In this document: positions 1-64,000 of the stretch, piece by piece
Layout: every line of letters begins with the position of its first letter
How positions within the stretch are numbered: position 1 is the stretch's first letter
From: Patulibacter minatonensis DSM 18081
GTDB lineage: Bacteria > Actinomycetota > Thermoleophilia > Solirubrobacterales > Solirubrobacteraceae
NCBI RefSeq assembly: GCF_000519325.1
Contig: NZ_KI912613.1
Span: 207,631-271,630 of the forward strand
Direction of reading: 5' to 3'
Length of the DNA stretch: 64,000 bases
The notes under the pieces: model-generated
Seen by the model: only the letters and a program-made list of their open reading frames with translations
Database searches by the model: none
Told to the model about the DNA's origin: nothing
Program-made: the position numbers and the translations under genes

Positions 1-701
1 CGGGCACCGCGCGGTCGTCGGCCTCGGCCGGCCGGTCGACGATATTGAGCATGTTCCTGGCGCTGTTCTTGCGTTGCCCGGGCTGCCGGCACGGCTTCCG
101 GAGCGCCCTTCCGGTCCGCAGGCACGTCGTCAGATCGCGTCGAAGAGCACCCCGGGATTGCACGTAGAGGGACTGATAGATCGTCTCGGTCGACACCCAC
201 ATCTCCTGTCGTGACGGGAACTTCCGTCGCAGTCGTCCGGCGATTTGCTCGGGCGAGAATCGCCGCTTGAGGTCCGCCTCGACGAGGTCGCGGAGCTCGA
301 GGTTCATCGCGAGCTTCGCCGGTTTGGGTCGCGACGCGGTGAAACGCAGAGGCGTGCGCTGAGGTCGCGCGGTAGGTGCCGTTGGCGGCGGTGTTGCGCT
401 GCAGCTCGCGGGTGATCGTCGACGGGCTCCGCCCCAGGCGCGCGGCGATCGAGCACTTCGTCTCGTTGGCGGCGATGCCGATCGCGATCTCTTCGCGTTC
501 CGCGAACGTGAGACAGCGGCCCTTGAGATCGCGCCCGCGCCGGAGCCGCACGCCGCCGGCTTCTTGCACCCATCTGCGCGATCGTCTGCGGTTCGTTCCA
601 GCGGCCGCGGCGGCGTCGGTGAGGAACGCGCCGGCTTGCAGCGCGTCCCAAAACGGTTGGGTCGTCTCGGCGACCATCTGTGGTGAGAACCCGATGGTCA
701 T
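1..701 (-). pseudogene. IS30-family transposase, frameshifted and cut by the window edge
   Basis: Reverse-strand translation from an ATG at 701 gives an N-terminal IS30-type helix-turn-helix with the segments RCLTFAEREEIAIGIAA and LGRSPSTITREL, which bind transposon ends in this family. The downstream part is in another frame: from about 307 the residues NLELRDLVEADLKRRFSPEQIAGRL and then WVSTETIYQSLY (start of the catalytic DDE region) match the IS30 order. The two halves are out of register by one base near 341-345, a GTTTC run on the coding strand. IS30 transposases are normally a single ORF of about 320-400 residues, so this copy is probably dead, unless the shift is a sequencing error. 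The 3' end and one terminal repeat lie outside the window, and I could not identify the other inverted repeat. Confidence 0.8.
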
Positions 702-901
702 GCGCGCCTGCTCGGTCGGTCCTATGGGCCCCGCGGCGACCGGGACGACGGTGTGGGGGTCGTCGCTCCGGCTCGCCCTACGGGCAAGCCTCCACGACGA
801 CCACCACACCGAGCCGCCAAGCGCCTGGCCGCACCCTCGCAGACCTTAGCGTTGCGATCACCGCGAGAACCCAAGGAACGTTCAGCGGGTGCCGTGGCTG
901 G

Positions 902-1567
902 CTATGCGGTTGCGGCTGCGAACGCCAGCTCGAGAATGATGCTCCGCCGAAACGATGCGTCGTCGGACGCCGTCTCGTGAGCGAAGTCAGCGACGTCCTC
1001 ATCGATCGAGGCAGCTACGAGGACGTCCGCGTTGGTCAGATCACCGCGGATCTGCGACATCAGCAGTCTTCGCGCCGCGAGCAGCCTCGGGTCTGCGTCG
1101 TCCGGGACGATGGTGCGAATGTCACCGGCCAGGCTCGCGGGGAAGTACGTCGCGGCGGCAAGAGCCGCTGCCCTCACCGCCGGCTCCGGGGTGCTTCGCG
1201 CCCATTGCTCGAGTTTGGGGACGATCGCTTCAACCGCGGCACTGCAGCGCTCGACGGTCTCCCAGGACACGTGGCCTTCCCAGGCCGTGTCGTCGCCGCG
1301 GCCGATGTAGACGACGAGCATGAGAAGCGAGGTCCGGTCGGTGACCGACAGATCGTGGAGCTGCGCGAGCGAGAAGAGCGTCGGAACGGCGACCGCCGAC
1401 GCCTCGTAGATGGTCTCTTGGTGGCAGAGCGCCGACCACAGATCGTTGATCGCTTCGTCGCGGTCCGCCGGTGCCGTCCGAATAAGGTCGAAGAGCGCGG
1501 GAAGGTCTCCGGCTGGCCCGTACGCGTGCTGCACGTCGGACCAGTCGATCTCTTCGGGGAGTTCCAC
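902..1567 (-). CDS. hypothetical helical-repeat (HEAT-like) protein
   Basis: About 221 residues, predicted almost wholly alpha-helical, with repeated pairs of amphipathic helices (for example EIDWSDVQHAYGPAGDLPAL and AVRAAALAAATYFPASLAG) as in HEAT/armadillo-type scaffolds. There is no signal peptide, membrane segment or catalytic motif. I chose GTG at 1567 because coding-like sequence begins with VELPEEIDW; an upstream GTG near 1641 cannot be excluded and no good ribosome site decides it. The gene sits beside the broken IS30 element with no functional neighbour, so it may be an orphan or part of an acquired segment. Function unknown. Confidence 0.6.
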   Translation of the reverse strand: MELPEEIDWSDVQHAYGPAGDLPALFDLIRTAPADRDEAINDLWSALCHQETIYEASAVAVPTLFSLAQLHDLSVTDRTSLLMLVVYIGRGDDTAWEGHVSWETVERCSAAVEAIVPKLEQWARSTPEPAVRAAALAAATYFPASLAGDIRTIVPDDADPRLLAARRLLMSQIRGDLTNADVLVAASIDEDVADFAHETASDDASFRRSIILELAFAAATA

Positions 1568-1802
1568 TCGCTCGACGGTAACGACAGCGACGGCGACGCC
1601 CACGAGATCGCAGCCCGAGCCCACGGCGAAACGACGCCGGTCCGTTGATTGCACCGTCCCGATAGTCAAACGTGTAGCTCTCACGCCCAGCGCGACGCCT
1701 CCCGTCCGGGCGTCGCCGACGAGCCGCCGTCCCGAGAGACCCGTCCGAAATGCGTTCCGGGACAGGGGCGTCAGACGGGGCACCGCCGGGACCGCGGCGA
1801 CC

Positions 1803-3086
1803 TCACCCCTCGCCGACCAGTGGCAGCCGCAGGCGGAACCGCGCCCCGGGTTGTCCGTCGATCGGCGGCAACAGCTCCAGCGACCCGTCGTGGGCCTCGG
1901 CGACCAGTCGGGCGATCGGCAGGCCGAGGCCCGAGCCGCCCGCGGCGCCGCTGGCGCGGTGGAAGCGGTCGAAGACGGCGCCGTGCTGCGCCGGCGGGAC
2001 ACCGGGACCGCGGTCGTGGACCTCGACGACCGCGTCGGGACCGTCGACCGAGAGGTGGACCGCGATCTCACCGCCGTCGGCGCCGTAGCGGATCGCGTTC
2101 TCGACGAGGTTCGCGACCGAGCGGCCCAGGAGGCGCTCGTCGCCGCGGACCACGACGTCCGGCGCCGCGGTCAGGGAGAGCTCGGCGCCGGCCTCGCGGG
2201 CGCGGTCCTCGTACTCCTCGACGAGCTGCTCGAGCTGGAGGTCCAGGCGCAGCTTCTCGCGCTCCATCCGGCCGCGGCGCGCGTCCAGGCGGGCGAGCTC
2301 GAGCATGTCGGCGATCGTGCCCGAGGCGCGCTCGGCGGCCCGTTCGATCGCGCGCAGCGCCGGGCCGGCGGGGCCGTCCTCCCCCAGCTCGCGCAGCCCC
2401 TGCTCGGCACGCGCACGGATCACGGCGACGGGGGTCCGCAGCTCGTGCGCGGCGTCGGCCAGGAACGCCTCCTCGCGCTTGGCGACCGCCGCGGCGGGCC
2501 GCAGCGCGCGACCGGCGAGGATCCACCCGGCGGCGATCGTCAGAAGCCACAGCCCGAGGACCGCGGCGGCGATCAGGAACCCCGCGGTGCGGACGTCGTG
2601 GGCCGCCCCGGCGAGCGGCTCGACGGCGACGATCGCGCCGAGCAACCGGTCTGAGCCGTTGATCGGGTTCGACGCGACACGGACCCCGTCGCCTCCGGAG
2701 ACGTCGTCGGTGACCCGGAGCAGCCGCCCGTCCTGGATGCGCGCCAGCGCGCGCTTCGCGGCCGCCGCGTCGAGCTTCCCGGCCGGCCCGGCGACGACCT
2801 TGCCGTGCTCGTCGACGACGAGGACCGGGGCGCCCGGCCGGCGCGCGGGCCCGAAGTAGCCGTCGGGCTGCCGGTCGACGATCAGCTTGCTCGGATCGCC
2901 CTCGGGGTACGCGTAGCCGGACGCCGACAGCGCGGTCCGCTCGACGAGGCGGTCGAGCTGCTCGTGCCGCCGGTCGTGCGCCTGCAGCACCGCGATCACG
3001 GCGATCGCGACGAGGACGACGAGCGAGACCGCCGCGTAGGAGGCGGTGAGGCGTCGGCGTAGTCGGCGGAGCTGCTCCTCGCTCAT
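1803..3086 (-). CDS. two-component sensor histidine kinase
   Basis: 427 residues. A first membrane helix at about 15-36 and a second at about 168-190 enclose a periplasmic or extracellular sensing domain of about 130 residues. Next comes a short linker and the HisKA helix with the phosphoacceptor H214 in ADAAHELRTP. The HATPase domain has the N box NLVENAIRYG, the G1 box HDRGPGV and the G2 box GGSGLGLPI. It should autophosphorylate at H214 and pass phosphate to the response regulator encoded just upstream. The start ATG overlaps the regulator's stop codon by four bases (ATGA), so the two are translationally coupled. The stimulus is unknown. Confidence 0.93.
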   Translation of the reverse strand: MSEEQLRRLRRRLTASYAAVSLVVLVAIAVIAVLQAHDRRHEQLDRLVERTALSASGYAYPEGDPSKLIVDRQPDGYFGPARRPGAPVLVVDEHGKVVAGPAGKLDAAAAKRALARIQDGRLLRVTDDVSGGDGVRVASNPINGSDRLLGAIVAVEPLAGAAHDVRTAGFLIAAAVLGLWLLTIAAGWILAGRALRPAAAVAKREEAFLADAAHELRTPVAVIRARAEQGLRELGEDGPAGPALRAIERAAERASGTIADMLELARLDARRGRMEREKLRLDLQLEQLVEEYEDRAREAGAELSLTAAPDVVVRGDERLLGRSVANLVENAIRYGADGGEIAVHLSVDGPDAVVEVHDRGPGVPPAQHGAVFDRFHRASGAAGGSGLGLPIARLVAEAHDGSLELLPPIDGQPGARFRLRLPLVGEG

Positions 3087-3745
3087 GCGCCGTCCGCCAG
3101 CCGGTAGCCCGCGCCGCGCACGGTCTCGATCGCCTTGGAACCGAGCTTGCGGCGCAGCGCCGCGACGTGCACGTCGATGACGTTGGAGCCCGGCTCGTAC
3201 GCCTGGTCCCAGCACGACTCGAGGATGTCGAAGCGGTCGACGACCTCCCCCGCCCGGTCGGCGAGGAACGCGAGGAGCGCGAACTCCTTCGTCGTCAGCG
3301 GCACGATCACGCCGTCGCGCTTGACGCGCCTGCGGGAGACCTCGATCACGAGGTCCCCGGCCTCGACGACCTCCATCCGCCGCGTCGGGCGACGCCGGAG
3401 CAGCCCGTGCACGCGTGCGACGAGCTCCTCGGTCGCGAACGGCTTGGTGAGGTAGTCGTCCGCGCCGCCGGAGAAGCCGTCGACGACGTCGCCCGTCTGG
3501 TCCATCGCGGTCAGCATCAGGACGGGGAACTCGAGGCCGGCCTTCCGCCACTCGCCGCAGAGCGCGAGGCCCTCGCCGTCGGGCAGCCGGCGGTCGAGCA
3601 CGACCGCGTCGTACTCGTGGAGGTCCGCCTCGGAGCGCGCCGCCGCGATGGTGCCGGCGACGTCGACGCCGAACGACTCGGCGCGCAGCCGCTCCGCCAC
3701 CGCCTGGGCGATCTCCGCCTCGTCCTCCACGACGAGGATCCGCAT
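3083..3745 (-). CDS. OmpR/PhoB-family response regulator
   Basis: 220 residues. The N-terminal receiver domain has the acidic pocket E7-D8, phosphoacceptor D51 and the conserved K in LTKPF. The C-terminal winged helix (about 128-218) ends VRGAGYRLADG as usual for OmpR-type DNA binding. An upstream in-frame start would add 21 residues, but the MRILVVEDE start is canonical and lies six bases after a TATGCT hexamer (3752-3757), a leaderless promoter pattern. First gene of a two-gene operon with the sensor kinase that follows with a 4-base overlap. Confidence 0.94.
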   Translation of the reverse strand: MRILVVEDEAEIAQAVAERLRAESFGVDVAGTIAAARSEADLHEYDAVVLDRRLPDGEGLALCGEWRKAGLEFPVLMLTAMDQTGDVVDGFSGGADDYLTKPFATEELVARVHGLLRRRPTRRMEVVEAGDLVIEVSRRRVKRDGVIVPLTTKEFALLAFLADRAGEVVDRFDILESCWDQAYEPGSNVIDVHVAALRRKLGSKAIETVRGAGYRLADGA

Positions 3746-3811
3746 GGCGGCAGCATAGACCCGCTTCCGTCCCTGGGCGAGCGTCGGGTGCGTCGTCATG
3801 GCGGTCACCCC

Positions 3812-5500
3812 TCAGCGCGGCTGGAGCGCCGCGAGCAGCAGGATCGAGCCCGCCGCGTAGTCGATGGCCGGTTCGGAGGTCACGTAGTCGTCGACGCGGT
3901 CCTCGTAGGTCGCGCCCGCGGTGCTGAACGGACCACCCCGAGGCGTGCCGACCTGCTGCTCGCGGATGTCCTTCGACGGAGCGGGCCCGCCGACGACCGC
4001 ACCGACCGGCCGACCGCTGCCGCGGGTCGACGCCCAGTGGTGGATCGCCCGCGGTGCGTGCGGCCCGAAGCCGGCGACGAAGCTCGCGCCGAACGGGTTG
4101 CGGCCGAGGAGCCAGTCGCGGGCCGTGACCCCGACGCGCGCGGCGCCCGGGACGGACCCGCGACCGGCCAGCGCGGCCAGCGCGACCGCGCCGCCGTTCT
4201 CACCCGTCTGCCCCCACGCGAACGCGCCGGGCGTGCCGAACGCGTGCCTCGCGGCGCGAGCGACCGCGGCACGGCCCTGGGCGTCGAGCGCGCGGCACGC
4301 GGAGGCGCGGGCCGCGGCGTCGTCGACCGCCGGCGCGCCGAGGCGCCCGCAGAGGTCCGCGGCCGCGAACCCGGCCAGCGCGTCCCAGCCCAGGCGGCCG
4401 TCGGGCGTGGTGCGCCCGAGGAGGCGGACGGCGTCGTCGAGGTAGGCGCGCTCACCCGTGACGCGGTGGAGCGCGGCGGCGCCGGCGGCCAGCGCGTCGT
4501 CCTGCGTGTCGCCGTCGTAGAACTCGCCGACGGGCGGCCCGAGCTTCGGCGCGACGACGCCGGAGGCCCGGCCCGCGGCGTACCACTCGCGGGCCTGCCG
4601 GACGAGCGCGGCGCGGGCGTCGCCCTCGGGGGTGCGCTCCGCGGCCAGGGCGAGCGCGAGCGCCGCCTTGCCGCCGAGATCGCCGCCCATGTTCGGGTAC
4701 GCCTTCCGGACCGCGATCCCGTCCTTGCCCGACGCGTCGTCGGTCGCGGGATCGCGGAAGCCGAGATCGTGGTCGCGCTCGTCGCCGACCTGCGCGACGA
4801 AGAGGCCAGGTGCGGGGTGCGCCTTCACGAGCCAGCGGACGCCGACGTCCGCGGTCGCGCGCAGGGCGGGGGCGTCGGCGGCGTCGAGCCGCGCGGCGGC
4901 CTGGAGCGCCGCGGCGGCGTACGCGGTCGTCTGGGTGAACTTCAGCGTGTCGCCGGCGTCCATCCAGCCGCCGGTGAGGTCGAACCGCTCCCCGGCGTGG
5001 GGGCCGGAGGCGATCTCGGCGTCGTGCAGGTGCGCGGGCCCGTGGGCGGGCGACGGCTCCCGTCCGTCGGCGTTCGCCGCGAAGGACCGCAGGATCGTGG
5101 TGATCGGCGCGGACGACGGGCGGGCCGCGACCGTCCAGCCGCGGGAGGTCAGCCCGGCGGCCCGCACGCGGTAGACGCCGGGGGCCGTGACGCGCGAGAG
5201 GTCGGCGCCGAGCGCGCGCCGCCACGGCGCCGCGGCGCCCGGGAGCTTCCGGAGGCGTCCCCGCAGGACGGTCCTGCCGCGGGCGTCCACGACCGTGAAG
5301 CGGGCGCCCCGCAGCGCCTTCGTCGTCCCGACCACCGCGACCTTCGTGTCGGCCGGGGCGGACGGGCCCCCGATGCGGATCGCGTCGGGGACGGCAGTGG
5401 GGGGAGCGGTCCTCGCGTTCGCGCCGGAGACGGCCGCCGCGCCGGCGCCCGCGAGGACGACGCCGGACGCGAGGACCGCCGCCGGGGCGCCCGACCGCAT
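3812..5500 (-). CDS. secreted glycoside hydrolase family 9 (endoglucanase-like)
   Basis: 562 residues. A signal peptide covers about 1-30, followed by an Ig-like CelD_N domain (about 40-140) and then the (alpha/alpha)6 barrel of GH9. The GGWMDAGDTLKF segment carries the paired aspartates that position and activate the catalytic water, and the C-terminal SEPAIDYAAG carries the general acid glutamate. GH9 enzymes hydrolyse beta-1,4-glucans with inversion; the true polymer here is unknown and no carbohydrate-binding module is seen. The start ATG overlaps the stop of the upstream subtilase by one base (TGATG), so the two are co-translated. The gene ends 66 bases before the OmpR regulator, which has its own promoter. 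Confidence 0.88.
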   Translation of the reverse strand: MRSGAPAAVLASGVVLAGAGAAAVSGANARTAPPTAVPDAIRIGGPSAPADTKVAVVGTTKALRGARFTVVDARGRTVLRGRLRKLPGAAAPWRRALGADLSRVTAPGVYRVRAAGLTSRGWTVAARPSSAPITTILRSFAANADGREPSPAHGPAHLHDAEIASGPHAGERFDLTGGWMDAGDTLKFTQTTAYAAAALQAAARLDAADAPALRATADVGVRWLVKAHPAPGLFVAQVGDERDHDLGFRDPATDDASGKDGIAVRKAYPNMGGDLGGKAALALALAAERTPEGDARAALVRQAREWYAAGRASGVVAPKLGPPVGEFYDGDTQDDALAAGAAALHRVTGERAYLDDAVRLLGRTTPDGRLGWDALAGFAAADLCGRLGAPAVDDAAARASACRALDAQGRAAVARAARHAFGTPGAFAWGQTGENGGAVALAALAGRGSVPGAARVGVTARDWLLGRNPFGASFVAGFGPHAPRAIHHWASTRGSGRPVGAVVGGPAPSKDIREQQVGTPRGGPFSTAGATYEDRVDDYVTSEPAIDYAAGSILLLAALQPR

Positions 5501-7017
5501 CAGCGGGTCTTCCGGAACGTGACCCGACGGACGACGCTCGCGTTGCCGGCGTTGTCGGTCGCCTGCACGGACACGCGGTAGAGGCCGCGGGGCAGCGCCT
5601 TCTTCGTCCCGTCGACGAGGCGCAGGTCGAACGACCGCGCGCCCTTCGGGGCCACGCCCGTGGCGGGCGACTGGAACGGGACCGTCTGGACGCGCTGCGC
5701 GTTCCACGTCACGCACGAGGGCTTGCGGCGGTTGGAGGCGTTCTCGGGCCGGCACTTGCCGAAGGACTTCCGGCCGACGAAGCGCTTCTCGATCGTCATC
5801 CGGATCCGGGCGGTCTCCGAGACGCGGATGCTGAGCGGGACGACCGTCCGCGTGACCCGTCCGCGTCGCTTCGCCGTGAGCACCGGCTTCGTCGTGTCCT
5901 TCGTGGTCGTGCCGGTGCCGCCGCCCCCGCCGGTGCCCGGGGCGATCCCGCGGCGCTGCTGGAAGAGCAGGACGGCCGCCTGGGCGTCGACGACGCCGCC
6001 GCTGACCGACTTGCCCTGCCACGCCGGGACCTTCCGGGCGCTGTCGACGATCGCGGCCTTGACGTCGGCGGCGGACGCCGTCGGGTCGATGCCGAAGAGG
6101 ATCGTCGCGACGCCCGCGGCGGTCGGGGCGGCGTAGCTCGTGGCGCAGCCGGTCGGGCCGAAGCCGCCGCCGTTGGTCGTCGTGATGCTGTTCTGCGTCG
6201 GGACGGCGACGTCGACGCTCCCCGGGCCGTACGCCCCGCAGTCGAGGCCGTCGTCGGGGGCGGAGGTCGAGACGCAGAGGACGTTCGGGGAGTCCAGGTT
6301 GCAGGGCTCCGGGTCCTCCGGGTCGGCGTCGTAGGCGCCGCCGTTGCCGGACGGGATCGTCACGAACAGGGTCTGCGGGTGCTTCTTGATCGCGTCCCGC
6401 AGGCCGTCCTCGAGCGGGCCGGAGAGCCAGCTGAAGCTCGCGACCCGTGCGCCGCGGTCCGCGGCCCAGTCGATCGCCGGCGCCTGGACGGACTGGTAGC
6501 ACTGGTCGCCGTCCCAGCAGGTGCGCAGCGCGACGAAGCGGGCGTTCGGGGCGACGCCGGCGCCACCCTGGCCGTTGTTCCACGCGGCGCCGAGCACGCC
6601 GGCGACCGCCGTGCCGTGGCCACTGCCGCCGGCGGGATCGCTCGGGTCGGCGTCGGGCTTCAGGGCGCTCGGGGCGTCCGTGCCGATGAGATCCCAGCCG
6701 GCCGCGCCGGCGGAGACGTTCCCGAGATTGCCGACGCCGTCGGCGTCCGGGGCCGGCACCGGCGCGGGGAGCGCGTAGAGCCGCGACGCGATGTCGGGGT
6801 GGTCGAGGTCGAGGCCGGTGTCGGCGACGAGCACCGGCACGTCTTGGAGCGGCCGCCCGGCGACGTCGAGCGCCTGGGGCACCTTCATGATGCTCAGCGG
6901 TTGCTGGCCGGCGGCCTGGGGGTCGGTGGGCGCCGCGGCGTGGGCGGCTGAAGCCCCGAGCGCGAGGGCGGTCAGGGCGGTGGCGACGGCGGTGGTGGTG
7001 ACGCGGCGGGTGGACAT
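5500..7017 (-). CDS. secreted S8 subtilisin-like serine peptidase
   Basis: 505 residues with a signal peptide (about 1-28, ending AHAAA). The catalytic triad is visible: D66 in VLVADTGLDLDHPD, H134 in GSGHGTAVAG and S294 in CATSYAAPTAAG; the oxyanion asparagine is in TIPSGNGG. The Ser motif has CAT in place of the usual GTS. A Gly-rich linker near 355 leads to a beta-sandwich domain ending in a Kx-rich tail, probably for surface attachment or substrate contact. I chose ATG 7017 because it is preceded by GAGGAG at good spacing and begins the signal peptide. First gene of a unit with the GH9 enzyme, so both are probably exported together for polymer breakdown. Confidence 0.92.
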   Translation of the reverse strand: MSTRRVTTTAVATALTALALGASAAHAAAPTDPQAAGQQPLSIMKVPQALDVAGRPLQDVPVLVADTGLDLDHPDIASRLYALPAPVPAPDADGVGNLGNVSAGAAGWDLIGTDAPSALKPDADPSDPAGGSGHGTAVAGVLGAAWNNGQGGAGVAPNARFVALRTCWDGDQCYQSVQAPAIDWAADRGARVASFSWLSGPLEDGLRDAIKKHPQTLFVTIPSGNGGAYDADPEDPEPCNLDSPNVLCVSTSAPDDGLDCGAYGPGSVDVAVPTQNSITTTNGGGFGPTGCATSYAAPTAAGVATILFGIDPTASAADVKAAIVDSARKVPAWQGKSVSGGVVDAQAAVLLFQQRRGIAPGTGGGGGTGTTTKDTTKPVLTAKRRGRVTRTVVPLSIRVSETARIRMTIEKRFVGRKSFGKCRPENASNRRKPSCVTWNAQRVQTVPFQSPATGVAPKGARSFDLRLVDGTKKALPRGLYRVSVQATDNAGNASVVRRVTFRKTR

Positions 7018-7108
7018 CGTGGGCTCCTCGGACGACGGGGTCGGTGGGTGAGGAGCACTCTGCCGGGGGCCGCATGAAGCGAACATGAAGCCCCCGGAGC
7101 CCGGTGGG

Positions 7109-7978
7109 TCAGGTGGTCTTGTTCGCGTCCGCGGGCGCCTCCTCGCGGTCCTCGCTGCGCGAGTCCGACGCCTTCGGCGCGGCCCGGACGACCGTCTCGC
7201 ACGAGCCGTTGGGGTTCTCGGGCGTCGCGTCGGTGATCACGTCGACGAGGTCCAGGTCGGCCCGGTCGGTGCCGTCGCCGCAGGTGATGCGGTCGACCTC
7301 GCCGTCGCGGGTGCGGAAGCGGTCGTTCCCGGCGCCGCCGTCGAGGGTGTCGCCGGTCTGGTCGGTCTCGCCGTTCGGGCCGGGGGTGACGTCCTTGCGG
7401 GCCAGGGCCCAGAGGGTGTCGTTCCCGGCGCCGCCCCGGATCGTGTCGACGCCGCGGTTGGCGAAGATCGTGTCGTTGCCGGCGCCGCCGTCGACGGTGT
7501 CGTCGCCGCTGCCGCCGGCCAGGCGGTCGTTGCCGTTCTCGCCGAGGACGCGGTCGTCGCCGGAACCGCCGAAGACGCGGTCGTGCGAGTCGCCGCCGTA
7601 GAGCTGGTCGTCGCCGGAGCCGCCGAAGATGCGGTCGTAGCTCGTGCGGTCGCCGGTGTCGTTCGCGTCGCCGTGGACGACGTCGTTGCCGGCCCCGCCG
7701 TTCAGCCAGTCGTTGCCCGGTCCGCCGAGGATCGTGTCGTCGCCGGAGGCGCCGAAGATCCGGTCGTTCCCCGAGCCACCGTCGAGGCGGTCGGAGCCGG
7801 CGAGGCCGAAGATGCGGTCCTTGCCGCCGAGGCCCTTGATCGTGTCGACGGAGGACGTGCCGGTCAGGCGGTTGTCGCCCCCGTCGCCGGTGACGGTCGC
7901 GGCGGTCGCGGCGGCGGGGACGAGGAGGGCGGCGCAGACGGCGAGGGTGCCGATGCGGCGGGTGGGTCGAGAGCTCAT
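7109..7978 (-). CDS. secreted RTX (hemolysin-type) calcium-binding repeat protein
   Basis: 289 residues. A signal peptide ends near ATAATV (about residue 28). It is followed by roughly a dozen nonapeptide repeats of the GGxGxDxUx type, such as GGSGNDRIFG and GGAGNDTIFA, which form a calcium-filled parallel beta-roll. The C-terminal 60 residues hold two cysteines (ITCGDGTD and SCETVV) that may make a disulfide, then a charged tail. No enzymatic domain is attached, so this is a pure beta-roll protein, probably secreted or surface-bound. No type I secretion genes are nearby, and the Sec-type signal argues against the classical RTX export route. Confidence 0.88.
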   Translation of the reverse strand: MSSRPTRRIGTLAVCAALLVPAAATAATVTGDGGDNRLTGTSSVDTIKGLGGKDRIFGLAGSDRLDGGSGNDRIFGASGDDTILGGPGNDWLNGGAGNDVVHGDANDTGDRTSYDRIFGGSGDDQLYGGDSHDRVFGGSGDDRVLGENGNDRLAGGSGDDTVDGGAGNDTIFANRGVDTIRGGAGNDTLWALARKDVTPGPNGETDQTGDTLDGGAGNDRFRTRDGEVDRITCGDGTDRADLDLVDVITDATPENPNGSCETVVRAAPKASDSRSEDREEAPADANKTT

Positions 7979-8157
7979 GGGGGATCTCCGTGGTTCGGGG
8001 GGATGGTCGTGCCGAGGTGCGACGGCCGCCCCGTACGGGGTCGCCCATCGCTCGGCACCATCAGGAACCCGGACCCCGATCCGGAGTCGCGAACATAAGA
8101 CAGGTCTCACGGACGCGGCCCGGGACGAGGCGCGTCCGGCGTCGCCGCGGCCCGCGT

Positions 8158-9459
8158 CTACGCCCGCAGCAGCGCGTACCTCCCGAGCCCGTCGGCCCCC
8201 GGGATCACCGGTCCGGCGTCGTGGCCGAGCCACTGCTCCAGCAGCGAGCAGTAGAGCGCGCGGAAGTCCGTCGTGGCGCGCAGGTTGCCGTCGGGGTCGA
8301 GCGACCCGAGGCCGGGGTGCTCGCCGATCCGCCCGCCGCGGACCGCGGTGCCCATGAGCATCGCGATGCCGCCCGCGCCGTGGTCGGTGCCGGCGGAGCC
8401 GTTCTCCTCCGGCCGGCGGCCGAACTCGCTCCACACGAGCGTCAGCACGCGGTCGGCGATGCCGCGCCGCTCGAGGTCGTCCTGGAACGCCTGCAGCGCC
8501 GTCCCCGTCTCGGTGACGTGGCGCTCGAACGTCGCGGCCTGGTTCGCGTGGCTGTCGAAGTCGAGGCCGGAGTCGATCGTGCCGCAGCGGATCGGCAGGC
8601 CCGCGCCGAGGAGCCGCGCGAGGTCGGCGAGCCGGTCACCGAGGCGCCCGGCGGGATAGCTGACCGCCGGATCCTGGAAGCCGCCGACGAGCTCGGCGTG
8701 GACGTCGGCGGCGTCGCCGTGGACCGCGCGGGCGGCGCCGAGGACGGGGTCGGTCGACGTCAGGCGACCGAGCTCCGTCATGCCGCGCACGAGCTCCGCG
8801 TGCCACGCGCCGCCCTCGATGCCGGGCGTGGTGACGCGGTAGTCCGCGGGCCGGTCGGTCGCGGCGACGGCGACCTTCGCGGCCGCGAGCATCGGCGAGA
8901 TCGTCTCCCCCAGCGTCAGGCCCTGGAGCGGATTGTGGTCGGTGCCGACGAGGTCGAGCCACCGGCCGAGCCAGCCCGTCCGGCCGTCGGGGTCGGTCGC
9001 GCCGACCTCGTAGAAGTGCCGGGAGGTGAAGTGCGAGTGGTTCGGCCCGGCGTAGCCGATCGACGGCAGCACGGTCAGCCGGTCGCGGTCGTGGAGCGCC
9101 TTCAGCCGCGCGGCGGCGGGGTGCCAGCGCAGGTCGGTGGTGCCCTTCATCGCGAGCGTCGTCGCCGGGTCGACCCACAGCTCGGGCCGCAGGCGGCGCG
9201 AGTAGCGGGCGTCGTTCTGCGGTGGCAGCAGGCTGAGCCCGTCGACGCCGCCGGAGAGCGAGACGCAGACGAGGACGCGCTGCCCGGGGGTCGCGGCGGC
9301 GACGGCCTCGTCGAGCGCGCCGGGCGCGAGCGCGCGGCCGCCGAACAGGGTCAGGCCGAGGCCGACGCCGCCGAGGACGACGGCCCGGCGCGACATACCG
9401 GTGCCGGCGGGGACGGGGTGGCCGGTCTCGGTGGGCCGGCAACAGGCGAAGGAGCGCAT
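8158..9459 (-). CDS. DUF1501 family protein
   Basis: 433 residues. The N-terminus has SRRAVVLGGVGLGLTLFGG, a twin-arginine-like export signal after an unusual Cys-containing leader. The body matches the DUF1501 sulfatase/alkaline-phosphatase-like fold: LVCVSLSGGVDGLS at the start, NHSHFTSRHFYEVG in the middle, and WSEFGRRPEENGSAGTDHGAGG near the C-terminus, positions typical of metal ligands in that superfamily. DUF1501 genes usually lie beside DUF1800 genes, as here, where the start overlaps the DUF1800 stop by one base. The biochemical role of the pair is not established. Confidence 0.87.
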   Translation of the reverse strand: MRSFACCRPTETGHPVPAGTGMSRRAVVLGGVGLGLTLFGGRALAPGALDEAVAAATPGQRVLVCVSLSGGVDGLSLLPPQNDARYSRRLRPELWVDPATTLAMKGTTDLRWHPAAARLKALHDRDRLTVLPSIGYAGPNHSHFTSRHFYEVGATDPDGRTGWLGRWLDLVGTDHNPLQGLTLGETISPMLAAAKVAVAATDRPADYRVTTPGIEGGAWHAELVRGMTELGRLTSTDPVLGAARAVHGDAADVHAELVGGFQDPAVSYPAGRLGDRLADLARLLGAGLPIRCGTIDSGLDFDSHANQAATFERHVTETGTALQAFQDDLERRGIADRVLTLVWSEFGRRPEENGSAGTDHGAGGIAMLMGTAVRGGRIGEHPGLGSLDPDGNLRATTDFRALYCSLLEQWLGHDAGPVIPGADGLGRYALLRA

Positions 9460-11120
9460 CAGGAGACCTGGCAGTCGGGAGCGGTGATCACGAGGTGGCG
9501 CAGGACGTCCTGGCGCAGCGCGTTGCGGGCGGCGTCGGAGACCCCGACCATGCGGCCCAGGCGCTGGGCGACCTCGACGAGCGCCTCGGCGGTGTCGGCG
9601 CGGATCGGCGGGTCGTCCCAGTGCCGGAGCGCCATCGCGACCGCGTACTGCGGCGACTCGACGGCCGGGTAGGACTCCGACGCGCCGAGCTGGTGCTCCT
9701 TCAGGGCGAGGAACGCGAGCTGCCAGCGGGCCCGCCAGGTGGCGGTGTCGAGCCAGCGGTCCTCCCGCCAGCCGGCGATGGTCGGCGGCTGGAAGAGCCG
9801 CTGTCCCGCCTGCCGGCCGACCTCGGGCCAGCCGATCGACTCGATCCCCCGCCCGAGCGCACGGAGCATGCCCGCGGCGTAGACGACCGGCGGCTTCACG
9901 AGCGCGGGGCCCTCGTAGACGGCGGGGTGCTTGAGGATCGCCTCGACGACGGGCAGGACGGCGTAGTCGCCCTCGACGTACAGCCGCTCGAGCGCCTGGC
10001 GCTGGGCGGGCTCCGGCGGGCTCGCGACGAACGCCTGCCAGAGCTTGAGCACGAAGAAGCTCGGGTGCAGCGGGTGCTGGAGGCACGCCTCGACGACCTG
10101 GGCGGGCGTGTGGTCCTTCCGCGTGCCGAAGAGCTCCTTCTGCCCGTCGTCGTGGCGTGCGGGGTCGTAGCGGAAGTCCTCGTAGCCCCGCTGCGGGTGG
10201 TATGACGAGACGTACCCGGTCAGGCCGCGGGCGGCCTCGCGGACGTCCCGCTCGGTGTAGGCGCCGCGATCGGGCCCGAGCGCATAGAGCTCCATGAGCT
10301 CGCGGGCGTAGTTCTCGTTCGGGGCGCCCTTGGCGCTGTCGTCGCCGTCGAGGCGCACGAGCATCGCACCGTCGCCGGTGACCGCGAGCAGCAGGTCGCG
10401 GAACGAGCCTCGACCGATCCGCCGGAACAGCTCGATGTGCTCCCGCATCAGGGGCCACGACCCGACGACCTCGTCGGAGACCCCGAACCAGTCGTGGAAC
10501 AGCAGCGCCATCCGCTCCACGAACGGCTGGTCGGAGCGCACCATCCGGTCCAGCCAGACGAGGTGGTCGTACGGGAAGCGCGACGGGTCGATCGGCTCGG
10601 AGAGCTCGGTCCGCGGCGCGGGCCCGACGAGGCGCGCCGTCCCGGACACCCGCGTGAGCGCCGCGACCGCCCCGTCGAGCCCGAGCGCGGCGACCTGCGC
10701 GGCCTGCCCGCGGAGCGGCCCGAAGCCGGCCCGCCAGAGGAGCCGCTCGGCCTGCCGGACGCCGAACGGCCCGGTGTAGCGGGCGACGCCGGCGGGCGGC
10801 GGGTCCGTGGGCGGCGGATCGGTCGGGGGCGGGTCCGCGGGAGGCGGGTCGCCGGGACCGCCACCGCCGACCGGCGGCGGGACGACGATCACGGGCGGCC
10901 GGACGACGGGTGGCAGACCGGGGACCTGGACGCCCGGCGGGAGCGTCGGCAACGACGGCGACCCGGGCTTCGCGGGCCGCTTCGGCGTCGGGCGCTTCGC
11001 CGGCGTCTTCGGCGTGCACACGCGCTTCCGGACGACCTTGCCGCCTTTCCCCTTCACGCGCTTCGTGCGGCAGACGACCTGCTTCTTCGCCTTCTTCCGC
11101 CGGGCCTTCGCCGTCGTCAT
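9459..11120 (-). CDS. DUF1800 family protein with basic/proline-rich N-terminus
   Basis: 553 residues. The first 45 residues are Lys/Arg-rich (KARRKKAKKQVVCRTKRVKG) and are followed by a Pro-rich linker with DPPPT repeats to about 110. The remainder is the DUF1800 domain, starting AERLLWRAGFGPLRG and containing LFHDWFGVSD and NENYARELMELYALG, both characteristic. There is no obvious signal peptide, which is odd because the partner DUF1501 protein looks exported; the basic N-terminus may be a remnant or a nucleic-acid or wall-binding region. GAGGT precedes the ATG. First gene of the pair. Confidence 0.87.
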   Translation of the reverse strand: MTTAKARRKKAKKQVVCRTKRVKGKGGKVVRKRVCTPKTPAKRPTPKRPAKPGSPSLPTLPPGVQVPGLPPVVRPPVIVVPPPVGGGGPGDPPPADPPPTDPPPTDPPPAGVARYTGPFGVRQAERLLWRAGFGPLRGQAAQVAALGLDGAVAALTRVSGTARLVGPAPRTELSEPIDPSRFPYDHLVWLDRMVRSDQPFVERMALLFHDWFGVSDEVVGSWPLMREHIELFRRIGRGSFRDLLLAVTGDGAMLVRLDGDDSAKGAPNENYARELMELYALGPDRGAYTERDVREAARGLTGYVSSYHPQRGYEDFRYDPARHDDGQKELFGTRKDHTPAQVVEACLQHPLHPSFFVLKLWQAFVASPPEPAQRQALERLYVEGDYAVLPVVEAILKHPAVYEGPALVKPPVVYAAGMLRALGRGIESIGWPEVGRQAGQRLFQPPTIAGWREDRWLDTATWRARWQLAFLALKEHQLGASESYPAVESPQYAVAMALRHWDDPPIRADTAEALVEVAQRLGRMVGVSDAARNALRQDVLRHLVITAPDCQVS

Positions 11121-11248
11121 CGGGACCTCGGGGTGTCGCGTCGGACCATGCGGCGATCCTGCGCGCGCTCCCGGGGCGCCACATCGGGGACCTCCCCCAC
11201 CGCGCGTCCAGGGGACCTCCGGCTACGACGGGCGTCCAGGCGGGTCCG

Positions 11249-11734
11249 TCAGCCCGCCGCGGCGTCCCCCGCCCCGTCCGCGACCACCGCCATCCCCGGC
11301 CCCGGCAGCAGGTCGACGTCGCCCGCGTGCATCGGCTCGCCGCAGTGGTCGCAGCGCAGGTCGACGTCGGCGATCCGCCCGCAGGCGCGGTGGCGGTAGA
11401 GGATCGGCGGGCCGGCCTCCCCCGCCGTCCAGCGGTCGCCCCAGCCCTTCATGACCATGAGGAGGTCGACGAGCTCGGTGCCCTTGACGGTCAGGTGGTA
11501 CTCGAACCGGGGGCGGTTGTCGTACGGCCGGCGCTCGAGGACGCCCTCGTCGACGAGGTGGTTCAGCCGCTCGGTGAGGACCTTGCGCGACACGCCGAGG
11601 TCGCCCTGGATCTCGTCGAAGCGCCGCATCCCGACCCAGACGTCGCGCAGGATCAGCGGCGACCACGGCTCGCCGATCACGTCGAGCGTGCGGGCGATCG
11701 AGCAGGCCATGTCGCTGAAGGTCGTGCGCTGCAT
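11249..11734 (-). CDS. HxlR-family transcriptional regulator
   Basis: 161 residues. The winged helix (about 10-105) has the HxlR signature: C11 near the N-terminus, IGEPWSPLILRDVWVGMRRFDEIQ and LGVSRKVLTERLNHLVDEGVLERRPY. The C-terminal 50 residues contain two Cys pairs (RACGRIADVDLRCDHCGEPM) that could hold zinc, or could act with C11 as a redox switch as in some HxlR/DUF24 sensors. It is divergent from the reductase gene at 11825, and a palindrome lies in the shared promoter region. A TAGGCT hexamer (11741-11746) six bases before the ATG suggests leaderless transcription. Probably represses itself and the divergent reductase. Confidence 0.9.
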   Translation of the reverse strand: MQRTTFSDMACSIARTLDVIGEPWSPLILRDVWVGMRRFDEIQGDLGVSRKVLTERLNHLVDEGVLERRPYDNRPRFEYHLTVKGTELVDLLMVMKGWGDRWTAGEAGPPILYRHRACGRIADVDLRCDHCGEPMHAGDVDLLPGPGMAVVADGAGDAAAG

Positions 11735-11751
11735 GGACCGAGCCTAGCAAT

Positions 11752-11774
11752 TGGAGTTCCCTTACGGAACTCCA
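11752..11774. promoter_or_regulatory. operator palindrome between HxlR regulator and reductase
   Basis: Perfect inverted repeat TGGAGTTCC-N5-GGAACTCCA. It overlaps plausible -35 elements of both divergent promoters: TTCCCT with TACGGT after 17 bases for the plus strand, and TTCCGT with TAGGCT after 17 bases for the minus strand. An imperfect second half-site set GTGGAGT/AACCCCAC follows at about 11787-11811. The position suits autorepression and control of the reductase by the HxlR protein. Confidence 0.7.
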
Positions 11775-11824
11775 CGTGCTACGGTCGTGGAGTCTCCTGA
11801 AGGAACCCCACGAAAGGACGCCCG

Positions 11825-12421
11825 ATGAGCAAGGTCATCAGCGCACTGTCGGTCTCGGTCGACGGCTACATCACGGGTCGCGACAGCGGACCGGGCAACG
11901 GCCTCGGCGACGGCGGCCACCTGTTCGACTGGTACTTCGACGGCGAGGTCGAGAGCCGCGTCTTCAAGGGGTTCCGGCTCTCCGCCACGAGCGCCCCGAT
12001 CTTCGACCGGCTCGCCGGGAACGTCGGCGCGAGCGTCGCGGGTCGGAAGACGTACGAGGACTCCGGCCGCTTCGGCGACGACGGCGGCCCGCACCCGACC
12101 GCCCCGCTCGTCGTGCTCAGCCACCGGCCCGCTCCGGACATGTCCGGCCGGCAGACGCTGGTCACGACCGGGATCGAGGACGCCGTGGCCGCCGGGAAGG
12201 ACACCGCGGGCGAGCAGGACGTCGCACTCATGGGCGGCGTCCTCGTCACCGAGGCCCTGAAGGCCGGGCTCGTCGACGAGCTGGTCCTCCACCAGGTGCC
12301 GGTGCTGCTCGGCGGCGGCCGTCCCTTCTTCCACGACCTGCCGGAGCACGTCGCGCTGCGACTGCTGGAGGCCGTGGCGGCACCCGGCGTCACCCACCTG
12401 CACTACGCGGTCGTCCGATGA
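11825..12421 (+). CDS. dihydrofolate reductase family (RibD C-terminal domain) protein
   Basis: 198 residues with the RibD_C/DHFR-like Rossmann fold: MSKVISALSVSVDGYITG at the N-terminus, VAGRKTYEDSGRF for the cofactor loop and DVALMGGVLVTEALKAGLVDE for the nucleotide-binding helix. These proteins are NADPH-dependent reductases of unknown physiological substrate, distinct from folate-pathway DHFR. AGGACG precedes the ATG. It is controlled from the palindromic region shared with the HxlR gene. The stop overlaps a possible ATG of the next gene (ATGA at 12418), and the PPOX gene follows within 93 bases. Confidence 0.88.
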   Translation: MSKVISALSVSVDGYITGRDSGPGNGLGDGGHLFDWYFDGEVESRVFKGFRLSATSAPIFDRLAGNVGASVAGRKTYEDSGRFGDDGGPHPTAPLVVLSHRPAPDMSGRQTLVTTGIEDAVAAGKDTAGEQDVALMGGVLVTEALKAGLVDELVLHQVPVLLGGGRPFFHDLPEHVALRLLEAVAAPGVTHLHYAVVR

Positions 12422-12513
12422 CCCCCGTTGCCACCCCCGCCACCACCCGGCACGCTGCCTCCGACACCGACCGCACGCCCGACCACACCGACGACACCCA
12501 GGAGTCCCCCACC

Positions 12514-12903
12514 ATGCTCGAGCTCGACCCCGCCGTCCGCGAGGTGCTCTCCGGCACCTCGATCGCCCACCTCGCCACCGTCCTGCCCGACGGCGCCCCG
12601 CACAGCGTCCCGCTGTGGGTCGGCCTCGAGGGCGAGCACCTCGCGATCCTCACCGGTCCCGGCAGTCGGAAGGCGAGGAACCTGCGCCGCGATCCGCGCG
12701 TGGCCCTCTCGATCACGCCCGTCGACGACCCGTTCACGCCGGTGACCCTGCGCGGGAAGGTCGTCGCGGAGCTCGAGGGCGACCGGGCGTGGGAGATCAT
12801 CGACCGGATCGCCAAGGTCCACGTCGGCGGGCCGTACCCGCGGGAGCAGGAGCGGGTCGTCTTCCTGATCGAGCCGGAGACGCAGCACGTCGGGATCGGC
12901 TGA
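12514..12903 (+). CDS. PPOX-class probable F420- or flavin-dependent enzyme
   Basis: 129 residues of the split beta-barrel (pyridoxamine 5'-phosphate oxidase-like) fold. LDPAVREVLSGTSIAHLATV, DGAPHSVPLWVGLEG and TGPGSRKARNLRRDPRVALSI resemble the actinobacterial subgroup that binds F420 or flavin. I chose ATG 12514, which has AGGAG ten bases upstream and gives the family's normal N-terminus; the ATG at 12418 would add 32 disordered residues. It is downstream of the DHFR-like reductase and likely cotranscribed, so both may serve a redox or detoxification response sensed by the HxlR protein. Confidence 0.85.
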   Translation: MLELDPAVREVLSGTSIAHLATVLPDGAPHSVPLWVGLEGEHLAILTGPGSRKARNLRRDPRVALSITPVDDPFTPVTLRGKVVAELEGDRAWEIIDRIAKVHVGGPYPREQERVVFLIEPETQHVGIG

Positions 12904-12942
12904 GCGCTTCGTCGATCGACCACACGCCGTCCGCCACGCATG

Positions 12943-12956
12943 CGAACATGTGTTCG
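12943..12956. promoter_or_regulatory. LexA (SOS) box abutting the radical SAM start codon
   Basis: CGAACATGTGTTCG is a perfect 14-base palindrome and an exact fit to the Gram-positive LexA consensus CGAACRNRYGTTCG. It ends one base before the ATG at 12958. LexA bound here would block initiation of a leaderless or nearly leaderless transcript. No other such box was noticed in the window. Confidence 0.8.
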
Positions 12957-12957
12957 T

Positions 12958-14700
12958 ATGCGGTGGGACCACCTGACCAGAGACCCGAACGCCGAGACGG
13001 CGCAGCTCCCGGGGATGAAGGACCCCGCGATCGTGCGCCGCTTCGACGCGCCGGAGGCCCTCGACACGCGCTTCTACGAGATCGAGGCGAAGACCGTCCT
13101 CAACAAGGTCCCGGCGCGGACGGACCTCCCGTTCGGCTGGACGGTCAACCCGTACCGGGGCTGCTCGCACGCGTGCACGTACTGCCTCGACCCGGCGACG
13201 CCCGTCCTCATGGCGGACGGCCGGACGAGGCCGATCGGCGAGCTCGAGCCGGGCGACGCGATCTACGGAACGCGGCGGGACCGGACGGGACGCCGGTACG
13301 TGAGGACGGTCGTCCGCGACCGGTGGTCCACGCGGAAGCCCGCCTGGCTCGTGCGTCTGCAGGACGGGACCGAGATCATCGCGAGCGGCGACCACCGGTT
13401 CCTGACGCCGCGGGGTTGGCGCCACGTGACCGCCGGGGCCCCGGACGTCGCGCACCCGGGCGGCCGTCCGGGCCTCCGCGTCGGGCACCGCCTGCTCGGC
13501 CCGGGTGTCCAGGGGCCGGTGGGGTCCGGGCCGGACCGCCGCGTCCCGACCGCCCGGCCGCTCGTCGCCGCCGGGGCGGCGCCCGCCCTCGCACCGGCCG
13601 ACCACGGGACGGACCGCCCGGACCACGGTCGCACCTCCGTCAGGGGTCCGGCATCACCGCGGACGCGCGTGGGGCGGAGCCTCCTCGGCCGCGAGGTCAA
13701 GGGTCCTGCCGGCCTCCGCGTCGTCGCGATCGAACCCCTCGGGGTCCGCGACCTCGTCGACATCACCACCGGCACCGGGGACTTCGTCGCCGCCGGCGTG
13801 ATCAGCCACAACTGCTTCGCGCGCCCCACCCACGAGTACCTGAACTTCGGCCCGGGGCGCGACTTCGAGCGCGAGATCGTCGTCAAGGTCAACGCGCCCG
13901 AGCGCCTGCGGGTCGACCTCGCCAAGCGGGCGCGCACGGCGGCCTACGGCGACACCGTCGCGTTGGGGACGAACACCGACCCGTACCAGTGGGTCGAGTC
14001 GAAGTACAAGCTGATGCCCGGGATCTGGGAGGCCCTGCGCGACGCCCGGGTGCCCGGGTCGGTGCTGACGAAGTCGCCGCTCCTGCTGCGTGACCAGGCG
14101 CTGATGCTCGAGATCCAGGCGAACGCCGGGTTCGAGGCCGCGCTGTCGGTGCCGAGCCTCGACACCAAGGCGTGGCGCTCGACCGAGCCGCACACGCCCC
14201 ACCCCCGGGCGCGGCTGGCGGCGGTCGCCGAGCTCAACCGCATCGGCATCCCGACGGCGGTCCTGGCGGCGCCGATCATGCCCGGCATCAACGACTCGCC
14301 GGAGCAGATCGAGGCCCTGCTGACCGCGTGCACCGAGGCCGGCGCGATCGGCGTGCGCGGCATCGGGCTGCACCTGCGTGGCAGCACCCGGGACGTCTTC
14401 CTCGAGTGGCTGGCGGACGCCCGGCCGGACCTCGTCGAGCTCTACGACGAGCTCTACCGGGACGGCCCGCACCTCCCGCGCAAGGAGGCCGTCCGCCTCG
14501 CGAAGCTCGTCGAGCGCGGCGAGCGCTGGGGCGAGCGGGTCGTCCGAACGGACCCGCCGGTCCGGCCCGGACGGTTCGCGCCCGGCTCCCGCGCGCTGTC
14601 GGGCGGCCCCGCCGAGCCGGAGCCGAAGGTGACCCGCAGGCCCGGCACGCGGCCCGGGCCGCCGAAGGCCCCGCCGTCCGACCAGCTCTCGCTGTTCTGA
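12958..14700 (+). CDS. intein-containing Rv2578c-family radical SAM protein
   Basis: 580 codons encoding a host protein of about 370 residues interrupted by a 210-residue intein. The N-extein (1-75) ends NPYRGCSHACTY and the C-extein begins CFARPTHEYL. After splicing they form the CX3CX2C motif that binds the 4Fe-4S cluster used with S-adenosylmethionine. The C-extein also has VALGTNTDPYQ and GLHLRGSTRDVFLEWL, shared with Rv2578c and more distantly with spore photoproduct lyase-type proteins. The family's reaction is not known; a DNA-repair role is suspected. I chose the start MRWDHL because mycobacterial Rv2578c begins MRWDG (from memory). There is no ribosome site upstream; a LexA box ends one base before the ATG. 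The last 50 residues are Pro/Arg-rich. Confidence 0.9.
   Translation: MRWDHLTRDPNAETAQLPGMKDPAIVRRFDAPEALDTRFYEIEAKTVLNKVPARTDLPFGWTVNPYRGCSHACTYCLDPATPVLMADGRTRPIGELEPGDAIYGTRRDRTGRRYVRTVVRDRWSTRKPAWLVRLQDGTEIIASGDHRFLTPRGWRHVTAGAPDVAHPGGRPGLRVGHRLLGPGVQGPVGSGPDRRVPTARPLVAAGAAPALAPADHGTDRPDHGRTSVRGPASPRTRVGRSLLGREVKGPAGLRVVAIEPLGVRDLVDITTGTGDFVAAGVISHNCFARPTHEYLNFGPGRDFEREIVVKVNAPERLRVDLAKRARTAAYGDTVALGTNTDPYQWVESKYKLMPGIWEALRDARVPGSVLTKSPLLLRDQALMLEIQANAGFEAALSVPSLDTKAWRSTEPHTPHPRARLAAVAELNRIGIPTAVLAAPIMPGINDSPEQIEALLTACTEAGAIGVRGIGLHLRGSTRDVFLEWLADARPDLVELYDELYRDGPHLPRKEAVRLAKLVERGERWGERVVRTDPPVRPGRFAPGSRALSGGPAEPEPKVTRRPGTRPGPPKAPPSDQLSLF
13183..13812 (+). other. mini-intein inserted at the Fe-S cysteine of the radical SAM protein
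   Basis: 210 residues from C1 to N210. Block A is CLDPATPVLMADG, with catalytic C1. Block B is GTEIIASGDHRFLTP, with H71 and a Ser (68) where a Thr is usual. The C-terminal blocks F/G run from RVVAIEPLGVRDLVDITTG to VISHN, giving penultimate H209 and cyclising N210, followed by C+1. All residues for class 1 protein splicing are present, so it should be active. No LAGLIDADG or HNH endonuclease is seen; residues about 100-170 are a Gly/Pro/Arg-rich linker, probably the scar of a lost endonuclease. Both C1 and C+1 can occupy the third cluster-cysteine position. Confidence 0.9.
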
Positions 14701-14974
14701 GCGCGTCGGGCCGATCCGGTCCGACGCTCCGCGATCCGTGAACTGCTCCCCCGTTCGGCGCGATCCGTCCCCCGCCGGTGGTGAGTTGTGGCGCGCCCGC
14801 ATCCGTGCCCCGACACCCGTCGCTTGCAGGGGCAACAGCATCACCAGGGCGCCGGTGCGCCCGGGAGCAGGAGAGCATGCGCATGACCTCACGCAGGACC
14901 ACGACCCGTCGCGGCGTCGCGACGGCAGGCACCGTCGGCGCCTCCGGCCCGGACCCGTCGACGGTCGCCGCCGG

Positions 14975-15244
14975 GTGACCGGCAGGACCGCCCAGGACCC
15001 GGACGGCCGCGGCGTCCCCGAGCACCGGCCGCGGGCGGGCGCGGACGTCGTGCCCGTGCGCCTCCACACCCGGCGGGGTGGCGAGCTGCGGTGGCAGGAC
15101 CGTGGCCGCGCGTTCCTCCCGCGGGACATCGTCGCGGCCGGCGCAGGATCGATCCGGTACGACGGGGTCGCGTACGAGCTCGAGGACGTGTTCGACGACG
15201 GCCGGACCGTGGCGGTCTGGGTCCGGTCGTCGCGCGCGGCCTGA
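14975..15244 (+). CDS. small hypothetical protein
   Basis: 89 residues. The C-terminal half (VPVRLHTRRGGELRWQDRGR and SIRYDGVAYELEDVFDDGRT) looks like a compact beta-rich domain with codon use typical of the neighbours; the N-terminal part is low-complexity. The GTG start overlaps by four bases (GTGA) the stop of a 31-codon ORF starting at 14883, which has AGGAG nine bases upstream and a twin-arginine-like RRGVATAG. The two could be coupled, or the pair could be a frameshifted gene. No homology recognised; coding status uncertain. Confidence 0.4.
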   Translation: MTGRTAQDPDGRGVPEHRPRAGADVVPVRLHTRRGGELRWQDRGRAFLPRDIVAAGAGSIRYDGVAYELEDVFDDGRTVAVWVRSSRAA

Positions 15245-15332
15245 GGACGGCGCCGCGCGCGGCGCCCGATCCCTCGGGCCACCACGCGGGGCGGGCGGAC
15301 CCGGGGCACCCGGTCCCCGGGCGCGCCCTCCG

Positions 15333-15890
15333 CTACTCGGTCGGGTCGGTCGGCTTCGGCGCCGGGTCGATCGGACCGTCGCTCGCGAACGCCTCGCCGA
15401 TCGCGGTGAGGACCTTCCCGATCGACCGGTCGAGGACGAGCTTCGCGGAGACGATCTTCGTCACCTGCGCCTTGCCGACCTTGCGCTTCTTGACGACCGA
15501 GAGGAGCTGCTTGTCGAGCTTCTCGGCCGCGGCCGCCATCGCGGTGAGCTTCGGCAGCACCGCGTCGCGGGCGGCGACGCCCTTGTCGGTGGTGCCGTCG
15601 TCGTCCCGGACCTCGGTGCGGAACGCGTCGGTGGTGCGGAAGATCCCGCTCGCGTCCTTCGACGCCGACTTCGCGCGGCTCAGGCTCGGGGACGCCTGCA
15701 GCGTCTTCAGGGTCTTCGCGAGCGCCTTCTCGCGCTTGTCGAGCTGCTGGGCCCGCTCGGTGATCGTCTTCGCGAGGCTGGCGTCGTCGGCCGACGCGAG
15801 GCCCGCGCCCGGGCCGAGCAGCAGCGCGGTCGTGCACGCACCCGCGACGACGACCCGCGCGAGTGGAGTGCGGTGGTGGGGGGAGGACAT
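15333..15890 (-). CDS. secreted coiled-coil hypothetical protein
   Basis: 185 residues. A Sec signal peptide is followed by the likely cleavage site ASADDAS near residue 34. The mature protein is helical and Lys/Ala-rich with heptad-like spacing (ITERAQQLDKREKALAKTLKTL), suggesting a coiled coil, and ends in an acidic Pro-rich tail. There are no catalytic motifs. The ATG at 15890 lies seven bases after TATCGT (15898-15903), a leaderless promoter pattern. It lies between the small hypothetical gene and cobJ and shares no evident function with either. Confidence 0.75.
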   Translation of the reverse strand: MSSPHHRTPLARVVVAGACTTALLLGPGAGLASADDASLAKTITERAQQLDKREKALAKTLKTLQASPSLSRAKSASKDASGIFRTTDAFRTEVRDDDGTTDKGVAARDAVLPKLTAMAAAAEKLDKQLLSVVKKRKVGKAQVTKIVSAKLVLDRSIGKVLTAIGEAFASDGPIDPAPKPTDPTE

Positions 15891-15935
15891 CGGCCGAACG
15901 ATACGCGCGGGACGGACGCCCGCGCGCCGGGCCGC

Positions 15936-16670
15936 TCAGCGTCCGCGGGCGGTGATCAGCCAGGGCCCGACGCGCTCGGCGGTCGGCCCCGCGACGAGGA
16001 CGACGGTGCGCATCGCGACCGCCTCGGCGTCGAAGGTCGAGAGCGTCGAGAGGTCGACGTGCTGGTCGGCCCGCCCGACGTCGGTGGCGAGCGCGACCGG
16101 CGTGGCCGGATCGCGGTGCTCGAGGAGGAGCTCGCGGACGCGGTCCAGCTGCCAGGTCCGGGTCCGGGACCGCGGGTTGTACAGCGTGAGCGCCAGGTCG
16201 GTCGCGGCCAGTGCCGACAGCCGCGACTCGACCTGCTCCCAGGGGACGAGGACGTCGGACAGCGAGACGGTGGCGAAGTCCCCGAGGGGCGCGCCGAGCA
16301 GCGCCGCGGCCGCGGTCCCCGCCGTCACGCCCGGCACGACCTCGACCGCGGGCCGCTCGTCCTCGGGGACGGCGGCGGCGGCGCGGAGCGCGAGGGCCGC
16401 CATGCCGAAGATGCCGGTGTCGCCCGACGAGACCAGGGCGACGCGGCGCCCCTCCAGCGCCAGGGCGACGGCGCGGTCGGCGCGGTCCTCCTCGCGGCCC
16501 ATCGTGCTGCGCTCGACGAGCTGGTGCTCGCCGAGCAGGTCGGCGCACTGGTCGATGTACGGGCCGTAGCCGACGACGGCGTCGGCGTCCCGGACCGCGG
16601 AGGTCGCACGGCCGGTGCGCAGCTCCGCTCCCCCGGGGCCGAGACCGACGATCCACAGGGCTCCGGGCAC
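15936..16670 (-). CDS. cobJ: precorrin-3B C17-methyltransferase (CobJ/CbiH)
   Basis: 244 residues of the tetrapyrrole methyltransferase fold. IVGLGPGGAELRTGRA is the N-terminal loop, VVGYGPYIDQ follows, and SSGDTGIFGMAALAL with VVPGVTAGTAAAALLGAPLGDFATVSLSD is specific for the CobJ/CbiH subgroup. It transfers a methyl group from S-adenosylmethionine to C17 during corrin-ring contraction. The start is GTG 16670 (VPGALWIVG), 11 bases after the stop of the upstream secreted protein gene, so the two may be cotranscribed. The rest of the cobalamin genes lie at 19-27 kb and 46-54 kb. Confidence 0.92.
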   Translation of the reverse strand: MPGALWIVGLGPGGAELRTGRATSAVRDADAVVGYGPYIDQCADLLGEHQLVERSTMGREEDRADRAVALALEGRRVALVSSGDTGIFGMAALALRAAAAVPEDERPAVEVVPGVTAGTAAAALLGAPLGDFATVSLSDVLVPWEQVESRLSALAATDLALTLYNPRSRTRTWQLDRVRELLLEHRDPATPVALATDVGRADQHVDLSTLSTFDAEAVAMRTVVLVAGPTAERVGPWLITARGR

Positions 16671-16680
16671 CCGCGGGATC

Positions 16681-18363
16681 CTAGGGCGCGGTCGTCGTCG
16701 TGGTCGTGGCGTCCGGGGACGTGGTGGTCGTGGGGGTGTCCGGGGCCGTGGTCGTGCTCGGGTCGTCCGGCGCGGTGGTGGCCGTCGGGCCGTCGGGGCC
16801 CGTCGTGGTCGTGGGCGCGTCCGGGGCGGTGGTGGTCGTCGGCGCGTCCGGGCCGGTCGTCGATCCGGGTGCGTCGTCCGGACCGGTGCCGGGCGTCGGG
16901 TCCGGGACCGTCGGGTCCGGCGTCGGGACGGCGGGCGGTGCGGTCGTGAGGTCCTCGGGGGTGCCGCCGATCGGCTCGTCGGCCTCCGGCACGTGGACGA
17001 CGACCGCGGCATCGGCGGTCGTCGGCGCGTCGCTCCCCGCCGGCGTCGTGTCGGGCGGGATCGGGACGCCGACGTTCCCGCCGTCCGTCGGGCTCGAGGT
17101 GCCCGCGGTCGTCGGCACCGGCACGAGCACCTCGACCGGCTCCGCCGTCGTCGAGGGCGCCGTCCCGGTGTCGCCGGGATCGCCCGGGCCAGGGCCCGTA
17201 CCGGGCTCTCCCGACGGATCGGCCGTGCCGATCGGCGTGGTCACGGAGACCACGTTGCTGACGCCGTCGGCGGTCCGTGCGCCGTCCGCGACCGCGGCAC
17301 GGGTGGCCTGCGCGGGTGCCAGCTGCATGCGCACCCGCACGCGGTAGGGGCCGGCGGCGGTGGCGTCGGGACCGTCGACGAGGTCCACGAGCGCCCGCAG
17401 CGCGACCGGTCCCGAGGTGGTCGACGCGGTCCTCCCGAGCGCCGCGACGGCCGCGTCGTCGAGCCGGATCCGCACGTCGAGCCTGCCGGGCAGCGTCGCG
17501 TCGTCCGCCGCACCGCCGTCGTCGGACGACGCCGGGTCGCCGGTCGCGGCGGGATCGTCCGCGGCGCTCGGCCCGGTGCCGTCGGACGCCCCGGCGTCGT
17601 CGGTCCTGCCCGTGTCGCCGGTCGTCGCGGGGTCGTCCGTCGTCGCGTCGCCGTCCGCGGCGCCGGCCCCGTGGGTCTCGCCGACGGCGTCCAGCCCCAT
17701 CCTGGCGGCCACGCTCAGGCGATCGCCGATCGTCGCGGTGCTCGAGGCGTCCGCCCCGGTCGAGGTCGTGATCCGGCGCGCGGAGAGCCGCACCCGGACC
17801 TCGCTGCCGGCCTTCAGCGTGCCCGAGTCGGTGCCGGTGACGCTGAGGTCGGTGACGCGCAGCCGGACCCCGGCCGTCGTGACCGCCCCGTCGCCACCGC
17901 CGGGCGGTGCGTCGCCGCCGGCCCCGCCCCCGGTGGCCCCACCGCCGGCGGCCCCACCGTCCGGGGCGCCGTCGTCGGTGCCGGCGTCGGACCCGGTGCC
18001 GCCCGCGGCGCTCGCGCCGATCCCGGTGTCGCCGGCCGCGTCGGAGCCTGATCCGCTGCCCGTCGTGCCCGCACCGGCACCGCCCGCGCCGGATCCCGCC
18101 GTCGGGGTCGGGCCGGAGGTCGCGGTCGCCCCGGCAGGGGTCCCGCCGTCGGTGGTCGCCCCGCCGGATCCCGCCGTCCGTCGGCCGTCGGCGCGGTCGC
18201 CGCCGGCCACGACCAGCGCCCCGCCCCGGTCGCCGCCCGAGCCGCCCTCCACGGTCGACGAGCCCGCGGGCGTGAAGACGTGGCCGACCCCGAGGGTCGC
18301 CACCACGAGCGACGCCCCGATCACGGAGGCGACGCCCACGTCTCGTCGGGTCCGGCGGTCCAT
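16681..18363 (-). CDS. secreted or anchored low-complexity Ser/Thr/Gly/Asp-rich protein
   Basis: 560 residues. One hydrophobic segment near the N-terminus (VGVASVIGASLVVATLGVGHVF) serves as signal or anchor. The mature part alternates long disordered Gly/Ala/Asp/Thr tracts with two similar beta-type segments, around VRLRVTDLSVTGTDSGTLKA and LDVRIRLDDAAVAALG, probably one split or duplicated Ig-like domain. The last 80 residues are a run of PDxPTTTT repeats, as in wall-spanning or O-glycosylated stalks; there is no LPXTG sorting motif. Start ATG 18363 begins MDRRTRRDV. It ends 11 bases before cobJ on the same strand, though no functional link to cobalamin is evident. Confidence 0.7.
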   Translation of the reverse strand: MDRRTRRDVGVASVIGASLVVATLGVGHVFTPAGSSTVEGGSGGDRGGALVVAGGDRADGRRTAGSGGATTDGGTPAGATATSGPTPTAGSGAGGAGAGTTGSGSGSDAAGDTGIGASAAGGTGSDAGTDDGAPDGGAAGGGATGGGAGGDAPPGGGDGAVTTAGVRLRVTDLSVTGTDSGTLKAGSEVRVRLSARRITTSTGADASSTATIGDRLSVAARMGLDAVGETHGAGAADGDATTDDPATTGDTGRTDDAGASDGTGPSAADDPAATGDPASSDDGGAADDATLPGRLDVRIRLDDAAVAALGRTASTTSGPVALRALVDLVDGPDATAAGPYRVRVRMQLAPAQATRAAVADGARTADGVSNVVSVTTPIGTADPSGEPGTGPGPGDPGDTGTAPSTTAEPVEVLVPVPTTAGTSSPTDGGNVGVPIPPDTTPAGSDAPTTADAAVVVHVPEADEPIGGTPEDLTTAPPAVPTPDPTVPDPTPGTGPDDAPGSTTGPDAPTTTTAPDAPTTTTGPDGPTATTAPDDPSTTTAPDTPTTTTSPDATTTTTTAP

Positions 18364-18571
18364 GGGGTTCCGATCGACCGATCTCCGGGCGACCTTTACC
18401 CCTCGACGCCCGCGTCGCACGTGTACGCCCGCTCCGTGAGGGTGCACCCCGGTTTCCTGGCCGAACGTACGACGGACCGGACGTTCCACCGACGCCGGGA
18501 GCGTCCGGCGCTCGGACGCCCGCCGACCCGGGGACGTTGGCCGCCCCGGCCTTCCGGGTACGGCGTACAGC

Positions 18572-19132
18572 ATGGCCGACCCCGAGTCCCCTCCGCCGCT
18601 CGTCCCGCTCGGAGACACGACAGGCGAGCTCGAGATCCGGAAGGAGTCCTGGCGCGAGCAGGTCCACGAGTTCGTCGCGGCCGACGGTCCGGTCGCCCGG
18701 ATCGACTACTCCGTGTGGAGCGGCAGGGCGCGAGCCGAGAGCGCCGGGGGGGCCTGGGGCTTCTCGCGGGTGAAGGGCCTCACGAGCTCGCGGGTGGAGA
18801 TCACCGAGGGCGAGTCCGGCGCCGAGGTCGCCCGGATGGACAAGCGGACCTGGACGCGCGGCGGCACCGTCGAGCTCGGCGGGAGCAGCTACGAGCTCAA
18901 GGCGCACGGCTGGCTGCGCACGACCTGGACGTGGGAGCGGGACGGGACGACCGTCGTCGAGGTCGACCTCCCCGGGTCCCTCGGCAAGCGCAAGGGCACC
19001 GCGCAGGTGACCGACGCCGGACGGAGCGACCCCAACGCATCGCTCCTGCTGCTGCTCACCCTGCACGTGCACACGTCCGACAGCAGCTCCGCGGCCACGG
19101 CGGCGACGGCGGGAGCCGCGGTCAGCACCTGA
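18572..19132 (+). CDS. hypothetical beta-rich protein
   Basis: 186 residues without a signal peptide. The central part is a series of short beta-strand-like segments (ARIDYSVWSG, VARMDKRTWTRGG, YELKAHGWLRTTWTWERDG). The pattern is reminiscent of the tubby-C/LURP-one type of beta-barrel, but this is only a resemblance. The C-terminus has a hydrophobic stretch (NASLLLLLTLHVH) followed by Ser/Ala-rich sequence. TACGGC seven bases before the ATG may be a weak leaderless promoter. It precedes cobA by 50 bases on the same strand and could be cotranscribed with it. Confidence 0.65.
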   Translation: MADPESPPPLVPLGDTTGELEIRKESWREQVHEFVAADGPVARIDYSVWSGRARAESAGGAWGFSRVKGLTSSRVEITEGESGAEVARMDKRTWTRGGTVELGGSSYELKAHGWLRTTWTWERDGTTVVEVDLPGSLGKRKGTAQVTDAGRSDPNASLLLLLTLHVHTSDSSSAATAATAGAAVST

Positions 19133-19182
19133 TCGCTCCGCGGGGGACCGTCCGGCCCCGGCTCTCCGGTACCGTGCCGCCG

Positions 19183-20094
19183 GTGACGGTCCACCTCATC
19201 GGGGCGGGGCCGGGCGATCCGGACCTCCTCACCGTCCGCGCCGCCGAGCTCGTCCGGACCGCCGACGTCGTCGTCAGCGACCGCCCCTCCTCGGACCCCG
19301 TCGTCGCCCTCGCCCCGCCCGGCGCCGAGCGCGTCCTCGTCGGCAAGGTCCCCGCCGACCCCGGGCCGCCCGCCGTGGCCGCCCGGCGCGCGCTGCCGCA
19401 GGACGAGGTCTGCCGGCTGCTCGTCGACCTCGGGCGGTCCGGCCGCGAGGTCGTGCGCCTGAAGAGCGGGGACCCGTTCGTCGCGGCCCGCGGCGGCGAG
19501 GAGGCGCTCGCGCTCCAGGAGGCGGGCGTGCCGTTCACGGTCGTCCCGGGGATCAGCGCGGGCATCGCGGCGCCCGCGTTCGCCGGGATCCCGGTCCACG
19601 TCCGGCAGCTCTCGCGCGTCGTGACCGTCCTGGCCGGCAACACCGACCCGGAGTACCCGGGCGAGGTCGACTGGGACGCCCTGGCGCGCCTGGACGGCAC
19701 GATCGTCGTCCTCACCGGCCGGTCGCGGATCCGCCGGATCGCCGGCCACCTGCTCGCGGCCGGGATGCCGGACGACACCCCGGTCGCCGCGATCAGCGCC
19801 GCGGGCCGGGCCGGTGCGCAGGAGACGATCCGCGGCACGCTGACCGCGCTGCCACCCCGGCTCCCCGCCCCGGTGACCTTCGTGATCGGGGCCGTCGCCG
19901 GTCTCGACCTCGCGTGGTTCGCGGACGGCCGCTCGTCGACCGTGGCTGAGTCCGGCTCGGTCGCCCCGGTGCGCCCCGCCGACGGCGACGCCGGGGCGCC
20001 GGACGCCGCCACGCGCGGCCGACGCACGCCCCGCCCCGCCGGTCACCGGTCCACCGACGACGCCGCGGAGGAGGCCCAGGATGCACATCCCTGA
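19183..20094 (+). CDS. cobA: uroporphyrinogen-III C-methyltransferase (SUMT)
   Basis: 303 residues. HLIGAGPGDPDLLTVRAAEL, VVRLKSGDPFVAARGGEE, VVPGISAGIAAPAFAGIPV and the C-terminal VTFVIGAVAG are in the order expected for SUMT, which methylates uroporphyrinogen III at C2 and C7 to give precorrin-2. Two deviations are visible: the usual YD of the first substrate loop is replaced (VVVSDRPSS) and LKGGDP reads LKSGDP. A 55-residue Ala/Arg-rich tail follows the enzyme domain. The GTG start lies seven bases after TACCGT (19170-19175). The stop overlaps cbiM by 14 bases, starting a four-gene unit. Confidence 0.88.
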   Translation: MTVHLIGAGPGDPDLLTVRAAELVRTADVVVSDRPSSDPVVALAPPGAERVLVGKVPADPGPPAVAARRALPQDEVCRLLVDLGRSGREVVRLKSGDPFVAARGGEEALALQEAGVPFTVVPGISAGIAAPAFAGIPVHVRQLSRVVTVLAGNTDPEYPGEVDWDALARLDGTIVVLTGRSRIRRIAGHLLAAGMPDDTPVAAISAAGRAGAQETIRGTLTALPPRLPAPVTFVIGAVAGLDLAWFADGRSSTVAESGSVAPVRPADGDAGAPDAATRGRRTPRPAGHRSTDDAAEEAQDAHP

Positions 20095-21013
20095 GGGCTT
20101 CCTCACCGGCACGACGACCGCGATCGGCGCCGGCGTCGCCGTCGCCGGCCTCGCGGTCGCGATCCGCAGGGCCGACATGCACGCCGACAACGGCAAGCTG
20201 CCGCTGGCCGGCCTGGCGGGCGCGTTCTTCCTCGTCGGCGACACGCCGTTCCTGCCGATCGGCATCGGCACCCAGGGGCACCTGCTCGGCGGCACCCTGG
20301 CGATCGCGCTGCTCGGACCGTGGCTCGGGATGATCACGATCTCGGTCGTCACGGTCGTCCAGGCGCTCGTGCAGGGCGACGGCGGCATCACCGTCCTCGG
20401 CCTGAACATCGTCAACGCGGCGCTCGTGCCCGCGTTCATCGGCTGGCCGATCCTGCGCGGCGTCCAGGCGGTGATCCGCCGGTGGCAGGGCCGCAGCACC
20501 ACGGGGGGCCTCGCGGCCGCGTGCGCCGTGGCGGCGTACGTCAACGTCGTGCTGGCCGCCTGCCTCTTCGTCGTCGAGTTCCACCTGGGGCACAAGGGCT
20601 CGGTCCAGCTCGGTCCGGTCGTCGGCGGCACGATCGGCACCTACGCGCTGATCGGGATCGTCGAGGCGCTCGTGACCGCGGGCATCGTGCGCGCGCTGCT
20701 GGCCCGCAGGCCGGACCTCGTGCTGATCGCGCCCCCCGAGCTGCGGCGCTCCGCGAAGCCGCCGGTCCGACGGCGGCCGGCGCCCGCGGGACCGCGCGTC
20801 CCGCCGCCCCCGGGGACGGAGCCGCAGGGCCCGCGCCGGCCGGCGACCGTCGGGAGCCGGCCGCCGGAGGACGTCGCGGCCCGGGCCGGTGACGCCGGCG
20901 CGTCGCCGCCCCCGCCGCCGGGCTGCGAGCCGCAGGGTCCGCGACCGGCCGCGCCCCCGCCGCCCGCGCCCGCCGCGGACGACCCGCCCGGTGCCCGGGA
21001 CCGATCCGCGTGA
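20081..21013 (+). CDS. cbiM: CbiM-type energy-coupling-factor transporter permease
   Basis: 310 residues. The N-terminus MHIPEGFL matches the invariant start of CbiM, whose first residues and early histidine bind cobalt. About six membrane helices fill residues 8-215, including GIGTQGHLLGGTLAIALLGPW. CbiM is the substrate-binding component of an ECF importer for Co2+. The last 90 residues are cytoplasmic Pro-rich sequence with two copies of a PPPPG(T/C)EPQGP motif, unusual for the family. No CbiN, CbiQ or CbiO gene is in the window. GAGGAGGCCCAGG precedes the ATG, inside cobA. Confidence 0.87.
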   Translation: MHIPEGFLTGTTTAIGAGVAVAGLAVAIRRADMHADNGKLPLAGLAGAFFLVGDTPFLPIGIGTQGHLLGGTLAIALLGPWLGMITISVVTVVQALVQGDGGITVLGLNIVNAALVPAFIGWPILRGVQAVIRRWQGRSTTGGLAAACAVAAYVNVVLAACLFVVEFHLGHKGSVQLGPVVGGTIGTYALIGIVEALVTAGIVRALLARRPDLVLIAPPELRRSAKPPVRRRPAPAGPRVPPPPGTEPQGPRRPATVGSRPPEDVAARAGDAGASPPPPPGCEPQGPRPAAPPPPAPAADDPPGARDRSA

Positions 21014-21050
21014 CCACGACCGCCGCCCGTCCCACCACCGGAGGACCCGC

Positions 21051-21779
21051 ATGACCGACGAGCCGACCACCCCCGAGCCCGCCGGCACCACTCCGCCCGG
21101 CGCGAACCCGGACGAGGGCGCGACCGCCCTGGACCCGACCGTCGCCCCGGGCCCCGAGGCCGCGGAACGGCACAAGGACGCCGACCTGCCCCACACGCCC
21201 GACGACAAGGGCTCCGAGGAGGCCGTCCGCCGCAAGAAGCGCGACCTGCCGCTCGTCGCCGTCGTCACCGGCAAGGGCAAAGGCAAGTCGACGTCGTCGT
21301 TCGGGATGCTGCAGCGCTCCTGGGCGCGGGGCTACCGGTGCGGGGTCTTCCAGTTCGTGAAGGGCGGCAAGTGGAAGGTCGGCGAGCGCAAGGCCGCCGA
21401 GGCCCTGTCGGCCTCCGGCGCCGGCGGCACGATCGAGTGGGAGATCCAGGGCAAGGGCTGGACCTGGATCCAGAAGGACATGACCGAGTCCGAGGACATC
21501 GCCAAGGCCGGATGGGAGGAGGTCAAGCGCCGCATCGCCGCCGAGCGGTACGAGTTCCTGCTGCTGGACGAGATCACCTACCCGATCTCCTGGGGCTGGA
21601 TCGACGTCGAGGACGTGATCGAGACCCTCGCCGCGCGCCCGGGCTTCCAGCACGTCGTCCTGACCGGCCGCAACGCCCACGAGCGCCTGGTCGAGACCGC
21701 CGACCTGGTCTCCGAGGTCGTCAACGTGAAGCACCCGATGGCCGCCGGCATCCGCGCCCAGCAGGGGATCGACTGGTGA
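21051..21779 (+). CDS. cobO: cob(I)yrinic acid a,c-diamide adenosyltransferase
   Basis: 242 residues. The P-loop VTGKGKGKSTSSFG is followed by CGVFQFVKGGKWKVGE, EWEIQGKGWTW, LLLDEITYPISWGW and HVVLTGRNAHERL, all diagnostic of the CobO/BtuR family, which adds the 5'-deoxyadenosyl group of ATP to cob(I)alamin precursors. An acidic/Pro-rich extension of about 65 residues precedes the enzyme domain; family members are usually near 200 residues. GAGGA lies just upstream of the ATG. The stop overlaps the following GTG by four bases, so translation of the phosphatase-like gene is coupled. Confidence 0.93.
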   Translation: MTDEPTTPEPAGTTPPGANPDEGATALDPTVAPGPEAAERHKDADLPHTPDDKGSEEAVRRKKRDLPLVAVVTGKGKGKSTSSFGMLQRSWARGYRCGVFQFVKGGKWKVGERKAAEALSASGAGGTIEWEIQGKGWTWIQKDMTESEDIAKAGWEEVKRRIAAERYEFLLLDEITYPISWGWIDVEDVIETLAARPGFQHVVLTGRNAHERLVETADLVSEVVNVKHPMAAGIRAQQGIDW

Positions 21780-22873
21780 CCCCCTCCGGCGGCTCCCTCC
21801 CCGGCGACGTCTGGGACGACCCGGACGACGTCGGCGAGCCGGCCGCCGACCGCAGCACCCGCGGGCAGCGCATCCTCGTGATCCCGGACGGCCTCGCCGA
21901 GACGCCCGGCCCCCGCGGCACCACGCTGTCGTCGTTCACGCCGATGGCCCTGAACGCGATCGCGAAGCGCGGGGCCGTCCGCCGTGTGGCCACCACGCCC
22001 CCCGGCCTGTTGCCGGGCAGCGAGGTCGGCCTGCCGCTGCTCCTCGGTTGGACGCCGACGCGGACCGTGTCGCGCGGCCGGGTCGACGCCGCCGCCAGCG
22101 GCCTGACCGAGCCGGCCGGAGCGGTCGTCCACCGGGTCGACGTCCGCCACGACGACGGCCGTCCCTGGCCCGAGCTCGCCCCGACGGCGCTGTCGCTGCT
22201 CCACGGCCTGGACGAGGCGCTCCACGTCCAGCACCTCGCCGCCCACCGCATGCTCGTCTGGGGCCACCGCACCCCGACGCTGCCGCGGCGCCTGGACCTC
22301 GACGACCTCGGCGCCGCGAACGGGGTCGAGGGCACCCACGAGCCGGGTGACCTCCCCCGCTTCCAGCTCTGGCCCGACGGCGAGACCCCTGGACCGATCC
22401 TCGACGAGGACACCGCCGTGGTCTGCGCCCCGCGGTCGACGATGGCGGGCGTCGCGCGCCTGATGGGCGCCGCGACGATCCACCCGAGCGGCGCGACCGG
22501 TCGACCGGGCACCGACGTCGCGGCCAAGTGCCGCGCCGCCACGACGCTCCTGCGCGACGGGTTCCACACGGTCGTCGTCCACGTCGGCAGCCCGGACGAG
22601 GCGTCCCACGCCCGCGACCCGCAGGCCAAGCGCCTGGAGGCCCAGCGGATCGACCGCGACCTGCTCGCGCCGCTCGCCGCCCTCGCGCTCGACCTCGGCG
22701 CGACGCTGGCGGTCTGCCCCGACCACGGCACCGACCCGCGGACGGGTGATCACCTGGCCGACCCGGTCCCGGCCGTCGTCTGGGGCCCGGGCATCCGGCC
22801 GACCGGCCCCGACCGCCTGACGGAGGACGCGGTCGCGGGAGCACCGGTGGTCGCGTCCCCCTGGACGCCCTGA
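21776..22873 (+). CDS. phosphoglycerate mutase-like metalloenzyme in the cob operon
   Basis: 365 residues of the alkaline-phosphatase superfamily. LVIPDGLAETPGPRG supplies the first metal-binding aspartate, GLLPGSEVGLPLLLG matches the ApgM (cofactor-independent mutase) substrate loop, and HVGSPDEASHARDPQAKR with CPDHGTDPRTGDHLADPVP supplies the C-terminal metal-ligand set. Residues about 215-240 (EDTAVVCAPRSTMAGVARLMG) also follow ApgM order. ApgM enzymes interconvert phosphoglycerates, but the coupled position after cobO suggests a phosphoryl-transfer step in nucleotide-loop synthesis instead. That is inference; a moonlighting glycolytic gene is the alternative. The start is GTG 21776. Confidence 0.78.
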   Translation: MTPSGGSLPGDVWDDPDDVGEPAADRSTRGQRILVIPDGLAETPGPRGTTLSSFTPMALNAIAKRGAVRRVATTPPGLLPGSEVGLPLLLGWTPTRTVSRGRVDAAASGLTEPAGAVVHRVDVRHDDGRPWPELAPTALSLLHGLDEALHVQHLAAHRMLVWGHRTPTLPRRLDLDDLGAANGVEGTHEPGDLPRFQLWPDGETPGPILDEDTAVVCAPRSTMAGVARLMGAATIHPSGATGRPGTDVAAKCRAATTLLRDGFHTVVVHVGSPDEASHARDPQAKRLEAQRIDRDLLAPLAALALDLGATLAVCPDHGTDPRTGDHLADPVPAVVWGPGIRPTGPDRLTEDAVAGAPVVASPWTP

Positions 22874-23071
22874 CGGCGGCGCGGTCCGCCGCGGACGCGC
22901 CCACCGCCTCCGCCACCGCGTCGACGCCGTACTCGCGGGCGGCGCCGTCGGGACGCCGGACGCGGTCCGCGCGGCGGCCCCTCCACCCGGTCGGACGGGG
23001 GTTCCGCGGCCCCGCTGTGCGATCGTCCGGAGGCATCGCACAGGACTCGTTCCCCGACCGTTCCACGGCGT

Positions 23072-23177
23072 TATGCTCGCGGCGATGTCGCCCGTGACCC
23101 TCCACGCACCAGCACGCGTCACGCGACGCCCGCCCACGGGCCGTCCCCGTCACCGCGCCCTCGCCGGGCCCCGCTGA
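23072..23177 (+). CDS. possible leaderless leader peptide upstream of the oxidase subunit III gene
   Basis: TATGCT at 23072-23077 is followed after seven bases by ATG 23085, opening a 30-codon ORF that ends TGA at 23175-23177, two bases before the ATG of the subunit III gene. The peptide (MSPVTLHAPARVTRRPP and on) is Arg/Pro-rich with no known similarity. Proline and arginine runs are typical of ribosome-stalling leader peptides, and the closeness of its stop to the next start would couple translation. Coding status is not proven; the alternative is that only the promoter is real. Confidence 0.4.
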
Positions 23178-23179
23178 GG

Positions 23180-23830
23180 ATGCTCGGCACCGACGACGAG
23201 GAGGTCCAGCCCCTCCCCCGCCCGGCCGTCGCCGCGGCGCCGACCGCGAAGGACGGGCCCCCGTCCCGTTGGACGTCGGGCCACGTCCCCGGCGAGGTCG
23301 GCCTCTGGATCTTCATCCTCGGGGACATGCTCGTCTTCGGGCTGTTCTTCGGGATCTTCATCGTGCAGCGCGGCGACGGGCTCGAGGAGTTCCGGGCCGG
23401 CCGGGAGACCCTGAGCACGGAGTTCGGCGTCGCCAACACCGTGCTGCTGCTCACCGGCTCGATCCTCGTCGTGCTCGGCATGCGCGCGGTGCGGGAGAAC
23501 CGCCGCCGGCTCGCCTCGCAGCTCCTGCTCGGGGCGATGGCGACGGGCACGATGTTCGCCATCGACAAGGCGATCGAGTGGGGCGAGAAGTTCGGCGACG
23601 GCCTGAACCCCGGGACGAACGACTTCTACACCCTGTACTTCGCGTTCACGGGGATCCACCTCGTGCACCTGCTGATCGGCATGGTCGCCCTCGGCGTCAT
23701 GGTGCGCCTGACCCGCCGACCGACGCCCGGCGAGCACGACCAGGCGCTCCTCGAGAGCGGGGCCACGTTCTGGCACCTCGTGGACCTGCTCTGGCTCGTC
23801 CTCTTCCCGCTCTTCTACCTGGTGGCCTGA
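23180..23830 (+). CDS. cytochrome c oxidase subunit III-type protein
   Basis: 216 residues with five predicted membrane helices, starting VGLWIFILGDMLVFGLFFGIF. The motif YFAFTGIHLVHLLIGMVALG and the last helix HLVDLLWLVLFPLFYLVA are characteristic of heme-copper oxidase subunit III. The absence of subunits I and II next door and the short length resemble NorE-type proteins associated with nitric oxide reductase, so its partner complex is uncertain. It does not pump protons itself. It is followed after two bases by a subunit IV-type gene. Confidence 0.86.
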   Translation: MLGTDDEEVQPLPRPAVAAAPTAKDGPPSRWTSGHVPGEVGLWIFILGDMLVFGLFFGIFIVQRGDGLEEFRAGRETLSTEFGVANTVLLLTGSILVVLGMRAVRENRRRLASQLLLGAMATGTMFAIDKAIEWGEKFGDGLNPGTNDFYTLYFAFTGIHLVHLLIGMVALGVMVRLTRRPTPGEHDQALLESGATFWHLVDLLWLVLFPLFYLVA

Positions 23831-23832
23831 CC

Positions 23833-24120
23833 GTGCAGCAGATCGTCCGCAACAGCCGCGCATCGGTCGTCATCTGGGCGGCGCTCGTCGTCGCCACGCT
23901 CGCGTCGTGGTGGCTCGGCATCCACGAGGGCGGCGCACCCGGCGACGGCGCGACGGTCGGCGGCGTCGCCGTCCTCGTCATCACGTTCGTGAAGGTCTGG
24001 TTCGTCGGCCGGCACTTCATGGACATCCGCGAGTCGACCCTCCTCCTGCGCACCATCTTCGACGCTTATGTCGTGCTGCTCTGCACCGCCCTCTGCGTCC
24101 TGTACCTCGTGACCTCCTGA
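23833..24120 (+). CDS. cytochrome c oxidase subunit IV family protein
   Basis: 95 residues with three predicted membrane helices: VVIWAALVVATLASWWLG, VGGVAVLVITFVKVWFVG and AYVVLLCTALCVLYLV. The segment FVKVWFVGRHFMDIRES matches the small prokaryotic COX4/NorF-like family (FxKxxxVxxxFMxLR). It starts with GTG two bases after the subunit III stop, so the two are co-translated. Probably a small accessory subunit of the same oxidase or nitric oxide reductase. Confidence 0.85.
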   Translation: MQQIVRNSRASVVIWAALVVATLASWWLGIHEGGAPGDGATVGGVAVLVITFVKVWFVGRHFMDIRESTLLLRTIFDAYVVLLCTALCVLYLVTS

Positions 24121-24166
24121 CCGGCCGCGACCGCATCCCCGACCCGACACCCGAAAGCGAAGCCCG

Positions 24167-24961
24167 ATGAGCACGCTCACCCCGTCCGCCGACGCGCCCC
24201 CCACCGGCGCGTCGCCCCCCACGTCCGTCCAAGGATCGTTCGGGCTCTCGACCCGCACGCAGATCGCCTGCGCCTGGGCGGGGATCTACCTGATCGTGCT
24301 CGTCGTGGGCGGCTGGCTGGTCATGACCCGCTTCATCCCGCCGATGGGGGCCAACGACAGCGCCCAGCAGATCGCCGATCACTACCGCGACAACACGGAC
24401 GTGATCCGCGCGGGCCTCGTCATCGGCTTCTGCGGCTGGGCCGGCTGGGGCGCCCTGACCGCGGTGATCGCCGTGCAGATGAACCGCATGCACCCCAAGC
24501 GCCCGGTGCTCGCGATGATCCAGCTGATCTCCGGTGCCGGCGGGTGGATCTTCCTCTCCGCCGCGACGATCATCCTGATCGTCGCCTCGTTCCGGCCGGA
24601 GCGGTCGCCCGAGCTGACGCAGACCCTGCACGACCTCGGGTGGATCATGCTGTTCATCACGGTCCCGATCTTCTCGTTCCAGGCGCTCGTGATCGGGGTC
24701 GCGACCCTCAAGCGCGACGTCGCGCGGCAGGTCTACCCGCGGTGGTTCGGCTTCCTGAACATCTGGGTCGCGATCCTCTTCGTCCCCGCGCTGTTCCTCC
24801 CGTTCTTCAAGACCGGGCCGTTCTCGTGGCAGGGCGCCGCGGTCTACTGGCTCGCGTTCGTCGTCTTCTTCACCTGGATCCTCGCGATGTGGGTGGTCAT
24901 CCGCGCGGCGGCGAAGGAGGAGCTGCAGGAGCACGTCGAGGCCGCCGCGGCGCAGGCCTGA
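24167..24961 (+). CDS. multi-pass membrane protein of oxidase-associated operon
   Basis: 264 residues with about six membrane helices (for example CAWAGIYLIVLVVGGWLVM, IFLSAATIILIVASF, AAVYWLAFVVFFTWILAMWVVI) after a Pro/Thr-rich N-terminal tail of 25 residues. No family recognised. Tandem placement 46 bases after the subunit III/IV genes, with the AG-rich GAAAGCGAAG before the ATG, suggests it belongs to the same unit and may be a further membrane subunit or assembly factor. No heme-binding His pair is evident. Confidence 0.75.
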   Translation: MSTLTPSADAPPTGASPPTSVQGSFGLSTRTQIACAWAGIYLIVLVVGGWLVMTRFIPPMGANDSAQQIADHYRDNTDVIRAGLVIGFCGWAGWGALTAVIAVQMNRMHPKRPVLAMIQLISGAGGWIFLSAATIILIVASFRPERSPELTQTLHDLGWIMLFITVPIFSFQALVIGVATLKRDVARQVYPRWFGFLNIWVAILFVPALFLPFFKTGPFSWQGAAVYWLAFVVFFTWILAMWVVIRAAAKEELQEHVEAAAAQA

Positions 24962-24968
24962 ACGCGCG

Positions 24969-24990
24969 GGCGGGGCGGCGACGCCCCGCC
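24969..24990 (+). terminator. strong hairpin after the oxidase operon
   Basis: A 9-bp perfect GC stem (GGCGGGGCG/CGCCCCGCC) closed by a GCGA tetraloop begins eight bases after the upstream stop. A second weaker hairpin (GGACC-N5-GGTCC) follows at about 25018-25032. There is no U-tract, as is common for terminators in GC-rich actinobacteria. It separates the oxidase unit from cobB. Confidence 0.65.
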
Positions 24991-25097
24991 GTCGGAGCGC
25001 TCCCCCGAAAGGCCGGAGGACCTGCGAGGTCCGGCGCTCAGGGACCCCGCCGCCGCCGGACCGAGGGGGCCGGGAGCGACCCGATACGGTCCGCCGC

Positions 25098-26669
25098 GTG
25101 ACCGCCCGCATCGTCATCGCCGGTACGACCTCGGGCGCGGGCAAGACGACCGTCGCGTCCGGCCTGATGGCGGCGTTCTCGGCGCGCGGGCTGACGGTGC
25201 AGGGCGCCAAGGTCGGCCCCGACTTCATCGACCCCAGCTACCACGCCCTGGCGACGGGCCGGCCCGCACGGAACCTCGACGCGTTCCTGTCGGGCCCCGA
25301 GCTGATCGCCCCGCTCCTGGCCCACGCGACCGCCCACGCGGCGGGGACCGGCGCGGCGTCCCGCCCCGCGGACCTCGCGGTGATCGAGGGCGTGATGGGC
25401 CTCTACGACGGCGCGACCGGGCGGGGGGAGCTCGCGTCGACCGCCCACGTCGCGAAGCTCACGCGGTCCCCGGTGCTCCTGGTGGTCGACGCCGCGTCGA
25501 TGGCCCGCTCGGTCGCCGCGCTCGTCCTCGGGTACCGCAACTTCGACCTCGGGGTCCACGTCGCCGGGGTGATCCTCAACAAGGTCGGCTCGCCGATCCA
25601 CGCCGAGCTGCTGCGCGAGGCGCTCGAGCCGATCGGCGTCCCGGTCCTCGGCGCCCTTCCCCGCGACGACCGCGTCGAGGCGCCGTCGCGGCACCTGGGC
25701 CTCGTGCCCGTCGGCGAGCGGGACGAGCGCGCCCGTGCGGCGCAGGCGGTGCTCGCCGAGCGGGTCGCCGCGTCATGCGACCTCGAGGGGATCGAGCGAC
25801 TCGCCCGTTCGGCGCCGCCGCTCGGGGCGTTCGCGTGGAGCGCCGCGGCCGCGCTCGCGGGGGCCGGGACCACGGGCGCCGCAGGCCGTGCGGACCACGG
25901 GGACGCTCCGGATGCCGCGGCGGGTCCCCGTGGCGCGGGCGGCCCCGGTGCCGCGCACGCCCCGGGCGCCGCGGAGGCCCCCGGGACGAGCGGGCCCCCG
26001 CGTCTCGCCGCCGTCCCCGACCTCACCACCACCCCGGCGCCCGACCCGGCCGACGCACCGGGCCACCGGCGCCCGGTCGTCGCCTACGCGGCCGGCGCCG
26101 CGTTCACGTTCCGGTACGCCGAGAACCTGGAGCTCCTCCGCGCCGCGGGCGCGGACCTCGTGCCGTTCGACCCGCTGGCCGACGACGGCCCGCCCGCGGG
26201 CACCGACGGCCTGTACCTCGGCGGCGGGTTCCCCGAGGAGCACGGCGCCGCCCTCGCGGAGAACGGCGCGGCGCGGTCGGCGGTCGCGGCGCTGGCCGGG
26301 CGCGGCGCCCCGGTGGTGGCGGAGTGCGGCGGGCTGCTCTACCTGGGGACCACGCTCGACGGGCACGAGATGTGCGGCGTGCTGCCCGGCGTCGGCCACC
26401 TGGGCAAGCGCCTCACGCTCGGGTACCGCGAGGCGACCGCCGCTGCGGACTCGCCGCTGTGGGCGGCCGGCGCCGACGTCCGGGGCCACGAGTTCCACTA
26501 CTCCACGCTGACCCCCGAGGCGACCGACCCGCCCGCCTGGGTCCTGCGCTCGCGGGCGCGCGAACGGGCGGAGGGCGTCGCCACGCCGACGGTCCACGCG
26601 AGCTACCTGCACACGCACTGGGCGGCGTTCCCGCAGGCCGCGGCGCGCTTCGTCGCCGCCTGCCGCTGA
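25098..26669 (+). CDS. cobB: cobyrinate a,c-diamide synthase (CobB/CbiA)
   Basis: 523 residues. The N-terminal dethiobiotin synthetase-like ATPase has the P-loop GTTSGAGKTTVASGL, then GAKVGPDFIDPSYH and VIEGVMGLYDG. The C-terminal type-2 glutaminase domain has the nucleophile Cys in VVAECGGLLYLG and the C-terminal VHASYLHTHWAAFP. It amidates the a and c side chains of cobyrinic or hydrogenobyrinic acid using glutamine and ATP. An Ala/Gly/Pro-rich linker of about 65 residues joins the halves, making the protein longer than usual. The GTG start lies seven bases after TACGGT (25085-25090). It stands alone, with no overlapping neighbour. Confidence 0.93.
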   Translation: MTARIVIAGTTSGAGKTTVASGLMAAFSARGLTVQGAKVGPDFIDPSYHALATGRPARNLDAFLSGPELIAPLLAHATAHAAGTGAASRPADLAVIEGVMGLYDGATGRGELASTAHVAKLTRSPVLLVVDAASMARSVAALVLGYRNFDLGVHVAGVILNKVGSPIHAELLREALEPIGVPVLGALPRDDRVEAPSRHLGLVPVGERDERARAAQAVLAERVAASCDLEGIERLARSAPPLGAFAWSAAAALAGAGTTGAAGRADHGDAPDAAAGPRGAGGPGAAHAPGAAEAPGTSGPPRLAAVPDLTTTPAPDPADAPGHRRPVVAYAAGAAFTFRYAENLELLRAAGADLVPFDPLADDGPPAGTDGLYLGGGFPEEHGAALAENGAARSAVAALAGRGAPVVAECGGLLYLGTTLDGHEMCGVLPGVGHLGKRLTLGYREATAAADSPLWAAGADVRGHEFHYSTLTPEATDPPAWVLRSRARERAEGVATPTVHASYLHTHWAAFPQAAARFVAACR

Positions 26670-26675
26670 CCGCCC

Positions 26676-26987
26676 TCAGCGCTCGGCGAGCAGCCGGGCC
26701 ATCGCGAAGAGGTCCTCGACGAAGGTCTCCTGGTGTCCGCCCTGGACGTACGCGCGGGCGCGCGCCTCGGCCGGCGGCACCCCGGTGGTCGTCGTCCCGG
26801 GGACGCCGACCGCGTCGAGCCGGCGCAGCACGTCGACGGTGCGCTCCTCGAACGCCTCGGCGAACGAGGCCTCCGGCGGCGGGGCGGTGTCCTGCCCGCC
26901 GACCGGGACCATCACCCGGTCGCCCGCGAGCCAGGCCCGGGCGTCGGAGGCGAGGTCGATGACGTCCGATGCGAGGTCGTGGTCCAC
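26676..26987 (-). CDS. small acidic hypothetical protein
   Basis: 103 residues, acidic and probably helical, with no signal peptide or membrane segment. Recognisable stretches are DHDLASDVIDLASDARAWL and FEERTVDVLRRLDAVGVP. The GTG start at 26987 lies six bases after TAGGTT (26994-26999), a leaderless promoter. It is convergent with cobB, seven bases from its stop. No family recognised and no context for function. Confidence 0.7.
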   Translation of the reverse strand: MDHDLASDVIDLASDARAWLAGDRVMVPVGGQDTAPPPEASFAEAFEERTVDVLRRLDAVGVPGTTTTGVPPAEARARAYVQGGHQETFVEDLFAMARLLAER

Positions 26988-27105
26988 GGGACAAACCTAA
27001 GCGGCGTGTGGGCTCCCGCGGGATTCGTGCCCGGGACCGGGGAGGTCCCGGAGGGGGTTGCACAGGGGCAGCACCGCCCCCGTGCCCGCCCTCGCCCGCC
27101 GCCGC

Positions 27106-28950
27106 TCAGTCCGCCGCGCCGCCGCGGACCGTGACCCGGGCGCGGACCGTCCGCCGCGCGCCGGGCGCGAGCACCGCCGCCGTCACGAGGACCCCGAGGA
27201 TCGCGACCCCCATCACCAGGCCGGTGGCCGGCCGCAGGGCGTCGATGATGCCCGCCGCCTGGTCGCCCGGGACGGCGTTGGCCGAGACGACCGCCGTCAC
27301 GAGGGCGAGGACGACGGCCCCGCCGACCTGGAAGCTCGTGTTGACCAGACCGGACGCGAGCCCCTGCTCGTGGTCCTCGATCCCGGCCGTCGCCTGCATG
27401 TTCAGGGCCGGGAAGCAGAGCGCGAAGCCGACGCCGAGGAGCAGCATCGTCGGCAGGATCGTCGTCGCGTACGTCGGGGTCGCGTCCGCCCGGAAGAACA
27501 GGGCGTACCCGACCGCGAAGGCCGTCAGGCCGACGAGGATCACCGGCGCGGTGCCGATCCGGTCGACCAGCGCGCCGGTGCGCGGCGCGCCGAAGGCGAC
27601 GAGCAGCCCGGCGGGCAGGAACGCCAGCGCGGTCTGCAGCGGCGACCAGTCCAGCGCGTCCTGCAGGTACAGGGTCGCGAGGAACTGGAAGCCGACGTAC
27701 GACCCGAAGACGACCATCGCCCCGATGTTCGCGTGGACGATGTGCCGCGAGCGGAACACGCCGAGGCGGACGAGCGGGTGCTGGACGCGGCGCTCGATCG
27801 CGACGAACGCCGCCAGCAGGCCGGCGCTCACCGCGAACGCGGCGAGGGTCACCGGGTCGAGCCAGCCGCGCCCCGGGGCCTCGACGACCGCGTAGACGAG
27901 CAGCAGCATCGAGCCCGTGACCGTCGCCGCGCCGGCGAGGTCGTAGGAGCGATGCCCGGCGTCGTCCGGCTCGTCCTTGGCGATGAACCGGCGGGCGGCG
28001 ATCAGGAGCGCGATCGCGATCGGGGCCGGCAGCAGGAAGGTGTAGCGCCAGCCGGCCTCCGTCAGGACGCCACCGAAGACGAGTCCGAGCGAGAAGCCGC
28101 TCGCGCCGCACGCGGCGTAGATCGAGAGCGCGCGGTTGCGGGCCGGGCCCTCGCGGAACGTCGTCGTGATGATCGACAGGCCGGCGGGTGCGGTGAACGC
28201 GGCGGCGACGCCCTTGATGAAGCGCGTGGCGATGAGGAGCGTGCCGTCGTCCACGAGCGCCCCGAGGAGCGACGCGACCGCGAACACCCCCAGTGCGATG
28301 AGGAACACCCGGCGTCGCCCGAGCAGGTCCGCCGCCCGTCCGCCGAGGAGCAGGAGCCCGCCGTAGCCGAGGACGTAGCCGGAGACGACCCACTGCAGGG
28401 TGCCGGCCGAGAGGCCGAGGTCGGAGCCGATGGACGGCAGCGCGACACCGACCATCGAGACGTCCAGGCCGTCGAGGAACAGCGCGCCGCAGAGGACGAT
28501 CAGGGCGCCCCAGATGCGGGCGTCCCAGCGGTCGTCGCCGGCGCCGTCGGCTGGCCCGCCGCCGGGCGCCGGCGTGCCCGCGTCGGGGCTGCGGGAGCGG
28601 CGGTCCACGGTGGCCGGGTCGTCGGCATCCTGGGCGGCGTCGGCCGACGCGGCGACCGCGACGGCCGTCCCGCCGGCGTCGCCGGACGACGCGTCCGCCG
28701 TGGAGGACGCGTCGACGACGGACGACGGGCCGCCCGACGCGGCAGCCGCGACAGCGGCGCCACGCGGGGTGCCGGAGCCGTCGATCGACACGACGCCCCC
28801 GGCGGAGGACGAGGTGCTGGCGGTGCGCTGGGCCGCGAACCAGGCGGCGGGGCCGCCGACCGGGCTGACCGACGGCGGGGTGAAGAAGGACCGGGAGGCC
28901 CGGGAGGACGTGCCGCGGGCGATGCCCGCAGCGGCATGGGAAGAAGCCAT
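27106..28950 (-). CDS. MFS multidrug exporter, DHA2-type (14-helix)
   Basis: 614 residues. About 14 membrane helices occupy residues 145-605, with the DHA2 features DGLDVSMVGVALPSIG in helix 1 and LGRRRVFLIALGVFAVASLLG in the loop 2-3/helix 4 region. This group exports hydrophobic drugs and dyes by proton antiport. The first 145 residues are an Ala/Ser/Asp-rich hydrophilic extension that is not part of the family and looks disordered. The start ATG at 28950 is supported by TATACT (28957-28962) six bases upstream. It is divergent from a MarR regulator across an AT-rich region, so it is probably repressed by it and induced by its ligand. Confidence 0.9.
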   Translation of the reverse strand: MASSHAAAGIARGTSSRASRSFFTPPSVSPVGGPAAWFAAQRTASTSSSAGGVVSIDGSGTPRGAAVAAAASGGPSSVVDASSTADASSGDAGGTAVAVAASADAAQDADDPATVDRRSRSPDAGTPAPGGGPADGAGDDRWDARIWGALIVLCGALFLDGLDVSMVGVALPSIGSDLGLSAGTLQWVVSGYVLGYGGLLLLGGRAADLLGRRRVFLIALGVFAVASLLGALVDDGTLLIATRFIKGVAAAFTAPAGLSIITTTFREGPARNRALSIYAACGASGFSLGLVFGGVLTEAGWRYTFLLPAPIAIALLIAARRFIAKDEPDDAGHRSYDLAGAATVTGSMLLLVYAVVEAPGRGWLDPVTLAAFAVSAGLLAAFVAIERRVQHPLVRLGVFRSRHIVHANIGAMVVFGSYVGFQFLATLYLQDALDWSPLQTALAFLPAGLLVAFGAPRTGALVDRIGTAPVILVGLTAFAVGYALFFRADATPTYATTILPTMLLLGVGFALCFPALNMQATAGIEDHEQGLASGLVNTSFQVGGAVVLALVTAVVSANAVPGDQAAGIIDALRPATGLVMGVAILGVLVTAAVLAPGARRTVRARVTVRGGAAD

Positions 28951-28956
28951 GGCGAA

Positions 28957-29023
28957 AGTATATGCACATGCATTTTATGCACTCGCAGCATCTGCCGGTG
29001 CATGGACAGGCCGCCGCGGTGCT
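28957..29023. promoter_or_regulatory. MFS/MarR divergent promoter with repeated ATGCA motifs
   Basis: The least GC-rich short stretch of this region. TATACT on the minus strand (28957-28962) serves the exporter. Around it are three ATGCA words in direct orientation within 25 bases (ATGCACATGCATTTTATGCA) and a TGCAT further on at about 29009-29014, so TGCA-centred half-sites sit over the promoter. MarR proteins bind short AT-rich palindromes, so this is the likely operator. Confidence 0.6.
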
Positions 29024-29038
29024 ACGCTCGATGACGAG

Positions 29039-29416
29039 ATGAGCCCCGAACCCACGGTCGAGCGCTGGCGGACCATCCTCGCCTCCCACGCCGCGATCAC
29101 CTGCGACCTCGAGCGCGAGCTGCAGGCGGGGCACGGCCTGTCGGTCAGCGAGTTCGAGGTGCTGGAGCGCCTCGTCGAGGGCGAGTGCCGCGACCAGCGG
29201 ATCCAGGAGCTCGCCGACGCGGTCCACCTGAGCCAGAGCGCCACGACCCGCGTCGTCGGCCGGCTTGAGAAGGACGGTCTGGTCTGCCGCAACATGTGCG
29301 CGTCGGACCGCCGCGGCGTCTTCGCCTGCATCACCGACGAGGGCCGAGAGCGGCACGCCGCCGCTCGCCCGACGCAGCGCCGGGTGCTCGACGAGCACCT
29401 CGCACCCGTCGCCTGA
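29039..29416 (+). CDS. MarR-family transcriptional regulator
   Basis: 125 residues. The winged helix is evident in LSVSEFEVLERLVEG, IQELADAVHLSQSATTRVVGRLEKDGLVCR and the wing SDRRGVFACITDEG. It is short for the family at the C-terminus, where the dimerisation helix continues to the stop. I chose MSPEPTVERW because upstream in-frame sequence is the AT-rich operator region. Its divergent partner is the MFS exporter, and this pairing is the usual drug-efflux arrangement. Confidence 0.9.
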   Translation: MSPEPTVERWRTILASHAAITCDLERELQAGHGLSVSEFEVLERLVEGECRDQRIQELADAVHLSQSATTRVVGRLEKDGLVCRNMCASDRRGVFACITDEGRERHAAARPTQRRVLDEHLAPVA

Positions 29417-29422
29417 GGGACG

Positions 29423-29442
29423 GCACGCCCGGGCCGGCGTGC
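29423..29442. terminator. hairpin between convergent MarR and membrane-protein genes
   Basis: GCACGCC-N6-GGCGTGC forms a 7-bp GC stem in the 29-base gap between two convergent stop codons, suitable as a bidirectional terminator. Confidence 0.55.
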
Positions 29443-29445
29443 GCG

Positions 29446-30384
29446 TCAGTCGCCGGGACGCGGCAGGGGCCCACCGGACGCCGGGCTCGGCATCCGGATG
29501 CCCGGCGGCGGGAAGCAGTCGCCGTCCGGCACCGGGCGGTCGGTGCGGGCCGTGACCGTGCACTCGAGGCCGCCGCGGTACGTCACCCGCACGGACGACC
29601 ACCGCTCCATCGAACGCAGGACGAACAGGTAGGCGCCGCTGTCGTCGCGGCCGGGCACGACCGCCCGGCGATCGCTCCCGAGGAGCTCGACCTTCACGGC
29701 CTCCGCGCCCCCGAAGCCGTAGATCAGGGTGCGCGCCGTCCCCCTGCCGCACACCGGGAGGCCCCGGAGCCGACGGCGGGTCTGCGGGGACTGCGTCGCC
29801 GGGTCGACCCGTTCGACGCACCCGCCGACGGCCCCGCCGGGTCTGCCGGAGTAGCCGCTGGCCGGGATGCCCGACTGCAGCCCGGAGCTATAGAGCTGCC
29901 CGCCGTCGAGCAGGCCGCCGCAGCTGCCGGACTGCTGCCGATCCGCGGGATTCGGGTGGAACCGGCCGTCGTCCCGGAACGCGCCGTCCCGGCCGACCAC
30001 GCCGAGCTCGCCGCGCTGGACCCGGCCGAACTGCTCGCACGCCAGGCCGTCGCGGGTGCGGAAGATCCGGAGGCCCCACGGCGGTCCGCCGTCCGGGTCG
30101 GCGGCCCGGACCTTCATGACGCGGGTGCTCCCGGGCGAGATCGACGCGAGTCCCCCGGCGAACGGCCGGACGGACCGAGGCACGGGCTCGCCGCGCTCCA
30201 AGAGACCGGTCGCGGCGACGGCCGCCCCGGTCCCCCCGAGCCCCGCGAGCACGACGAGGACGCCCAGGGGCGTGCGCCAGAACCGTCGGGGGGCCGGGGT
30301 CGGGGCGGCGGGCGCGGGGACACCGTCGTGCGCCCGCTGCGCGGCGTCGCGAAGTGCCTGCTCGAGCGTCGGGAGGCGGCTCAT
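29446..30384 (-). CDS. membrane protein coupled to sigma factor, possible anti-sigma
   Basis: 312 residues. A cytoplasmic N-terminal segment of about 55 residues (SRLPTLEQALRDAAQRAHDG) precedes one membrane helix (PLGVLVVLAGLGGTGAAVAATG) and an extracytoplasmic region of about 230 residues with several cysteines (SGSCGG, GGCVERV, LPVCGRG, LECTVT). This is the topology of anti-sigma factors. It has no zinc-binding HXXXCXXC motif, so assignment rests on topology and on the four-base overlap (ATGA) with the sigma gene. Confidence 0.65.
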   Translation of the reverse strand: MSRLPTLEQALRDAAQRAHDGVPAPAAPTPAPRRFWRTPLGVLVVLAGLGGTGAAVAATGLLERGEPVPRSVRPFAGGLASISPGSTRVMKVRAADPDGGPPWGLRIFRTRDGLACEQFGRVQRGELGVVGRDGAFRDDGRFHPNPADRQQSGSCGGLLDGGQLYSSGLQSGIPASGYSGRPGGAVGGCVERVDPATQSPQTRRRLRGLPVCGRGTARTLIYGFGGAEAVKVELLGSDRRAVVPGRDDSGAYLFVLRSMERWSSVRVTYRGGLECTVTARTDRPVPDGDCFPPPGIRMPSPASGGPLPRPGD

Positions 30385-30935
30385 CGGAGCTCCTGGAGTC
30401 GGGTGCGGAGCGTGCGGAGGCCGCGGCTGACGCGCTGCCGCGCGAGGCTCTCGGAGCACCGGAGCGCCGCGGCGAGCTCGCGGTACTCCTGCTCGTCGAC
30501 GACGCGACCGGCGACGGCGAGCCGCAACTCCTCGGGCAGGGCGGCGAGGGCGTCCAGCGCAGCGGTCCCGGTCAGCGCGTCGACGCGGGCGAGCTCCTGG
30601 TCGGTGAGCACGACGCGCTGCATCCCGAGCGTCCGGCGCGCGGCGTCGTCGACGCGACCCCGCTCGAGGCTCTGGGCGAGCAGGTGCCGGGCGATCCCGA
30701 ACAGCCAGCCGCGGACCTCGCCGCGGTCCGGATCGAAGCCGCAGCGCCCGGCCAGGGCGGCGGCGAACGTCTCGGCCGCCAGGTCAGCCGCGATCTCGGC
30801 CGACGGCACCCGCCTGCGGAAGTACCCGAGGATCGCGTCCTCGTGGCGCGTGTACAGGGCGGCGAAGGCGTCGCCGTCGCCGGCGAGGAGTTCGGCGTCC
30901 GACCGCGCGGCGGTGCGTCTCAGGACCATCACCAC
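30381..30935 (-). CDS. ECF-type RNA polymerase sigma factor
   Basis: 184 residues. Region 2 spans about 15-85 (DAFAALYTRHEDAILGYFRRRV, VRGWLFGIARHLLAQ) and region 4 about 125-180 (ALPEELRLAVAGRVVDEQEYRELAAALRCSESLARQRVSRGLRTLR). There is no region 1 or 3, as in extracytoplasmic-function sigma factors. GTG 30935, GTG 30932 and ATG 30929 are all possible starts, changing only the first two residues. The overlapping downstream membrane protein is the likely regulator. Confidence 0.9.
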   Translation of the reverse strand: MVMVLRRTAARSDAELLAGDGDAFAALYTRHEDAILGYFRRRVPSAEIAADLAAETFAAALAGRCGFDPDRGEVRGWLFGIARHLLAQSLERGRVDDAARRTLGMQRVVLTDQELARVDALTGTAALDALAALPEELRLAVAGRVVDEQEYRELAAALRCSESLARQRVSRGLRTLRTRLQELR

Positions 30936-31019
30936 CTACTTGGGTCGACGGCCCGATCTGTGACAGATCGCGCCGCAGACGTGCCCCGGAACGCCCGCCC
31001 GGACCACCCGGGGTGAGTC

Positions 31020-31049
31020 TTGACACCGTCCACCGGGCGAGCCTAGAGT
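31020..31049 (+). promoter_or_regulatory. consensus sigma-70 promoter of the RR-MinD-transporter operon
   Basis: TTGACA at 31020-31025 and TAGAGT at 31044-31049 with an 18-base spacer. The -35 matches the consensus exactly. Transcription would begin at about 31056, leaving only a few bases before the TTG start codon at 31059. Confidence 0.75.
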
Positions 31050-31058
31050 CCGCACCCC

Positions 31059-31757
31059 TTGAGCGACCCACCGGCGCAGCTGATCGTCGTCGACGACGAT
31101 CCCATCAACCGCCGGCTGCTCGCGAGCTACCTGGAGCGGGAGGGCCACGCCGTCGCCACCGCGAACGACGGCCGGGCCGGCTGGGAGCTCGTGCGGAGCA
31201 GGCCGTTCGACGTCGTCCTCCTCGACGTGCTGATGCCGGAGATGGACGGCTACCAGGTGCTCGAGCGCATCCGCGGCGACGAGGACCTGCGCCACCTGCC
31301 GGTGATCATGATCTCGAGCGTCGAGGACATGCAGAGCGTCGTGCGCTGCATCGAGCTCGGCGCCGACGACTACCTCCCCAAGCCGTTCAACCCGGTCCTG
31401 CTGCGGGCGCGCATCGCCGCCGGGCTGTCCCGCAAGCGCCTGCACGACCTCGAGCGCGAGTACCTCGAGCAGGTCGAGCACGTCGTGACCGCCGCATCGG
31501 CGGTCGAGGCCGGCACGTTCGCACCGGACGCGCTGGACGGCGTCGCCGGGCGCGACGACGCGCTGGGCACCCTCGCCCGCGTCTTCTCGCACATGGCCGC
31601 CGAGGTCCAGGCCCGCGAGCGCGCCCTGAAGCGGCAGGTCCAGGAGCTGCGGATCGAGATCGACCGGACCCGCGCGGACCGCCAGGTCGAGGAGATCACG
31701 GGCACCGACGCGTTCCGCGACCTCCAGCGCCGCGCGGCGGAGCTCCGGTCCCGATGA
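31059..31757 (+). CDS. response regulator with coiled-coil output region
   Basis: 232 residues. The receiver domain (1-120) has the acidic triad D12-D14, phosphoacceptor D56 in VVLLDVLMPEMDG and K108 in YLPKPFN. The output is not DNA-binding: residues 125-232 are helical, with a HAMP-like stretch (LARVFSHMAAEVQARERALK) and the segment RQVQELRIEID, ending FRDLQRRAAELRSR. It starts with TTG just after a consensus promoter. Its stop overlaps the MinD-like ATPase gene (ATGA), so the receiver probably acts by protein contact with that ATPase or the transporter-like protein. Confidence 0.87.
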   Translation: MSDPPAQLIVVDDDPINRRLLASYLEREGHAVATANDGRAGWELVRSRPFDVVLLDVLMPEMDGYQVLERIRGDEDLRHLPVIMISSVEDMQSVVRCIELGADDYLPKPFNPVLLRARIAAGLSRKRLHDLEREYLEQVEHVVTAASAVEAGTFAPDALDGVAGRDDALGTLARVFSHMAAEVQARERALKRQVQELRIEIDRTRADRQVEEITGTDAFRDLQRRAAELRSR

Positions 31758-32509
31758 GCCGCGTCGTCGCGGTCCACTCCTTCCGCGGAGGCACCGGCAA
31801 GTCGAACACCACCGCGAACGTCGCCGTGATGGCCGCCCGTCGCGGGCTGCGGGTCGGCGTCGTCGACACCGACATCCAGTCGCCCGGCATCCACGTCCTC
31901 TTCGGCATCGACCAGGCCACGATCGGCCGGACGCTGAACGACCACCTCTGGGGGCGCTGCGCCATCACCGAGGCCGCGGTGGACGTCACCGCGGGGCTCG
32001 ACCCGACCCTCGAGGGCCGCGTCTTCCTCGTCCCGTCGAGCATCGACGCCGGCGACATCGCCCGCGTCATGCACGACGGGTACGACGTCGCGCTGCTGCA
32101 CGAGGGCATCCGGACGCTCGTGGACGAGCTGCGGCTCGACCTGCTGCTGCTCGACACCCACCCAGGCCTCAACGAGGAGACCCTGCTGTCGATCGCGGTC
32201 TCCGACACCGTCGTCGTGGTGCTCCGCCCCGACCAGCAGGACTACGAGGGCACGAGCGTCACCGTCTCCGTCGCCCGCCGGCTCCAGGTCCCCCACATGC
32301 TGCTGGTCGTCAACAAGACCCCCGCCGTCTTCGACCACGCCGACGTCGAGGAGCGCGTCCGCGCGGCGTACGACTGCGAGGTCGCCGCGGTCCTCCCCCA
32401 CTCCGACGACCTGATGGCGTACTCCAGCCAGGGCGTGTTCTCCCTGAGCCGGCCCGACCACCCGGTCGCGGCGATGTACGACGCCCTCGCGGCGCGCATC
32501 GTCGGCTGA
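31754..32509 (+). CDS. MinD/ParA-family ATPase
   Basis: 251 residues. The deviant Walker A motif is HSFRGGTGKSNTTANVAV (Arg in place of the usual signature Lys of KGGxGKT), followed by GVVDTDIQSPGIHVLFG for the switch and LLLLDTHPGL for Walker B. No C-terminal amphipathic membrane-targeting helix like that of MinD is obvious. Such ATPases dimerise with ATP and position or switch partner complexes. There is no minC/minE, parB or flagellar gene nearby; its partners are the response regulator (overlapping) and the large membrane protein seven bases downstream. Confidence 0.88.
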   Translation: MSRVVAVHSFRGGTGKSNTTANVAVMAARRGLRVGVVDTDIQSPGIHVLFGIDQATIGRTLNDHLWGRCAITEAAVDVTAGLDPTLEGRVFLVPSSIDAGDIARVMHDGYDVALLHEGIRTLVDELRLDLLLLDTHPGLNEETLLSIAVSDTVVVVLRPDQQDYEGTSVTVSVARRLQVPHMLLVVNKTPAVFDHADVEERVRAAYDCEVAAVLPHSDDLMAYSSQGVFSLSRPDHPVAAMYDALAARIVG

Positions 32510-32516
32510 GCGCGCC

Positions 32517-35435
32517 GTGCCCGCCGACGCGTTCGACGAGCTCTTCGACCGCGAGCGCCTGCTCTCCGGCCTGCCCGAGCGCCGGGCCGCGACGGTCCTC
32601 TTCCTGATCGAGGGACGCACCGCGCGGCTCGCCGCCCGGTCGCGGCAGGCGATGCGGCGCCTCGCCGGGCGGGAGGCGGCGGAACGCCGGGAGCTCGCCT
32701 ACGTCGAGGCCTTCGCCCTCGGCCGCGAGCCCCCGCGCCGGCCGACGGTCCAGGACCTCGAGCTCCACGCACGGGAGTGGGCGGCGCTCGTGCCGCGCAA
32801 CCCGCGCGTGCAGGCAGCGCTCGCCCACCGGCTGGGGGAGAAGCACCCGCTGCCCCGCGAGCGCGTGCCCGGGATCCGGACGGCCCTCGGGCTCGACGAC
32901 CCGCGCGTGGCCGACGCCTTCGCGGCCCTGTACGACCGGCCGGTCGACTCCGTCTTCGCCCCGCGGACGAGCATCCGCGAGCGCCGGCGGTGGGTCGCGG
33001 CCGCGACGACCGCGCGCTTCGACCGGCTCTCTCCGTTCTGGACCGCCTACGCCCTGACGCTGACCGAGACGGTCGGCTCGACGATCGTCGCGCTCCCGAT
33101 CGCGGTGGCCGCCGTCGGGCCGATGCCGGCGATCGGGATCCTCGTCGTCCTCGGGCTGGTCAACGTCCTCACGGTGGCGCTGATGGCCGACGCCCTGACG
33201 CGGACGAGGACGATGCGCTTCGGCGACGCCTACATCGGCCGGGTGGTGACCGACCTGCTCGGCCGGACCGGCGCGTTCGTGCTGACCGCAGGCCTCGTGG
33301 CGATCTGCCTGCTCGGGATGGAGGCCGACTACATCGGGGTCTCCAGCACGCTCTCGAGCGCGTTCGGGGCGCACGAGCTCGTCTGGGTCACCCTGATGTT
33401 CGCGGTCGAGCTCTGGTACCTCCGCCGTGGGTCGATCGACGCGACCGTGACGTCCGCGCTGGTGGTCGGCGCGATCAACATCGCCCTGATCCTCGCGATC
33501 AGCGGGCTCGCGTTCTGGCACCTCGACCCGGGGAACCTCTCGCACGTCGACCTGCCGTTCGTGAGCGGGAACGGGTCGGACGTCACGTCGCTCGGGCTCG
33601 TCTTCGGCGTGACCTTCACGGCGTACTTCGGGCACCTCTCCGTGAGCAACTGCGCCCGCGTCGTGCTCGCACGGGACCCGAGCGGCGGGTCCTTGATGCG
33701 CGGGGTCGTCGCCGCGCAGCTGACCGCGATCGTGCTTTACGTCCTGTTCGTGCTGGCCGTGACCGGCGCGGTGTCGCCGGGGACGCTGGCGCGCGAGACC
33801 GGCACGGCGCTGGAGCCGCTGTCGGACCAGGCCGGCCCGGCGGTCCTCGCGTTCGGCGGGATCCTCGTCGTCCTCGGGATGGGCATGGCGTCGATCCACT
33901 CGGGCCTGGCGCTGTTCTACCTCGTGCAGGAGCGGCTCCCGGCGCGCGGTCCCCGGACGCTCGTCCTGCCCCGCCGGGGTGCGCGCGCCGTGCTCGCCGG
34001 GCGCGGGGCCGACAGGACGCGGATCGCGCTGACCTACGAGGGTCGCTCGTCGGCCGGTGCGCGCTTCCGGGTCGAGGCCGAGGGCGCCGACGGCCGCGTC
34101 CGCAGCGGCGTGGCGACGGCAGGCACGCGGTGGTCCCCACTGACGGCAGCCCCGCTCGCGGAGCTCGGCTCCGGCGCCGCGCTCGAGCTGACGATCCTCG
34201 CGGCGACGGAGCACGACGTCCGGTTCGAGGTCCGGACCACCATGCGGCTCCGCTACGACGGCGCGTACGACACGTCGGCCGCATCCCTGACCGACCTGCT
34301 CGCCGCGACGGACGAGGACGCCGCGATCGTCGCCTGGCTGCTGCGGCACCCGGAGTCGACGGTGGCCGACGTCGCCGCGCACGAGGGCGTCGAGCCGTCC
34401 GTGGCCGCGGAGCGGCTGGAGCGGCTGACGGACGCCGGTCTGATCACGACCTGGGGGGCCGGCGACGGTCGGCGGTTCGGGGCGCGGCCGGGGCGCAGAC
34501 GCCCGGCGCGGCTGCCGGTCGAGCTCCTGGGACTCCTCGACGGTCCGGGCGACGAGGCGGAGGGACCCGCGCGGCCGGCGGCCGGAGCGGCGCCCCCGAC
34601 CGGCCTCCCCGCCCCCGGCCGACGCGGCGCGCTCGCGGAGGCGGTCCGGGACCGGCTGTCCGGCGATCGCGCCCGTCTGGCGGCCGGTGTCGCCCCCGTG
34701 GTCGTGGTCTTCGCCGGCGCCGTCTGGCAGTCGCTCGCCGGCGAGATCTCGCTGGCCGACGTCCTGAGCGTCCTCGGCGTCGTCGTGGTCGCCCTGCTGG
34801 CCGGGGTGTTCCCGGTGCTCCTGAACCTCGCCGGCCGCAACCGGGGCGAGCTCCTCGGGTGGGGCTACCGGGTGCCCGCGCAGCGCTGGGTGCTCGGTGC
34901 GGTCTACGGCTTCTCGCTGGCGGCGGTGGCGCTGCACGGGCTCGTGCTCTGGGACGACCTCCCGCGCCGGATCACCGCGCTGGGCGTCGTCGCGCTCGCC
35001 CTCGTCATGACGTGGTCGATGGTCCGTGGCGGCGCGTTCCGACCCGGGGCGACGATCGAGCTCCGGCACGACGACGCATCGGGTACCACGACGTTCCACG
35101 CCGTCGACGCCGGACGGCCCGGGAACGTCGCCGTCGCGCTCGACTACGCCGACGGGACGTCGGTCCACCTCGAGGGGGCGCAGGGGCCGGTCGCGGACCT
35201 CGACGGCCTGCGGCGGGCCACGTTCATGCCCGGCGGCCCCGCCGAGGCGGGCCGGCGGGCGTCGTCGGAGCTCGCCGTCTGGGTCCACCGGATCACCGAG
35301 GAGGACGACTCGGTGGCGCTGGACGCGCACCTCGAGACGCCGGGCGACGCCGTGGACGGCGTGCCGCTGGACGAGGACGGCGTCGCCCGGGTGCCGGGCG
35401 ACGGCGCCGTCGTGTCGGTCGTCTTCCCGGGCTGA
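32517..35435 (+). CDS. composite APC-superfamily transporter-like protein with wHTH domain
   Basis: 972 residues in several blocks: a soluble N-terminus (1-165), about ten membrane helices (171-472) resembling amino-acid permeases of the APC/AAAP type (ALTLTETVGSTIVALPIAVA, VTFTAYFGHLSVSN), a beta-sandwich-like region (480-590), a winged-helix-like domain (600-655, STVADVAAHEGVEPSVAAERLERL), a Pro-rich linker, four more helices (720-835) and a C-terminal beta domain. The permease core keeps the Gly-rich helix-1 break, so it may transport or may have become a sensor. It begins with GTG seven bases after the ATPase gene. The domain mixture is not one I recognise. Confidence 0.75.
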   Translation: MPADAFDELFDRERLLSGLPERRAATVLFLIEGRTARLAARSRQAMRRLAGREAAERRELAYVEAFALGREPPRRPTVQDLELHAREWAALVPRNPRVQAALAHRLGEKHPLPRERVPGIRTALGLDDPRVADAFAALYDRPVDSVFAPRTSIRERRRWVAAATTARFDRLSPFWTAYALTLTETVGSTIVALPIAVAAVGPMPAIGILVVLGLVNVLTVALMADALTRTRTMRFGDAYIGRVVTDLLGRTGAFVLTAGLVAICLLGMEADYIGVSSTLSSAFGAHELVWVTLMFAVELWYLRRGSIDATVTSALVVGAINIALILAISGLAFWHLDPGNLSHVDLPFVSGNGSDVTSLGLVFGVTFTAYFGHLSVSNCARVVLARDPSGGSLMRGVVAAQLTAIVLYVLFVLAVTGAVSPGTLARETGTALEPLSDQAGPAVLAFGGILVVLGMGMASIHSGLALFYLVQERLPARGPRTLVLPRRGARAVLAGRGADRTRIALTYEGRSSAGARFRVEAEGADGRVRSGVATAGTRWSPLTAAPLAELGSGAALELTILAATEHDVRFEVRTTMRLRYDGAYDTSAASLTDLLAATDEDAAIVAWLLRHPESTVADVAAHEGVEPSVAAERLERLTDAGLITTWGAGDGRRFGARPGRRRPARLPVELLGLLDGPGDEAEGPARPAAGAAPPTGLPAPGRRGALAEAVRDRLSGDRARLAAGVAPVVVVFAGAVWQSLAGEISLADVLSVLGVVVVALLAGVFPVLLNLAGRNRGELLGWGYRVPAQRWVLGAVYGFSLAAVALHGLVLWDDLPRRITALGVVALALVMTWSMVRGGAFRPGATIELRHDDASGTTTFHAVDAGRPGNVAVALDYADGTSVHLEGAQGPVADLDGLRRATFMPGGPAEAGRRASSELAVWVHRITEEDDSVALDAHLETPGDAVDGVPLDEDGVARVPGDGAVVSVVFPG

Positions 35436-35444
35436 TCGGACGCC

Positions 35445-35466
35445 GGCCCGCGCCTACCCGCGGGCC
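35445..35466. terminator. hairpin between convergent transporter-like and SDR genes
   Basis: GGCCCGCG-N6-CGCGGGCC gives an 8-bp perfect stem beginning ten bases after the plus-strand stop and reaching the 3' end of the minus-strand reductase; a likely bidirectional terminator. Confidence 0.6.
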
Positions 35467-36518
35467 CGCCCCTTCGCCAGCCCGTCGTCGATCATCTGCT
35501 GGTAGTGCTCGACGACCGAGTCGCGTGCCGGCCGGAACGCGACGCCGAGCTCCCGCACGGTGCGGGAGCTGTCGAACGCGAGCGGACGGCCGATGTTCCT
35601 CTTCACGAACTCGCGCGTGAGGCCGGCGGCCGGGGCGGCCAGCTCGATGACCTTCTTCGGCGCCTGGAACAGCGGGAACGACGGGCGCGGACCGAACGCG
35701 GACCGCAGGATCCTCCCGATCTGCAGCAGGCTGAGCGTGTCCGCGTTGACGATGTAGCGGCCGGTCGCCTCCGGCGTGTCCCCGGCCCGCACGTGGGCCT
35801 GCGCGACGTCCCGCACGTCGACGACGCCGAGCGTCAGGCCCGGGGCGCCGAAGGTCAGCGAGAAGTCCACGAAGTGCCGCATCGTGGTCATCGACCCGGA
35901 CTTGCTGGCCGTCGTCAGCGACGGCCCCAGCACCAGGCCGGGGTGGATCGTCACGAGGTCCCAGCGGTCCTGCTTCCCGGCGATCTCCCAGGCGGCCCGC
36001 TCGGCGACCGTCTTGGAGTACGAGTACTGCTGGTGGGTCTCGCTGCTGGTCGTGTTCCAGTCCTGGTCGGTGAACGGGCCGCGGCCACGCATCTCGACGT
36101 TGTCGCCGTAGATCGCGGCGACGCTGCTGGTCAGGACCACGCGCCGCACCGACGGCGTGGCGTCGACGCTCGCCAGCACGTTCCGCGTGCCCTCGAGCGC
36201 GGGGCGGATCAGCTGCTCCTGCGGGTCCTTCACCTTGCCGACCAGGAACGGGGACGCCGTGTGGATCACGAGCTGGCAGCCCTCCATCCCGACGGTGAAG
36301 CTCCCGTCGGCCAGCAGGTCGGCGGCGTGGAGGGTGAGCTTCCCGGGGTGGGCGGCCGAGAGCTCGTGCAGGTGCTCGAGGCCGCTCGCCTTGTCCGGGT
36401 CGCGGACGGTCGCCCGCACGGTCCGTCCCTGCTCCAGCAGGTCCTTCACGATCCAGCTGGCGACGTACCCGCTGGCCCCGGTCACGAGCACCGGTGCGTC
36501 GGCGTCGATCTGCGTCAT
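35454..36518 (-). CDS. extended SDR NAD(P)-dependent reductase/epimerase (dihydroflavonol reductase-like)
   Basis: 354 residues. The Rossmann motif is VLVTGASGYVASWIVKDLL, with ATVRDPDK selecting the cofactor. The catalytic residues are in LTSSVAAIYG (Ser) and YSYSKTVAERAAW (YxxxK). IHPGLVLGPSL and VVDVRDVAQAHVRA follow the plan of aldehyde/dihydroflavonol reductases. It probably reduces a carbonyl on a small organic substrate; the exact substrate is unknown. GAGGAACG precedes the ATG. It is monocistronic. Confidence 0.88.
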   Translation of the reverse strand: MTQIDADAPVLVTGASGYVASWIVKDLLEQGRTVRATVRDPDKASGLEHLHELSAAHPGKLTLHAADLLADGSFTVGMEGCQLVIHTASPFLVGKVKDPQEQLIRPALEGTRNVLASVDATPSVRRVVLTSSVAAIYGDNVEMRGRGPFTDQDWNTTSSETHQQYSYSKTVAERAAWEIAGKQDRWDLVTIHPGLVLGPSLTTASKSGSMTTMRHFVDFSLTFGAPGLTLGVVDVRDVAQAHVRAGDTPEATGRYIVNADTLSLLQIGRILRSAFGPRPSFPLFQAPKKVIELAAPAAGLTREFVKRNIGRPLAFDSSRTVRELGVAFRPARDSVVEHYQQMIDDGLAKGRARG

Positions 36519-36554
36519 GTCGTTCCTCGTCCGTCGGTCGTGTCCGCCGAGAAG

Positions 36555-39146
36555 CTACCGGGAGTCGCGTCGGCCGCCCTCGACCTCCGCGACCACCTCG
36601 TCCAGCGCGACGCCGAGCTCGTCGAGCAGCTCGGCGAAGCGCGGCCACTCCTCCGACCCCAGGGCCGCGAGGCTCTCGAGCTGCTGGGCGCGGTCGGCGA
36701 GGTGCCCCGCCCCGACCGCGCGCGCGGCGCCGCGGACGCGGTGGGCCCGTGCGCGGACGTCGACCGCCTCGCGTGCGGCGAGCGATCCACGCATCGCCTC
36801 GAGGTCGTCGCGCGTGGTCACCAGGAACTCGCGGAGGACGTCGGCGGCGAGCTCCTCGTCACCGCCGGTGAGCTCGGCCAGGACGCTCGGGTCGATCGGG
36901 CCCGCCGGGCCGGCCTGCTCGCCGCCGTCCCCCGTCGCCGGGTCGTCGTCGGGTGCCTCCGCGGCCGTCCAGTCGAGCGCCGGCAGCCACTCGCGCAGCT
37001 TGCCCGCGAGGAACGGGATCGTCGTCGGCTTCGCGGCGAAGTCGTCCATCCCCGCCGCCCGCGCCCGCTCCGGCTCGCCGGTCATCACGCTGGCGGTCAG
37101 TGCGACGATCGGCGTGCGCCCCGCACCCGCCGCGGCTTCGTCCTCGCGGATCGCGACCGCGAGCGCGAGCCCGTCCATCCGCGGCATGTTCAGGTCGGTG
37201 AGGACGAGCGCGTAGCCCCCGTCACGGAAGCGCTCGAGGCCCTCCTGCCCGTCGACGGCGACGTCCGCCCGGAAGCCGATCGTCTCCAGCTGGTGGACGA
37301 GCACCGTGCGGTTGACCGGGTGGTCCTCGACGAGCAGCAGCAGGCTGCCCTCCTGCAACGCGGCCTCGCGGGACGGCAGCGCCCGGCTCGTCGGTGCGCC
37401 CGCCACCGGGCCGCCGGCCGTGTGCTCGACGAGCGCCGGGTCCCCCAGCGCGAGCGGGACGACGAGCCGCATCGTCGTGCCCTCGCCGGGGGCGCTCTCC
37501 ATCGTGACGTCGCCGCCCATCAGGACCGCGAGGCGCTTGGCGATGACCAGGCCGAGGCCCGTCCCGCCGTAGCGGCGGCTCGTCGAGCTCTCGGCCTGCG
37601 CGAACTCCGCGAACAGCCGCTGCTGCTGCTCGGCGTCGATCCCGATGCCGGTGTCGCTGACGGCGACCTCGACGGTCTGGACGCCCGGCTCCGCGCCGGT
37701 CACGCGGACGTGGACCTCGATCCCGCCGACCTGCGTGAACTTCACCGCGTTGGAGAGGAAGTTCCCGATGATCTGCCGCAGCCGCAGCGGATCCGCGACG
37801 TGCGCCGGGGCGAGCCGCTCCTCGACGTCGCCGGTCAGCAGCAGGCCCTTCGACGAGGCGGTGTGGACGAACGTGTCGACGCAGGCGCGGACGATCTCGC
37901 GCACGTCGACCGTCGCGGGGTCGAGCTCCAGCCGCTCGGCCTCGATCTTCGACAGGTCGAGGATGTCGCCGACGATCTGCAGCAGCGACCGCGCCGAGCT
38001 GTCGGCCGTGGCGACCATCTGGCGCTGTGACGGCGTCAGGTCGCCGCGGGAGAGCACCTCGAGCATGCCCGTCACGCCGATCATCGGGGTCCGCAGCTCG
38101 TGGCTCATCGCGGCGAGGAACGTCGACTTCGCGCGGTTGGCGTGGTCGGCGGACTCGCGGGCCAGCACGGCCTCCTGCTCGGCGCGCTCCCGGGCCCCGA
38201 CGTCCGCCTCGATCGCGACGGCCATGGCGTTGAACGACCCCGCGACGCGCTCGAGGTCCGAGACGCCGTGGACCTCGGCGCGGTGCGCGTAGTCGCCGCC
38301 GGCGATCCGCCGGGTCGCGCCCGCCAGGCGGTCGAGCGGGCGCAGGACGAGCCGGGTCAGCAGGACCAGCGCCGCCGCACCGACGAGGACGAGCAGGACG
38401 AGCACGAGGATCTCGATGCCGACCAGGCGCTCGTTGTGGTCCCGCGCCCGGTCGACCTCGCGCGTCGTCCGTGCCGCCACGAGGTCCGTGAAGCGGCGGA
38501 TCGACCGCATGATCCTGCCCTTGGCACGGAGGTACGCCGGGTCGATCAGCCGCTGGTACTGCGGCTGGACGTCTGAGCGGTACCCGGCGTCGACGCCGCG
38601 CGCGATCCGCCGGCCGACCCGCGTCATCACGGAGCCCTCGGTCCGGGCGAGGACCTCGGAGGCGTCGAGCGAGGCCTGCAGCGCGCGGAACTCGGCGGGC
38701 GCGAACTCCGCGGCGCGCAGCTGCGAGGTCAGGGACTGCTTCGGCCCGTAGCGCACGAACCCGGTCCCCTCCGCGAGGACCCGGTCCCAGAACGAGCTGT
38801 CGTAGTCGAGCGGCCGCGGGGCGGTGCCCGCCCGGATCCGGAGGATGTCCTCGTAGTAGGCGCGATAGCGGGGCCGGCCGCTCGCGACGTACAGCCGCAC
38901 CATGTTCGTGAGGTCGTTCGAGCTCTGGCGGACGCCGTCGGCCAGCACGAACGACTGCGTGCGCCGGTTCTCCGCACGGGTCTGGGAGCTGGCGCCGCGG
39001 AGCTGCATCGACGCGACGACGATGAGCGCCGCGACGAGCAGGGCCAGCGCGCCGAGGAGGAGCGCGAGCAGCCGCCGGAGCGACGGGAGCGTGCGGTCGC
39101 GGCGCGGAGGGTGCGCGGCCTCGGCGGCGCCGGCGGTGTCGTCCAC
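36555..39146 (-). CDS. hybrid sensor histidine kinase with receiver and HPt domains
   Basis: 863 residues. Helices at about 22-46 and 243-266 flank a helical sensor domain of about 195 residues. HAMP follows (268-320), then HisKA with H349 in AAMSHELRTPM, HATPase (N box NFLSNAVKFTQ, G box GGTGLGLVIAKR), a receiver domain (about 590-715, phosphoacceptor in ALVLTDLNMPRMDG) and a C-terminal HPt with the His in ARAHRVRGAARAVG. It can run a full internal phosphorelay and then needs a separate response regulator, none of which is adjacent. GTG 39146 (VDDTAGAAEA) is the most likely start; there is no good ribosome site. Confidence 0.9.
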   Translation of the reverse strand: MDDTAGAAEAAHPPRRDRTLPSLRRLLALLLGALALLVAALIVVASMQLRGASSQTRAENRRTQSFVLADGVRQSSNDLTNMVRLYVASGRPRYRAYYEDILRIRAGTAPRPLDYDSSFWDRVLAEGTGFVRYGPKQSLTSQLRAAEFAPAEFRALQASLDASEVLARTEGSVMTRVGRRIARGVDAGYRSDVQPQYQRLIDPAYLRAKGRIMRSIRRFTDLVAARTTREVDRARDHNERLVGIEILVLVLLVLVGAAALVLLTRLVLRPLDRLAGATRRIAGGDYAHRAEVHGVSDLERVAGSFNAMAVAIEADVGARERAEQEAVLARESADHANRAKSTFLAAMSHELRTPMIGVTGMLEVLSRGDLTPSQRQMVATADSSARSLLQIVGDILDLSKIEAERLELDPATVDVREIVRACVDTFVHTASSKGLLLTGDVEERLAPAHVADPLRLRQIIGNFLSNAVKFTQVGGIEVHVRVTGAEPGVQTVEVAVSDTGIGIDAEQQQRLFAEFAQAESSTSRRYGGTGLGLVIAKRLAVLMGGDVTMESAPGEGTTMRLVVPLALGDPALVEHTAGGPVAGAPTSRALPSREAALQEGSLLLLVEDHPVNRTVLVHQLETIGFRADVAVDGQEGLERFRDGGYALVLTDLNMPRMDGLALAVAIREDEAAAGAGRTPIVALTASVMTGEPERARAAGMDDFAAKPTTIPFLAGKLREWLPALDWTAAEAPDDDPATGDGGEQAGPAGPIDPSVLAELTGGDEELAADVLREFLVTTRDDLEAMRGSLAAREAVDVRARAHRVRGAARAVGAGHLADRAQQLESLAALGSEEWPRFAELLDELGVALDEVVAEVEGGRRDSR

Positions 39147-39288
39147 GGGGGGAGCATCCCAGCCGGATCGCCCGTCGTCCGCCGCGGGCCGCGATTCACC
39201 CGGGGTGATCCGGACGGCCGGTCGTGGGCGCCACCACGCACGCTCTGCGGGTCGCGGGACCGCGGGCCGGAGCGACTCCCGGCGCCGC

Positions 39289-39939
39289 TCAGCCCTCCCC
39301 CGCCACCCGCGCCCGGTCGAGGTGGGCGGCCAGCAGCGCGACCGCCCGGTCGACGTCGCGGGCGTCGACCGCGTCGACGATCGCCTCGTGCTCGTCGACC
39401 AGCTCCGCGGGCAGGCCGCCACCGCGCCGCATCGTCGCGACGGTGACGCGGTCCTGACGGTCCCTGAGGCCGTCGAAGAAGCGCAGGAGCACCTGGTTGC
39501 CCGCCGCCGCGACCCACGCGCGGTGGAGCCGGCGGTCCGCCTCCGCCGCCGCGACGAGGTCGTCCGAGGCCTGCAGGTGCCGCTGCTCGGCCACGATGCC
39601 GCGCAGGTCGGCGAGCAGGGCGGCGTCGCGCGGCCGGGCGAGCACCGTGCGCACCGCGTCGCCCTCGACGAGGGCCCGGGCGTCGTACATGTCTCGGGCC
39701 TCGCGGGCGCCGACGGGCAGCACGAGCGCCCCGCGCTTCGGGTACAGCGCGAGGAGGCCCTCGCCCTCGAGCAGCAGGAACGCCTCGCGGACCGGGGTGC
39801 GGCTGACGCCGACCTCGTCCGCGACCGCCCCCTCGCTGAGGAGGACGCCGTCCTCCAGGGACCCGTCGACCAGCCGCCGCTTGACGTGCTCGTAGACCCG
39901 GCGGGAGGCCGAGGGGGTGATGCCGGTCGTCTCCACCAT
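39289..39939 (-). CDS. GntR/FadR-family transcriptional regulator
   Basis: 216 residues. The N-terminal winged helix has RRVYEHVKRRLVDGSL and VADEVGVSRTPVREAFLLLEGEGLL, and the C-terminal FCD helical domain holds ligand- and metal-binding positions (DMYDARALVEGDAV, RLHRAWVAAAGN, DEHEAIVDAVDARD). FCD regulators usually sense small carboxylates. It is divergent from an MFS transporter across 17 bases that contain an 11-bp direct repeat. An alternative start upstream at about 39954 (MMYLSMVETT) would lie inside the repeat. Confidence 0.9.
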   Translation of the reverse strand: MVETTGITPSASRRVYEHVKRRLVDGSLEDGVLLSEGAVADEVGVSRTPVREAFLLLEGEGLLALYPKRGALVLPVGAREARDMYDARALVEGDAVRTVLARPRDAALLADLRGIVAEQRHLQASDDLVAAAEADRRLHRAWVAAAGNQVLLRFFDGLRDRQDRVTVATMRRGGGLPAELVDEHEAIVDAVDARDVDRAVALLAAHLDRARVAGEG

Positions 39940-39942
39940 GCT

Positions 39943-39964
39943 TAGATACATCATAGATGCAACA
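39943..39964. promoter_or_regulatory. GntR/MFS intergenic direct repeat, probable operator
   Basis: Two adjacent 11-bp repeats, TAGATACATCA and TAGATGCAACA, an AT-rich island in GC-rich DNA. The MFS start codon (39957) lies inside the second copy, so bound repressor would directly block the initiation region of both divergent genes. TATGAT on the minus strand may be the -10 of the regulator. Confidence 0.6.
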
Positions 39965-41315
39965 AGCGGTCCGCACGTCCACGCCCGACTCCGGGCCACC
40001 CGCCCTTCGCCGCGCGTGGATCGTCTTCGTCGTCGGGTCGTCCGCGTACCTGATCGCGATGCTGCACCGGATGGCCCTCGGGGTCGCCGGCAGCGACGCG
40101 GCCGAGCGCTTCGGCGTCGCGGTCGGCGCACTCGGGGTCTTCACCTCGCTGCAGCTCGTCCTCTACCTCGTGATGCAGGTGCCGGCGGGACTGCTCGCCG
40201 ACCGCTTCGGCCCGCGGCGCACCCTGGCGATCGGACTGTGGATCATGGCGCTGGGCGAGATCCTGTTCGCGGTCGCCCACTCGATGCCGCTGGGGCTCGT
40301 CGGGCGTGGCCTCGTCGGGATCGGCGACGCCCTGACGTTCCTGAACGTCCTGCGCCTCGCCCACGCGTGGTTCCCGTCGCGCATGCAGACGATGCTGACG
40401 GCGCTGATCGGCTTCGCCGGAGCGGTCGGACAGCTCGTGTCGACCGTGCCGCTGGAGCTCGGGCTGCGTCACCTGGGGTGGGCGGGGACGTTCCTCGTGG
40501 TCGGCGGGCTCACGGCGGTCCTGGCGCTCGTGCCGCTCGCCCTGGTGCGGGACCGTCCGCCGGTCCCGCCGGACGGGGCCGGCGACGACCGCCCCCCGTC
40601 GGCGTCCGGGGGCATCGCCGACGACGCCGCGGGGCCCGCCACGCCCCGTCACGAACCGGTGCTCGCGACCCTCGCGGCGGCGTGGCGGCGCCCCGCCACC
40701 CGACAGGGGTTCTTCCTGCACATGGGCGCGCTCTCCCCGTTCCTCATCATGGCCGCGATCTGGGGCGTGCCGTACATGACCGACGCGCAGGCGATGAGCA
40801 AGGCGACGGCCGCGAGCTACCTCCTGGGCGGCTCGATCGCGTTCGCGGTCAGCGGTCCGCTGATCGCGCTCGCGGTGGGCTCCGACGCTCGACGCCAGCG
40901 CGTCGCGGCGCTCCTGTGCCCCGCGGCCGCCACCACGGCGTGGGCGGTCCTCCTCCTCTGGCCCGGCGCCGAGCTCCCGCGCGGCGTCCTCCTCGCCTGC
41001 CTGCTCGTGACGGGCTTCGCGGCCGGCGGGGCCATGCTGGCGTTCGAGATCGCGCGCCGCGCCGCGCCCGCCGCCGCCAGCGCCAGCGCAGGGGCCCTCG
41101 TCAACTGCGGCGGATTCTCGGCGGCGGTGATCGGCTCCCTCCTGATCGGCCGCCTCCTCGGCGACGGCGACCACGGGGCCGTCGCCACCCAGCACGCGAT
41201 GCTCCCCGTCCTGGCCTTCGCGGCGATCGGGCTGATCGGGCTGCTCCTGACCCGCGATCCGGGGCAGCCGGTCGCGCGGGCGCACGGGTCGTCGGTCGGG
41301 GCGACGGGCGACTGA
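39957..41315 (+). CDS. MFS transporter
   Basis: 452 residues with 12 predicted membrane helices. The loop 2-3 signature is GLLADRFGPRRTLAIG, followed by GLVGRGLVGIGDALTFLNVLRLA; the long central loop (about 195-235) is Pro/Asp-rich. It resembles the nitrate/oxalate and sugar-acid type of MFS rather than the drug exporters. Control by a divergent FCD-type GntR regulator suggests uptake of a carboxylate or similar nutrient. The ATG sits in the operator-like repeat with no ribosome site, so a leaderless transcript is likely. The stop is followed by a tandem array of hairpins. Confidence 0.87.
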   Translation: MQQAVRTSTPDSGPPALRRAWIVFVVGSSAYLIAMLHRMALGVAGSDAAERFGVAVGALGVFTSLQLVLYLVMQVPAGLLADRFGPRRTLAIGLWIMALGEILFAVAHSMPLGLVGRGLVGIGDALTFLNVLRLAHAWFPSRMQTMLTALIGFAGAVGQLVSTVPLELGLRHLGWAGTFLVVGGLTAVLALVPLALVRDRPPVPPDGAGDDRPPSASGGIADDAAGPATPRHEPVLATLAAAWRRPATRQGFFLHMGALSPFLIMAAIWGVPYMTDAQAMSKATAASYLLGGSIAFAVSGPLIALAVGSDARRQRVAALLCPAAATTAWAVLLLWPGAELPRGVLLACLLVTGFAAGGAMLAFEIARRAAPAAASASAGALVNCGGFSAAVIGSLLIGRLLGDGDHGAVATQHAMLPVLAFAAIGLIGLLLTRDPGQPVARAHGSSVGATGD

Positions 41316-41362
41316 CCGGCGGGGCGGACAGCCGCGGGCGGCGACGGGCCGCGCACGGACCG

Positions 41363-41527
41363 ACCGATGCGGCGTCGGCCCGTCATGCGGGCCATTCGCG
41401 CATCACCGGCGGGTCCCGCGCCGACCGATGCGGCGTCGGCCCGACATGCGGGCCATTCGCGCATCACCGGCGGGTCCCGCGCCCACCGATGCGGCGTCGA
41501 CCCGTCGGACGGGCCATCGGCGCATCG
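41363..41527. repeat. three 61-bp tandem repeats, each a nested inverted repeat
   Basis: Copies begin at 41363, 41424 and 41485. Each holds an outer stem GATGCG...CGCATC (41366-41404, 41427-41465, 41488-41526) around an inner stem GGCCCG...CGGGCC. In the third copy the inner stem bases have changed on both arms (CCCGT...ACGGG), so pairing is kept. They fill most of the 330-base gap between the MFS and NlpC/P60 genes. Confidence 0.85.
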
Positions 41528-41645
41528 CTCCGGGCTCCCGGGCGTGGCCCACGACGCCCGCGCCCCGACCGTCCACGTGGGAGTCGGCGCCCATCCGTTG
41601 TGTGACGCTCGACCGGAACGGCGCGGGATCCGTAGCATCGCGAGC

Positions 41646-42473
41646 ATGGAACGAGGACGACGCCGCAGCACCGCGTTCGCCCGCACCTCGATCGCCGCGG
41701 TGTCGGCGGTCGTCGCGGCCGGTGGGATCGCCGGCTGCGGGGGCGGCAAGGACGACTCATCGAAGCCGGCGGCCGTGGTGAAGCGCGAGACGCCGAACCT
41801 CGTGGCCGTCTCCCGGCCCGACGACGCGGAGGCCGGCGAGGCCTCCCCGCTGCCCGAGGGCCAGCAGCGCGGCCCAGCCGCCCCGACGCCCGAGACGGCC
41901 GGCGAGAAGAACGCCAAGAAGTCCCAGGCGGCGCAGGCCGAGAACGCGGAGAACGGCATCTCCCCCGGCGCCCCGTCCGACGCGGAGATCCGCGCCGAGC
42001 TGGGCGAGATGAAGCAGGTCCAGAAGGAGGCCGCGAAGGCCGCCGCGAAGGCCGGGCCGTCCGGCCCGCTCGACCTGACGCCCGGCGGCAACGCGAAGAC
42101 GCCGGCCAACGCCCCGGCCGCCGTCGCCGCGATCATCGGCAGCGCCAACGCGATCGCCCGCTTCCCGTACGTCTACGGCGGCGGCCACGGCTCGTTCGTC
42201 GACACCGCCTACGACTGCTCCGGCTCGGTCAGCTACGCCCTGGCGGGTGCCGGTCTCGTCGACGCACCCATGACGTCGGGCGAGCTCGCGAAGTGGGGCG
42301 AGCCCGGCCCGGGCCGCTGGGTCACGATCTTCGCCAACGAGGGCCACGTCTTCATGTACGTCGCGGGCACCCGGTACGACACCAGCGGCCGGTCCGGCGT
42401 CTTCGGCAGCCGCTGGAACGCGAACCTCCGCGGCACCGGCGGCTTCACCGTCCGCCACCCGCCGGGCCTGTAG
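41646..42473 (+). CDS. NlpC/P60-type peptidoglycan hydrolase lipoprotein
   Basis: 275 residues. The signal peptide ends in the lipobox IAGC with C31 as lipidation site. A disordered Glu/Ala/Lys-rich spacer (32-155) leads to an NlpC/P60 domain with catalytic Cys in YDCSGSVSYALAGAG and His in NEGHVFMYVAG. It probably cleaves peptide stems of the cell wall from a membrane-anchored position. The domain is a shortened variant. The ATG lies seven bases after TAGCAT (41633-41638), a leaderless promoter. The stop codon is part of the first unit of a tandem repeat. Confidence 0.85.
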   Translation: MERGRRRSTAFARTSIAAVSAVVAAGGIAGCGGGKDDSSKPAAVVKRETPNLVAVSRPDDAEAGEASPLPEGQQRGPAAPTPETAGEKNAKKSQAAQAENAENGISPGAPSDAEIRAELGEMKQVQKEAAKAAAKAGPSGPLDLTPGGNAKTPANAPAAVAAIIGSANAIARFPYVYGGGHGSFVDTAYDCSGSVSYALAGAGLVDAPMTSGELAKWGEPGPGRWVTIFANEGHVFMYVAGTRYDTSGRSGVFGSRWNANLRGTGGFTVRHPPGL

Positions 42474-42590
42474 GGGCCGGCGCGGGCCGGCGGTAGGCCT
42501 GTAGGGCCGGCGCGGGCGGGCGGTAGGCCTGTAGGGCCGGCGCGGGCGGGCGGTAGGCCTGTAGGGCCGGCGCGGGCGGGCGGCGGGACC
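42467..42590. repeat. four tandem 30-bp GC-rich repeats
   Basis: Units begin CCTGTAGGG at 42467, 42498, 42528 and 42558 (first period 31, then 30). The first unit includes the TAG stop of the NlpC/P60 gene, so the array looks as if it grew from the gene's 3' end. The remainder of the gap to 42686 shows nothing else recognisable. Confidence 0.85.
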
Positions 42591-42686
42591 GCCCGCCGTC
42601 CGCTCGCGGCCTCGCGTGTCGCTGCGGATCGTCGCCTTCCGGCGGCAGGGATCCGCGGCACCCTCCCCCGCCGGGGCCCGCCCCGC

Positions 42687-44813
42687 CTACCGCCCGCCCC
42701 ACCGCCGCGCCAGCGCGTCCGGCAGCCACCAGTTCGCGCGGCCGAAGAGCGTCACGAGCGCCGGGACGACGAACGCCCGGACCACGGTCGCGTCGAGCAG
42801 GATGCCCGCCGCCAGGCCGGTGGCGAGGATCCGGATCTCGGTGTTCGGCGCCGCGCCGAGGGCGACGAACGCGAGGAAGAGGATCAGCGCGGCGCTCGTC
42901 ACCAGGCGTCCCGTCCGGCCCAGCCCGGCGACGACGGCCTCGTCGGTTGAGCCGGTGCGGTCGCACTCCTCGCGGATCCGGCTGAGGATGAAGACCTCGT
43001 AGTCCATCGAGAGGCCGTAGAGGAACGCGAAGATCGCCAGCGGCACCCAGGTCGTGATCGACCCGGTCGCCGGGACCGAGCCGATGAGCTCCGACCCCCA
43101 GCCGTGCTGCCAGACGAGCACCACGATCCCGAACGACGAGCCGACCGAGAGCACGTTCAGGAGGATCGCCTTCAATGGCAGCAGGACCGAGCGCAACGCC
43201 CGCGCCAGCAGCACGAACGTGATCACCGCGATCAGCAGCACCATCAGCGGGAACGATGAGTAGATCGCCTCGGTCAGGTCCCGGTCCTGGGCGGCGGGCC
43301 CGCCGACGCGGCCGTCGATCGCCCCCGAGTCCTTCGCGGCGTCGCGGACGCGGTCGAGCGTGGCGCGGCCCTCGTCCGACGCCGAGTCGCCCTTCGGGAG
43401 CGCCACCGTCATCGCGGTGTCGCCCTTCTGCCACGACGGGTCGACCGGGGTCAGCACCCCGCGGATCCCGTCGATCCCGCGCAGCTCCTGCGCGACGCCG
43501 CTCTGTGCCTCGGCGCTCGAGACGACCTCGATCGGCGTCAGGGCGCCCGAGCCGAGGCCGGAGCGCTCGAGCTGCCGGAGCGCCGTCCGGGCGTCGCCGC
43601 CGGCCGACAGCGCGTCGACCGACGGCTGTCCCGGCCGCAGAGTCGTCGCGACGCCCGCCAGGATCCCGAGGACGAGCAGCCCGGCGAGCGCTGCCGGCCA
43701 GCGACGGCGCACGACGAAGGTCGCCCAGCGCGTCCAGCCGGGCGAGACGGTCGGGTCCCCCGCGTCGCCGGCCGCGTGCCGGCCGGCCCACCGCCGGTCG
43801 AGCCGCTCCCCCACCCCGGTCAGCAGCACGGGCAGCAGGGTCAGCGCCGCGACGACGGAGACGATCGGGATCAGCAGCCCGCCGAAGCCGATCGAGCGGA
43901 TGAACGGCACGGGGACGACGACGAGCGCGAGCAGGCCGATCGCGACCGTGATGCCCGACACCGCGACCGCCCGGCCCGCGGTCCCCATCGCCGCGCGCAC
44001 GGCGTCCTCGCCGTCGCGGCCGGCGGCGCGCTCCTCCCGCCAGCGGAAGACGACGAGCAGCGAGTAGTCGATCGCCACGCCCAGCCCGATCAGGCCGACG
44101 AGGAACTGCACGACGAACGAGACCTCGGTCAGTGCGGCGAGGATCCGGAGCAGCAGGAACGTCGTGAGGATCGAGACCGCGGCGACGAGCAGCGGCACGA
44201 ACGCGAGCGCCGAGCCGAAGACCCACGCGAGCACGAGCAGCGCGCCGAGCCCGCCGACGAGCGTCTCCACGAGGAGGCCCGCGCCACCGCCGCCGGAGTC
44301 GTCCGACAGCGCCTCGGTCCCGGTGACGAGCAGCGGCCGGCCGCCGACCTCGGTCTTCGCGGCGACCCGGCGGACCGCCGCGAGCGCCTGCGGGTTCTCG
44401 TCGGGCTTCTGCCGGCTGACGGGCGGGAAGACGTAGGCCACCGACGCCCGGCCGTCCGCGGCGTCCAGGCCCTCCCCCGTCGCCCCCGAGCTCGCGACGA
44501 CCCGGGCCCGCGGGACGGCGCGCTTCACGCGGTCGACCGCCTCGCGGAGCTCGTCCCGGACGTCCGGGTCGGTCACCGCGCGCCCCTGCTCGGGCCGCGC
44601 GACGAGCACGATCGCCGGGACCGTCCCGCCGTTGCCGTACTCCTGCACGATCTGCCGGTTGGCCTGGAACGACGGCTTCCCGGGCGCGTCGGACTTCTGC
44701 GACAGCGCGTCGCCGATCCCGCTCGCGGCCCAGACCCCGGCGAGGGTCAGGACGACCCAGACGGCGGCGACGACCCGCCGGCGGGCCAGGACGAGGTCGC
44801 TCAGGCGCCTCAT
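42687..44813 (-). CDS. MMPL/RND-family transporter
   Basis: 708 residues with the duplicated RND plan: one helix, a large extracytoplasmic loop, five helices, then the same again. FLVGLIGLGVAIDYSLLVVFRWREE in the first half and YGLSMDYEVFILSRIREE in the second carry the paired Asp-Tyr residues for proton relay typical of MMPL proteins. These export lipids or small hydrophobic compounds in actinobacteria. I chose MRRLSDLVLARR as start; the upstream in-frame ATG at 44840 adds nine residues. No regulator or biosynthetic partner adjoins it. Confidence 0.9.
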   Translation of the reverse strand: MRRLSDLVLARRRVVAAVWVVLTLAGVWAASGIGDALSQKSDAPGKPSFQANRQIVQEYGNGGTVPAIVLVARPEQGRAVTDPDVRDELREAVDRVKRAVPRARVVASSGATGEGLDAADGRASVAYVFPPVSRQKPDENPQALAAVRRVAAKTEVGGRPLLVTGTEALSDDSGGGGAGLLVETLVGGLGALLVLAWVFGSALAFVPLLVAAVSILTTFLLLRILAALTEVSFVVQFLVGLIGLGVAIDYSLLVVFRWREERAAGRDGEDAVRAAMGTAGRAVAVSGITVAIGLLALVVVPVPFIRSIGFGGLLIPIVSVVAALTLLPVLLTGVGERLDRRWAGRHAAGDAGDPTVSPGWTRWATFVVRRRWPAALAGLLVLGILAGVATTLRPGQPSVDALSAGGDARTALRQLERSGLGSGALTPIEVVSSAEAQSGVAQELRGIDGIRGVLTPVDPSWQKGDTAMTVALPKGDSASDEGRATLDRVRDAAKDSGAIDGRVGGPAAQDRDLTEAIYSSFPLMVLLIAVITFVLLARALRSVLLPLKAILLNVLSVGSSFGIVVLVWQHGWGSELIGSVPATGSITTWVPLAIFAFLYGLSMDYEVFILSRIREECDRTGSTDEAVVAGLGRTGRLVTSAALILFLAFVALGAAPNTEIRILATGLAAGILLDATVVRAFVVPALVTLFGRANWWLPDALARRWGGR

Positions 44814-45123
44814 GCGCGGGCCGCCGGGGTGGGCATGCATGTCGGGCCGGTCGAGGCGGCGTACGCGGCGGGGCGGGTCATCGCGGCGGGGCCGGGAGCC
44901 GCGGCGAGATCGGGGACCGCGGCGGGTGAAGGACTCGCGGGGCGGAGCACGTTGCCACCTTGCCCGATCCGGGCCGGTTCATGCCGCACGGCGGCATCGC
45001 CCCGTCCGCCCGGCGGTGGCGCGCACCACACCGGACGGCGGCCGCACCACGCGCCCGACGGCCCGTTCCCCCTTCGGCGGACACGACGACGGGCGCGGTC
45101 GCACCGTCTGGCACGATCGGCCG
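44814..45123. other. non-coding gap between divergent MMPL and LOG genes
   Basis: 310 bases, strongly GC-rich, with no convincing ORF, palindrome or RNA structure. A CACGAT hexamer six bases before the LOG start at 45124 may be its -10 element. Long ORFs in this region on either strand have the Arg/Ala/Pro-rich composition of chance reading in GC-rich DNA. Confidence 0.6.
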
Positions 45124-45711
45124 ATGGCCTTCCGCACCGTCTGCGTCTACGCTGGCTCCAACCCGGGGACGGACCCGTCGCACGCCGACGCCGCGCGGGC
45201 GCTCGGTGGGCTGCTGGCCGCGCAGGGGACGGGGCTCGTCTACGGCGGCGGGCGGACCGGGCTGATGGGCGTCGTCGCCGACGCGGTCCTCGAGGCCGGT
45301 GGCGAGGCGGTCGGGATCATCCCCGGCGGGCTCGAGCGGCGCGAGGTCGCCCACCGCGGCCTGACGGAGCTCGTCGTCGTCGACACGATGCACGAGCGCA
45401 AGACCCTGATGGCCGAGCGCGCCGACGCGTTCGTCGCGCTCCCCGGCGGGCTCGGCACGATCGAGGAGCTCGTCGAGGTCGCGACGTGGACTCAGCTCGG
45501 GATCCACCACAAGCCGGTCGGGCTGCTCGACAGCGCCGGCTACTGGGGCCCGTTCGACGCGTTCCTCGACCACGCCGTCGTGGCCGGCTTCCTCCGCGCC
45601 GAGAACCGCGCGGCGATCGTGCTGGACCCCGACCCGGCCGCCCTGCTCGAGCGGCTGGTGGCCTGGCGGCCGACGTCGGTCCAGAAGTGGCTGGAGCTCG
45701 ACGAGCGCTGA
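45124..45711 (+). CDS. LOG-family (TIGR00730) phosphoribohydrolase
   Basis: 195 residues of the lysine decarboxylase-like Rossmann fold. VYAGSNPGTDP, VYGGGRTGLMG and FVALPGGLGTIEELVEVATW are the LOG signatures; the PGGxGTxxE motif and the nearby MHERKTLM arginine form the active site. LOG proteins cleave the N-glycosidic bond of nucleoside 5'-monophosphates such as cytokinin ribotides. In bacteria the physiological role is often unclear. Monocistronic. Confidence 0.92.
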   Translation: MAFRTVCVYAGSNPGTDPSHADAARALGGLLAAQGTGLVYGGGRTGLMGVVADAVLEAGGEAVGIIPGGLERREVAHRGLTELVVVDTMHERKTLMAERADAFVALPGGLGTIEELVEVATWTQLGIHHKPVGLLDSAGYWGPFDAFLDHAVVAGFLRAENRAAIVLDPDPAALLERLVAWRPTSVQKWLELDER

Positions 45712-45867
45712 GCGGCGCGCGCGGGTCGCCGTCGGTGGTCGGTCGCGTCGCCCCGCGGCGCGAGAGGCACCAGGCCGGGGGCCCCGTCGCCCGCCGGCCA
45801 TCCACCACGCACCGCCGCACGCCCACCGCCCGCCGTCCGGGCCAGGCCGTCCGTCAGGATGGCCCCC

Positions 45868-46617
45868 ATGAGCGGCCTCCTGATCGGCATCGGCGTGGGT
45901 CCCGGCGACCCCGAGCACCTGACCCTGAAGGCCCTGAAGGCGCTCGAGCGGGCGGACCGCGTGTTCGTCCCCGTGACCGAGGCGGCGGGCGAGACCGGGC
46001 GCGCCGAGCACGTGGTCGCGCCCCACGTCGACCCGGCGAAGATCGAGCGGCTCGGGTTCTCGATGCGCGACGCGTCGCTCCGCCAGGAGAACTGGGACCG
46101 CGCGGGCGCGGCGATCGCGGCGATCGTCGGCGAGGGCGGCACCGCCGCGTTCTGCACCCTGGGCGACCCGAACGTGTACTCGACGTTCACGTACATGGCC
46201 CACACGGTCCGCGGGCTGCTCCCGGACGTCGTCGTCGAGACGATCCCGGGGATCACCGCGATGCAGGACCTGGCCGCGCGGTCCGGGGCGATCCTCACCG
46301 AGGGCAACGAGTCGCTGACGCTGCTGCCGCTGACCGCCGGGGAGGAGGTCCTCCGCGCGGCGTTGCGGGGCTCCGACACCGTCGTCGCGTACAAGGGCGG
46401 CCGCCACATGCCGCGCGTCCGGGAGATCCTCGCCGACGAGGGCCGCTTGGAGCAGGCGATCTACGGCGAGCACCTCGGCGTCGACGGCCAGGAGGTCCAG
46501 GCCGCGGGCACCGACGCCGAGCGCCGCGGCCCGTACCTGTCGACGGTCATCGTCCCGCCGGCCCGCACGACCGAGCGCGGCGGCCGCCTGAAGGACGAGA
46601 CCGGCCGCGCGATCTGA
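45868..46617 (+). CDS. cobI: precorrin-2 C20-methyltransferase (CobI/CbiL)
   Basis: 249 residues. LLIGIGVGPGDPEHLTLKAL, FVPVTEAAGETGRAE, AAFCTLGDPNVYSTFTYMA and ETIPGITAMQDLAARSG follow the CobI/CbiL pattern. It methylates C20 of precorrin-2 with S-adenosylmethionine to form precorrin-3A, the substrate made ready for ring contraction by CobJ. ATG 45868 is preceded by CAGGAT seven bases upstream; ATG 45859 is an alternative three residues longer. It is followed by a 72-bp tandem repeat array rather than another cob gene. Confidence 0.92.
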   Translation: MSGLLIGIGVGPGDPEHLTLKALKALERADRVFVPVTEAAGETGRAEHVVAPHVDPAKIERLGFSMRDASLRQENWDRAGAAIAAIVGEGGTAAFCTLGDPNVYSTFTYMAHTVRGLLPDVVVETIPGITAMQDLAARSGAILTEGNESLTLLPLTAGEEVLRAALRGSDTVVAYKGGRHMPRVREILADEGRLEQAIYGEHLGVDGQEVQAAGTDAERRGPYLSTVIVPPARTTERGGRLKDETGRAI

Positions 46618-46667
46618 CCGCCGGTTGGGGCGGGTGGGCGCCCTGGTCGGCCGCCGAGGTCGTTGCT

Positions 46668-46880
46668 GGTCGGATACCGACCATCCGTGACCCCCGACCG
46701 GGCACGACCCGCGACCCGCCGACCACCACGGTCACCCCCGGTCGGATACCGACCATCCGCGACCTCCGACCCGGCACGACCCGCCGCCCACCGACCACCA
46801 CGGTCACCCCCGGTCGGATACCGACCATCCGCGACCCCCGACCGTCCGCGACCTCCGACCCTCCGCGAACGCCGGACCGG
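46668..46880. repeat. three 72-bp tandem repeats carrying a GGTCGG palindrome
   Basis: Copies start at 46668, 46740 and 46812, the last partial. Each begins with the palindrome GGTCGGATACCGACC and ends in CACGGTCACCCCC. The third degenerates into shorter CCGCGACC(T/C)CCGACC repeats to about 46880. The array fills most of the gap between convergent cobI and the trypsin gene. The same palindrome occurs once more at 50133. Confidence 0.85.
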
Positions 46881-46962
46881 CATGCGGCGGACGCGGCCCG
46901 GCCAGCCAGACCGCCGGACCCAACCCGGCCCCGCCCGTCGCCGAGTCCGGGCGCCCCGCCCG

Positions 46963-48597
46963 TCAGCGCCGGATGGTGATCCGCCGCGTCGAGCGCACCG
47001 CGGGCGCGTCGGCGGCCGTCACGCTGATCGTGGCCAGGGTCGCGCGGCCGCGGCGGGCGCGGCGGGTGACCTGGAGCCCGAAGCGCTTGCTCATCACGCG
47101 GGAGAGCGAGGAGTTCGTCCAGCAGAGCTGACCGCCCGCCGCGCGCCCGCCGCCCCGCGAGGAGATCGCGATGCCCTTGCCGGGGCGGATGCAGGTCGTG
47201 AGGCCGTGGGCGAGCACGCCGCCGGTGTTCCGGATCACGAGCTTGACGGCGAGGCTGGTGCGGCGCCGGGCCTTCGAGGCCGCGCTGACCCGGGTGCTCA
47301 GGCGCGGGCGCGGTCCCTGGGCGATCCCGGGGGTGGAGCGGGTCGGGGGCGTCCTGCCGGCCCCGCCCGCGGTGGTGGCGATCACGCTGCAGGAGACCGT
47401 CGCCCCGAGGTCCGCCTGCTGCAGCTTGTAGCTCCCAGTGGCGCCGTACTGCAGCACCCGGCCGTTGCGGGTGTCCACGAACCCGATCGCGTACGCCGGG
47501 GCCCCCGACCACGTGCCGGGGTTGCAGACGAGCGTGTCGCCCGTCTTCGGGGTCGCGCTCAGGGCGGTCATGCGGACGTCCTGGCCGCCGCGGGGCGCCA
47601 CGGGCGGCGCGTCGCTGCCCTGCACGAAGGCGAGGATCTCCGGCGCCGCGATGTTCGTGTAGTAGCTCGGCGACCCCGCGCCGCACCGCGGGCCGCTGGA
47701 GACGACGCCGACCACGCGGCCGTTCTGGACCAGCGGCCCGCCGGAGTCGCCCTGACAGGTCGAGCCGATCGGGCTGAGCGAGACCGCGTAGACCGCGTTC
47801 AGCGAGCCGGCGCCGCCCGCGTCCTCCGACGAGGCGGCGTCGATCAGCGGGGTGTCCAGCAGGTACAGCGACCCGTCGGGCGTGCCGCCGTCGGACTGGA
47901 GCCCGAATCCGGAGATCCGGGCGGGACCGACGGGGCTCTGCGCCGGGTCGGGCAGCGCGATCGGGGCGGCGTTCGCGTCGTACGTCAGCGGCTTGGACAG
48001 CGTCAGGACGGCGACGTCGTCGTCCAGCGACTCAAGGGTCCCGGTGCCGTCGGCGGACGGCTGGTAGCCGGGGTGGCGGCGGACCGAGGCGACCCGGACG
48101 GCCTGCGGCGTGTCCCCGGCCAGGGGCTTCGGGTTCGACCCGGACCCGGAGGTGTTGTCGAAGCGCGAGAAGCCCGCGTTGACGAGGTAGGACTGCGCCG
48201 GGATCGGGGTCGCGCCCTCGAAGGTGCAGTGCGCCGCGGTGAGGATCTGGGTCGGGCTGATGATCGCGCCGCCGCAGCTCGAGAACCCGTACGCGCCGGC
48301 GGTGCCCCACGGCTTGCCGTCGTCCCGGCCCCGGATCCGCACCTGGTACGGCACGGCCGCGATCGTCGTGGCGGTCCCGCCGACGATGCGCGGCGCGGCG
48401 GGCGACGACGCGGAGGACGGCGCGGCGCCGAGCGAGAGCCCACGTGTCGACGCGGCCTGCGCCCCCGCGGGGACGACCGCACCGACGGCCACCACGCCCG
48501 CGACCAGGACGAGGGCGCGCCGCCGCCGTGGCCCGGTCGGGGTCGTCCCGCGCAGCCGGCGCGCGGACGGGATGACTGATGGCGCGACCTCGGGCAC
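46963..48597 (-). CDS. secreted trypsin-like serine protease (S1) with C-terminal domains
   Basis: 544 residues. Signal peptide (about 25-48), propeptide, then the mature N-terminus IVGG at 71. The triad is H123 in LTAAHC, D194 in DDDVAVL and S285 in CQGDSGGPL; G/S specificity-pocket residues suggest trypsin-like cleavage. After the protease domain (ends near 330) comes an Ig-like segment (TGDTLVCNPGTWSG) common in actinobacterial secreted proteins and a C-terminal beta domain with an Arg/Lys-rich end. The GTG start lies six bases after TACGGT (48604-48609). No inhibitor gene is nearby. Confidence 0.92.
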   Translation of the reverse strand: MPEVAPSVIPSARRLRGTTPTGPRRRRALVLVAGVVAVGAVVPAGAQAASTRGLSLGAAPSSASSPAAPRIVGGTATTIAAVPYQVRIRGRDDGKPWGTAGAYGFSSCGGAIISPTQILTAAHCTFEGATPIPAQSYLVNAGFSRFDNTSGSGSNPKPLAGDTPQAVRVASVRRHPGYQPSADGTGTLESLDDDVAVLTLSKPLTYDANAAPIALPDPAQSPVGPARISGFGLQSDGGTPDGSLYLLDTPLIDAASSEDAGGAGSLNAVYAVSLSPIGSTCQGDSGGPLVQNGRVVGVVSSGPRCGAGSPSYYTNIAAPEILAFVQGSDAPPVAPRGGQDVRMTALSATPKTGDTLVCNPGTWSGAPAYAIGFVDTRNGRVLQYGATGSYKLQQADLGATVSCSVIATTAGGAGRTPPTRSTPGIAQGPRPRLSTRVSAASKARRRTSLAVKLVIRNTGGVLAHGLTTCIRPGKGIAISSRGGGRAAGGQLCWTNSSLSRVMSKRFGLQVTRRARRGRATLATISVTAADAPAVRSTRRITIRR

Positions 48598-48851
48598 CCG
48601 ACCACCGTAGTGCGCGGCGCGGCGCCGGCGGGGGATCCCTCACGATCCCCTCACCGGACCCGCCCCTCCGACGCTCCGGGAAGGCCTCCGCGTCGAGGCG
48701 CGTGCGGACGGGCGCGGACGCGCCCGTCGCCCTGGTCCGTGGCAAGTGGCGCGTGCGGACGGCGCGCGCCCGCGCCCGTCGCCCCGGATCGCGGCCGGCC
48801 CGGATCGCGGCCGGCCCGGGCGTCCTCCTGCCGCGCGTCATGATGGGCGCG

Positions 48852-50105
48852 ATGGGAACCAGCGAGAGCGCCGTCCACGTCGTCGGGCTCGCCGGCGACC
48901 GGCCGGCCACCCCCGAGGGCGCCGCCGCGCTGGCCGCGGCGACCCTCGTGGCGGGCGGCGCCCTGCCCCTCGCGGCGTTCCGCGACCGCGCCGGGGACGC
49001 TCCGGTGCCGGAGACCGTGCTCCTCGGCGCTCCGCTGCAGCCGACCCTGGAGCGGATCGCCGCCCACGCGGGCCCGGTCGCCGTGCTCGCGTCGGGCGAC
49101 CCGGGGTGGTTCGGCATCGTCCGGACCCTCGCCCGCAGCGTCGACGCGGCCCGGATCGTCGTCCACCCCGCGCCGTCGTCGGTCGCCCGGGCGTTCTCGC
49201 GGGTCGCGCTGCCGTGGGACGACGCCCGCGTGGTGTCCGCCCACGCCCGCGGCACCGGCGGCATCACCGCCGTCCTCGGCGCGCTGCTCGCCGGCCCGAA
49301 GGTCGCCGTGCTGACCGCACCGGACTGCGACCCGTCGTTCCTCGCCTGCGCCTACGACCGCATCCCCGGCGCCCCCGAGCGGACGCTCGCGGTCTGCGAG
49401 CGCCTCGACGCCCCCGACCAGCGGGTCACGATCGGCTCGCCGGCCGAGATCGCCGCCGGCACCTTCGCCGACCCGAACGTCCTGCTCGCGTGGCGCCCCG
49501 GCCATCCGGTCGCCGCCGAGCGCACTGCGATCCAGCCCCCGCGGGCCGCGACGTCGTGGGCGCTCCCCGAGGACGCGTTCGAGCACCGCGCGGGGATGAT
49601 CACCAAGCGCGAGGTCCGTGCCGCGGCGCTCGCCGCCCTGGGTCCCGGTCCGGGCGACCTCGTGTGGGACGTCGGCTGCGGCAGCGGCTCGGTCGCCGTC
49701 GAGTGCGCCCGTCTCGGCGCCGGCGTGATCGCGCTGGACCACGACGAGGACGCGGTCGCGCTCACCCGTCGCAACGCCGCCGCGCACGACGTCGAGCTCG
49801 CCGCCGTCCACGCCTCCGCGCCGGACGGGCTGACGGGGCTCCCCGACCCGGACGTCGCGTTCGTCGGCGGTGGCGGGGCCGACCTCGACCGGGTGGTCGA
49901 CGTCGCCGCGGCCCGGGCCCGGCGCGCGGTCGTCGTGACGCTCGCGACGGTGGAGCGGATCGGCCCGGTCCTCGAGCGCCTGGAGGCCGCGGGCCTGCGG
50001 GCCGAGGGCACGCTGGTGCAGGCCTCGCGGCTGCGGCCGTTCGTCGGCGCCCACCGCCTGGAGCCCGTCAACCCGACGGCGGTCCTCGTCGGCCGCCGGG
50101 ACTGA
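48852..50105 (+). CDS. cobL: precorrin-6Y C5,15-methyltransferase (decarboxylating), CbiE-CbiT fusion
   Basis: 417 residues. The N-terminal CbiE-type methylase (1-205) has VAVLASGDPGWFGIVRTLA and HPAPSSVARAFSRVALPWDDA. The C-terminal CbiT-type domain has EDAFEHRAGMITKREVRAAAL, the SAM-binding DVGCGSGSVAVECARLG and VIALDHDEDA. Together they methylate C5 and C15 and remove the C12 acetate carboxyl. ATG 48840, 48843 and 48852 are in frame; I use 48852 because family homology starts there. It is monocistronic, 112 bases before a convergent phosphatase. Confidence 0.92.
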   Translation: MGTSESAVHVVGLAGDRPATPEGAAALAAATLVAGGALPLAAFRDRAGDAPVPETVLLGAPLQPTLERIAAHAGPVAVLASGDPGWFGIVRTLARSVDAARIVVHPAPSSVARAFSRVALPWDDARVVSAHARGTGGITAVLGALLAGPKVAVLTAPDCDPSFLACAYDRIPGAPERTLAVCERLDAPDQRVTIGSPAEIAAGTFADPNVLLAWRPGHPVAAERTAIQPPRAATSWALPEDAFEHRAGMITKREVRAAALAALGPGPGDLVWDVGCGSGSVAVECARLGAGVIALDHDEDAVALTRRNAAAHDVELAAVHASAPDGLTGLPDPDVAFVGGGGADLDRVVDVAAARARRAVVVTLATVERIGPVLERLEAAGLRAEGTLVQASRLRPFVGAHRLEPVNPTAVLVGRRD

Positions 50106-50132
50106 CGGCGAGAAGACCCCGCGGTCGTTCGT

Positions 50133-50147
50133 GGTCGGTATCCGACC
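50133..50147. repeat. dispersed copy of the GGTCGG palindrome
   Basis: GGTCGGTATCCGACC is the reverse complement of the core of the 72-bp repeats at 46.7 kb, with matching flanks (T before, A after). It lies 28 bases after the cobL stop, in the gap before the convergent phosphatase, and may act as a hairpin terminator or a dispersed repeat element. Confidence 0.75.
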
Positions 50148-50217
50148 AGAACTGACCCCGACCCGGTTCGGCCGACCCGCCCGCCTGCCTGCCGAGTCGG
50201 TCCAGCCCGCCGGGCCG

Positions 50218-50961
50218 TCAGGTGATCGGCTCGGCGGCCTGCCCGGCGGACCGCCTGGCCGCGCGCAGCCCGTCGAGGTGCGCGGTGTCGTTGTAGCCGC
50301 GCAGGCGCAGGCGGCCGTCGGCGAACACGACGAAGCGGTTGACCGAGGTGTTGTCCGCCCCGAGGAACGCGAACGCCTCGCTGCCGGCCGCCTGGCGGCA
50401 CATCTCGGCGATCACGCCGCCGTGGACGACCGCGGCGACCGTCGCGTCCGGCCCGGCGCTGCGGACGACGTGGTCGAAGCCGCGCCGGACGCGCTCCGCG
50501 AACAGCTCGTCCTGCTCCGCGCCGGGGATGACGTCCCAGCGCTGCTCGGTGAACGACCGCATGATCGTCGGGTCGCGGTCGGCGATCCGCACGCGGTACT
50601 CGCCGGCGTCCCACTCGCCGAGGTGGATCTCGCGCAGGTCGGCGACGACCTCGGGCTCCAGGCCGGTCAGCTCGACGAGGCGCGCCGCGGTCTGGTGCGT
50701 ACGCACGAGCGTCGTCACGAACAGCTTCGACAGCGGCTCGAGCGCGAGCCGCTCGCCGACCAGCCGGGCCTGCTCCTCCCCGTCGGGCGACAGGGGCGGA
50801 TCGCCGTCGCCCTCCTCGTTGACGGGGAAGACCCCGCCCGCTTCCACGCCGACCGTCGACCCGTGGCGGACGAGCAGGACCTCGGTCGCGCCGGGCGGCA
50901 GGGTGAAGAGGCGCTGGGCCTCGACCGCGCGGGGGACCGTCTTGGCGTCCGGTGAACTCAC
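50218..50961 (-). CDS. histidine phosphatase family protein (CobC-like candidate)
   Basis: 247 residues. LLVRHGSTVGVEAG supplies the phospho-histidine RHG motif, and VVHGGVIAEM supplies the second histidine; DLREIHLGEWDAGEY carries the usual Glu. The fold includes alpha-ribazole phosphatases (CobC) that remove the phosphate from the lower ligand, and also mutases and broad phosphatases. Location between cobL and the CobE-CobH gene favours an alpha-ribazole phosphatase, but sequence alone does not decide it. It starts at GTG 50961 or 50964, 30 bases from the divergent gene. Confidence 0.82.
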   Translation of the reverse strand: MSSPDAKTVPRAVEAQRLFTLPPGATEVLLVRHGSTVGVEAGGVFPVNEEGDGDPPLSPDGEEQARLVGERLALEPLSKLFVTTLVRTHQTAARLVELTGLEPEVVADLREIHLGEWDAGEYRVRIADRDPTIMRSFTEQRWDVIPGAEQDELFAERVRRGFDHVVRSAGPDATVAAVVHGGVIAEMCRQAAGSEAFAFLGADNTSVNRFVVFADGRLRLRGYNDTAHLDGLRAARRSAGQAAEPIT

Positions 50962-50994
50962 CACTCGGAGGTTGGCAGACCGCGAGTCCGGAGG

Positions 50995-52161
50995 ATGGGT
51001 CACGATGGTGCCGTGCCAGGTGATCCCCACGCACGGCGCGAGTCGCCGGTCCACGCCGTCGTCCTCGGCGTCGGTGCCAGTCGCGGCTGCCCGCCGGAGG
51101 AGCTGGCCGCGCTGGCGGACGGCACCCTCGCGGAGGCCGGCGTCACGTTCGCGCAGGTGTCCGCCGTCGCGTCGGCGACGGTGAAGGCCGACGAGCCCGC
51201 GATCGTCCGACTGGCCGCCGACCTGGGCGTGCCCGCGCGGTTCCTCGGGGCCGAGGAGCTCGCGGCCGTGCCGGTGCCGACCCCCTCGGACGTCGTGGCC
51301 TCGCACGTCGGCACGCCGTCGGTGGCCGAGGCGGCCGCGCTGCTGGTCGCCGGCGAGTCGGGCTCCGGGAGCCGCCTCCTCGTCGCCAAGCGCCGAAGCA
51401 CCCACGCGACCTGCGCGGTGGCGACGTCCGGGCCCGCGGACCCGACGGGCGACGACGACGCGACCCCGCGCGCCGAGACGCCCTCCCCCGCACCGTCCGC
51501 GACCCTCCCCGGCGCCCCGGTCCCCGCCCCCTCGGGCGTCGGCGCCCCGGCCCGCACCCCGCACCCGATCGAGGTCGAGAGCTACCGGATCCTCCGCTCC
51601 CGCCTCGAACTCGACCACCTGCCGCCGCTCTCGCGCGCCGTCACCGAGCGGACGGTCCACTCCGTCGCCGACGTCGCCTTCGCGGAGACGCTCGTGCTCG
51701 ACGAGGACGCCCTGCTCGCCGGTCGCGCCGCCCTGCTCGCGGGCGCGCCGCTGATCGTCGACACGCGGATGGCCGCCGCCGGCATCACGGCGCGTGAGAC
51801 GATCGTCCCGCTGGCCGACCCCCGCGCCGCCGACCGCGCCCGCGCGACCGGCAGCACCCGCTCCGACGCCGCGTTCCGCCTCGCCGCCGCCGACCATCCG
51901 GACGGCGCCGTGTGGGCGATCGGCAATGCCCCGACCGCGCTCTTCGCCCTTCTGGAGGAGATCGAGGCCGGCCGCGTCCGGCCCGCGCTCGTCGTCGGGC
52001 TGCCCGTCGGCTTCGTCGGCGCGGCGGACAGCAAGGCTGCGCTGGCCCGGAGCGGGGTACCGTGCCTCACCAACCGCGGGGAGCGCGGCGGGACCCCGGT
52101 CACCGTGGCCGCGATCCACGCGCTCCTCTTCCACCGCGACTCCGGAGCCCCCTCCGCATGA
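50995..52161 (+). CDS. CobE/CbiG C-terminal domain fused to precorrin-8X methylmutase CobH
   Basis: 388 residues. Residues about 15-125 match CobE/CbiG C-terminal domain (GVGASRGCPPEELAAL, VKADEPAIVRLAADLG), a helper in the early ring chemistry. A Pro/Ala/Asp-rich linker (130-185) follows. Residues 190-388 are CobH/CbiC (HPIEVESYRILRSRL, LIVDTRMAAAGIT, AIGNAPTALFALLE, GLPVGFVGAADSKAAL), which moves the methyl group from C11 to C12 to make hydrogenobyrinate. The catalytic His is in the HPIE segment. ATG 50995 or GTG 51013 may start it. The stop overlaps the next gene (ATGA). Confidence 0.9.
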   Translation: MGHDGAVPGDPHARRESPVHAVVLGVGASRGCPPEELAALADGTLAEAGVTFAQVSAVASATVKADEPAIVRLAADLGVPARFLGAEELAAVPVPTPSDVVASHVGTPSVAEAAALLVAGESGSGSRLLVAKRRSTHATCAVATSGPADPTGDDDATPRAETPSPAPSATLPGAPVPAPSGVGAPARTPHPIEVESYRILRSRLELDHLPPLSRAVTERTVHSVADVAFAETLVLDEDALLAGRAALLAGAPLIVDTRMAAAGITARETIVPLADPRAADRARATGSTRSDAAFRLAAADHPDGAVWAIGNAPTALFALLEEIEAGRVRPALVVGLPVGFVGAADSKAALARSGVPCLTNRGERGGTPVTVAAIHALLFHRDSGAPSA

Positions 52162-54194
52162 GCAGCCCACGCCTGATCCTCGTCCTCGGGGGAACGCGCT
52201 CCGGCAAGAGCGCCGTCGCCGAGCGCCTGGCGGCCGCCGCGGGCGGGCCCGTCCGCTACCTCGCCACCGCACCCACGGGCGAGGACGGCGACCACGACCG
52301 GATCGCGCAGCACCGCAGCCGCCGCCCGGCGTCGTGGGAGACCGTCGAGGTCGCGGCGATCCAGGACCTCGCGCTGCCCGTCCGGGACGCCGGCGCGTCG
52401 ACGGTGCTGCTCGACGGCCTGGGCGCCTGGCTCGCGGGCGTCCTCCACGACGCCGGGCTCCTCGACGACGACGGACGCCGCGAGGATCCCGCCGGCGCGA
52501 TCGACGGCGCCGCCGCGCTCGCGGGCATCGAGCACGCCGTCGCCGCGCTCGCCGACGCCGCCTGCGCCCGCGAGGCCCTCACGGTCGTGGTCGGCGAGGA
52601 GGCCGGCATGGCCCCGGTCGCCGCCACCCGCGGCACGCGCCGGTGGGTCGACCTGCTCGGCAGCGCCCACCAGGCGCTCGCCGCCCGCGCGGACCGCGTC
52701 CTCCTCGTGGTCGCCGGTCACGCGATCGAGCTGACCGACGTCGGCGCCGGTCCCGAGATCGGGTCGGCCCCGCAGACGTCCCTGCCGCTGGGCACCGCCC
52801 CGGCGGTCGCGGCGTCCGTCCCCGCCGTCGCGACGGGCCTGCCGGAGGCCGCCGCCGACCGGCCGGCCGACGGGGAGTCCGAGGTCCTCCCGCCGGCCGC
52901 CGTCGTGGTCGGTGCCGACGCCGTCGCCGAGGGGCACCGCCGGGAGGACGAGGGCGAGCCCGTCCCGTCCGCGTCCGGCGCGCCGCTGCCCGTCCACCCC
53001 GAGGACGCCACCCCGGTCGACGCCGTGCTCGACGGCGACCCGGCCGCGCCCGGCGACGCCGGGGTGCCCGGGAACGCGGGGCACGGCGTCGCCGGTGCGC
53101 CACCCCGCACCCCGGCTCGCCCGCTGCCGGCGTCCCTCCCCGTCCCGCCCGGCGCCCGCCTCCACGGCGACCGCATGGTCCCCGAGGGCATGCTCGACTT
53201 CGCCGTCAACGTCGTCCACGGCGACCCGCCCGGCTGGGCCCGCCAGGCCCTGATGAACGGCCTGGAGACCGGCAAGCGGTACCCGGACGACCGCGCCGCG
53301 TCGGAGGCCCTCGCCGAGCGGCACGACCGCGCCGCCGACGGCGTGCTGCCCCTCGGCGGCGCCGTCGAGGGCTTCTGGCGCCTGGCGCTCGCCCTGCGCC
53401 CCGTCCGCGCCGCGGTCGTCGTCCCGGGCTTCACCGAGTCGGAGGCCGCGCTGCGGACCGTCGGCTGCGAGATCGTGCGCGTCCCGCGCGAGGCCAAGTT
53501 CGACTGGAAGCTCGACCCCGAGGCCGTGCCCGAGGACTGCGACCTCGTCGTCGTCGGCCGCCCCGAGAACCCGACGGGCGTCCTCGACGCCCGCGAGTCG
53601 ATCCTCCGCCTGCGCCGCCCGGGCCGCACGGTCCTCGTCGACGAGGCGTTCGCCGACTTCGTCGGGGAGGACGCCCTGGCCGCCTCAGGGGGCGCGCTCG
53701 CCGACCAGCGCCCCGCGGACCACGGCCCCGGCGACCTCGTCGTGCTGCGCAGCCTCACGAAGTCCCTCTCCGTCCCGGGGATCCGCTGCGGCTACCTGCT
53801 CGGCGACCCGGAGCTCGTCGCCGCCGTCCGTGAGGCCGGCCCGCCGTGGACGTGCCCGACCCCCGCGCTCGAGCTCCTGCGCGCCTACGCCGGGCGCCCC
53901 GACGCCACCGGGCGCATCGCCGCCCGCACCGCCGCGCACCGCGGCGACCTCGTCGCCCGGCTGCGTCAGCTCGCCGGCGTCCAGGTCTGGGACGGCGCCG
54001 CGAACTTCGTCCTCGTCCGCACCCCCGCCGGCGTCGACGCGGTCGCGGGGCTGCACGACCACGGCATCGCGGTCCGGCCCTGCACGACCTTCGCGGGCCT
54101 CGACGACCGCTACGTCCGCATCGCCGTCCGCACCCCCGCCCTGCACGCCGAGCTGACGACCGCGCTCGCCCGCGTCATCAGCGCCGCCGAGTAG
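52158..54194 (+). CDS. CobU-CobD fusion: adenosylcobinamide kinase/guanylyltransferase and Rv2231c-type PLP enzyme
   Basis: 678 residues. The N-terminal 200 are CobU: P-loop LGGTRSGKSAVAERL, VLLDGLGAWLAGVL and ARADRVLLVVAG, which phosphorylates adenosylcobinamide and attaches GMP. A disordered Ala/Pro/Asp-rich linker covers about 205-335. The C-terminal 340 are a fold-type I PLP enzyme of the threonine-phosphate decarboxylase type: YPDDRAASEALAERH, VVGRPENPTG, and the Schiff-base Lys in LRSLTKSLSVPGIRCGY. It would supply aminopropanol phosphate for the nucleotide loop. It is translationally coupled to the CobE-CobH gene, so one unit serves ring and loop steps. Confidence 0.9.
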   Translation: MSSPRLILVLGGTRSGKSAVAERLAAAAGGPVRYLATAPTGEDGDHDRIAQHRSRRPASWETVEVAAIQDLALPVRDAGASTVLLDGLGAWLAGVLHDAGLLDDDGRREDPAGAIDGAAALAGIEHAVAALADAACAREALTVVVGEEAGMAPVAATRGTRRWVDLLGSAHQALAARADRVLLVVAGHAIELTDVGAGPEIGSAPQTSLPLGTAPAVAASVPAVATGLPEAAADRPADGESEVLPPAAVVVGADAVAEGHRREDEGEPVPSASGAPLPVHPEDATPVDAVLDGDPAAPGDAGVPGNAGHGVAGAPPRTPARPLPASLPVPPGARLHGDRMVPEGMLDFAVNVVHGDPPGWARQALMNGLETGKRYPDDRAASEALAERHDRAADGVLPLGGAVEGFWRLALALRPVRAAVVVPGFTESEAALRTVGCEIVRVPREAKFDWKLDPEAVPEDCDLVVVGRPENPTGVLDARESILRLRRPGRTVLVDEAFADFVGEDALAASGGALADQRPADHGPGDLVVLRSLTKSLSVPGIRCGYLLGDPELVAAVREAGPPWTCPTPALELLRAYAGRPDATGRIAARTAAHRGDLVARLRQLAGVQVWDGAANFVLVRTPAGVDAVAGLHDHGIAVRPCTTFAGLDDRYVRIAVRTPALHAELTTALARVISAAE

Positions 54195-54200
54195 GGGTAG

Positions 54201-54388
54201 GGGACCGGGCCCCGACCCGAGCGTCACGGGTCCGCACCGCCGCCGGGACCCCGGCAAGGCTCGGGCCACCCGGGACGGGACCGGGCCCCGACCCGAGCGT
54301 CACGGGTCCGCACCACCGCCGAGACCCCGGCGGGGCTCGGGCCACCCGGGACGGGACCGGGCCCCGACCCGAGCTTCGCGGGTCCGGG
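54201..54388. repeat. 76-bp tandem repeat, 2.5 copies
   Basis: Units beginning GGGACCGGGCCCCGACCCGA start at 54201, 54277 and 54353; the last is truncated at the end of the convergent kinase gene. Each contains GGGCCC and CGGGTCCG elements able to form short hairpins. The array fills the whole gap between the CobU-CobD gene and the CHASE3 kinase. Confidence 0.85.
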
Positions 54389-54389
54389 C

Positions 54390-56801
54390 TCAGGCGGGGT
54401 CGGGCCCGCCCGCCGGCAGCACGAGCACGAACGCCGTGCCGCCGTCGATGCCGTCCGCGACCCGGATCGTGCCGCCGTGCGCCTCGACGATCGCCTTCGT
54501 GATCGTCAGCCCGAGCCCGGTGCCCGGGATCGCGCCCTTCGTCGCCGCCGGGGCGCGGTAGAAGCGCTCGAACAGCCGCACGCGGTCGGCCTCGGGGATC
54601 CCGATGCCGGAGTCCGCGACCTCGAGCAGGACGGTGTCCACGTCGCTCTGCGGCACGACCCGCAGGCGGACGGTGCCCCCCGCCGGCGTGAACTTCACCG
54701 CGTTGGCCAGGAGGTTGTCGACGGCCTGGGCGATGCGGGTGACGTCCGCCCGCACCGGCGACGGCGCGGTCTCGGCCTCGATCGTGACGCCCTTGGCGTC
54801 GGCCGCGGCACGGGCGCTCGCGACCGCGTCGGTCGCGACGACCTCCAGGTCGACCGGCGCCGGGTGCAGCGTGAACTCGCCCGAGTCCGCGCGGGCGACC
54901 GTCAGGAGGTCGTCGACGAGCCGCAGCAGCCGGTCGACGTTGCGCCGGATCATCCCGGTCCAGTGCAGCTGCCCGGGGGTCGGCTCCGCGGTCTCGTCGT
55001 CGAGGAGGTCGACGGCCGCCACGACCGACGACAGCGGCGTGCGCAGCTCGTGCGTGACGGTCGCGACGAACTCGTCGCGCATCTGCTGGATCTCGTGGTC
55101 GCGGGTGCTGTCCCGGAACGAGACGATCCGTCCGAGGAGGTTCCCGGCGGCGTCCGCGACCGGGTCGGTGCGGGCCACGAACCAGTGCCCCGTCTCCCGG
55201 ACGTGCAGCTCGGTCCGCATGTGGTGACGCGGGTCCTCGACGACCTTCGCGAAGTCCGCCGCGGTGGCCTCGCGGTCGACCGCGAACCGGAGCATGGTGG
55301 CGACGCGCTCCTCCACCGTCGAGTCGTACGTGATCCCGAGGATCACCGCCATCTCGCGCATCCGGCGATTGATGACGCTCACGCGGCCCTCGGTGTCGTA
55401 CATGACGATCCCGAACGACGTGGCGTCCAGCACCGCCGTGTTGACCGCGGAGAGCCGTGCGGAGCGCCGCTCCTCCGCGGCCTTGGCCAGTGCGACGGCC
55501 GCCTGCTCGGCGAGCCCGCGGACGCGGTCGATCTCCTCCGACTGGAACCGGCGGTCGGCCACGCGTGCGATCACGACGACGCCGAGCAGCTCGTCGCCGC
55601 GCAGGAGCGGCACGTGCAGCTCGTGCCGGACGCGGACGGGCCGCGACGGCCCGCCGAACCCCTCGACCTCGAGCCCCGCGTCGGCGTGCGCGAGCGCGAC
55701 GGGCCGGCGGGCGACGACCGCGCGGCCCGTGACGCCCGCGGACGCCGAGACGGTCCGCGGCAGCAGCCCCTCGGGCACGCCGACCGCGGCGGCGAGCTCG
55801 AGCTCGCCCTCGTCGTCGACGAGCCGCAGCACCCCGGCGTCCGCCCTGCCCTGCTTGACCGCCTGCTCGACCGCGACGCGCGCGACGCCGTCGAGGTCGG
55901 ACTCCGCGACGAGCCGCTCGACGAAGCCGAACAGCGTCTCGACCCACGCCTTCTCGTCCTCGAGCTCCGAGAACGTGCGCTCGAGGTCGTCGCGCTGGGC
56001 CTCGACCTCGGCCGTCTGGCCCTCGAGCTCGTCGTGGTGCTCCTGGAGGGCACGGCTCATGTCGTTGAAGCTGCGGGCGAGCCGGCCGACCTCGCCGCCC
56101 CCGGACTCGACGACCTCGGCCTGGAGGTCGCCGCCGGCGACACGTCCGACCGCCTCGGCGAGCCGCCGCACGGGCAGGACGACGAGCCGCAGCAGGTACC
56201 CGCCGAACGCCAGGACGAGGAGCACGGAGACGACGCCGCCCGCCACCCCGAAGACGACGCCGCGGGTGCCGGCGTCCTCGGCGTCGCCGCGGACCCGGTC
56301 GGCGCGGGCCTGCTCCTCCGCGACGTACGTGTCGAACTGGCGCCGCAGCCGGTCGACGATCTCCTTGCCGCGCCCTGTCGCGACCTTCCTGCGCGCCGCG
56401 CCGAGGTCCCGTCGGCCGAGTGCGACGACCGGCCTCGCCCACCCGGACTCGTACGAGCGGATCCCGTTGGCGATCGCCAGGCCGCGGGCGTCCTGCCGGG
56501 ACTCGTCGGACCCGGTCTCGAGCCACGTCAGGAGCTTCGGAAGCGCCTTGCGGGCCGCGTCGTAGGGCTGGAGGAAGATCTCTTCGCCGGTGACGAGGAA
56601 CCCGCGCTCCCCGGTCTCCAGGTCGATCAGGTTGCGCTCGACCCGGGTGGCGACGGCGATCGTCTGCTCGGCCCGCGCGGCGTCGCGTCCCGCGTCCCGG
56701 AGCTCGACGACCGCGAGCGTCAGCCCGGCGAGGATGATCCCGATCAGGCACGCGACCGAGACGGAGACCGAGACGATCAGGGGCGTCAGGCGCTGTCTCA
56801 C
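54390..56801 (-). CDS. CHASE3-HAMP-GAF-PAS sensor histidine kinase
   Basis: 803 residues. Helices at about 8-32 and 180-205 flank a CHASE3 domain with the characteristic NLIDLETGERGFLVTG. HAMP (205-255), a short coiled coil, GAF (295-440), PAS (450-570), HisKA with H584 in FVATVTHELRTPLSS and HATPase (NLLANAVKFTPAGG, GTGLGLTITKA) follow. It probably senses an extracellular or membrane signal together with a small ligand at the GAF domain. The GTG start overlaps the CheR gene stop by four bases; its likely partner is the receiver protein at the head of the operon. Confidence 0.92.
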   Translation of the reverse strand: MRQRLTPLIVSVSVSVACLIGIILAGLTLAVVELRDAGRDAARAEQTIAVATRVERNLIDLETGERGFLVTGEEIFLQPYDAARKALPKLLTWLETGSDESRQDARGLAIANGIRSYESGWARPVVALGRRDLGAARRKVATGRGKEIVDRLRRQFDTYVAEEQARADRVRGDAEDAGTRGVVFGVAGGVVSVLLVLAFGGYLLRLVVLPVRRLAEAVGRVAGGDLQAEVVESGGGEVGRLARSFNDMSRALQEHHDELEGQTAEVEAQRDDLERTFSELEDEKAWVETLFGFVERLVAESDLDGVARVAVEQAVKQGRADAGVLRLVDDEGELELAAAVGVPEGLLPRTVSASAGVTGRAVVARRPVALAHADAGLEVEGFGGPSRPVRVRHELHVPLLRGDELLGVVVIARVADRRFQSEEIDRVRGLAEQAAVALAKAAEERRSARLSAVNTAVLDATSFGIVMYDTEGRVSVINRRMREMAVILGITYDSTVEERVATMLRFAVDREATAADFAKVVEDPRHHMRTELHVRETGHWFVARTDPVADAAGNLLGRIVSFRDSTRDHEIQQMRDEFVATVTHELRTPLSSVVAAVDLLDDETAEPTPGQLHWTGMIRRNVDRLLRLVDDLLTVARADSGEFTLHPAPVDLEVVATDAVASARAAADAKGVTIEAETAPSPVRADVTRIAQAVDNLLANAVKFTPAGGTVRLRVVPQSDVDTVLLEVADSGIGIPEADRVRLFERFYRAPAATKGAIPGTGLGLTITKAIVEAHGGTIRVADGIDGGTAFVLVLPAGGPDPA

Positions 56802-57556
56802 GGCGCGCACCGGTAGGCGTTGGCGCCCGCGTCGACGAGGCCCCGGCGGTCGGACACCGGCAGGCGCTCGCTGCGCCCGAGCAGCAGCAGCCCCCCGGGG
56901 GCGAGCGCGCCCGCCGCGTGGTCGAGCATGGCCGCCTTCGGCCCGGGGGCCAGGTGGATCAGCACGTTGCGGCAGAGCACCACGTCCCACGTGCCGTCGG
57001 GGGTGCTCCGGGAGACGTCGCGCTCCTCGAACCGCAGGGCCGAGAACACCGCCGGCGCCAGGCGCTCCCGGCTGCGTTCGCGGGCCAGGGCCACGTTCTC
57101 GGGCATCAGGTCGCTGCCGAGCAGCGTCGCCCCGTCGAGGACGCCCTGGGCCTCGAGCAGCAGCGCGAGGCTGCAGAGCTCGCTGCCGTCCGATGCACCG
57201 ATCGACCACACCTTCAGCGGCCGGCCGCTGCGATCGTCGGCGCGCATCAGCCGGTCCAGCAGCTCGAACTGGGCCGGGTCCCGGAACATGCCGGTCGTCG
57301 ACACCGCGACCGCGCGGCGGAACCGCCCCCGCAGGCCGGGGTCGCCGTGGATCGCGGCCGCGAGCGCCGCGGGCCCGGGCAGGCCGAGGCGGGTGACCGC
57401 CCGGGCGATGGTCCGGGCGACGTGGGCGGGACGGAAGGCGGCGAGCTCGAGACCGCAGGACGCGCTGAGCGCACGGAGGGTCGCGGCGTCCGGCAGCGTG
57501 GGCTCCGGTCCCACCCGCCCCGCGTCGGTCGCCGCCACCGGCTCAGCCGCCGGCAT
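56798..57556 (-). CDS. CheR-type protein-glutamate O-methyltransferase
   Basis: 252 residues. A small N-terminal helical domain (about 20-85) is followed by the SAM-binding domain: VWSIGASDGSELCSLALLL, LGSDLMPENVALAR and WDVVLCRNVLIHL follow CheR order. Normal CheR has a CS(T/S)GEE motif where this has ASDGSE, so substrate handling may differ. No chemoreceptor, CheB or CheA is in the window. ATG 57556 (MPAAEPVAA) overlaps the upstream regulator gene by 14 bases; a longer reading upstream exists but is only regulator sequence in another frame. Confidence 0.85.
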   Translation of the reverse strand: MPAAEPVAATDAGRVGPEPTLPDAATLRALSASCGLELAAFRPAHVARTIARAVTRLGLPGPAALAAAIHGDPGLRGRFRRAVAVSTTGMFRDPAQFELLDRLMRADDRSGRPLKVWSIGASDGSELCSLALLLEAQGVLDGATLLGSDLMPENVALARERSRERLAPAVFSALRFEERDVSRSTPDGTWDVVLCRNVLIHLAPGPKAAMLDHAAGALAPGGLLLLGRSERLPVSDRRGLVDAGANAYRCAP

Positions 57557-57926
57557 CGTGGGGCCGGTCGGCCGCGGCGAGCACCGCGAGCAGGTCGGCG
57601 ACGAGCGTCCGGGGACCGAAGGGCTTCGACAGGTAGCCGACGGCTCCCGCCGCACGGCCGGCCTCGCGGTCCGCCGCGGAGTCGCGGGCGGAGAGCATCA
57701 CGACGCGGACGTCGGGGCGCTCCGTGGTGATGCGCCGGCAGGCCTCGAGACCGTCGATCACGGGGAGCCCGACGTCCATCAGGACGACCCCGAAGTCGGC
57801 GCCGAGCGCGCGCTCCACCGCCGCCTGGCCGTCGCGCGCGACCTCGACGTCCGCGCCCTCGCGCGACAGGACGAAGGTCAGGATGTCGGCGAGCTCCTCG
57901 GTGTCGTCGACGACGAGGATCCTCAT
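57543..57926 (-). CDS. single-domain response regulator (receiver only)
   Basis: 127 residues comprising only a receiver: MRILVVDDTEELADIL with the acidic pair, phosphoacceptor Asp in VVLMDVGLPVIDG, and Lys in YLSKPFGP. There is no output domain, as in CheY-type relay or diffusible regulators. It is the first gene of an overlapping operon with CheR and the CHASE3 kinase. A GTG at 57959 (VPAETPSPIAG before the Met) with TACGAT eight bases upstream is a possible longer start. Confidence 0.9.
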   Translation of the reverse strand: MRILVVDDTEELADILTFVLSREGADVEVARDGQAAVERALGADFGVVLMDVGLPVIDGLEACRRITTERPDVRVVMLSARDSAADREAGRAAGAVGYLSKPFGPRTLVADLLAVLAAADRPHDAGG

Positions 57927-57959
57927 GCCGGCGATCGGGGATGGGGTCTCGGCGGGCAC

Positions 57960-58400
57960 CGCGCCACATCGTAGACGGCCCGGCCGACCGCGGAGCGGTC
58001 CGGCGGTGCGGGACGCGCCGCGACCGGCCGCCCCACCGTCCGGCGCTCGGGGGACAGCGCGGACGGCGGGCGGTGCGGGACGGGACAGGCACCCGCGGTC
58101 AGATCGCCCGCCCGCGCCGCTCGGTGGCGCGTGGGCGGAGAACGGGGTACACGCCGAAGCTAGCAACGCACGGGTGGGGCGTTCAGGCCCCGATCACCCC
58201 AGGCATGTGCTCCCGGAACACGCGGAGCGCCGGTCGCCATCGGACGATCCGGGTCTGCGGCCGGCGTGGCGCACGCGGACACCGTATGGCACGAAATCCT
58301 TCGTTTGGCGCGCATCCACTCGCGGTCGCCCCGCGTTCTTCCGAGCATCCGACGCCGGCCGTACGGCCGGCACCGACGCGGATCGACCCCCAGGAGCACC
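57960..58400. other. regulatory gap with two palindromes upstream of a secreted protein
   Basis: About 440 bases without a gene. It contains an inverted repeat ACGAA-ATCC-TTCGT at 58291-58304 in a locally AT-richer patch, and a perfect 18-bp palindrome GCCGGCCGTACGGCCGGC at 58354-58371, 30 bases before the start of the secreted-protein gene. These may be operator and attenuator-like structures. TACGAT at 57968-57973 on the minus strand may serve the receiver operon. Confidence 0.5.
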
Positions 58401-59393
58401 ATGCACCCCGAGCACGAGCACGAGACCACCCCCGCCCGCACCGGCATCCGCCGGATCCTCCCCCGCCGCGGCACCGGGCGCACGCGCGCCGTGCTCGTCG
58501 GCACCGGCGTCCTGGCCTTCGGCGTCGCGCCGCTGACGTACGCCGCGACCGGCGGCTCGCTGACCCTCGGCGAGCGCAACAGCGCGAACGAGGAGACGCA
58601 GATCATCGCGACGGAGAACGCCGGACCGGGCGCCAAGGGCGGCTACGCCACCCGGCAGTCGAACCTCTCGACGACCGGCGGCGCCGCGATCTACGGGTGC
58701 CGCTCCTCGGCGGCGACGTCGGCGACCGACGAGAAGAACGCGTGCATCCGCGCGAACAACCTCTCGACGGGCAAGGCCTTCGAGTTCCGCGTCGGCAAGG
58801 GCATCCTCGGCGGCGACATCAGCGTCGCCAACGGCGGCGACGGCACGAAGCCGTTCACGACGAACGCGACCGGCGTGGCGACCGGCCTGAACGCCGACCG
58901 CGTCGACGGCAAGGACGCGGACGCGATCATCAAGGAGGCCGTCGACAAGGCCGTCGCCGAGGCCGTGGCGAAGGCCCCGAAGGCGACGCGGTGGGTCCTC
59001 GTCAACGCGGCGGGCGAGATCGAGGCGCAGTCCGGCGGCTTCACCGTGAAGTCCGCGTACGTCGGCAACCCGGCCGGCGCGTCGGAGAACGTCTACATCG
59101 ACAGCGGCGAGGATCTCTCGTCGAAGGGCCTGTCGGCGACGATCGCGCTGCAGAACCAGACCGACCAGAACGGCGACGGCGTCATGAACGGCAAGGCGCC
59201 GGGCGCGAACGCCAACCCGGAGTTCTCGGGCGAGGTCTCCGCCACCCGCTGCGCCATCACCGGCGTCGTGTCGTGCGCCCCGACCGGCACGAACACGAGC
59301 ACGCACTTCGTCGTCAGCCCCCGCCTGAGCGACGGCTCGCCGACGAGCACGACGACCCGCAAGCGGTTCTACGTGACGATCACCGGCGGCTGA
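58401..59393 (+). CDS. secreted hypothetical protein with NADRVDG motif
   Basis: 330 residues. A long basic N-region precedes a signal peptide that ends near LTYAATG (about residue 50). The mature protein is Gly/Ala/Asn/Thr-rich with beta character; the segment GLNADRVDGKDADAIIKEAV is a motif I associate with many uncharacterised actinobacterial secreted proteins. Two cysteines near the C-terminus (TRCAITGVVSCAP) may form a disulfide. CAGGAG lies five bases before the ATG, a clear Shine-Dalgarno, unlike many neighbours. Function unknown; probably an extracellular structural protein. Confidence 0.8.
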   Translation: MHPEHEHETTPARTGIRRILPRRGTGRTRAVLVGTGVLAFGVAPLTYAATGGSLTLGERNSANEETQIIATENAGPGAKGGYATRQSNLSTTGGAAIYGCRSSAATSATDEKNACIRANNLSTGKAFEFRVGKGILGGDISVANGGDGTKPFTTNATGVATGLNADRVDGKDADAIIKEAVDKAVAEAVAKAPKATRWVLVNAAGEIEAQSGGFTVKSAYVGNPAGASENVYIDSGEDLSSKGLSATIALQNQTDQNGDGVMNGKAPGANANPEFSGEVSATRCAITGVVSCAPTGTNTSTHFVVSPRLSDGSPTSTTTRKRFYVTITGG

Positions 59394-59441
59394 TCGACCG
59401 GGGGTCCCGGTCCCGGCGTCCGCGCCCGGGTCCGTCCGACC

Positions 59442-60599
59442 TCAGCGTCGCGCGAGGGCCCCGGCCAACCGGACGCTCATCGCGTCGAGCTGGAGGTCCT
59501 CGGTGGCGTTGCGCCGCAGCGTCCGCCGGGTCTCGTCGACCACGTCCACGCAGCGCAGCAGGCGGTGGACGTCGGTCCGGCCGGCGTCCTCGCGCAGCTC
59601 GGCCAGCCGGTCGACGTGGTGCACCGTGGCCTCGGCGCCGACCGCCACCGACGCCGCGTCGCGGAACCACAGGCCGCAGAGCCGGAGCGACGCGTCCAGC
59701 GCCGCGGTGCGCTCGCGGCGGACCGCGCGCTTGGCGTCGTCCTTGGCCTCCCGCTCGATCCGGCGCCGCTCGCGGTCCGGCAGGCGCTCGGCGAGCTCCT
59801 TGGCCTCCTGCTCCACGACGGTCCCCGCCGCCTTGCCGCGCTCGGCGGCCGCGTCCGACATGGCCTTCCAGGGCGGCTGTCCACCCACGGCGTGGATCGC
59901 GTGGCGCGCGACGGCCTCCGCGGCCGCCCGCATCGGCGCGCCGTCCCCGCCGGCGAGCGCGCCGGCCAGGAGCGCGTCCCCGAGACCGAGGCGGGCGCAG
60001 GCGAGCGCCGTCGTCTCGTCGACGCCGTGGGTCGTCCGCAGGCGCGTCGCCAGCTCGCCCTCGGGCAGCGCGTCGAAGCGCACGGTCTGGCACCGGGAGC
60101 GGATCGTCGGCAGGAGCTCCCCCGGCCGGTCGGAGAGGAGGACCAGCACGACGTAGTCCGGCGGCTCCTCGAGGGTCTTCAGGAGCCGGTTGGCGGCGCC
60201 GTCGTTCATCGCGTGGGCGCGCTCGAGCACGAACACGCGGCGCCGGGCCTCGAACGGCCGGTTGGCGACCGCCTCGACGACGGCCTCCTTGACGTCGGAG
60301 ACGCGCATCTCGCCGGAGCCCGTCGGCCGGACCCAGGTGAGATCGGGGTGCGACCGGCGCTCCACCCGCGACGCGACGCCCGCGGGGTCGAGGACGGTGC
60401 CGTCCGCGGTCTCGGCGAGGAGCACCGTCGCGAGCGCGCGGGCGACCGTCCGCTTGCCGGACCCGGGGGGTCCCTGGAAGAGGTACGCGTGGGACGGGTC
60501 TCCCGGGACGTGCCCGCCGTCCGGTGCGGTCCGGGCCAGCGCGCGGGCGAGCACCGCCCGCGCGTGCGGCTGGTGCTCGGTGCCGGGCAGGACGCTCAC
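59442..60599 (-). CDS. holB: DNA polymerase III subunit delta' (clamp loader)
   Basis: 385 residues. The AAA+ P-loop is LFQGPPGSGKRTVARAL, with GEMRVSDVKEAVVEAV, VLERAHAMNDGAANRLLKTLEEPP and LLPTIRSRCQTVRF as the sensor-1 and arginine-finger (SRC) region. The domain order fits DnaX/HolB-type delta'. An insertion rich in charged residues (about 265-320, ERGKAAGTVVEQEAKELAER) is longer than in other phyla. The GTG start lies seven bases after TACCAT (60607-60612). It loads the sliding clamp during replication. Confidence 0.9.
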   Translation of the reverse strand: MSVLPGTEHQPHARAVLARALARTAPDGGHVPGDPSHAYLFQGPPGSGKRTVARALATVLLAETADGTVLDPAGVASRVERRSHPDLTWVRPTGSGEMRVSDVKEAVVEAVANRPFEARRRVFVLERAHAMNDGAANRLLKTLEEPPDYVVLVLLSDRPGELLPTIRSRCQTVRFDALPEGELATRLRTTHGVDETTALACARLGLGDALLAGALAGGDGAPMRAAAEAVARHAIHAVGGQPPWKAMSDAAAERGKAAGTVVEQEAKELAERLPDRERRRIEREAKDDAKRAVRRERTAALDASLRLCGLWFRDAASVAVGAEATVHHVDRLAELREDAGRTDVHRLLRCVDVVDETRRTLRRNATEDLQLDAMSVRLAGALARR

Positions 60600-60775
60600 G
60601 GCGCCGATGGTAGTCGCCGCCCGTGCCGGAGCCCGCGCCGCCCCGGCGCCCGCGGCGACCCGGGCCGGATCCGGCCGGCGGACGATACCGCCCGGGCGTC
60701 CGTCCGCGCGGATCCGTCCGTGTGCGCGCACGACATGCACGGTGGACGACGGGTGCGCCGGATACAGTGCGCGAC

Positions 60776-61474
60776 ATGGCAGGAGAGCGCTCCCAGGTCC
60801 TGGTCGTCGACGACGACGAATCGATCCGGGAAGTCGTGCAACTCGTCCTCGAGCGCGGGGGCTTCTCCGTCCGCACCGCGGAGGACGGTCGTGCCGCCCT
60901 GAAGGTCCTGTTCGCCGGCTCCGTCGACGCCGTCCTCCTCGACGTCGACATGCCGGGCCTCGACGGCTGGCAGACGCTCGAGCGCATCCGCGAGGTCGCG
61001 GACGTGCCCGTCTGCATGCTGACCAGCGAGGACGCCGAGCTCGCCAAGGTCCGGGCGCTGCGCGGGGGCGCCGACGACTACGTCGTCAAGCCGTTCGGGC
61101 CGCAGGAGCTGCTCGCGCGCGTCGAGGCGCTGGTGCGTCGCGGCCGGGGCGGCACCGAGGGCACCTCGAAGCCCGTCGAGATCTACGAGGACGGGCTGCT
61201 CAAGGTCGACCGCGAGCAGCGCCTCGTGTCCATCGGGGGCACGGAGCTCCAGCTGACCCGGCGCGAGTACTCGCTGCTGGCGGCGCTGACCGACGAGGCC
61301 GGACGCGTGCTGCCGTCGGAGGTCCTGATCGACCGGGTCTGGGACGGCATGGCCACCGCCGACCAGGTCAAGCTCTACGTCAGCCGCCTGCGCCGCAAGC
61401 TCGCCGAGCACGGCGCCGACCACACGGTCGAGACGGTCCGCGGCATCGGCTACCGGTACCGCCCGCCCGCCTGA
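60776..61474 (+). CDS. OmpR-family response regulator
   Basis: 232 residues. Receiver: VLVVDDDESIREV with D12-D14, phosphoacceptor D56 in VLLDVDMPGLDG and K105 in YVVKPFG. Winged helix (about 135-230): LTRREYSLLAALTDEAG and VRGIGYRYRPPA. TACAGT at 60763-60768 is followed after seven bases by the ATG, a leaderless promoter. It is convergent with the GAF/HisKA protein three bases away, and no complete kinase adjoins it, so its phosphodonor may be a distant hybrid kinase. Confidence 0.93.
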   Translation: MAGERSQVLVVDDDESIREVVQLVLERGGFSVRTAEDGRAALKVLFAGSVDAVLLDVDMPGLDGWQTLERIREVADVPVCMLTSEDAELAKVRALRGGADDYVVKPFGPQELLARVEALVRRGRGGTEGTSKPVEIYEDGLLKVDREQRLVSIGGTELQLTRREYSLLAALTDEAGRVLPSEVLIDRVWDGMATADQVKLYVSRLRRKLAEHGADHTVETVRGIGYRYRPPA

Positions 61475-61477
61475 GCC

Positions 61478-62407
61478 TCAATCGTTGATGGGGCGGATGC
61501 GCTGGGAGCCCTCTTCGAGCTGCAGCCAGCGCCGGAGGGCCTCCTCCGCGCCGCCCGCGGAGCCGCGGAGGTCTGCGACGAGCCCGTCGGAGACGTCCTG
61601 CAGGCGGGTCACGGCCCGGGTGATCGCGTCCAGCGACGCGCGCTCCTCGGGGCCGAGCTCGGCCGCGGCGGCGGCGAGCAGGTCCGCGTGCACGCGAAGC
61701 ACGGTGAGCGGCGTGCGCAGCTCGTGGGCCGTCGTGGAGACGACGAGGGACTGCAGGCGCTCGAGCTCCTGCAGGCGGTCCGTGGCGGCCTGCCCTGTGG
61801 ACACCGACGCGTCGGCGGCCGGCTGCTCCTCGGACGGTGTGGTGGTGGCCTCGGCGTCCGCGCCCTCGAGCTCCACGCGCCCGGAGAGGAGCTCGTGCCG
61901 GGCCCAGACGGCCAGGTCGGCGAGCGTCTGCAGCAGCTCGGCGTCGGCCTCGCGCGGCACGGTGTCGATGACGCAGAGGACACCGATCATGTTGCCCTTG
62001 CCGTCGTCGATCGGCTGTCCGGCGTAGAAGCGGACGTGCGGCGCGGAGTTGATGCCCGGGACGTCGGCCCAGTCGGGGTCCTTCGACGCGTCCGGCACGA
62101 CGTACGGGTCGGGCGAAGCGATCGCGGCGGAGCACATCGAGAAGCCGCGCGGCGCCTCGCGCGGGGCGTCCTCGCCGTGCACGCCGGGGTTCCACTGGCG
62201 GTGCTCGTCGATCAGCGACACGAGCGCGAGCGGGGCGCCCGCGATCTGCGCGGCCTGCCGGGCGATGCGGTCGAGGCGCTCGCCGGCCTCCACCCCGATC
62301 AGCCCCGTGGCGCGGACGGCCTCCAGGCGCTGCTGCTCCGCGGCGTCGATCGCCGCGGCCGCGGCGGCCTTCTCCTCGGCGGTCTTGGCGGCGGTGCTCG
62401 GGTGCAT
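61478..62407 (-). CDS. GAF-HisKA protein lacking the kinase ATP-binding domain
   Basis: 309 residues. A GAF domain (about 35-180) has VSLIDEHRQWNPGVHG, SMCSAAIASPDPYVV and FYAGQPIDDGKGNMIGVLCV, the pattern of GAF domains linked to small-molecule or light sensing. After an acidic linker the dimerisation domain has the phosphoacceptor H228 in STTAHELRTPLTVLRVHADLL. The protein then ends after a short helix (residues 285-309); no N, G1 or G2 box is present. So it cannot autophosphorylate and may act as a phosphotransfer or dimerisation partner. GAGGA precedes the ATG at good spacing. Confidence 0.85.
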   Translation of the reverse strand: MHPSTAAKTAEEKAAAAAAIDAAEQQRLEAVRATGLIGVEAGERLDRIARQAAQIAGAPLALVSLIDEHRQWNPGVHGEDAPREAPRGFSMCSAAIASPDPYVVPDASKDPDWADVPGINSAPHVRFYAGQPIDDGKGNMIGVLCVIDTVPREADAELLQTLADLAVWARHELLSGRVELEGADAEATTTPSEEQPAADASVSTGQAATDRLQELERLQSLVVSTTAHELRTPLTVLRVHADLLAAAAAELGPEERASLDAITRAVTRLQDVSDGLVADLRGSAGGAEEALRRWLQLEEGSQRIRPIND

Positions 62408-62766
62408 GGACGGGTCCTCGTCTGGAACTGGGTCGGTCGGACGGGGCATCAGGCCGGAACGCCGCCCGTCGACGACGGCGGCACGGCCCCCACCGACCGA
62501 CGGCGCCGGGGGTGTCGGGCTGCGTGCGGTCGGGTGACGGGGTGGGACGAGGGCATGCGGCTGGGGTCTCTCCGGCGATGTTGCGGATCGCAGGTCGCAG
62601 GCAGCGGTCGGTCGCGTATCGAACGCGTATCGGCGACGCCCGGGCTGGACGTTCCGGCCGCCGGCCCGGCGTGCGGACGCCGTCTCCTGCATCCGACCCC
62701 GCCGGTCGTCCCCCCCGGCCACCGGGAGGACCAGGAGGCACCGCCGGGGCCGCCTAGGATGGGCCC
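62408..62766. other. divergent gap with direct repeats CGCGTATCG
   Basis: 359 bases between the divergent GAF-HisKA and HPt genes. It holds CGCGTATCG twice at an 11-base period (62613-62621 and 62624-62632). A third copy is at 63382-63390 in the next gap. The 11-base spacing puts the copies on the same face of the helix, as for a dimeric or tandem regulator. TAGGAT at 62755-62760 is the likely -10 of the HPt gene. Confidence 0.55.
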
Positions 62767-63096
62767 ATGGCGGAGACCGATCCCGGACTCGACGACGCGA
62801 TGGCCGCGCTCTGGGCTCGCGCGCGCCCGCGCGTGGACGCACGCATCGACGGCATCGAGTCGGCGGCGGCGGCCCTCGCCGCCGGCACGCTCGGCGACGA
62901 GGAACGCGACGCCGCGCGCACCCAGGCCCACCAGCTCGCGGGACTGCTCGGCACCCTGGGGCTGCCGGACGCGTCGCCGGTGGCGCGGCGGCTCGAGCAC
63001 CTGCTGGCCGGCGGGCCGTCGGCGGCGGACGCGGAGACCCTCGTGGCGGGCGCCGCCGAGCTCCGTCGGGCGGCGGCCGCCGGGCCGACCGGCTGA
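62767..63096 (+). CDS. HPt (histidine phosphotransfer) domain protein
   Basis: 109 residues, all helical. The four-helix bundle motif with the phosphoacceptor H55 is RTQAHQLAGLLGTLGLPDAS, where QAHxLxGxxGxLG is the family consensus. It would shuttle phosphate between a hybrid kinase receiver and a response regulator. The ATG follows TAGGAT by six bases. Its neighbours, a GAF-HisKA protein without ATPase and an OmpR regulator, could form a relay fed from the hybrid kinase elsewhere. Confidence 0.82.
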   Translation: MAETDPGLDDAMAALWARARPRVDARIDGIESAAAALAAGTLGDEERDAARTQAHQLAGLLGTLGLPDASPVARRLEHLLAGGPSAADAETLVAGAAELRRAAAAGPTG

Positions 63097-63467
63097 CCGG
63101 CCGGCCCGGGGGTGCAGGACGGGACGCGGGGACGACGGTCGCCCCCGGGACGGTCCCGAGGGCGGCGCCGTGTCCCCCTGCCGCGATCGCCGCGGCCCGC
63201 GAGGACCGGGGCGACCGTGCTGCGGTGGGCGGCGGGCCGTCCCACCGCGGTCGTGTTCTGGGGAAGTCGACGATGACGGGACTCCGGGAGGGCGCCGCCC
63301 ACCCGGCACGGGCGTGGACCCGTCCGTCCCGGCCGAGGATGGGCGGTCCGTGTGACAGGCCCGGATCGGCGCCGTACCGATCGCGTATCGCGTCCACACG
63401 CCCGGTGACCGCGGCCGCCCGAGGCCGCCGACGCCCTGGGGCGCGCGGCGCGCAGTAGCGTCATCCC
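63097..63467. other. non-coding gap upstream of tmk
   Basis: 371 bases. Contains one copy of CGCGTATCG (63382-63390), shared with the preceding gap, and TAGCGT at 63455-63460, the probable -10 of tmk. I see no convincing ORF or hairpin terminator. Confidence 0.5.
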
Positions 63468-64000
63468 GATGCCCGAGCCACGCGGACGCCTCATCACCAT
63501 CGAGGGACTCGACGGGTCCGGCAAGACGACGCTCGCCGACGGGCTGGAGGCCGCGCTCCTCGAGCGCGGGCTCCCGGTGCTGCGCCTGCGCGAGCCGGGC
63601 GGGGTCGAGCTCAGCGAGCGGATCCGGGCGCTCGTCGCCGATCCCGCGCTCGACGTCCACCCGCACACCGAGGCCCTGCTGTTCGCGGCGGCACGGGCCC
63701 AGCTCTGCGCCGAGCTCCTCGTGCCGGCGCTCCGCGAGGGGCGGTGGGTGCTGCTCGACCGTTTCGTCGACAGCTCGCTGGCGTACCAGGGCGGCGGGCG
63801 CGGCCTGGGCCTCGAGGCGGTCGCGCGCGTGAACGAGCTCGCGACGCTCGGCTGCCGTCCCGACCGCACGCTGCTCCTGCGGGTGTCGCGCTCCGCGGGC
63901 CGTCGCCGTCTCGACGCACGTGGCGGCGGGCAGGACCGCATGGAGCGGGAGGACGACGCGTTCTTCGCGCGCGTGGAGTCGTCCTACGACGCGCTGGCGA
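63468..64000 (+). CDS. tmk: thymidylate kinase, 3' end outside the window
   Basis: At least 177 residues. P-loop ITIEGLDGSGKTTLADGL, the dTMP-binding LRLREPGGVELSERIR, LLFAAARAQLCAEL and LLDRFVDSSLAYQGGGRGLG with the catalytic DR(F/Y) are all present. It phosphorylates dTMP to dTDP. ATG 63468 follows TAGCGT by seven bases, a leaderless promoter. The gene runs off the right edge in frame. In many bacteria tmk and holB are adjacent and co-oriented; here they are inverted relative to each other and separated by three signalling genes. Confidence 0.93.

Follow-up and report, generated by a model that had tools for sequence, protein, structure and literature searches.

Background

ATPases of the MinD/ParA family are known as positioning machines; ParC and PpfA position chemotaxis clusters, and ParB, MinE or McdB acts as partner of other ATPases of this family. 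In the family paradigm, a partner protein links the ATPase to its cargo (PMC10241942, PMC9178275). The Walker A motif reads KGGVGKT in PpfA (PMC9178275), RGGVGTT in BcsQ and SGGQGKT in McdA, the signature lysine being lost in the last two (Table 1, PMC9178275). FleN inhibits FleQ-dependent transcription (PMC9178275). On the transporter side, CbrA is a transceptor of the SLC5-STAC-kinase type (PMC13022988).

We analysed a window of 64,000 nucleotides of the genome of Patulibacter minatonensis DSM 18081 (all positions refer to this whole stretch), in which a response regulator, a MinD-type ATPase and a composite permease are encoded side by side. These three genes are one example of a recurrent, widespread module. 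Its ATPase, called here the RGGTGKS ATPase, resembles the MinD/FlhG/FleN branch by its fold, its length and its Walker A' DTD and DTHPG motifs, but differs from it by an arginine in place of the signature lysine, by forming a clade of its own and by its proposed partner, a portable C-terminal receptor tail; neither MinC/MinE nor flagellar genes stand beside it among the neighbours examined. As in ParC-ParP and PpfA, a MinD/ParA-type ATPase is tied to signal-transduction proteins; unlike in those systems, no CheA, CheW or MCP genes occur among the ATPase neighbours examined, the tail of the module belongs to no Pfam family, and the Walker A motif of the window ATPase is RGGTGKS instead of the KGGVGKT of PpfA. 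The loss of the signature lysine is shared with McdA and BcsQ, and BcsQ also has an arginine at this place; however, the P-loop lysine, lost in BcsQ, is retained in the RGGTGKS family, and McdA has a serine where this family has an arginine. HAMP-tail receptors are not described for either of these two proteins in the literature covered. Finally, the permease consists, like the transceptors CbrA and SLC38A9, of a transporter fold with appended cytoplasmic domains in a signalling context, while it differs from them in having no fused kinase domain, in being paired with a MinD-type ATPase and in its AAAP/aromatic-permease-like core with beta and winged-helix inserts.

Results

Operon layout

The three genes lie on the forward strand: the regulator, 232 aa with a TTG start (31059..31757), the ATPase, 251 aa (31754..32509), and the permease, 972 aa with a GTG start (32517..35435). 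They are coupled as the original prediction had it, the first two by an ATGA overlap at 31754-31757 and the last two across a gap of 7 bases (32510-32516), and an independent gene caller based on codon usage picked exactly these three genes. The consensus promoter which they were said to share is also there: a sigma-70-type promoter-like site, TTGACA-18-TAGAGT (31020..31049, forward strand), agrees with the consensus at 10 of 12 bases, for 0.0 such sites expected in shuffles. Since only about 9 bases separate it from the TTG of the regulator, the mRNA may be nearly leaderless.

The ATPase

The ATPase has full-domain homology to the ParA/MinD superfamily (Pfam ParA 1.1e-16, minD_arch 9e-23), and Pfam labels it ParA/AAA_31/CbiA. 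Its best solved match, with PDB profiles, is the archaeal MinD 1hyq (5.5e-26, versus 1e-11 for Soj), and its profile is nearest to those of archaeal MinD and FlhG/FleN; it nevertheless stays below the curated NCBIfam cut-offs (51.4 versus 212.9 bits for minD_bact, 80.7 versus 201.75 for minD_arch). The deviant Walker A motif that had been announced is read as HSFRGGTGKSN (HSFRGGTGKS at 31775..31804, forward strand): Arg11 replaces the signature lysine while the P-loop Lys16 is retained, so that the protein departs from the standard ParA/MinD signature KGGxxGK[ST] at that lysine only. The arginine is invariant in the 17/17 aligned members of the family, and RGGTGK is present in 113/134 copies of the family and its paralogues. 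In a tree whose outgroup comprises the ParA and Mrp sequences from two genomes (G000/G238), some of them on very long branches, a 99/97 branch separates the RGGTGKS family from these proteins. Judged from profiles and tree, the protein is thus a member of a MinD-type family and not a ParA. By inspection, its C-terminus (A1) shows no clear extension comparable to the membrane-targeting helix of MinD.

The regulator and its tail

The receiver of the regulator (residues 9-119) is a normal one (Pfam 1.1e-33), with the phospho-acceptor D56, the acidic pair and K108 all in place. The helical output claimed for this protein is what the AlphaFold model (pLDDT 87.7) displays: C-terminal to the receiver there are four helices (112-151, 156-163, 168-214 and 217-231) and nothing else. 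Residues ~128-182 are a putative HAMP-like relay; Pfam HAMP does not match the window regulator, whereas it matches the aligned region of homologues in G314/G362 at 5e-7, and in the predicted model this region is a helix-connector-helix. The last part, residues 183-230 (31605..31748, forward strand), is a tail of 48 residues which we call the RIEID tail. Pfam and PDB searches with it gave nothing above chance, that is, neither a Pfam family nor a solved structure. The expectation that similar tails lie beside MinD-type ATPases in other phyla proved right, as the tail was recovered in neighbour genes of ATPase loci. It is also the C-terminus of cNMP-binding, dCache-HAMP, GAF and cyclase-FHA proteins, where it usually comes directly after a HAMP or another signalling domain. 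Across these proteins it is a portable module at the C-terminus of several types of input, the response regulator being only one among several interchangeable inputs. We propose, from its profile matches at ATPase loci and its co-occurrence with the ATPase, that the tail is an ATPase-docking element.

Distribution and linkage

The RGGTGKS ATPase occurs at at least 564 loci, in Chloroflexota, Cyanobacteria, Actinomycetota, Deinococcota and others. The tail profile is found in a neighbour gene of the ATPase at 59/97 loci; at 28 of 97 the tail gene is immediately upstream on the same strand, and several of these pairs overlap by 4 bases. In a phylum sample of 396 genomes, 9 have the ATPase, 9 the tail and 8 both (Fisher nominal p ~6e-15, uncorrected for phylogeny), and in all 8 the tail is less than 5 kb from the ATPase. 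Further genomes chosen from ATPase loci have the tail in 8/8 cases, two of them without a tail near the ATPase locus.

A gene-neighbourhood search for the permease brought all three components together in one locus at 12/13 permease loci and in several phyla, and hence the conserved module that had been supposed does exist. In Actinomycetota, Chloroflexota and Cyanobacteria the permease is linked with both ATPase and tail, the genes being arranged in at least three different orders, and the sampled genomes which have a full-length permease all have the ATPase. The two outcomes named beforehand as fatal to the original prediction, homologues dispersed in other genomes and an ATPase clustering with chromosome-partition ParA, are thus both contrary to what we found. 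As the regulator is one input among several and the permease one partner among many, the constant core of the module is the ATPase with the tail, often accompanied by a winged helix.

The permease

The permease begins with a helical domain, predicted to be cytoplasmic (residues 1-160, 32517..32996), which is present in 13/14 aligned permeases and, in G150 (L042), also forms a protein of its own, 179 aa long and encoded next to the ATPase; no Pfam family was found for it. Residues 172-477 (33030..33947) contain TM1-8 of a transporter with the LeuT fold, similar to AAAP/aromatic permeases, Pfam Trp_Tyr_perm matching the homologue of G281 at 3.4e-10. After TM8 come a beta-rich domain (residues ~489-582, 33981..34262; AlphaFold, moderate confidence) and a winged helix of the MarR_2 type (~590-671, 34284..34529; 28.3 bits for a Pfam cut-off of 27), both missing from shorter homologues. 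They are followed by TM9-12 (~717-839, 34665..35033) and by a C-terminal beta domain (~844-969, 35046..35423). Compared with known folds, residues 172-816 of the model match LAX3 (Z 37.9, rmsd 2.9 over 382 residues), and SLC38A9 is among the matches. The model therefore describes one 12-TM LeuT-fold transporter, LAX3-like, with inserted domains, in which a predicted cytoplasmic insert (~478-715) displaces TM9-12. The permease core and the winged helix expected in this protein are confirmed and two beta domains are predicted, but the extra membrane helices that were expected as well are the transporter's own TM9-12.

The unwound motif of TM1 is variable, with a deletion of 2 residues in L065/L114/L115, so that part of the family may sense without transporting. 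The permease of L091 contains scaffold Ns and was for this reason left out of the structure work. A plain permease of 431 aa in G018, which has neither the N-terminal domain nor the C-terminal beta domain nor a neighbouring ATPase, was set aside as an ordinary transporter cousin.

Neighbouring genes

On the reverse strand, a hybrid histidine kinase HAMP-HisKA-HATPase-REC-HPt (36555..39146) is a candidate phosphodonor; we do not retain it as a confident cognate kinase, two similar paralogues being encoded elsewhere in the genome. A hybrid kinase and/or an HPt adjoins the gene of a regulator with the tail in L045, L091, L054, G281, G352, G314 and G238. An ECF sigma factor is divergently encoded (30381..30929, reverse strand; Pfam), and its link to the module is tentative. 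At 21 loci of the Chloroflexota type, the ATPase has a divergently oriented ECF gene ahead of it. With 54 matches to sigma-70 region 2 in the genome, however, the window ECF may be a chance neighbour, and since it is moreover only ~27% identical to the Chloroflexota ECFs we dropped it as a firm part of the module. A defence system was also considered and dropped: there is no consistent effector, and CHAT/AAA neighbours appear only in single Nostoc loci.

Discussion

The best explanation of the gene linkage, co-occurrence, domain fusion, invariant motifs and folds observed here is a MinD-type ATPase switch controlled by receptors, to which we give an even chance. The physical contacts and the direction of signalling, all of which we infer, would be as follows. 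A phosphorelay through the hybrid kinase and HPt would phosphorylate D56 of the regulator; the HAMP-like helices would relay the change in the receiver to the coiled-coil tail at the C-terminus, and this tail, as cognate partner of the RGGTGKS dimer in its ATP-bound form, would by docking set the ATP state or the location of the ATPase. The ATPase would then act on the cytoplasmic parts of the permease (the N-terminal helical domain, the beta and winged-helix insert), which could mean gating, reporting of its state, or control of a winged-helix output.

In favour of this switch we count the kinase/HPt genes near regulators with the tail, the co-occurrence and adjacency of tail and ATPase, the portability of the tail, the linkage of the permease, and the winged helix, which is fused into the permease here while related small proteins are encoded by a separate gene at +1, downstream of the ATPase, in many other loci. 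Against it we count the 27/97 ATPase loci with neither tail nor winged helix in the fetched flank, the ATPases of G403 and of the Streptomyces type, which have no tail, G238, where the tail is present and the ATPase absent, and a weaker match (6e-9) of the winged-helix profile to an ordinary regulator. Moreover, the tail might bind a partner other than the ATPase.

Histidine kinases and CheA each serve, kind by kind, many receptors. It is possible, and we put it forward tentatively, that the Arg-variant MinD-type ATPase is in the same way the common cytoplasmic transducer of a general class of interchangeable receptors with a shared docking tail.

A positioning module, in which the ATPase distributes or anchors membrane complexes of receptor and permease, with the tail as cargo adaptor and the receptor, not the ATPase, carrying the phospho-signal, would fit the nearness of the fold to archaeal MinD and FlhG/FleN, the paradigm of an ATPase with a cargo-linking partner (PMC10241942, PMC9178275) and the many membrane receptors among tail proteins. 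We find it unlikely, as many other tail proteins are soluble (response regulators, cNMP-binding, cyclase-FHA) and would make odd cargos, a HAMP directly N-terminal of the tail suggests a relayed signal instead of a static adaptor, and a non-rigorous look identified neither a membrane-targeting sequence nor a DNA-binding patch.

It is rather improbable that the ATPase, whose profile resembles that of FleN, holds like this antiactivator a winged-helix or sigma-factor output which receptor tails release. Small winged-helix genes at +1 agree with this, as do an ECF sigma factor, an anti-sigma-like gene and a PrsW-family protease at 17-22 ATPase loci and SpoIIE/RsbW/STAS partner-switch genes at some others; but the winged helix of the window is part of a 12-TM protein, in a loop predicted to be cytoplasmic, and would have to bind any DNA at the membrane, shorter homologues of the permease do without it, and the ECF of the window, as said, may be there by chance. 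Plasmid or chromosome partition by an ordinary ATPase, or an operon of unrelated neighbours without joint function, was considered for the Pfam labels and dropped as hardly credible, being largely refuted by a linkage that recurs in different gene orders and phyla, and opposed by the separate clade and by the better match to archaeal MinD than to Soj.

In the open literature (PMC), a scope outside which most subscription papers fall, we found no description of the tail/ATPase module, and the receptor-tail/MinD-ATPase signalling kit is apparently undescribed so far. One MinD-type ATPase is linked with plug-in receptors of at least five sensor classes in several phyla, and its family has an unnamed tail and a winged-helix partner of its own. 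If the receptor-controlled switch is true, it would be a new ATPase-based route from receptor to output, it would suggest functions for many genes that so far carry no label but "MinD/ParA family" or "hypothetical", and it would make concrete predictions, namely the binding of the tail to the ATPase and a role for the invariant arginine.

An operon with a recurrent gene set

The operon consists of three genes on the + strand, which code for a response regulator (31059-31757, TTG start, 232 residues), a MinD-type ATPase (31754-32509, ATG start, 251 residues, joined to the preceding gene by an ATGA overlap) and a composite permease (32517-35435, GTG start, 972 residues, 7 bases after the ATPase gene). 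We located these reading frames where the original prediction had placed them, and a codon-usage gene caller picked the same three among many overlapping GC-rich frames; the operon has an unremarkable GC content. The promoter-like TTGACA-18-TAGAGT that had been claimed is present at 31020-31049. Because it lies so near the TTG start (about 9 bases beyond the -10 box, 31049-31059), the operon mRNA may be nearly leaderless, judging from this spacing.

The output of the regulator is made of a long helix, a connector and a helix (HAMP-like), followed by a 48-residue C-terminal tail. It had been proposed that the three genes form a conserved module, and this is what we found: tail, ATPase and permease occur together in 12 of the 13 permease loci (window included), in the orders tail-ATPase-permease, ATPase-permease-tail and tail-permease-ATPase. 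The permease adjoins the ATPase in genomes G314, G362, G281, G352 and G434, in Thermoleophilia contigs (L045, L055), in Chloroflexi (L065, L091, L115) and on a Nostoc plasmid (L017), and stands two genes from it in L114. The input protein of these loci is a response regulator in Actinomycetota, a cNMP-binding protein in L065 and L114, and a dCache protein in L017. Among 396 genomes of the phylum, full-length permeases were found only in genomes with the ATPase; the two other matches come from G397, an incomplete genome that yields a fragment, and from G018, which has a 431-residue plain transporter cousin. What the analysis shows for the module is linkage, co-occurrence, fusion, motif conservation and folds.

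The tail and its proposed partner

An iterated profile of the tail matched a neighbouring gene in 59 of 97 ATPase loci, and in 28 of those 59 the tail gene is directly upstream of the ATPase on the same strand. The tail stands at or near the C-terminus of widely differing proteins, namely response regulators, cNMP-binding, dCache-HAMP, GAF and cyclase-FHA proteins; an S-component-like HAMP protein is a further carrier. Searches of Pfam and the PDB gave no family and no solved structure covering it. In the 396 genomes, the tail occurs in 9, the ATPase in 9 and both in 8, which span six families (nominal Fisher p 6e-15, uncorrected for phylogeny); in all 8 shared genomes, one tail is found no more than 5 kb away from the ATPase. 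The exceptions are G403, with a divergent Streptomyces-type ATPase and no tail, and G238, with an HPt gene beside a response regulator bearing the tail and no ATPase. Eight further genomes, picked from the ATPase loci, all have tails, some of them far from the ATPase.

The ATPase family

Pfam and NCBIfam place the ATPase in the ParA/MinD superfamily, the closest model being archaeal MinD, far under its cut-off. The top match of a 17-member profile was archaeal MinD 1hyq (5.5e-26), followed by FlhG/FleN, with Soj at 1e-11. In a tree with ParA, Mrp and other paralogues from two genomes as outgroups, a 99/97 branch separates the family members from these outgroups, some of which have very long branches. 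The signature Lys is replaced by Arg in 17/17 aligned members, while the P-loop Lys is kept; RGGTGK is present in 113 of 134 family and paralogue copies, the others having mostly a degenerate Walker A (e.g. RRGTGK, RPGTGK) and a few being truncated gene calls. BcsQ (RGGVGTT) is a precedent for Arg at this position, but has lost the P-loop Lys too, and McdA has Ser there (PMC9178275). Divergent copies in the loci often carry RRGTGK or similar; canonical and divergent copies in tandem (G444 C1:1464580-1466116, G445 C1:1606768-1608974, G447 C79, G450 C21) possibly form heterodimers.

The ATPase was found in at least 564 genome-contig stretches, with best matches mostly in Chloroflexota, Cyanobacteria and Thermoleophilia, and on plasmids of Deinococcus, Rhizobium, Nostoc, Kovacikia, Pseudanabaena and Streptomyces. 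In 60 relatives, up to order level, no member was found. This patchy distribution suggests that the ATPase spread by horizontal transfer, or was lost repeatedly.

The permease and its winged helix

In the AlphaFold model of the permease (mean pLDDT 74.5, pTM 0.67), 382 residues from the span 172-816 align with the auxin carrier LAX3 (Z 37.9). It follows that the beta domain and the winged helix form an insert after TM8, predicted to be cytoplasmic. The "extra membrane helices" of the original prediction have to be abandoned, as the later helices are TM9-12 of one transporter. The unwound motif of TM1 varies within the family, so some members may sense instead of transporting.

An iterated profile of permease residues ~590-671 finds small proteins adjoining the ATPase, mostly of 106-135 residues. 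There are 61 matches in 46 loci (some being the permeases themselves), 38 of them directly downstream of the ATPase on the same strand. The winged helix reads as a separate protein elsewhere, fused into the permease here. As the profile had few first-round matches and in its final form also reaches an ordinary regulator (6e-9), gene position bears much of this argument. In one genome that lacks the permease, a standalone 179-residue protein matching the permease N-terminal domain (L042:8238-8777, - strand) is encoded divergently from the ATPase; the domain may be another common ATPase partner.

Neighbouring genes

Response regulators with the tail come with kinase and HPt genes: HK-REC-REC-HPt in G281 and G352 and directly upstream in L045, HK and HPt in L091, HPt in G238. 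The window contains a hybrid kinase with HPt on the opposite strand, 1.1 kb downstream of the operon, but this kinase has paralogues elsewhere in the genome.

Some other ATPase loci hold an ECF sigma factor, an anti-sigma-like protein and a PrsW-family protease. In Anaerolineales (L083, L089, L093, L097, L098, L118 and similar loci), the PrsW-family intramembrane protease, a cNMP-binding tail protein, the ATPase and a small winged-helix gene are consecutive, with the ECF sigma and anti-sigma-like genes alongside; this row suggests a regulated-proteolysis output. The window itself has a divergent ECF sigma gene (30381-30929, - strand) and, downstream of it, a one-TM anti-sigma-like gene (29446-30384, - strand); a divergent ECF gene, though only ~27% identical to that of the window, precedes the ATPase in ~21 Chloroflexota-type loci.

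Still other loci carry SpoIIE/RsbW/STAS and glycogen genes. An AGE epimerase - STAS - glgX - STAS/RsbW - SpoIIE cluster type includes the ATPase in L015, L019, L023, L044, L049 and L052, and is common to Deinococcus and Nostoc plasmids, Streptomyces and Chloroflexota. On cyanobacterial plasmids (L017, L018, L021) the ATPase is beside Nif11/NHLP-type RiPP genes, and the L021 tail protein has a Nif11 domain at its start, fused to dCache-HAMP.

Proposed mechanism

We propose that a phosphorelay would act on D56, the phospho-acceptor Asp of the receiver, and that the HAMP relay would pass the signal to the tail. The tail would be the partner of the ATPase, which would act on the permease or on the winged helix. 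A positioning function is possible for the module, as is a transcriptional switch of the FleN kind. We found no description of the ATPase family or of the tail in the open-access literature, including the available portions of PMC10241942, PMC9178275, PMC11109136, PMC8195603 and PMC13022988. The family belongs to the ParA/MinD kind, and has a real chance of being a signalling class of its own.
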